From NCBI GenBank assembly GCA_011523115.1, contig WTHO01000280.1, forward strand, positions 3,470 to 20,646: a stretch of DNA of 17,177 nt, in the 5' to 3' direction. The number at the start of each line of letters is the position of its first letter. The stretch's first letter is position 1. The notes beneath the pieces were generated by a model, which saw nothing but the letters and a program-made list of their open reading frames with translations, was not told where the DNA came from and made no database searches. Position numbers and translations under genes: made by a program. Positions 1 to 17,177 of this stretch are shown one piece after another. This DNA comes from Halieaceae bacterium. Lineage in GTDB: Bacteria; Pseudomonadota; Gammaproteobacteria; Pseudomonadales; Halieaceae.

Positions 1-71
1 CGATACTGAAAACCTTTCGGTCGAGCCTTTCCGCTGGCGGGGAATCTTCGGTCACAAGACGAGTATGACAC
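1..71 (-). CDS. Partial unidentified CDS (N-terminus only), running off the left edge
   Basis: A GTG codon at 71-69 on the minus strand is followed by an open frame to the window edge (23 complete codons). It is preceded at a good distance by GGGAGGG (85-79, seven-base spacer), one of the clearest ribosome binding sites in the window. The visible residues begin MSYSSCDRRFPASGKARPKG, a basic, polar stretch with no recognised motif. It lies 55 bases downstream of the parE stop on the same strand, so it could be read from the same transcript. It does not resemble the start of ParC, the usual topoisomerase IV partner. With so few codons no function can be given, and chance openness is possible. 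The call rests on the binding site. Confidence 0.35.
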   Translation of the reverse strand, partial: MSYSSCDRRFPASGKARPKGFQY

Positions 72-78
72 GTCAGGA

Positions 79-85
79 CCCTCCC
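79..85 (-). promoter_or_regulatory. Ribosome binding site for the left-edge partial gene
   Basis: The minus-strand sequence GGGAGGG lies seven bases upstream of a GTG that opens a frame to the window edge. It is close to the ideal anti-16S complement and is stronger than most binding sites in this window. It favours this GTG over another GTG at 55-53 in a different frame, which has no such site. Confidence 0.4.
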
Positions 86-126
86 TGCCGGAGATGACAG
101 TGGGAGTCGGAGGTAAAAAGGAGGTG

Positions 127-2019
<1,893 letters not shown>

Positions 2020-2116
2020 CTAGCGTAACTCGCTCTAAAACTGTGTTTCTTCAGGCCGCGTGCGCCGACCGCCTCTGCAAGGCTTGCCTCACCTAGCCCG
2101 CAGCGCGCCTTTGGGT

Positions 2117-2941
2117 TCATGCGTAGCCAGATGAGTCCAGGTCGACTTCGAAAGTCTCGTCCGTTACGCGACACACGACCGTATCCCAGGCTCCACTTTT
2201 GTGCAGATTGATCAGCCGGCACCCCGGCGCCAGCGAGTCAACCTTGAATACCGCCGAGTGCGGCGCGAACTGCACGCAGGTAGAGGGTGTCGTCAGGCAT
2301 TGTACGCCTTGGTAGGCTTGGGTCGAATCCTGATGCACGTGCCCGGAAATCACCAGCGCCCGGTCGGTCAACGGTGCCAAGCGGCTCAGGGCGTCTGCGC
2401 CATTTTCTGCCCCGATTTCATCAAGCCACTCGCATCCCACCGGCATGAGCGGGTGGTGGGTCGCCACAAGCATGGGCCGCTGGGCTTGCTGGGCTTGCTG
2501 GACTGCCTCCTCCAATGCCCGCAGTTCACCGTCGCTCAGGTGTCCAGCGACCATCCCCTGTCGTTGGGTATTGAGCATCAATATATCCCAGTGGCTAAGC
2601 CGGATATGACGCTTGAAGTGCTCGCTAAGCTGGTGCTCAGGTGACCAAGTCGCGTCATGATTGCCAGGTAGCCAAAAGCTGGGTACATCCAGTGACGCCA
2701 GTGCAGCCCGAAGCCGGTGGTATGCCTCCTCAGACTCATCGCCGGCCAGATCTCCCGTAAGGAGTAGCGCATCAACGGGCGCCAAATCTGCCACGAGACG
2801 GCACACCGCCTCGAGGGAGCGATCGGTGTCAACCCCAACCAACTTGCCTCCCCGTGACTGCATAAGATGCGTGTCAGAGAGCTGCACGACCCGGCTGGAG
2901 TCAGCCGTATCCAGCACGGCGAGGCCGTTTAACGCATTCAT
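2117..2941 (-). CDS. cpdA: CpdA-type 3',5'-cyclic-AMP phosphodiesterase (calcineurin-like metallophosphoesterase)
   Basis: A class III cyclic nucleotide phosphodiesterase, expected to hydrolyse cAMP to AMP in the cytoplasm and so limit CRP-type signalling. All five metallophosphoesterase motifs are visible in the 274 residues: SDTH (22-25), GDLAGD (63-68), GNHD (93-96), THHPL (161-165) and GHVHQD (200-205). The segment TPSTCVQF (218-225) is typical of CpdA. The ATG at 2941 overlaps the yqiB stop by four bases (ATGA), indicating translational coupling. The position between yqiB and parE is the same as in E. coli, which strengthens the CpdA assignment over a generic phosphoesterase. A Gln/Ala-rich stretch (147-154) arises from a 9-bp DNA duplication. 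Substrate specificity is inferred from family and context. Confidence 0.92.
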   Translation of the reverse strand: MNALNGLAVLDTADSSRVVQLSDTHLMQSRGGKLVGVDTDRSLEAVCRLVADLAPVDALLLTGDLAGDESEEAYHRLRAALASLDVPSFWLPGNHDATWSPEHQLSEHFKRHIRLSHWDILMLNTQRQGMVAGHLSDGELRALEEAVQQAQQAQRPMLVATHHPLMPVGCEWLDEIGAENGADALSRLAPLTDRALVISGHVHQDSTQAYQGVQCLTTPSTCVQFAPHSAVFKVDSLAPGCRLINLHKSGAWDTVVCRVTDETFEVDLDSSGYA

Positions 2942-3423
2942 GGTCCGGCGGAATCAGAATCGGTCAATGGCGCATTGGTTGACCGTCCATTAGTGAGACA
3001 AAACTCCATCAACTCCGCGGCGAAGCGATTCTGCTGGAACTTTTCGTCTCGTTGTAGCATCTCGGGATTCGGATAGCGGTAGCGCGCCTCGAAGCGTCGC
3101 GAGGTACTACAATGCACCACCTCAGCCATCCGCGCGTCATGGTATAGGCGCAAATCCAAACAGCTTTTGCTCCCCATCTGTATGGCGGAACCCTGATAGC
3201 GTAGCCGCATATCGGTGGTATAACGATCCCGGGCGGTGACCTCCAGCTCCACAACCGCATCGCCAACCTCAAAGGCGCAACGGGGCTGCTGCTCGTAACC
3301 CGGGAAGAGGCGCACCAAACGGTGATAATTAGCCTCGCACTGGGCATGCAGGTCGGACAGGTCTATGTGATAGGTCCGACGTGACCTGCTGCGCGGGCGA
3401 GACTGTTGCGTGCGATCTGACAT
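2938..3423 (-). CDS. yqiB: YqiB-like DUF1249 family protein
   Basis: A conserved protein of unknown biochemical function, always small and found beside cpdA in many gammaproteobacteria. The match to E. coli YqiB is clear from memory: CEANYHRLVRLFPG near the N-terminus, RYTT in the middle, LRLYHDARMAEVVHC, then FEARYRYPNPEMLQRDEKFQQNRF and a closing FCL segment. The frame is open to a TTG at 3465, but the ATG at 3423 is chosen. It gives 161 residues starting MSDRTQQ, and the extra upstream residues lie across a likely promoter. The N-terminus (SRPRSRSRR) is strongly basic. The stop overlaps the cpdA start by four bases. The gene is divergent from tolC, as in E. coli. Confidence 0.88.
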   Translation of the reverse strand: MSDRTQQSRPRSRSRRTYHIDLSDLHAQCEANYHRLVRLFPGYEQQPRCAFEVGDAVVELEVTARDRYTTDMRLRYQGSAIQMGSKSCLDLRLYHDARMAEVVHCSTSRRFEARYRYPNPEMLQRDEKFQQNRFAAELMEFCLTNGRSTNAPLTDSDSAGP

Positions 3424-3430
3424 GGCGCTA

Positions 3431-3439
3431 AGTGTAGCA
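3431..3439 (-). promoter_or_regulatory. Possible extended -10 promoter element for yqiB-cpdA-parE
   Basis: The minus strand reads TGCTACACT, fitting the extended -10 pattern TGnTAnnnT. No good -35 is seen at the usual spacing. Transcription would start almost at the yqiB ATG (3423), giving a very short or leaderless message. If the element is spurious, the promoter lies further upstream in the space shared with tolC. Confidence 0.3.
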
Positions 3440-3505
3440 AGCCCCCAGAGCCGACGAAGTGCCAAAATGTTGTCGGTTTTGACGCCGCAAAAAGGCGCAT
3501 CACAG

Positions 3506-3514
3506 TGGTAGACT
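3506..3514 (+). promoter_or_regulatory. tolC: Possible extended -10 promoter element for tolC
   Basis: The sequence TGGTAGACT fits TGnTAnnnT. TTGACG at 3479-3484 is too far upstream to pair with it normally, so the element would act as an extended -10. Transcription would begin near 3521. That rules out translation from the in-frame GTG at 3505 and supports the ATG at 3547. Confidence 0.35.
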
Positions 3515-3546
3515 CGCCCTCCCGAAATGACTCAGACCCTGACGCC

Positions 3547-4973
3547 ATGCCTGCTTTGCATCGTCCCCTACAATTTCTAGCGCTCGCCGTGACCACCAGC
3601 GCGTTTTCGGCTATGGCCTCTGCTGATACGCTTGTTGATATCTATGAACTCGCATTAGAGAACGACGCGCAACTGAAGGCGCAGGTAGCGCAATACAACG
3701 CGGATATCGAGCTGGAGAAGCTGGCGCTGGCACCCCTTCTGCCACAGGCCCGCGCAGGCTACTCATATACCGACTCGGAGAACGACTCCACGCGGCCCAA
3801 TGTGAGGGTCACTCCCGAGGGAACGCTCGATCAAATCGATGTGACTTCTGAGACGAACACCGAAACCGACGGGTACGACGTCAGTCTTTCGCAGACACTC
3901 TTTGACCTGTCAGCCTGGTTTGGCTGGAAAGCGGGGAAAGAAACCTCCCGGCGAGCTGAGGCTGATCTTTCTGCGGCGCAACAGGATCTCATCGTCAGGG
4001 TGGTGCAGTCCTACTTTGGCGTGCTGCGTGCGCAGGACAATCTCAGGGCATCGCAAGCCCAAGAGCGCGCCTTTGAGCGCCAGCTCGAACAGACCCGGCA
4101 ACGATTCGAAGTCGGCTTGATCGCCATTACCGACGTCTATGAGGCAGAGGCCGCGCGAGACCTGGCACAAGTAACGCGCATCGTCGATGAGAACAACGTG
4201 GCGGTGGCGAAAGAAAACTTGTCAGTGCTCACAGGCCAAACACCCGGCGCGCTTTTCGTACTGGGCGAGACATTCGACCCAAAACCGCCCGAGCCTGCCG
4301 AGCGCGCAGCGTGGGTCGACTTTGCCATGTCCAACAATTACCGGCTCGCCGCATCTCGATTCGCCGAGGAGGCGGCCCGACAGACTGCAACATCATCCCG
4401 CATGGGTCACGCACCACTGTCACGGCGACGTATCGCTATCAGGATACAGAGACAACGGGCAGCATCAGACAAAGCCCGGAGAGCCTTTTCAACTTTCCAC
4501 CCGATTCAGAGCAGACCAATGAGAGCTGGCAGATTCGCTTTGACTTACCCCTGTCTGCCGGGGGCGCAATCAGCGCCAGCCGCCGACGTGCCGCGGAACA
4601 GTTCAATGCCGCTCGGGAAACTCGCATCAACCTGACGCGCACCACTGTGACGCAGGCACGGTCTCTGCATATGACGGTAATGTCGGATGTCTCGCGCGTG
4701 ATGGCGCGCAAGCAGTCGATTGTGTCCAGCCAGAGCGCGCTCGATGCGACACAGGCGGGTTATGAAGTGGGCACACGCAACATCGTTGACGTCTTGAATG
4801 CTCAGAACAAACTCTTTGCTGCGCAACGCGACTACGCCAACAGCCGGTACGACTTCATCATCAATTCCCTGCGTTTAAAGGAAGTCGCCGGCACCCTTTC
4901 GCCCGAGGATATCGCGAGACTGGAAGGCTTTTTGTTGCCACCCCCCGCACCCACCGCCTCAGGCAGCGAGTAA
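3547..4973 (+). pseudogene. tolC: TolC-family outer membrane efflux/secretion channel, interrupted by a -1 frameshift
   Basis: TolC trimers form the outer-membrane and periplasmic tunnel for tripartite efflux pumps and type I secretion. From ATG 3547 the protein opens with a signal peptide of about 26 residues, with cleavage likely after ASA before DTLVDIYELAL, the usual TolC mature start. The first TolC repeat includes RFEVGLIAITDVYEAEAARD. The second, in another frame, includes AGYEVGTRNIVDVLNAQNKL. The first frame runs into a stop at 4633-4635. The continuation ends at 4973. One missing base at about 4415 joins them: codons CAC GCA CC(n) ACT GTC ACG restore GHAPTVTATY, matching the GHxPT motif of the family. 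The repaired product is about 475 residues (E. coli TolC precursor 493). No slippery heptamer is present. A sequencing error is as likely as a true mutation. Divergent from yqiB, as in E. coli. Confidence 0.9.
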
Positions 4974-4985
4974 CCATCTACGATG

Positions 4986-5013
4986 CGGATCAACGGGCAG
5001 CATGTCTGATCCG
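4986..5013 (+). promoter_or_regulatory. Inverted repeat around the methyltransferase start codon
   Basis: CGGATC (4986-4991) and GATCCG (5008-5013) are perfect 6-bp complements. The 16-base loop holds the weak binding site and the ATG at 5002. It could fold in the mRNA and limit initiation, but a 6-bp stem can arise by chance. Confidence 0.2.
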
Positions 5014-5637
5014 GATCGGGAATCACTCCCCACAGCGCCAGCCGACTCCGTCCGGGGCTTTTTACCTGACAACGAGGGCAGGCAGCTGTATGAGTGGGCG
5101 GCGAGCGTAGCCCCACTCGGCCCCATAATCGAGATTGGTAGCTACTGCGGGCGCTCGACCATCTGGCTTGCACAAGCGGCATTGCGCCATAACACCGTGG
5201 TCTATGCTGTCGATCACCACCGTGGATCAGAGGAACATCAACCCGGGGAGAGCCACCACGATCCCGCTCTGGTAGATGGCTCAGGTGCAGTCGATACGTT
5301 CCATGAGTTCAGGCGCAATATTACGGAGGCCGGCGTCGATAGCGCGGTCATACCCATTGTGGCCGCCAGTGCACAGCTTGCTCGATTCTGGCGTGGCGGG
5401 CTGGCTATGGTCTTCATCGATGGTGGCCACAGCCTTGAGGCCGCACTGACAGATTACCGGGCTTGGGCGGGACACCTAAGACCCGGTGGTATTCTGGCGA
5501 TTCACGACGTGTTTGCGGACCCGGCCGAGGGGGGGCTCGCGCCCTTTACCATCTGGCAGCTGGCCAGCCAGTCAGGCCTGTTTGAGCCGCTGGGTACGGA
5601 GGGTAGTCTGAGGGGCTTGATGCGCATCACCGCCTAA
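5002..5637 (+). CDS. Class I SAM-dependent methyltransferase (Methyltransf_24-like), substrate unknown
   Basis: A 211-residue Rossmann-fold methyltransferase. Motif I is IEIGSYCGRST (43-53). The acidic residue after strand 2 lies in VDHHRG (70-75). FIDGGH (138-143) and LRPGGILAIHDV (159-170) are typical of Methyltransf_24 and sugar O-methyltransferase-like enzymes, where acidic residues can bind a metal. The most distinctive part is the His/Glu-rich DHHRGSEEHQPGESHHD (71-87), which may form a metal or substrate site (inference). The gene starts 28 bases after the tolC stop but has no role link to TolC. It converges on the toroid/methyltransferase/GT4 trio and probably works with it. The ATG has only a weak upstream GGGCAG and sits in the loop of a 6-bp inverted repeat. 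Cytoplasmic: no signal peptide or membrane segment. Confidence 0.85.
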   Translation: MSDPDRESLPTAPADSVRGFLPDNEGRQLYEWAASVAPLGPIIEIGSYCGRSTIWLAQAALRHNTVVYAVDHHRGSEEHQPGESHHDPALVDGSGAVDTFHEFRRNITEAGVDSAVIPIVAASAQLARFWRGGLAMVFIDGGHSLEAALTDYRAWAGHLRPGGILAIHDVFADPAEGGLAPFTIWQLASQSGLFEPLGTEGSLRGLMRITA

Positions 5638-5648
5638 ACCGTCTCTTT

Positions 5649-5673
5649 CAATAGCAACGTCGCGCGGCTATTG
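5649..5673. terminator. Possible hairpin at the convergent gene ends
   Basis: CAATAGC (5649-5655) and GCTATTG (5667-5673) form a perfect 7-bp inverted repeat around an 11-base loop, starting 11 bases after the methyltransferase stop. A second short pairing, GTCGC/GCGAC, spans copies two and three of the tandem repeat. No U-tract follows in either direction, so it is not a canonical intrinsic terminator. It could still end or protect transcripts from both sides. Confidence 0.3.
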
Positions 5674-5712
5674 GCAACGTCGCGCGGCTACTGGCGACAT
5701 CGCTCGGCGTCC
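5653..5712. repeat. Three tandem 20-bp repeats between convergent genes
   Basis: Copies 5653-5672 and 5673-5692 differ at only two of 20 positions (second copy GGCAACGTCGCGCGGCTACT). Copy 5693-5712 is a degenerate third. The array occupies most of the 85-base gap between the convergent methyltransferase (ends 5637) and toroid protein (stop at 5723). No reading frame across it looks coding. Tandem duplication is directly visible; any function is not. Confidence 0.85.
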
Positions 5713-5722
5713 TCTTGCTCCG

Positions 5723-6763
5723 TTATTCGCTTAAAGCTGTTTTCAGAAATAGCTGGCTTGCGCCGCTGTGGGCTGTCAGAGCGTCGGCCGCCAGTAGAAC
5801 CGCGCCAGCTGTCCAGGTGGGCTTCTCCAGTGGCCACAGCACTCGCTCGGCAAACTGATAGCCAGTCCACCATCCGCCGTCAATATCACGCCACTGAGTC
5901 AGCCAGCCAAAGAGTTCTATGGCGCGGTCGCGGTCGCCAGCCGCGAGCAAGGCGAGGGTCAACTCGCACGACTCAGCCACCGTCACCCAGGGTTGATGAT
6001 TTTCGCAGCGACAACCGATGCCGGGCTCGATGAATTCCTCCCAGCGCTGTGCCAGCCTTTTGCTGGCCTCTACACCGACGACCCACCCCGCAAGAATGGG
6101 ATAAAACCAATCCATGGCATAGCGGGATTTGCTCTCCCAGGTTCGATCGAACCGCTCAGGCCGATACCTCAATGCCTCACCCAATCGGGTCCGGGCAGCG
6201 CGCCACATCGCCGTTGGATAATCGAGTTGCTCTGCGATCAGAATGGCGCATTCAAGTGACTTATAGATTGAACTGCACCCGGTCACGAGCGCGTCGCCCA
6301 AGGCGCGATCGTTTTGATCTACGGCCCAGTCAATCTCGCCATCGGGCCCCTGGTAACGGAGCACAAAATCAATCGCCCGGGTCACCACAGGGAAAAAGCG
6401 TGCCAGAAAACCTTGATCACCTGTTACGAGGAAGTGGTGCCAGACCCCGGTCGCAACGTAAGCGATGTAGTTCGTTTCTCTTCGATCAATGGCCGGGTCG
6501 GGATGCCCGCCTCGATAACAGGCCCACCAACTGCCGTCGTCGAGCTGTTGCTCTGCCAGCCACCCGTAGGCGCGCTCAGCTGCGCCCAGTTCGCCGGCAA
6601 TGCTGAGGCCCATGGCCGCCTCTGTGTGATCCCACGGATCGGTATGGCCACCATCAAACCAGGGAATCTCGCCATCCGATCGCTGAGAGGCGAGCAAAAA
6701 CTCAACGGTGGGCCTCAGCCATTGCGCTGGGTAGACGTCAGTGCTCAAAAACGGCGCGTTCAC
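5723..6763 (-). CDS. Alpha/alpha-toroid protein with QW-like repeats ('prenyltransferase/squalene cyclase-like'), function unknown
   Basis: The 346 residues show repeated QW-like motifs at the ends of helices, as in squalene/oxidosqualene cyclases and related toroids: FLLASQRSDGEIPW (22-35), WLAEQQLDDGSWW (68-80), FVLRYQGPDGEIDW (133-146) and WLTQWRDIDGGWW (287-299). Other conserved-looking stretches are DPWDHTEAA (42-50), RRETNYIAYVATGVWHH (94-110), RYAMDWFYPILAGW (214-227) and EKPTWTAGAVLLAADA (313-328). The DDTA/DxDD signatures of terpene cyclases are not seen, so cyclase activity is not supported. The toroid also fits (alpha/alpha)6 glycan-active enzymes, which suits its glycosyltransferase neighbour. 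Its GTG start overlaps the upstream methyltransferase stop by four bases (GTGA), with GGAG ten bases ahead. No signal peptide is visible. Automatic pipelines would probably name it 'prenyltransferase', a name to distrust. Confidence 0.8.
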   Translation of the reverse strand: MNAPFLSTDVYPAQWLRPTVEFLLASQRSDGEIPWFDGGHTDPWDHTEAAMGLSIAGELGAAERAYGWLAEQQLDDGSWWACYRGGHPDPAIDRRETNYIAYVATGVWHHFLVTGDQGFLARFFPVVTRAIDFVLRYQGPDGEIDWAVDQNDRALGDALVTGCSSIYKSLECAILIAEQLDYPTAMWRAARTRLGEALRYRPERFDRTWESKSRYAMDWFYPILAGWVVGVEASKRLAQRWEEFIEPGIGCRCENHQPWVTVAESCELTLALLAAGDRDRAIELFGWLTQWRDIDGGWWTGYQFAERVLWPLEKPTWTAGAVLLAADALTAHSGASQLFLKTALSE

Positions 6764-7500
6764 AATGCATGATCTCCAACAGTCGCCTTGGCCGTTCGGG
6801 GCTTGGTGAAGTACAGAATGATGCTCTTACCCATGATCGGGTTCAGCAGGCTGTCAATCGCGCGGGTCAGCCATGGTTGCGCCATCAGATCCCATACCAG
6901 TAGCTTGTGATACCAGCGCAGTAACGAGGGCTCCGGTTCCCGACGCCAAAAGAGGCACTTCAACCACCAATAAGGGACATGCAGCGCGTGTGCACTGCCA
7001 CGGCCCCCAAATTCGAAACCCTGTTGCTGAATCTCCCGACGCAGATGCGTCGCATCGAAAATCCGTATGTGCCCACCCGGCGTCGTGCGGTACTGCTCGC
7101 TGAGTTGCCAACAAATCCACTCTGGCCATTGCCTTGGAACGCTGACACACAGGCGCCCGCCGGGCTTCAACACGCGCAAGGCCTCCTCCAGTACCGTGAG
7201 ATAGTTAGGGATGTGCTCCAAAATTTCACTGGCGATGACCACATCGACCGTTTCATCAGCAAGTGGCAAGGCAGTGGCGTCTCCCGTCGCAAAACCAATC
7301 TGACCGCCGGGAGAGTGGGGCTGCATGTCTGTGATACGACCCCGCGCAGTGGCCAGATCCTCGGCAGACAAATCCAAGCCCAATGCGAACACACCCTCCA
7401 AAAGGTACGTCGCCAAGGTGTGTCGGCCCTCCCCACAACCTACATCGAGGCAAACCTGCCCGGGCGAGAGCCCCAACTGATCAAGATCGACCGTTAACAC
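6760..7500 (-). CDS. Class I SAM-dependent methyltransferase (Methyltransf_11-like), substrate unknown
   Basis: A 246-residue methyltransferase with motif I LDVGCGEGRH (18-27), acidic residue in GLDLSAED (41-48), GDATALPLADETVD (73-86), SEILEHIPN (91-99) and LKPGGRLCVSVP (111-122). These are the features of the UbiE/Methyltransf_11 superfamily. GHIRIF (143-148) and an aromatic/basic C-terminal half (WWLKCLFWRR, 178-187) suggest contact with a lipid or membrane-linked substrate (inference). The GTG at 7500 is forced: the next upstream in-frame codons include a stop, and motif I starts only 17 residues later. It overlaps the GT4 stop by seven bases and the toroid start by four, so the three genes are translationally coupled and probably act on one product. 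Confidence 0.88.
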   Translation of the reverse strand: MLTVDLDQLGLSPGQVCLDVGCGEGRHTLATYLLEGVFALGLDLSAEDLATARGRITDMQPHSPGGQIGFATGDATALPLADETVDVVIASEILEHIPNYLTVLEEALRVLKPGGRLCVSVPRQWPEWICWQLSEQYRTTPGGHIRIFDATHLRREIQQQGFEFGGRGSAHALHVPYWWLKCLFWRREPEPSLLRWYHKLLVWDLMAQPWLTRAIDSLLNPIMGKSIILYFTKPRTAKATVGDHAL

Positions 7501-8732
7501 GCGTCAATACGGCGCCAGTACTGATGAACCATCTGCCGCGCGCAGACTGACCAGCAAAAATGTTCATGGACACGCTGCAGACCACGCTCGGAGAGCGCCG
7601 CCGCCAATGCGGGGTCATCCAACACACGCGCGATGGCCTCCGCCAGCGCGGCGTGATCGCCGGCCGACACCTGCAGCCCCCCATCCGACACCACCTCCTT
7701 GAGCGCTCCACCGTCGCTAGACACCAGCGGGATACCCGCCGCCATCGCCTCAACCGCGGGCAAACCAAAGCCCTCATACAGGGAGGGCACAACTGCCACC
7801 GCACTCTCTGCGTAAAGACGGTTGATGTCGTCGTGACTGGCATCACCGACAAATCGAATGCAGTCAGCTAAATCGAGCTGACGTATCAACGCCTCTGTGT
7901 CGCCACCGGGTTTGGGTCGGGCGATGAGCACCAATCGTTGTTGAGGACGCTCCTCACGGAGCTGTTTGAGCGCCCGCAGCAATACGTGCAAACCCTTGAG
8001 GGGTGCGTCGGCAGATGCTGTCGCAACAATCTGTTGAGGGTCCCGGCGTATCTGCGGCAAAGGTCTGAAAAGACTGGTATCGACGCCGTTGGGCACAACA
8101 CGAATCACACTCGGCAACACACCAAAGTCCGTTGCAATGTCTGTCGCCGACACCTGAGATACCGTCACAATATGGTGCAGTTGTGACGCGACTCTGGCCT
8201 GCATTGACAGAAAAGAATGCCAGCGTCGGGCAAGTAATCGCCTCCAGCCGACCGGCTCGGCCGATAGCGCGACCCTCAGGTCCCGGGTGATGGGATGATG
8301 AATGGTCGTCACCACTGGCAGCCCTGCCCGCTGCAAATCCAGAATGCCATCTGCCAGCGTCTGGTTATCGTGGACGACGTCAAACTGATCGGCGTGGGCC
8401 AGCAACCAGTCGCGCGCTCGCTCGCCAAAAGTCCAGGGCTCCGCGAACCCGCCAGTCAGTTTGCTTACCCACTCTTTTCTAGCGAGAGGGTCCCGTAATT
8501 CCGCTGCGCTCACCATCATGGACTCGCGAGCATAGAGGTCGAGGCTGGGCAGCTTAACTAACGCCACTCCGGAGACCAGATCAGGGTAAGGCGGACCAGA
8601 AATCACCGTCACCTGATGCCCCATGGCCGTCAGCGCCTGACTCAGGTAGCGCAAATACACACCCTGCCCGCCGGAGAAAGGTGCCGACCGGTAGCCCAGT
8701 AGCGCGACGCGCAAACGGCCCCGCTGAGGCAC
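7494..8732 (-). CDS. Glycosyltransferase family 4 (GT-B fold)
   Basis: A retaining GT-B glycosyltransferase of about 412 residues, expected to transfer a sugar from a nucleotide donor in the cytoplasm. The N-terminal acceptor domain has SGGQGVYLRYLSQAL (20-34) and TIHHPITRD (143-151). The donor domain has PNGVDTSLF (214-222), ADAPLKGLHVLLRAL (241-255) and the E-x7-E signature in YEGFGLPAVEAMAAG (319-333; E320, E328). These mark GT4. Donor and acceptor cannot be read from sequence. The GTG at 8732 is the first possible start, but a TTG six codons on (MRVALLGY-like) is also plausible. It is the first gene of the trio, divergent from rmlA 199 bases away, so dTDP-rhamnose is a possible donor (inference only). 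Confidence 0.92.
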   Translation of the reverse strand: MPQRGRLRVALLGYRSAPFSGGQGVYLRYLSQALTAMGHQVTVISGPPYPDLVSGVALVKLPSLDLYARESMMVSAAELRDPLARKEWVSKLTGGFAEPWTFGERARDWLLAHADQFDVVHDNQTLADGILDLQRAGLPVVTTIHHPITRDLRVALSAEPVGWRRLLARRWHSFLSMQARVASQLHHIVTVSQVSATDIATDFGVLPSVIRVVPNGVDTSLFRPLPQIRRDPQQIVATASADAPLKGLHVLLRALKQLREERPQQRLVLIARPKPGGDTEALIRQLDLADCIRFVGDASHDDINRLYAESAVAVVPSLYEGFGLPAVEAMAAGIPLVSSDGGALKEVVSDGGLQVSAGDHAALAEAIARVLDDPALAAALSERGLQRVHEHFCWSVCARQMVHQYWRRIDAC

Positions 8733-8838
8733 ACCTGCGTGAGCCTCGGCAGCATTCGGCGTGTTGAGCGGTGCGTTAATGGGAAACTCCGGGTGGGCGG
8801 CAACTCATCGCAGCGCCCTCGCCGTGTTATCGGCCGAA

Positions 8839-8869
8839 CGCTGCACAGTACAGAGGGTGCAGTGTAGCG
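8839..8869. repeat. Inverted repeat in the GT4/rmlA divergent intergenic region
   Basis: CTGCAC (8841-8846) and GTGCAG (8857-8862) are perfect 6-bp complements around a ten-base spacer. An alternative outer pairing is CGCT (8839-8842) with AGCG (8866-8869). It lies upstream of both divergent genes, directly before the possible rmlA promoter, so it could be an operator. No known regulator motif was recognised. Confidence 0.25.
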
Positions 8870-8874
8870 GCGCC

Positions 8875-8903
8875 TCGCCAACTGTGCCAACGGCCTGTAA
8901 ACT
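8875..8903 (+). promoter_or_regulatory. Possible sigma70-type promoter for rmlAC
   Basis: TCGCCA (8875-8880) and TAAACT (8898-8903) each match four of six consensus positions, with a 17-base spacer. Transcription would start near 8910, leaving a leader of about 20 bases before the rmlA ATG. The match is modest. Confidence 0.3.
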
Positions 8904-8931
8904 CCAACGCCTGTAACAAGACCCTGACAAT

Positions 8932-9840
8932 ATGGCCGAGCGCACCGCATACAAGGGCATTATTCTCGCCGGCGGATCGGGCACCCGCCTGCACCCCCTG
9001 ACCACAACGGTCAGCAAACAGTTAATGCCGGTCTACGACAAGCCCATGGTCTACTACCCCCTCGCCACACTGATGCAGGCGGGTATCCGAGATATTCTTG
9101 TCATCACCACACCTCGCGATCAACTCGCTTACGTCGATCTCTTGGGTGACGGTAGCCAGTGGGGCATCAACCTTCAATACACCGTGCAAGCGAGCCCCGA
9201 TGGGCTGGCTCAGGCTTTTCTACTGGCAGAGGAATTTATCGGTCAGGATCCTGTCTGTTTGGTGCTCGGCGACAATATCTTCTACGGGGCAGGTCTCACC
9301 ACGAAACTGAAGCGCGCCGCGGAGCGCACGGAGGGTGCTTCGGTGTTCGCCTACTACGTGCAGGACCCGGAGCGCTACGGCGTGGTTGAATTCGATGCTC
9401 AGGGCCGTGCGATCGGGATAGAAGAAAAGCCTGCGCAACCCCGGTCTCATTATGCGGTGACGGGACTGTATTTTTACGACAACGATGTGGTGTCAGTGGC
9501 GAAGGGCATCACGCCTTCGGACCGTGGAGAACTTGAAATCACCGACGTTAACCGTCACTACCTTTCTCAGGGCAGTCTGCAGGTGGAAGTGATGGCGCAA
9601 GGCACCGCTTGGTTGGATACCGGCACGCACCAGTCTCTGCTCGACGCGGGCAACTTCATCCGCGTCATTGAGGAACGACAAGGATTAAAAGTGGCTTGCC
9701 TTGAAGAGATTGCCTACCGCCTTGGTTACATTGATGCTGAGAAAGTGCTGGCCCTCGCCGCGCCCTTGAAGAAAAGTGGCTATGGCACCTATCTGGAAAC
9801 CATAGTGGGAGACGGCGGCCCGGTGTTTGATGAAGGCTGA
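8932..9840 (+). CDS. rmlA: Glucose-1-phosphate thymidylyltransferase (RmlA/RfbA)
   Basis: First enzyme of dTDP-L-rhamnose synthesis: glucose-1-phosphate plus dTTP gives dTDP-glucose and pyrophosphate, in the cytoplasm. The nucleotide-binding loop [13 protein letters not shown] (12-24) and [18 protein letters not shown] (27-44) are hallmarks of the family. LGDNIFYG (112-119) carries the metal-binding Asp. [21 protein letters not shown] (164-184) and [14 protein letters not shown] (224-237) are also typical. The 302-residue length is usual, and the chain appears complete. The ATG at 8932 has a poor ribosome binding site. The end overlaps rmlC by 11 bases, indicating coupling. Long-chain RmlA is feedback-inhibited by dTDP-rhamnose in characterised relatives. 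Confidence 0.97.
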
Positions 9841-10387
9841 ATCGACACCCCTTGCGGGCGTAACGCTCATTACCCCGACCGTTCACGGTGATACGCGTGG
9901 TTTTTTCCTCGAAACATGGCACGCAGAGCGCTATGCAGACCTCGGCATTTCACTGCCTTTCGTGCAGGACAACCACAGCCGCTCTACGCAGGGAACCCTT
10001 CGCGGACTGCACCTTCAGACAGAAAAACCTCAGGGCAAGCTGGTTAGAGTAACCGCCGGCGCCGTTTTTGACGTCGTCGTCGACTGCAGGGCTGAGTCTC
10101 CCAGTTGCGGACAATGGCACGGGGTCACGCTGACCGCGACTGGACAAGAGCAGCTCTGGATCCCCCCCGGGTTCGCGCACGGGTTCTATGTGCTCACCGA
10201 ATCCGCCGATTTTGTCTACAAGTGCACCGACTACTACCACCCAGACAGCGAACTCTCGCTGGCATGGGATGATCCTGCCCTCGGCATCGAGTGGCCAATT
10301 GTAGAGGGCAGCGAGTTGCAACTCTCAGAAAAGGACCGCGCCGGACTTCTTTGGCAAGACTGCCCGCTCTATCAAGGATTGATATGA
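9830..10387 (+). CDS. rmlC: dTDP-4-dehydrorhamnose 3,5-epimerase (RmlC/RfbC)
   Basis: Third enzyme of the dTDP-rhamnose pathway, epimerising C3 and C5 of the 4-keto-6-deoxyglucose intermediate. It is a small cupin of 185 residues from the ATG at 9830; a TTG one codon earlier is less likely. [10 protein letters not shown] near the start, [17 protein letters not shown] with the catalytic His (H61 from this ATG), [22 protein letters not shown] and KCTDYYHP with the catalytic Tyr all match the family in order. The start lies inside the end of rmlA, so the two are translated together. The end faces rmlB across 84 bases, with no convincing terminator. Confidence 0.97.
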
Positions 10388-10471
10388 GCAGGCGCTTCAA
10401 ATGAACTCAGGTCATTCAATGAGCGTCAGAGAAAGCGCTATCGGCCTGACGAGTTAAAAAACCTGCCCGGG

Positions 10472-11551
10472 CTAACCAACCGCCGCCGCTCGATCAAGGA
10501 GCGGCCGCCACCAGGCCTCATGGGCGAGGTACCAGTCGACCGTTTTTGCCAGACCCGTCTCAAAGGTCTCGTCGGGCACAAACCCCAGATCCCTCTCGAT
10601 CTTTGACGCGTCGATGGCGTAGCGCCAATCGTGGCCGGCGCGATCCGCGACGAACTCAATCAGGGAATCGCTACTCGCGCCCCGCGCCTGAGGCGCGTCA
10701 GGGAACCGCGTCGCAAGCCCCGGGTCATGTGCGAAGCGCTCATCCATCACGCGGCACAGCAGCCTGACAATCTCGAGGTTGGCCCACTCGTTGTGACCGC
10801 CGATGTTGTAGACCTCACCGGGCGTGCCGGCCTCAAGAATACGCGCAATACCCCGGGCATGGTCCTCAACGTAAAGCCAGTCGCGGATGTTGCTACCATC
10901 ACCGTACACGGGGATCACGCCGCCATCGAGGATCCGCGTTAAGCACAACGGGATCAGCTTTTCGGGAAAATGGTAAGGCCCGTAGTTATTCGAGCAGTTG
11001 CTAGTGGTGACCTGCAATCCGTAGGTGTGCTCGTAGGCGCGCACCAAATGATCACTGCCCGCCTTGCTCGCCGAGTAGGGTGAGTTGGGTTCGTAGCGAG
11101 TCGTCTCCGTAAAAGCCGGGTCTTCAGGCGCCAGTGAGCCATAGACCTCATCCGTCGACACGTGATGAAACCGGTGCTCACGCCCCGACCCACTTAGCCA
11201 TGCTTTACGGGCCACAGCCAAGAGGTTATGAGTGCCCTCCAGATTGGTGCGAATAAAGGCATCAGGTCCCGTAATCGAGCGGTCTACGTGGCTTTCAGCC
11301 GCAAAATGCACAATGGTGTCTGTTTCATGCGCATCCATCACCTGTGTCACGAGGTTGGGATCGCAGATATCGCCCTCGACAAAATGGATGCGTCCGTCCC
11401 GCTCCAGAGGCTCGAGACTCCCTCGGTTACCGGCATAAGTCAGCGCATCGAGCACCACTAGTCGATCATCAGGGTGGGCCGTCACCCAGTGGTAGACAAA
11501 GTTCACGCCGATGAAGCCCGCCCCGCCTGTAACTATCAGTGACCGCGCCAT
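10472..11551 (-). CDS. rmlB: dTDP-glucose 4,6-dehydratase (RmlB/RfbB)
   Basis: Second enzyme of the pathway: NAD-dependent conversion of dTDP-glucose to dTDP-4-keto-6-deoxyglucose. It is an extended short-chain dehydrogenase of 359 residues. NAD binding is at VTGGAGFIG (7-15). The next typical element is LDALTYAGN (34-42), followed by HFAAESHVDRSI (82-93). The catalytic residues lie in STDEVYG (132-138) and the YSASK motif (Y159, K163). NNYGPYHFPEKLIP (188-201) and YGDGSNIRDWLYVEDHA also match RmlB. The ATG at 11551 shares one base with the rmlD stop (TAATG) and has a strong ribosome binding site. It is the last gene of the glnE-ilvE-hydrolase-rmlD-rmlB run. Confidence 0.97.
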   Translation of the reverse strand: MARSLIVTGGAGFIGVNFVYHWVTAHPDDRLVVLDALTYAGNRGSLEPLERDGRIHFVEGDICDPNLVTQVMDAHETDTIVHFAAESHVDRSITGPDAFIRTNLEGTHNLLAVARKAWLSGSGREHRFHHVSTDEVYGSLAPEDPAFTETTRYEPNSPYSASKAGSDHLVRAYEHTYGLQVTTSNCSNNYGPYHFPEKLIPLCLTRILDGGVIPVYGDGSNIRDWLYVEDHARGIARILEAGTPGEVYNIGGHNEWANLEIVRLLCRVMDERFAHDPGLATRFPDAPQARGASSDSLIEFVADRAGHDWRYAIDASKIERDLGFVPDETFETGLAKTVDWYLAHEAWWRPLLDRAAAVG

Positions 11552-12438
11552 TACGCTGTTCCTTCCAACTGCTGCTGCGACCGTAGCATGTCACGCAATG
11601 CATCGCGCCATGGCCGCTGAACCACACCCAGAGCGCGACAGGTAGCGCTCGCGTCGAGCACGCTGTAGGCCGGACGCTGCGCTTTGGTCGGGAAGGCCGT
11701 CGTCGGTATTGGTTCAACGCTCGCGGGGGCAGAGAGCAGGCCCAACGCCAGGGCTTCATCATGAATAACGCAGGCAAAGTCATACCAGCTGATTGCCCCG
11801 TCATCAGACCAGTGGTAGACACCCCGGGCATCATCACGGTCAGCCAACCGCCAGCAAATTTTCGCCAGACCCTGTGTCGAGGTGGGGGAACCAATTTGAT
11901 CGTTCACCACGCGTACGGTCCCCTGCTCCCGCATCAATCGCAGCATGGTCAACACAAAGTTACGTCCGCCGGGTCCGTATACCCAGCTGGTACGCACCAC
12001 GACATGGCGCGCATCACCCGCCAGCACGGCTTGCTCGCCCCGCCATTTACTCGCGCCGTAGCAACCCAGTGGTGCAGGGCTCGAGTCAGGCAAGTAGGGC
12101 CGCGGCGAGCGGCCATCAAAGACAAAATCGGTGGACAGGTGCACTAACCGTGCACCGCGCTGTGCACACATCGCACTCAGCATGGCGGGGGCGTCGGCGT
12201 TGACAGCCTCGGCCATATCGCGATCTTCCTCGGCCGCATCCACAGCGGTATAGGCGGCTGCATTGATGACAATGTGAGGATCCACTTCATCCATCACCCT
12301 GCGCAGCGCCACATCGTCGGTCACGTCGCAACTTGCCCGGCTGAATCCCTGTGTCGCAATGGTCTCAGGTGCACAGTCCATGCAGGCGCGGCCGAGTTGT
12401 CCTGCAGCACCGAGCACCAGTGCCCGCGAGGCGCTCAC
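11551..12438 (-). CDS. rmlD: dTDP-4-dehydrorhamnose reductase (RmlD/RfbD)
   Basis: Last enzyme of the pathway, reducing the 4-keto group with NAD(P)H to give dTDP-L-rhamnose. It is a 295-residue short-chain dehydrogenase. The cofactor loop is LGAAGQLG (9-16). INAAAYTAVDAAE (58-70), LSTDFVFDG (101-109) and YGASKWRGE (127-135; catalytic Y127, K131) match RmlD in order, as does VVRTSWVYGPGGRNFVLTML (147-166). The GTG start overlaps the preceding hydrolase stop by four bases (GTGA), and the end overlaps rmlB by one base, so translation is coupled on both sides. The usual VDxAE-type family features are intact. Confidence 0.96.
   Translation of the reverse strand: MSASRALVLGAAGQLGRACMDCAPETIATQGFSRASCDVTDDVALRRVMDEVDPHIVINAAAYTAVDAAEEDRDMAEAVNADAPAMLSAMCAQRGARLVHLSTDFVFDGRSPRPYLPDSSPAPLGCYGASKWRGEQAVLAGDARHVVVRTSWVYGPGGRNFVLTMLRLMREQGTVRVVNDQIGSPTSTQGLAKICWRLADRDDARGVYHWSDDGAISWYDFACVIHDEALALGLLSAPASVEPIPTTAFPTKAQRPAYSVLDASATCRALGVVQRPWRDALRDMLRSQQQLEGTA
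11559..11566 (-). promoter_or_regulatory. rmlB: Ribosome binding site of rmlB
   Basis: The minus strand reads GGAAGGAA eight bases before the rmlB ATG, inside the end of rmlD. It gives rmlB an efficient start of its own in addition to coupling through the TAATG overlap. Confidence 0.6.
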
Positions 12439-13241
12439 AAATGCCGTTCCAGCCAGCTCACGTAGCGGGCAATCACTTCCTCGGACTCAGGCTCATTGAG
12501 AATCTCGTGGTAAAGGCCCGGCCAGAAGTCGAGGGTTTTGTCATCAGCGCCCAACGCATCGAAAAAGGCCTGGGAGCCCTCCGGGCCCGCCATCACGTCC
12601 GCATCGCCATGCGCGATATAGGTGGGGAGCCTGATCTCGTCCGCCCGAGCAATCGCCACCTCCATGGCATCCAGCATCTCAATGCCCAGGCCGGTGGTAA
12701 TCTTTCCGTTATAGACCAGCGGGTCAGCGAGGTAGTCGGCCACAACAGCGGGATCACGGCTCACCCCATTCGCATCGAGAGACACCATCCCCAGCTTGGG
12801 TAAAACCTTTTTGAGCAACCTGCCGATCCAGAGTAAAGGTGCCGGCGCTGGATCGACCGCGTGAAAAGCCGGCCCGGACAGCATCGCTCCCCGAAACGCC
12901 GCCTGGGACTCAAGCAATAAATGGGCACTGATGAGCCCTCCCATGCTGTGCCCAAACAGGAAAACAGGCTGGCCGGGATACCACTCTTCAATCAAGCCGC
13001 GGAGCGCCAACATGGGCTCCAGATACTCGGAAAACGTCCTCAAAAAAACGCGTATGCCGGGTGAGGCACCGTGCCCAACATGATCCGGACCAACTACCGC
13101 CACGCCACGCTCATTGAAACGCGCGGCGACATGGGCATAGCGGCCTGTATGTTCGGCAAGGCCATGGGCAAGCAGCACGCATGCTTTGGCGTTATCAACT
13201 GGCCAATGCCGATAGCAGATACCGCTCGGAAGGCTGTCCAT
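12435..13241 (-). CDS. Alpha/beta hydrolase, lysophospholipase/monoacylglycerol lipase-like (Hydrolase_4)
   Basis: A serine hydrolase of 268 residues from the ATG at 13241. The frame opens earlier at 13280, but those codons overlap ilvE, and AGGAAG sits ten bases before this ATG. Seen from this start: LLAHGLAEHTGRY (23-35) forms the oxyanion region, GHSMGG (97-102) has the nucleophile S99, HGDADVM (211-217) has the acid, and YHEILNEPE (244-252) has the catalytic H245. These are the marks of the lysophospholipase L2 / monoglyceride lipase group. No signal peptide is present, so action is probably cytoplasmic or at the inner membrane. The exact substrate is unknown. It lies 14 bases after ilvE and overlaps rmlD. 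Confidence 0.88.
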   Translation of the reverse strand: MDSLPSGICYRHWPVDNAKACVLLAHGLAEHTGRYAHVAARFNERGVAVVGPDHVGHGASPGIRVFLRTFSEYLEPMLALRGLIEEWYPGQPVFLFGHSMGGLISAHLLLESQAAFRGAMLSGPAFHAVDPAPAPLLWIGRLLKKVLPKLGMVSLDANGVSRDPAVVADYLADPLVYNGKITTGLGIEMLDAMEVAIARADEIRLPTYIAHGDADVMAGPEGSQAFFDALGADDKTLDFWPGLYHEILNEPESEEVIARYVSWLERHL

Positions 13242-13251
13242 GACTGCTGCG

Positions 13252-13257
13252 CTTCCT
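13252..13257 (-). promoter_or_regulatory. Ribosome binding site deciding the start of the alpha/beta hydrolase
   Basis: AGGAAG on the minus strand overlaps the ilvE stop codon and lies ten bases before the ATG at 13241. It supports that start over the earlier in-frame codon at 13280 and implies coupling to ilvE termination. Confidence 0.55.
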
Positions 13258-14182
13258 AGTCGGCCACCGGCGCCAGCCACTCGGCGTACTGCGGCTGTTC
13301 ACCCCGAACCGCTTCAAAATAAATGCGCTGAAGTTTTTCTGTGATCGGCCCACGCGCGCCGCTACCAATGGTGCGATTGTCCAGCTCGCGGATAGGCACC
13401 ACCTCGGCCGCGGTGCCGGTGAAAAACGCCTCATCTGCGACATACACTTCATCACGGGTAATACGTTTCTCTTTGACCGTCAGGCCCTGATCCGCGGCGA
13501 TGCGCAGAATGCTGTCGCGTGTGATTCCCTCCAAACATGAGGTCAGCTCCGGCGTATACAAAACGCCATCCCGAACCAGGAAAAAGTTCTCGCCGCTACC
13601 CTCTGCGACATATCCCTCATTGTCCAGAAGCAACGCTTCCTCGAATCCGGCGTCCATGGCCTCTCTGAGCGCCAGAATAGAATTAATGTAGTTACCATTC
13701 GCCTTGGCTTTACACATCGTGATGTTGACGTGGTGGCGGGTGTAGCTAGACGTCGCAATACGTATCCCACGGTCTCTGGCCTCAGGATCCATATAAGACG
13801 GCCAAGCCCAGGACGCCACCATGACATGCGTCTTCAGGTTGTCAGCGCGTAATCCCATTCCCTCGGAACCGAGAAAACACATGGGTCGAATGTAAGCCTC
13901 ATCAAGCTCATTGGCTCGCACCACCTCGCGCTGGGCCTCGCTCAGCGTCTCCTTATCAAAGGGCATATTCATGCGCAGGATGTGCGCTGAGCGAAACAGC
14001 CTGTCGGTATGTTCGCCGAGTCGAAAAATGGCGGTACCGCTGGCGGTCTTGTAAGCCCTCACTCCCTCGAATACCCCCAGACCGTAGTGAAAGGTATGCG
14101 TCAGCACGTGAACGCGGGCCTCCTGCCAAGGTACCATTTCACCATCTAGCCAGATGTGGCCGTTGAGTTGTGAGAGATCCAT
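13256..14182 (-). CDS. ilvE: Branched-chain amino acid aminotransferase (IlvE)
   Basis: A pyridoxal-phosphate fold-type IV enzyme that makes or breaks down leucine, isoleucine and valine by exchange with glutamate and 2-oxoglutarate. The 308-residue length matches E. coli IlvE (309). THTFHYGLGVFEGVRAY (28-44) and YIRPMCFLGSEGMG (97-110) are family features. The PLP lysine lies in CKAKANGNYINS (K160), and AEGSGENFFLV (193-203) and LEGITRDSI (217-225) follow. FFTGTAAEVVPI near the C-terminus is also typical and distinguishes it from D-amino acid transaminases. The ATG at 14182 has TAAGGA six bases upstream. It lies 77 bases after glnE, the same order as recalled in Pseudomonas. Confidence 0.96.
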   Translation of the reverse strand: MDLSQLNGHIWLDGEMVPWQEARVHVLTHTFHYGLGVFEGVRAYKTASGTAIFRLGEHTDRLFRSAHILRMNMPFDKETLSEAQREVVRANELDEAYIRPMCFLGSEGMGLRADNLKTHVMVASWAWPSYMDPEARDRGIRIATSSYTRHHVNITMCKAKANGNYINSILALREAMDAGFEEALLLDNEGYVAEGSGENFFLVRDGVLYTPELTSCLEGITRDSILRIAADQGLTVKEKRITRDEVYVADEAFFTGTAAEVVPIRELDNRTIGSGARGPITEKLQRIYFEAVRGEQPQYAEWLAPVAD

Positions 14183-14188
14183 CAGGTT

Positions 14189-14194
14189 TCCTTA
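14189..14194 (-). promoter_or_regulatory. ilvE: Ribosome binding site of ilvE
   Basis: TAAGGA on the minus strand, six bases before the ATG at 14182, is near ideal in sequence and spacing and fixes the ilvE start. Confidence 0.65.
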
Positions 14195-14259
14195 ATCTTT
14201 TTGTCAGCCGCAGGCCGGTCCCGGCAAGCGCGCTTTACCCGCCGCGCGGGCCATGAATT

Positions 14260-17148
14260 CTAACCCGACTCCAGTCCGGGTAATAATGATTCTGCAACGC
14301 GTCGCACCTGCTGCCGTTGCGACGAATAATCCGCGTCACGTACTTGGGGCTCCAGTCCCTCAAGAGTCAGTACATGAATAGCGCCTCTGTAAGCCAGATA
14401 CGCCTCCGACAGCGCCGAAGCGTCGGCCGGTGAAATCAACTGCTTCTGCTCCAGCGCTTCCAGCAAACGAATGACATCAGACCACTTCGTCAGTGAAGGA
14501 TATTCGCCTGCATGCGCCAACACCAAAAACTGCACGACAAACTCAATGTCCACAATACCGCCCGGATCCCGCTTTAGATCAAACCGGCTCGCGTTGTCTT
14601 TCTGTGCCGTCAGTTCGGAACGCATTCGTGCTCGCATTTCGCAGACGGTCCTAGCCAACGCCTCGCGCTCTCTCGGCACAGCCAGAACCTCTCGGCGAAG
14701 CGCCTCCAATCGCTCGCGAAGCGCGACATCCCCGGCAACGGGCCGCGCCCGCACCAACGCCTGATGCTCCCATACCCACGCTGACTCCAACTGGTAACGC
14801 CGGAGCCCTGCAAAACTGGTGGCGACCAAGCCGGACTCACCGTCTGGTCTTAACCGAAGGTCGACCTCATACAAGCGCCCCGAGTGAGTGCGGGCGGACA
14901 GCACGTGAACAACTCGCTGCGCGAGCCGCGTGTAAAACCGCGTATTGTCGATGACGCGTGGCCCGGCTGTTTCCCCCTCAGCACCGTCAAATACAAAAAC
15001 CAGGTCTAAATCAGATCCATAGCTCAGTTCCAGACCGCCCAGCTTGCCGTAAGCCATCACCGCAAAACCCGTTGAGTGACCCTGCGGCTCACCGTAGCGA
15101 CTTATCAACTCTGCGCGGGCCACGGCCACGGCTTGTTCGATCATCAGCTCAGCCAGAAAGGTCAGATTGTCACTCACCTTCATGAGTGGCAGCGTGTTGG
15201 TCAGCTCACTGGCCGCGACCCGAAGCACCACACCCTCCTTGATGCGACTCAGCGCGCTCATCTGCCCCTCGAGATCCTCTTCAGGTATCCGGAGCAATTG
15301 TTGCCTCACCAGGGACTGCAACTCATCCCGGCTTGGCGCGCTGTACAACGTCGACTCATGGAGCAACTCATCCACGAGCTCCGGGCGGGAGGCTAATCTA
15401 TCCGCAATCCATGTGCTTGCTGCAACAAGGGAGAGCAAGTGCCCCAGTGCTCCGGGGTTTTCCTGCAACAGCACGAGGTATGCGCTTCGGCGGCATACCG
15501 CCTTGATGAACGGCAGACTGCGGATAAGCGCCTGATCTGGATCGCGACTCGTTGCTGCGGCCTCACAAAGTAGCGGGAGAAATCCCTCGAGCCTGCGTCG
15601 CCCCTCGGGTTGCAACGCAGCGATCCAGGCGCTTTCCAAAAGCCCTTCCAATGCGGCCCAGCTTGCCTCAGGTCGGTGAAAACCCATTTCGCTGAGTGAC
15701 GACTCGTTGAGATCGGCGAAGGTGATGCGCGGGCCCCGCTTAGCCACTTCGCCATGCGTCGTGACCTTTGACGCGGGCTCAGCGATCAGGTCGTTAAAAA
15801 GTGAACCGACCTCTCTGCGTGCCTCAACGAGGCGCGCCTGAAGTGTGTCCCAGTTCGCAAAACCCGCTAACAATGCCAGCTGCGCGCGCTCCAAAGGCGA
15901 GTCAGGTATTGCCTGAGTTTGTTTATCCCGCATCGCCTGCAAGGCGTGCTCAACTCTACGCAACAGTCGGTAGTGCACCGCCAAGCGCTCAGCTTGCTCG
16001 AAGGGGAAGATGCCCGCCTGCGATAACGCTGGCAAAGCGTTGAGCAGGGGCCTCAGTCGAAGCTCAGTGAGCCGACCACCGTGAATCAGCTGAAGGCTCT
16101 GAGCGACAAATTCGATCTCTCGAATACCGCCTGCTCCGCGCTTCAAATCCGTTTCTATGCCGAGTCGCGCCACCTCGGCACGCATCATGGCCTTCATCTC
16201 GCGAAGCGCGGCAATCACCGAAAAGTCGGTGTAACGGCGATAAACAAAAGCATCCAGCATTCCCACTAAGGCGGCTCTTGCCGCCGGGCTCCCGGTGACA
16301 GGCCTCGCCTTGATCATGGCGTAGCGTTCCCACTCGCGACCCTGCTCCTGGTAGTAAACCTCCAGCGCGCTGTAGGCACCCACCAGCGCGCCACTGTCCC
16401 CATAGGGCCTGAGCCTCATATCAACCCTGAAGACAAAACCATCCTCCGTGACGGCATCAAGCAGGCGGATCACCATCTGACCCAGCCGGGTGAAATAGGA
16501 CTGATTGTCGAGCTGCTGTGCCCCCCCCTCGGTCATGCCGGCCTCTGGGTACGCAAAAATGAGGTCTATATCAGAGGAAAAATTAAGCTCTTCGCCTCCA
16601 AGCTTCCCCATCGCCAGCACGACCAGTGACTGGGGTGTACCCGACTCCTTTCCGACAGGGGTGCCGTGCTTTTTCTGCAACGTGACGTCAGCGAAGCTGA
16701 GCGCGGCACGGATGGAGCAATCTGCGAGCGCGCTGAGCTCGCTGCTGGACGTGTCGATCGACGAGAGCTGCGCCGTATCTCGCCAGAAAATCCGCAACAT
16801 CTGCTGATGACGAAAACGACGGAGTCCCGCCATCACGGATGCCTCGCTTTGTGGCTCGGTCAATACCTTTGCGAGCGCGTCGTCCCAATCTTCGGGACCC
16901 CAGTTGCGCTCTGATAAAAGGCCGCCCTCAGCAAGCTGAGTGCAAAGCCAGTCGCAGTGACGTGCAATCTGCTCGACGAAGAAATCACTTCCAGCCAGCA
17001 TGGATTCCAGCGCGACCAGTTGGCCCTGTGCTCGAGCCAGCTCCATGAGGTTTGTTACCAGACCCTCTCCGAGACGTGCCGTCAGTCGGCTCATCGCGTC
17101 GCGCACGCAATCCGTTTGCCAATCCGGCATGTTGGGCGCTACCGACAT
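14260..17148 (-). CDS. glnE: Bifunctional glutamine synthetase adenylyltransferase / adenylyl-removing enzyme (GlnE)
   Basis: GlnE adds AMP to, and removes it from, a tyrosine of glutamine synthetase under PII control, matching nitrogen assimilation to supply. The 962 residues (E. coli 946) show both nucleotidyltransferase domains. The N-terminal adenylyl-removing domain has GKLGGEELNFSSDIDLIF (181-198), and the C-terminal adenylyltransferase domain has GGLELSYGSDLDLVF (704-718). Each keeps the paired metal-binding Asp of GSDxDL-type sites. Each is followed by a RLRPxGxSGxLV-like segment (VDMRLRPYGDSGALVG; VDLRLRPDGESGLVAT) and by the KRxxGGIxxIEFxxQ motif. Both activities therefore look intact. 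The ATG at 17148 is taken as start; the frame is still open to the window edge, so an earlier start outside cannot be excluded. It is the first visible gene of the minus-strand run. Confidence 0.96.
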   Translation of the reverse strand: MSVAPNMPDWQTDCVRDAMSRLTARLGEGLVTNLMELARAQGQLVALESMLAGSDFFVEQIARHCDWLCTQLAEGGLLSERNWGPEDWDDALAKVLTEPQSEASVMAGLRRFRHQQMLRIFWRDTAQLSSIDTSSSELSALADCSIRAALSFADVTLQKKHGTPVGKESGTPQSLVVLAMGKLGGEELNFSSDIDLIFAYPEAGMTEGGAQQLDNQSYFTRLGQMVIRLLDAVTEDGFVFRVDMRLRPYGDSGALVGAYSALEVYYQEQGREWERYAMIKARPVTGSPAARAALVGMLDAFVYRRYTDFSVIAALREMKAMMRAEVARLGIETDLKRGAGGIREIEFVAQSLQLIHGGRLTELRLRPLLNALPALSQAGIFPFEQAERLAVHYRLLRRVEHALQAMRDKQTQAIPDSPLERAQLALLAGFANWDTLQARLVEARREVGSLFNDLIAEPASKVTTHGEVAKRGPRITFADLNESSLSEMGFHRPEASWAALEGLLESAWIAALQPEGRRRLEGFLPLLCEAAATSRDPDQALIRSLPFIKAVCRRSAYLVLLQENPGALGHLLSLVAASTWIADRLASRPELVDELLHESTLYSAPSRDELQSLVRQQLLRIPEEDLEGQMSALSRIKEGVVLRVAASELTNTLPLMKVSDNLTFLAELMIEQAVAVARAELISRYGEPQGHSTGFAVMAYGKLGGLELSYGSDLDLVFVFDGAEGETAGPRVIDNTRFYTRLAQRVVHVLSARTHSGRLYEVDLRLRPDGESGLVATSFAGLRRYQLESAWVWEHQALVRARPVAGDVALRERLEALRREVLAVPREREALARTVCEMRARMRSELTAQKDNASRFDLKRDPGGIVDIEFVVQFLVLAHAGEYPSLTKWSDVIRLLEALEQKQLISPADASALSEAYLAYRGAIHVLTLEGLEPQVRDADYSSQRQQVRRVAESLLPGLESG

Positions 17149-17177
17149 ATATTGACCCGGATCCTCAATGAGACTGG

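Follow-up and report, generated by a model that had tools for sequence, protein, structure and literature searches.

Polymethylated polysaccharides bind long acyl chains in vitro and a control of FAS-I by them has been proposed (PMC4555173, PMC2674218). For one of them, methylmannose polysaccharide (MMP), synthesis in M. hassiacum and M. smegmatis has been assigned to a set of four genes (meT1, mmpH, pmeT3 and manT), and an MMP-negative mutant has been described to grow slower at 15 °C (PMC9883506). Streptomyces griseus makes an acetylated MMP, AMMP (PMC9883506, PMC4555173). The mycobacterial methylglucose lipopolysaccharide (MGLP) represents another polymethylated alpha-(1->4) polysaccharide family and is also a proposed acyl-chain binder (PMC4555173), but differs from MMP as it contains glucose and 6-O-methyl groups and is encoded by different genes. 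A search of the open literature brought up no MMP from bacteria other than Actinobacteria, a prior mention elsewhere being possible. The original AMMP paper on S. griseus reportedly dates from 1977, and MeT1 is said to have been first described in a paper from 2019. A term search of PMC9883506 gave no mention of Proteobacteria, and the same kind of search in the Halieaceae genome paper PMC10100682 gave no mannose, prenyltransferase or methyltransferase.

Here we analyzed a stretch of 17,177 nucleotides (the window; contig C5:3470-20646) from the genome G000 of a Halieaceae bacterium (2.08 Mb, 290 contigs, 79% complete). It carries manT, meT3, mmpH and meT1 together, and we consider it very probable that these form a cluster for MMP biosynthesis and recycling:

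7494..8732, minus strand: manT, 412 aa, GT4, match to PDB 7qsg
6760..7500, minus strand: meT3, 246 aa, Methyltransf_11
5723..6763, minus strand: mmpH, 346 aa, match to an (alpha/alpha)6-barrel endo-alpha-(1->4)-mannosidase
5654..5708, no strand: tandem repeat of a 20-base unit (2.8 copies), located where meT1 and mmpH converge
5002..5637, plus strand: meT1, 211 aa, ATG start, match to PDB 6g7d, Methyltransf_24, converging on mmpH

A sequence-only reading had proposed these four ORFs as an undescribed system without an assigned product. Their strands and coordinates were confirmed, as were the overlaps of 7 and 4 bases on the minus strand. The GTG starts it gave are those of the longest ORF of each minus-strand gene, but the true start of manT is unsure and may be a TTG at codon 7 (near 8714), which aligns with the start in M. 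hassiacum. Neither 'undescribed' nor 'without assigned product' can be kept, as the set is already assigned to MMP synthesis in mycobacteria (PMC9883506) and ManT, MmpH and MeT1 all have PDB matches. All four genes of the mycobacterial cluster are present, and the order manT-meT3-mmpH with a converging meT1 is that of M. simulans (L106), as are the catalytic residues and fold of MmpH and most ManT residues those of the mycobacterial enzymes. On the other hand, the window proteins are only 44–46% identical to the MMP proteins of M. simulans, the host is a Gram-negative marine bacterium with no detected FAS-I, and D293 of ManT is replaced.

A family scan of the window placed rmlA-C-B-D directly upstream of the four genes, with tolC and an alpha/beta hydrolase also nearby; further neighbours are presumably parE, cpdA, a DUF1249-like gene, ilvE and glnE. 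The end of tolC lies 28 bases from meT1 on the same strand, so that both may be read together. In the window tolC (3505-4973) occupies two frames with a switch near 4416, reflecting either a sequencing error or a broken gene, and it is intact in G027 (L188), the nearest relative. Between tolC and meT1, waaA is located on the opposite strand in four loci of congeners (L049, L051, L074, L189); at this site (4973-5002) it is absent from the window and from G027. Scans for promoters and terminators gave no more than shuffled sequences, and the Rfam scan gave nothing at gathering scores.

Properties of the four proteins

ManT is predicted to be a GT4 alpha-(1->4)-mannosyltransferase adding mannose derived from GDP-mannose to 3-O-methylmannan primers. 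It matches PDB 7qsg over residues 4–409 (E=7.6e-99), and G21, H145, K246, E320 and E328 of the window protein correspond to G15, H142, K240, E313 and E321 of the reference ManT, the alignment being gapped at G15 and H142 in many of the other rows. K240, E313 and E321 have been shown to matter (PMC9883506), and G314, F315 and L317 (reference numbering) are likewise kept. Two positions differ, with D293 replaced by H300 and L291 by A298. Of the 60 full-length gammaproteobacterial rows, 50 have His or Thr in place of D293, and Asp is not universal in Actinobacteria either (16/21 rows). The contact of D293 to guanine is a proposal from structure comparison (PMC9883506), and with His in the window and His or Thr in most gammaproteobacterial rows the donor may differ from GDP-mannose. 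A GDP-mannose enzyme is encoded in the source genome (TIGR01479 at G000:C7:11627-13021, 688 bits, above the cut-off).

MeT3 (pMeT3) is a class I SAM methyltransferase and a putative 3-O-methyltransferase. It belongs to Methyltransf_11 and shows 44% identity to the M. simulans gene at the equivalent position; its PDB matches are weak, none being better than E 9e-12, and its activity is putative in mycobacteria as well (PMC9883506). For MeT1, which as judged from its sequence would be a 1-O-methyltransferase capping the reducing end, the closest structure is 6g7d (E=1.3e-54), with the common stretches VDHH-GSEEHQPG, FIDGGH and IHDVF-DP--GG-APF.

The third minus-strand protein had been described as a toroid of unknown role, and the Pfam scan assigned no family to it. 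It nevertheless matches the solved endo-mannosidase MmpH in sequence and fold (PDB matches; PMC9883506) and is predicted to be an (alpha/alpha)6-barrel endo-alpha-(1->4)-mannosidase which cuts mature MMP into primers. The catalytic D47, D50 and E262 correspond to D42, D45 and E264 of the window protein, which keeps D47, W49, D50, N101, T163, M215, Y219, E262, E265 and W315 (MmpH numbering) and has Tyr for F102. Loss of E262 abolishes activity (PMC9883506). Among 150 tabulated rows, from which three unplaced rows were left out, E262 is kept in all groups (68/68 Gammaproteobacteria, 6/6 Alphaproteobacteria, 37/37 Desulfobacterota, 6/6 Chloroflexota, 33/33 Actinobacteria) and D47 in 149, whereas D50 is Asn in 6/6 alphaproteobacterial (including L024, L025 and L091), 5/6 Chloroflexota and 15/33 actinobacterial rows, which favours D47 as the catalytic acid. 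Several Halieaceae relatives bear the name 'prenyltransferase', which does not fit; one metagenome protein (P0086) was automatically named 'MMP endo-(1,4)-3-O-methyl-alpha-D-mannosidase'.

These family and structure matches support the proposed sugar transfer plus two methylations. A glycolipid decoration pathway with an unspecified product and a toroid without assigned role, as first suggested, would agree with the annotation at family level (GT4 and two methyltransferases, with no Pfam assignment for the toroid), but the match of the toroid to a characterised hydrolase with its catalytic Asp and Glu residues kept, and the closeness of the 5002 methyltransferase to 6g7d, make it highly improbable.

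Gene order, distribution and phylogeny

The neighbourhood comparison found a recurrent set and not homologues lacking repeated co-localisation, in line with the proposal that the genes form one functional unit. All four genes occur in a single arrangement in 24/24 loci (L002-L025) from 24 genomes, manT being truncated in some of them where the locus or contig stops, and this co-occurrence is far beyond chance. In a set of 153 loci, 139 of 148 testable ones have meT3 upstream of mmpH in the same orientation, and 131 of 141 have manT there; a converging meT1 follows downstream in 102 of 149, many loci extending only about 1.5 kb in that direction. The set comprises 148 distinct MmpH sequences; L001, L116 and L161 (repeats of the same place) as well as false or weak loci were excluded, and five places are present twice (L059 = L014, L072 = L020, L051 = L005, L049 = L017, L084 = L022). 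Taxon labels of L027-L106 were taken from record titles, 'Deltaproteobacteria bacterium' records, some of which NCBI puts in Myxococcota, were grouped by us with Desulfobacterota, and L024 and L025 were labelled Alphaproteobacteria from same-phylum kinship and tree position.

The nine loci without meT3 are one from Chloroflexota (L166) and eight from Desulfobacterota, which have mmpH and the acetyltransferase described below without adjacent manT or meT3. We searched for ManT in seven of these eight (all except L160) and in L099, whose locus has no upstream DNA, and all 8 genomes have a copy at another place (E<=2.8e-146), each adjoining a MeT3. MeT1 was found in 10/36 Desulfobacterota loci, about 3 kb away where the locus was long enough. 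Twelve Desulfobacterota loci also code for a B12-binding radical SAM protein (in L078 at 6852-8453, between the acetyltransferase and meT1), possibly a lineage-specific partner of these clusters. The Chloroflexota genome G985 (L166 / L184) shows a tandem pair of ManT-like genes and no MeT3 match near MmpH.

The rml genes upstream of the set raise the question of whether true relatives of the MMP enzymes might make another methylated glycan here, for example an LPS-joined methylated mannan or rhamnan. The loss of D293 in ManT and the waaA adjoining meT1 in four congener loci would also agree with this, and among the best 80 of 578 named loci RmlA is encoded in 18 and RmlB in 15. However, within these 80 the RmlA and RmlB loci belong to Halieaceae or to two records unplaced at family level (L031, L060), so that rhamnose synthesis was rejected as a functional link, and among these 80 and the Chloroflexota loci, some with little flank, those from Spongiibacteraceae, Cellvibrionaceae, Alphaproteobacteria, Chloroflexota and Actinobacteria show the four genes with no rml. 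Furthermore, none of the 9 proteins scanned at 5002-13280 has its best match in an export or polymerase family, and an endo-hydrolase within the operon fits recycling. We therefore regard another glycan as unlikely and MMP as the preferred product.

MmpH was detected in 45 of 58 relatives, namely in 34/37 genomes of the genus and in 11/21 one-per-family genomes of the order. In two of the three negative genomes of the genus (G029, G031) ManT was found where a contig ends, so that they probably do carry the cluster, interrupted by the assembly; G014 has no match to MmpH or ManT. In phylum samples MmpH matches were found in 6/398 Pseudomonadota (5 true, including G000), 40/246 Actinobacteria (39 strong), 27/198 Desulfobacterota (25 strong, one fragment in G753, one weak) and 14/201 Chloroflexota genomes (6 strong). 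Rejected as carriers were G259 (Pseudomonadota), with a weak match among genes that we take to be TldD-like and inositol-phosphatase-like, the weakly matching G469 (Actinobacteria, E 9e-4) and G711 (Desulfobacterota, E 2.7e-4), and eight Chloroflexota genomes with weak matches, as none of the five genes is present in their loci (L167-L175). The scan of named genomes, which covers the best 80 of 578 confirmed MmpH matches and is no census, gave gammaproteobacterial titles from Halieaceae, Spongiibacteraceae, Cellvibrionaceae, Microbulbifer, Endozoicomonas and SAR86, and further titles from Alphaproteobacteria, Desulfobacteraceae, Syntrophaceae, other Deltaproteobacteria, one Chloroflexi, Dietzia, Streptomyces and Mycobacterium. 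The plasmid search gave one Nonomuraea record, which at 11.9 Mb is more likely a chromosome; the phage search gave no match. The similar set proposed for Actinobacteria was recovered, with strong MmpH matches and the same arrangement in M. simulans, and its conservation across phyla holds for Pseudomonadota, Desulfobacterota, Chloroflexota and Actinobacteria.

In the MmpH tree (125 rows) a branch with SH-aLRT 99 separates Pseudomonadota and one SAR324-titled row from all others, Desulfobacterota group together (99), a clade that is partly our own labelling, and Actinobacteria and Chloroflexota are intermixed. The ManT (95 rows) and MeT3 (109 rows) trees are also grouped by taxon; all trees were built by a quick method with no bootstrap, and they contain some long single rows. 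The SAR324-titled L046 is located among gammaproteobacterial rows for MmpH and among Desulfobacterota for the acetyltransferase. A recent transfer of a mycobacterial cluster into one marine lineage, with no conserved role, would agree with the patchy distribution at phylum scale (the five true carriers among 398 Pseudomonadota). Against it stand the well-supported split, the nesting of the window among its genus in Halieaceae, the presence of MmpH throughout most of this genus and the even GC content of the window (0.565–0.615), and we give such a transfer almost no credence. From the topology the cluster looks old in Pseudomonadota and not like a recent gift from mycobacteria. As the set matches in sequence and order and occurs in other phyla, the methylmannan chain is probably not confined to Actinobacteria as a speciality.

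A candidate acetyltransferase

A protein of 240 aa with hexapeptide repeats (PF00132 in the L078 and L030 proteins) is associated with many of these clusters, and its nearest PDB entries are maltose O-acetyltransferases. A D-x-D-W-H motif is present in 45/45 rows longer than 200 aa; a conserved His is catalytic in hexapeptide acetyltransferases. The gene occurs in 32/106 loci (L001-L106, of which L027-L106 are the best 80 of 578). In Desulfobacterota 36/37 loci, all but L099, have it immediately after mmpH in the same orientation and no more than 1 kb away, 7/8 of the split genomes being among them; among Gammaproteobacteria it is near mmpH in 9/66 testable loci. The source genome has an unlinked homologue outside the window (C271:3237-3953, 46%), beside a gene that is presumably hemE-like. 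Among the 58 relatives an acetyltransferase (E<=1e-30) was found in 42/45 MmpH-positive and 2/13 MmpH-negative genomes (Fisher p=1.1e-7, the congeners not being independent), and G029, one of these two MmpH-negative genomes, has ManT. With one genome per family (n=21) the numbers are 11/11 and 0/10 (p=2.8e-6).

In the sample of 398 Pseudomonadota, with at most 7 candidates per genome scored, only G000 and G051 have the acetyltransferase, both being carriers of the cluster; as the other three true carriers lack it, the enzyme is not obligatory. Whereas the lineage of the window has this enzyme, no full-length match was obtained for the three actinobacterial genomes and the single Chloroflexota genome tested, the matches being partial and weak or none. 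The best one in S. albospinus covers 165 residues with 35% identity, so acetylation there would need another enzyme. Eight proteins neighbouring the Streptomyces and Dietzia clusters, plus two from M. simulans, included no acetyltransferase; three of the 8 have no family and some may be false ORFs. We infer that the hexapeptide protein acetylates MMP in Proteobacteria and Desulfobacterota, and the five-gene set would predict an acetylated MMP-type chain like AMMP of S. griseus.

Proposed pathway and role

In the proposed pathway ManT would lengthen an alpha-(1->4)-oligomannoside, using GDP-mannose as the source of mannose, and MeT3 would methylate O-3 of the newly added units. MmpH would cut finished chains internally into new primers, and MeT1 would block the free 1-OH of these fragments. 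With cutting and capping combined, chains would multiply from old chains in the cytoplasm; the origin of the first primer is beyond what these four genes explain. In this genus and in many of its relatives, acetyl groups are probably added to the chain by the unlinked acetyltransferase. The helical polymer would accommodate long acyl chains, and it most likely serves to buffer or protect these or acyl-CoA, perhaps at low temperature; for this marine bacterium our best guess is a buffering of acyl chains that is of benefit in the cold.

No match to the FAS-I family PF08354 was obtained in G000, G006, G016, G030 and G051, nor in the Streptomyces (S. albospinus), Chloroflexota, Desulfobacterota, alphaproteobacterial and other gammaproteobacterial genomes tested. 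This family was matched in M. simulans and Dietzia (2/14 genomes tested) and in the control C. glutamicum. As G000 is incomplete, its absences are weak alone, and three near-complete congeners carry this result. S. albospinus, the one Streptomyces genome tested, resembles the marine hosts in this respect. The lack of a match suggests that in these hosts the role of MMP is wider than FAS-I control and unlikely to be that control. Our interpretation draws on homology, the MmpH fold, gene order, conserved residues, taxonomic range, the GDP-mannose enzyme and the missing FAS-I match; product, acetylation and role are inferred from these. More tentatively, and with slightly less than even confidence, we suggest a five-enzyme pathway to acetylated MMP that is widespread outside Actinobacteria in hosts without FAS-I, in which the hexapeptide enzyme would acetylate the methylmannan and the chain would serve as a general cytoplasmic acyl-chain carrier or buffer and not as a FAS-I regulator.

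In summary this kind of cluster is already known, and what is new is its wider range and a candidate added enzyme, put forward for acetylation; a recurrent 'prenyltransferase' misannotation is also corrected. The whole cluster in Gram-negatives and other phyla without detected FAS-I uncouples the polymer from FAS-I and offers free-living, non-mycobacterial hosts for testing the role of MMP.
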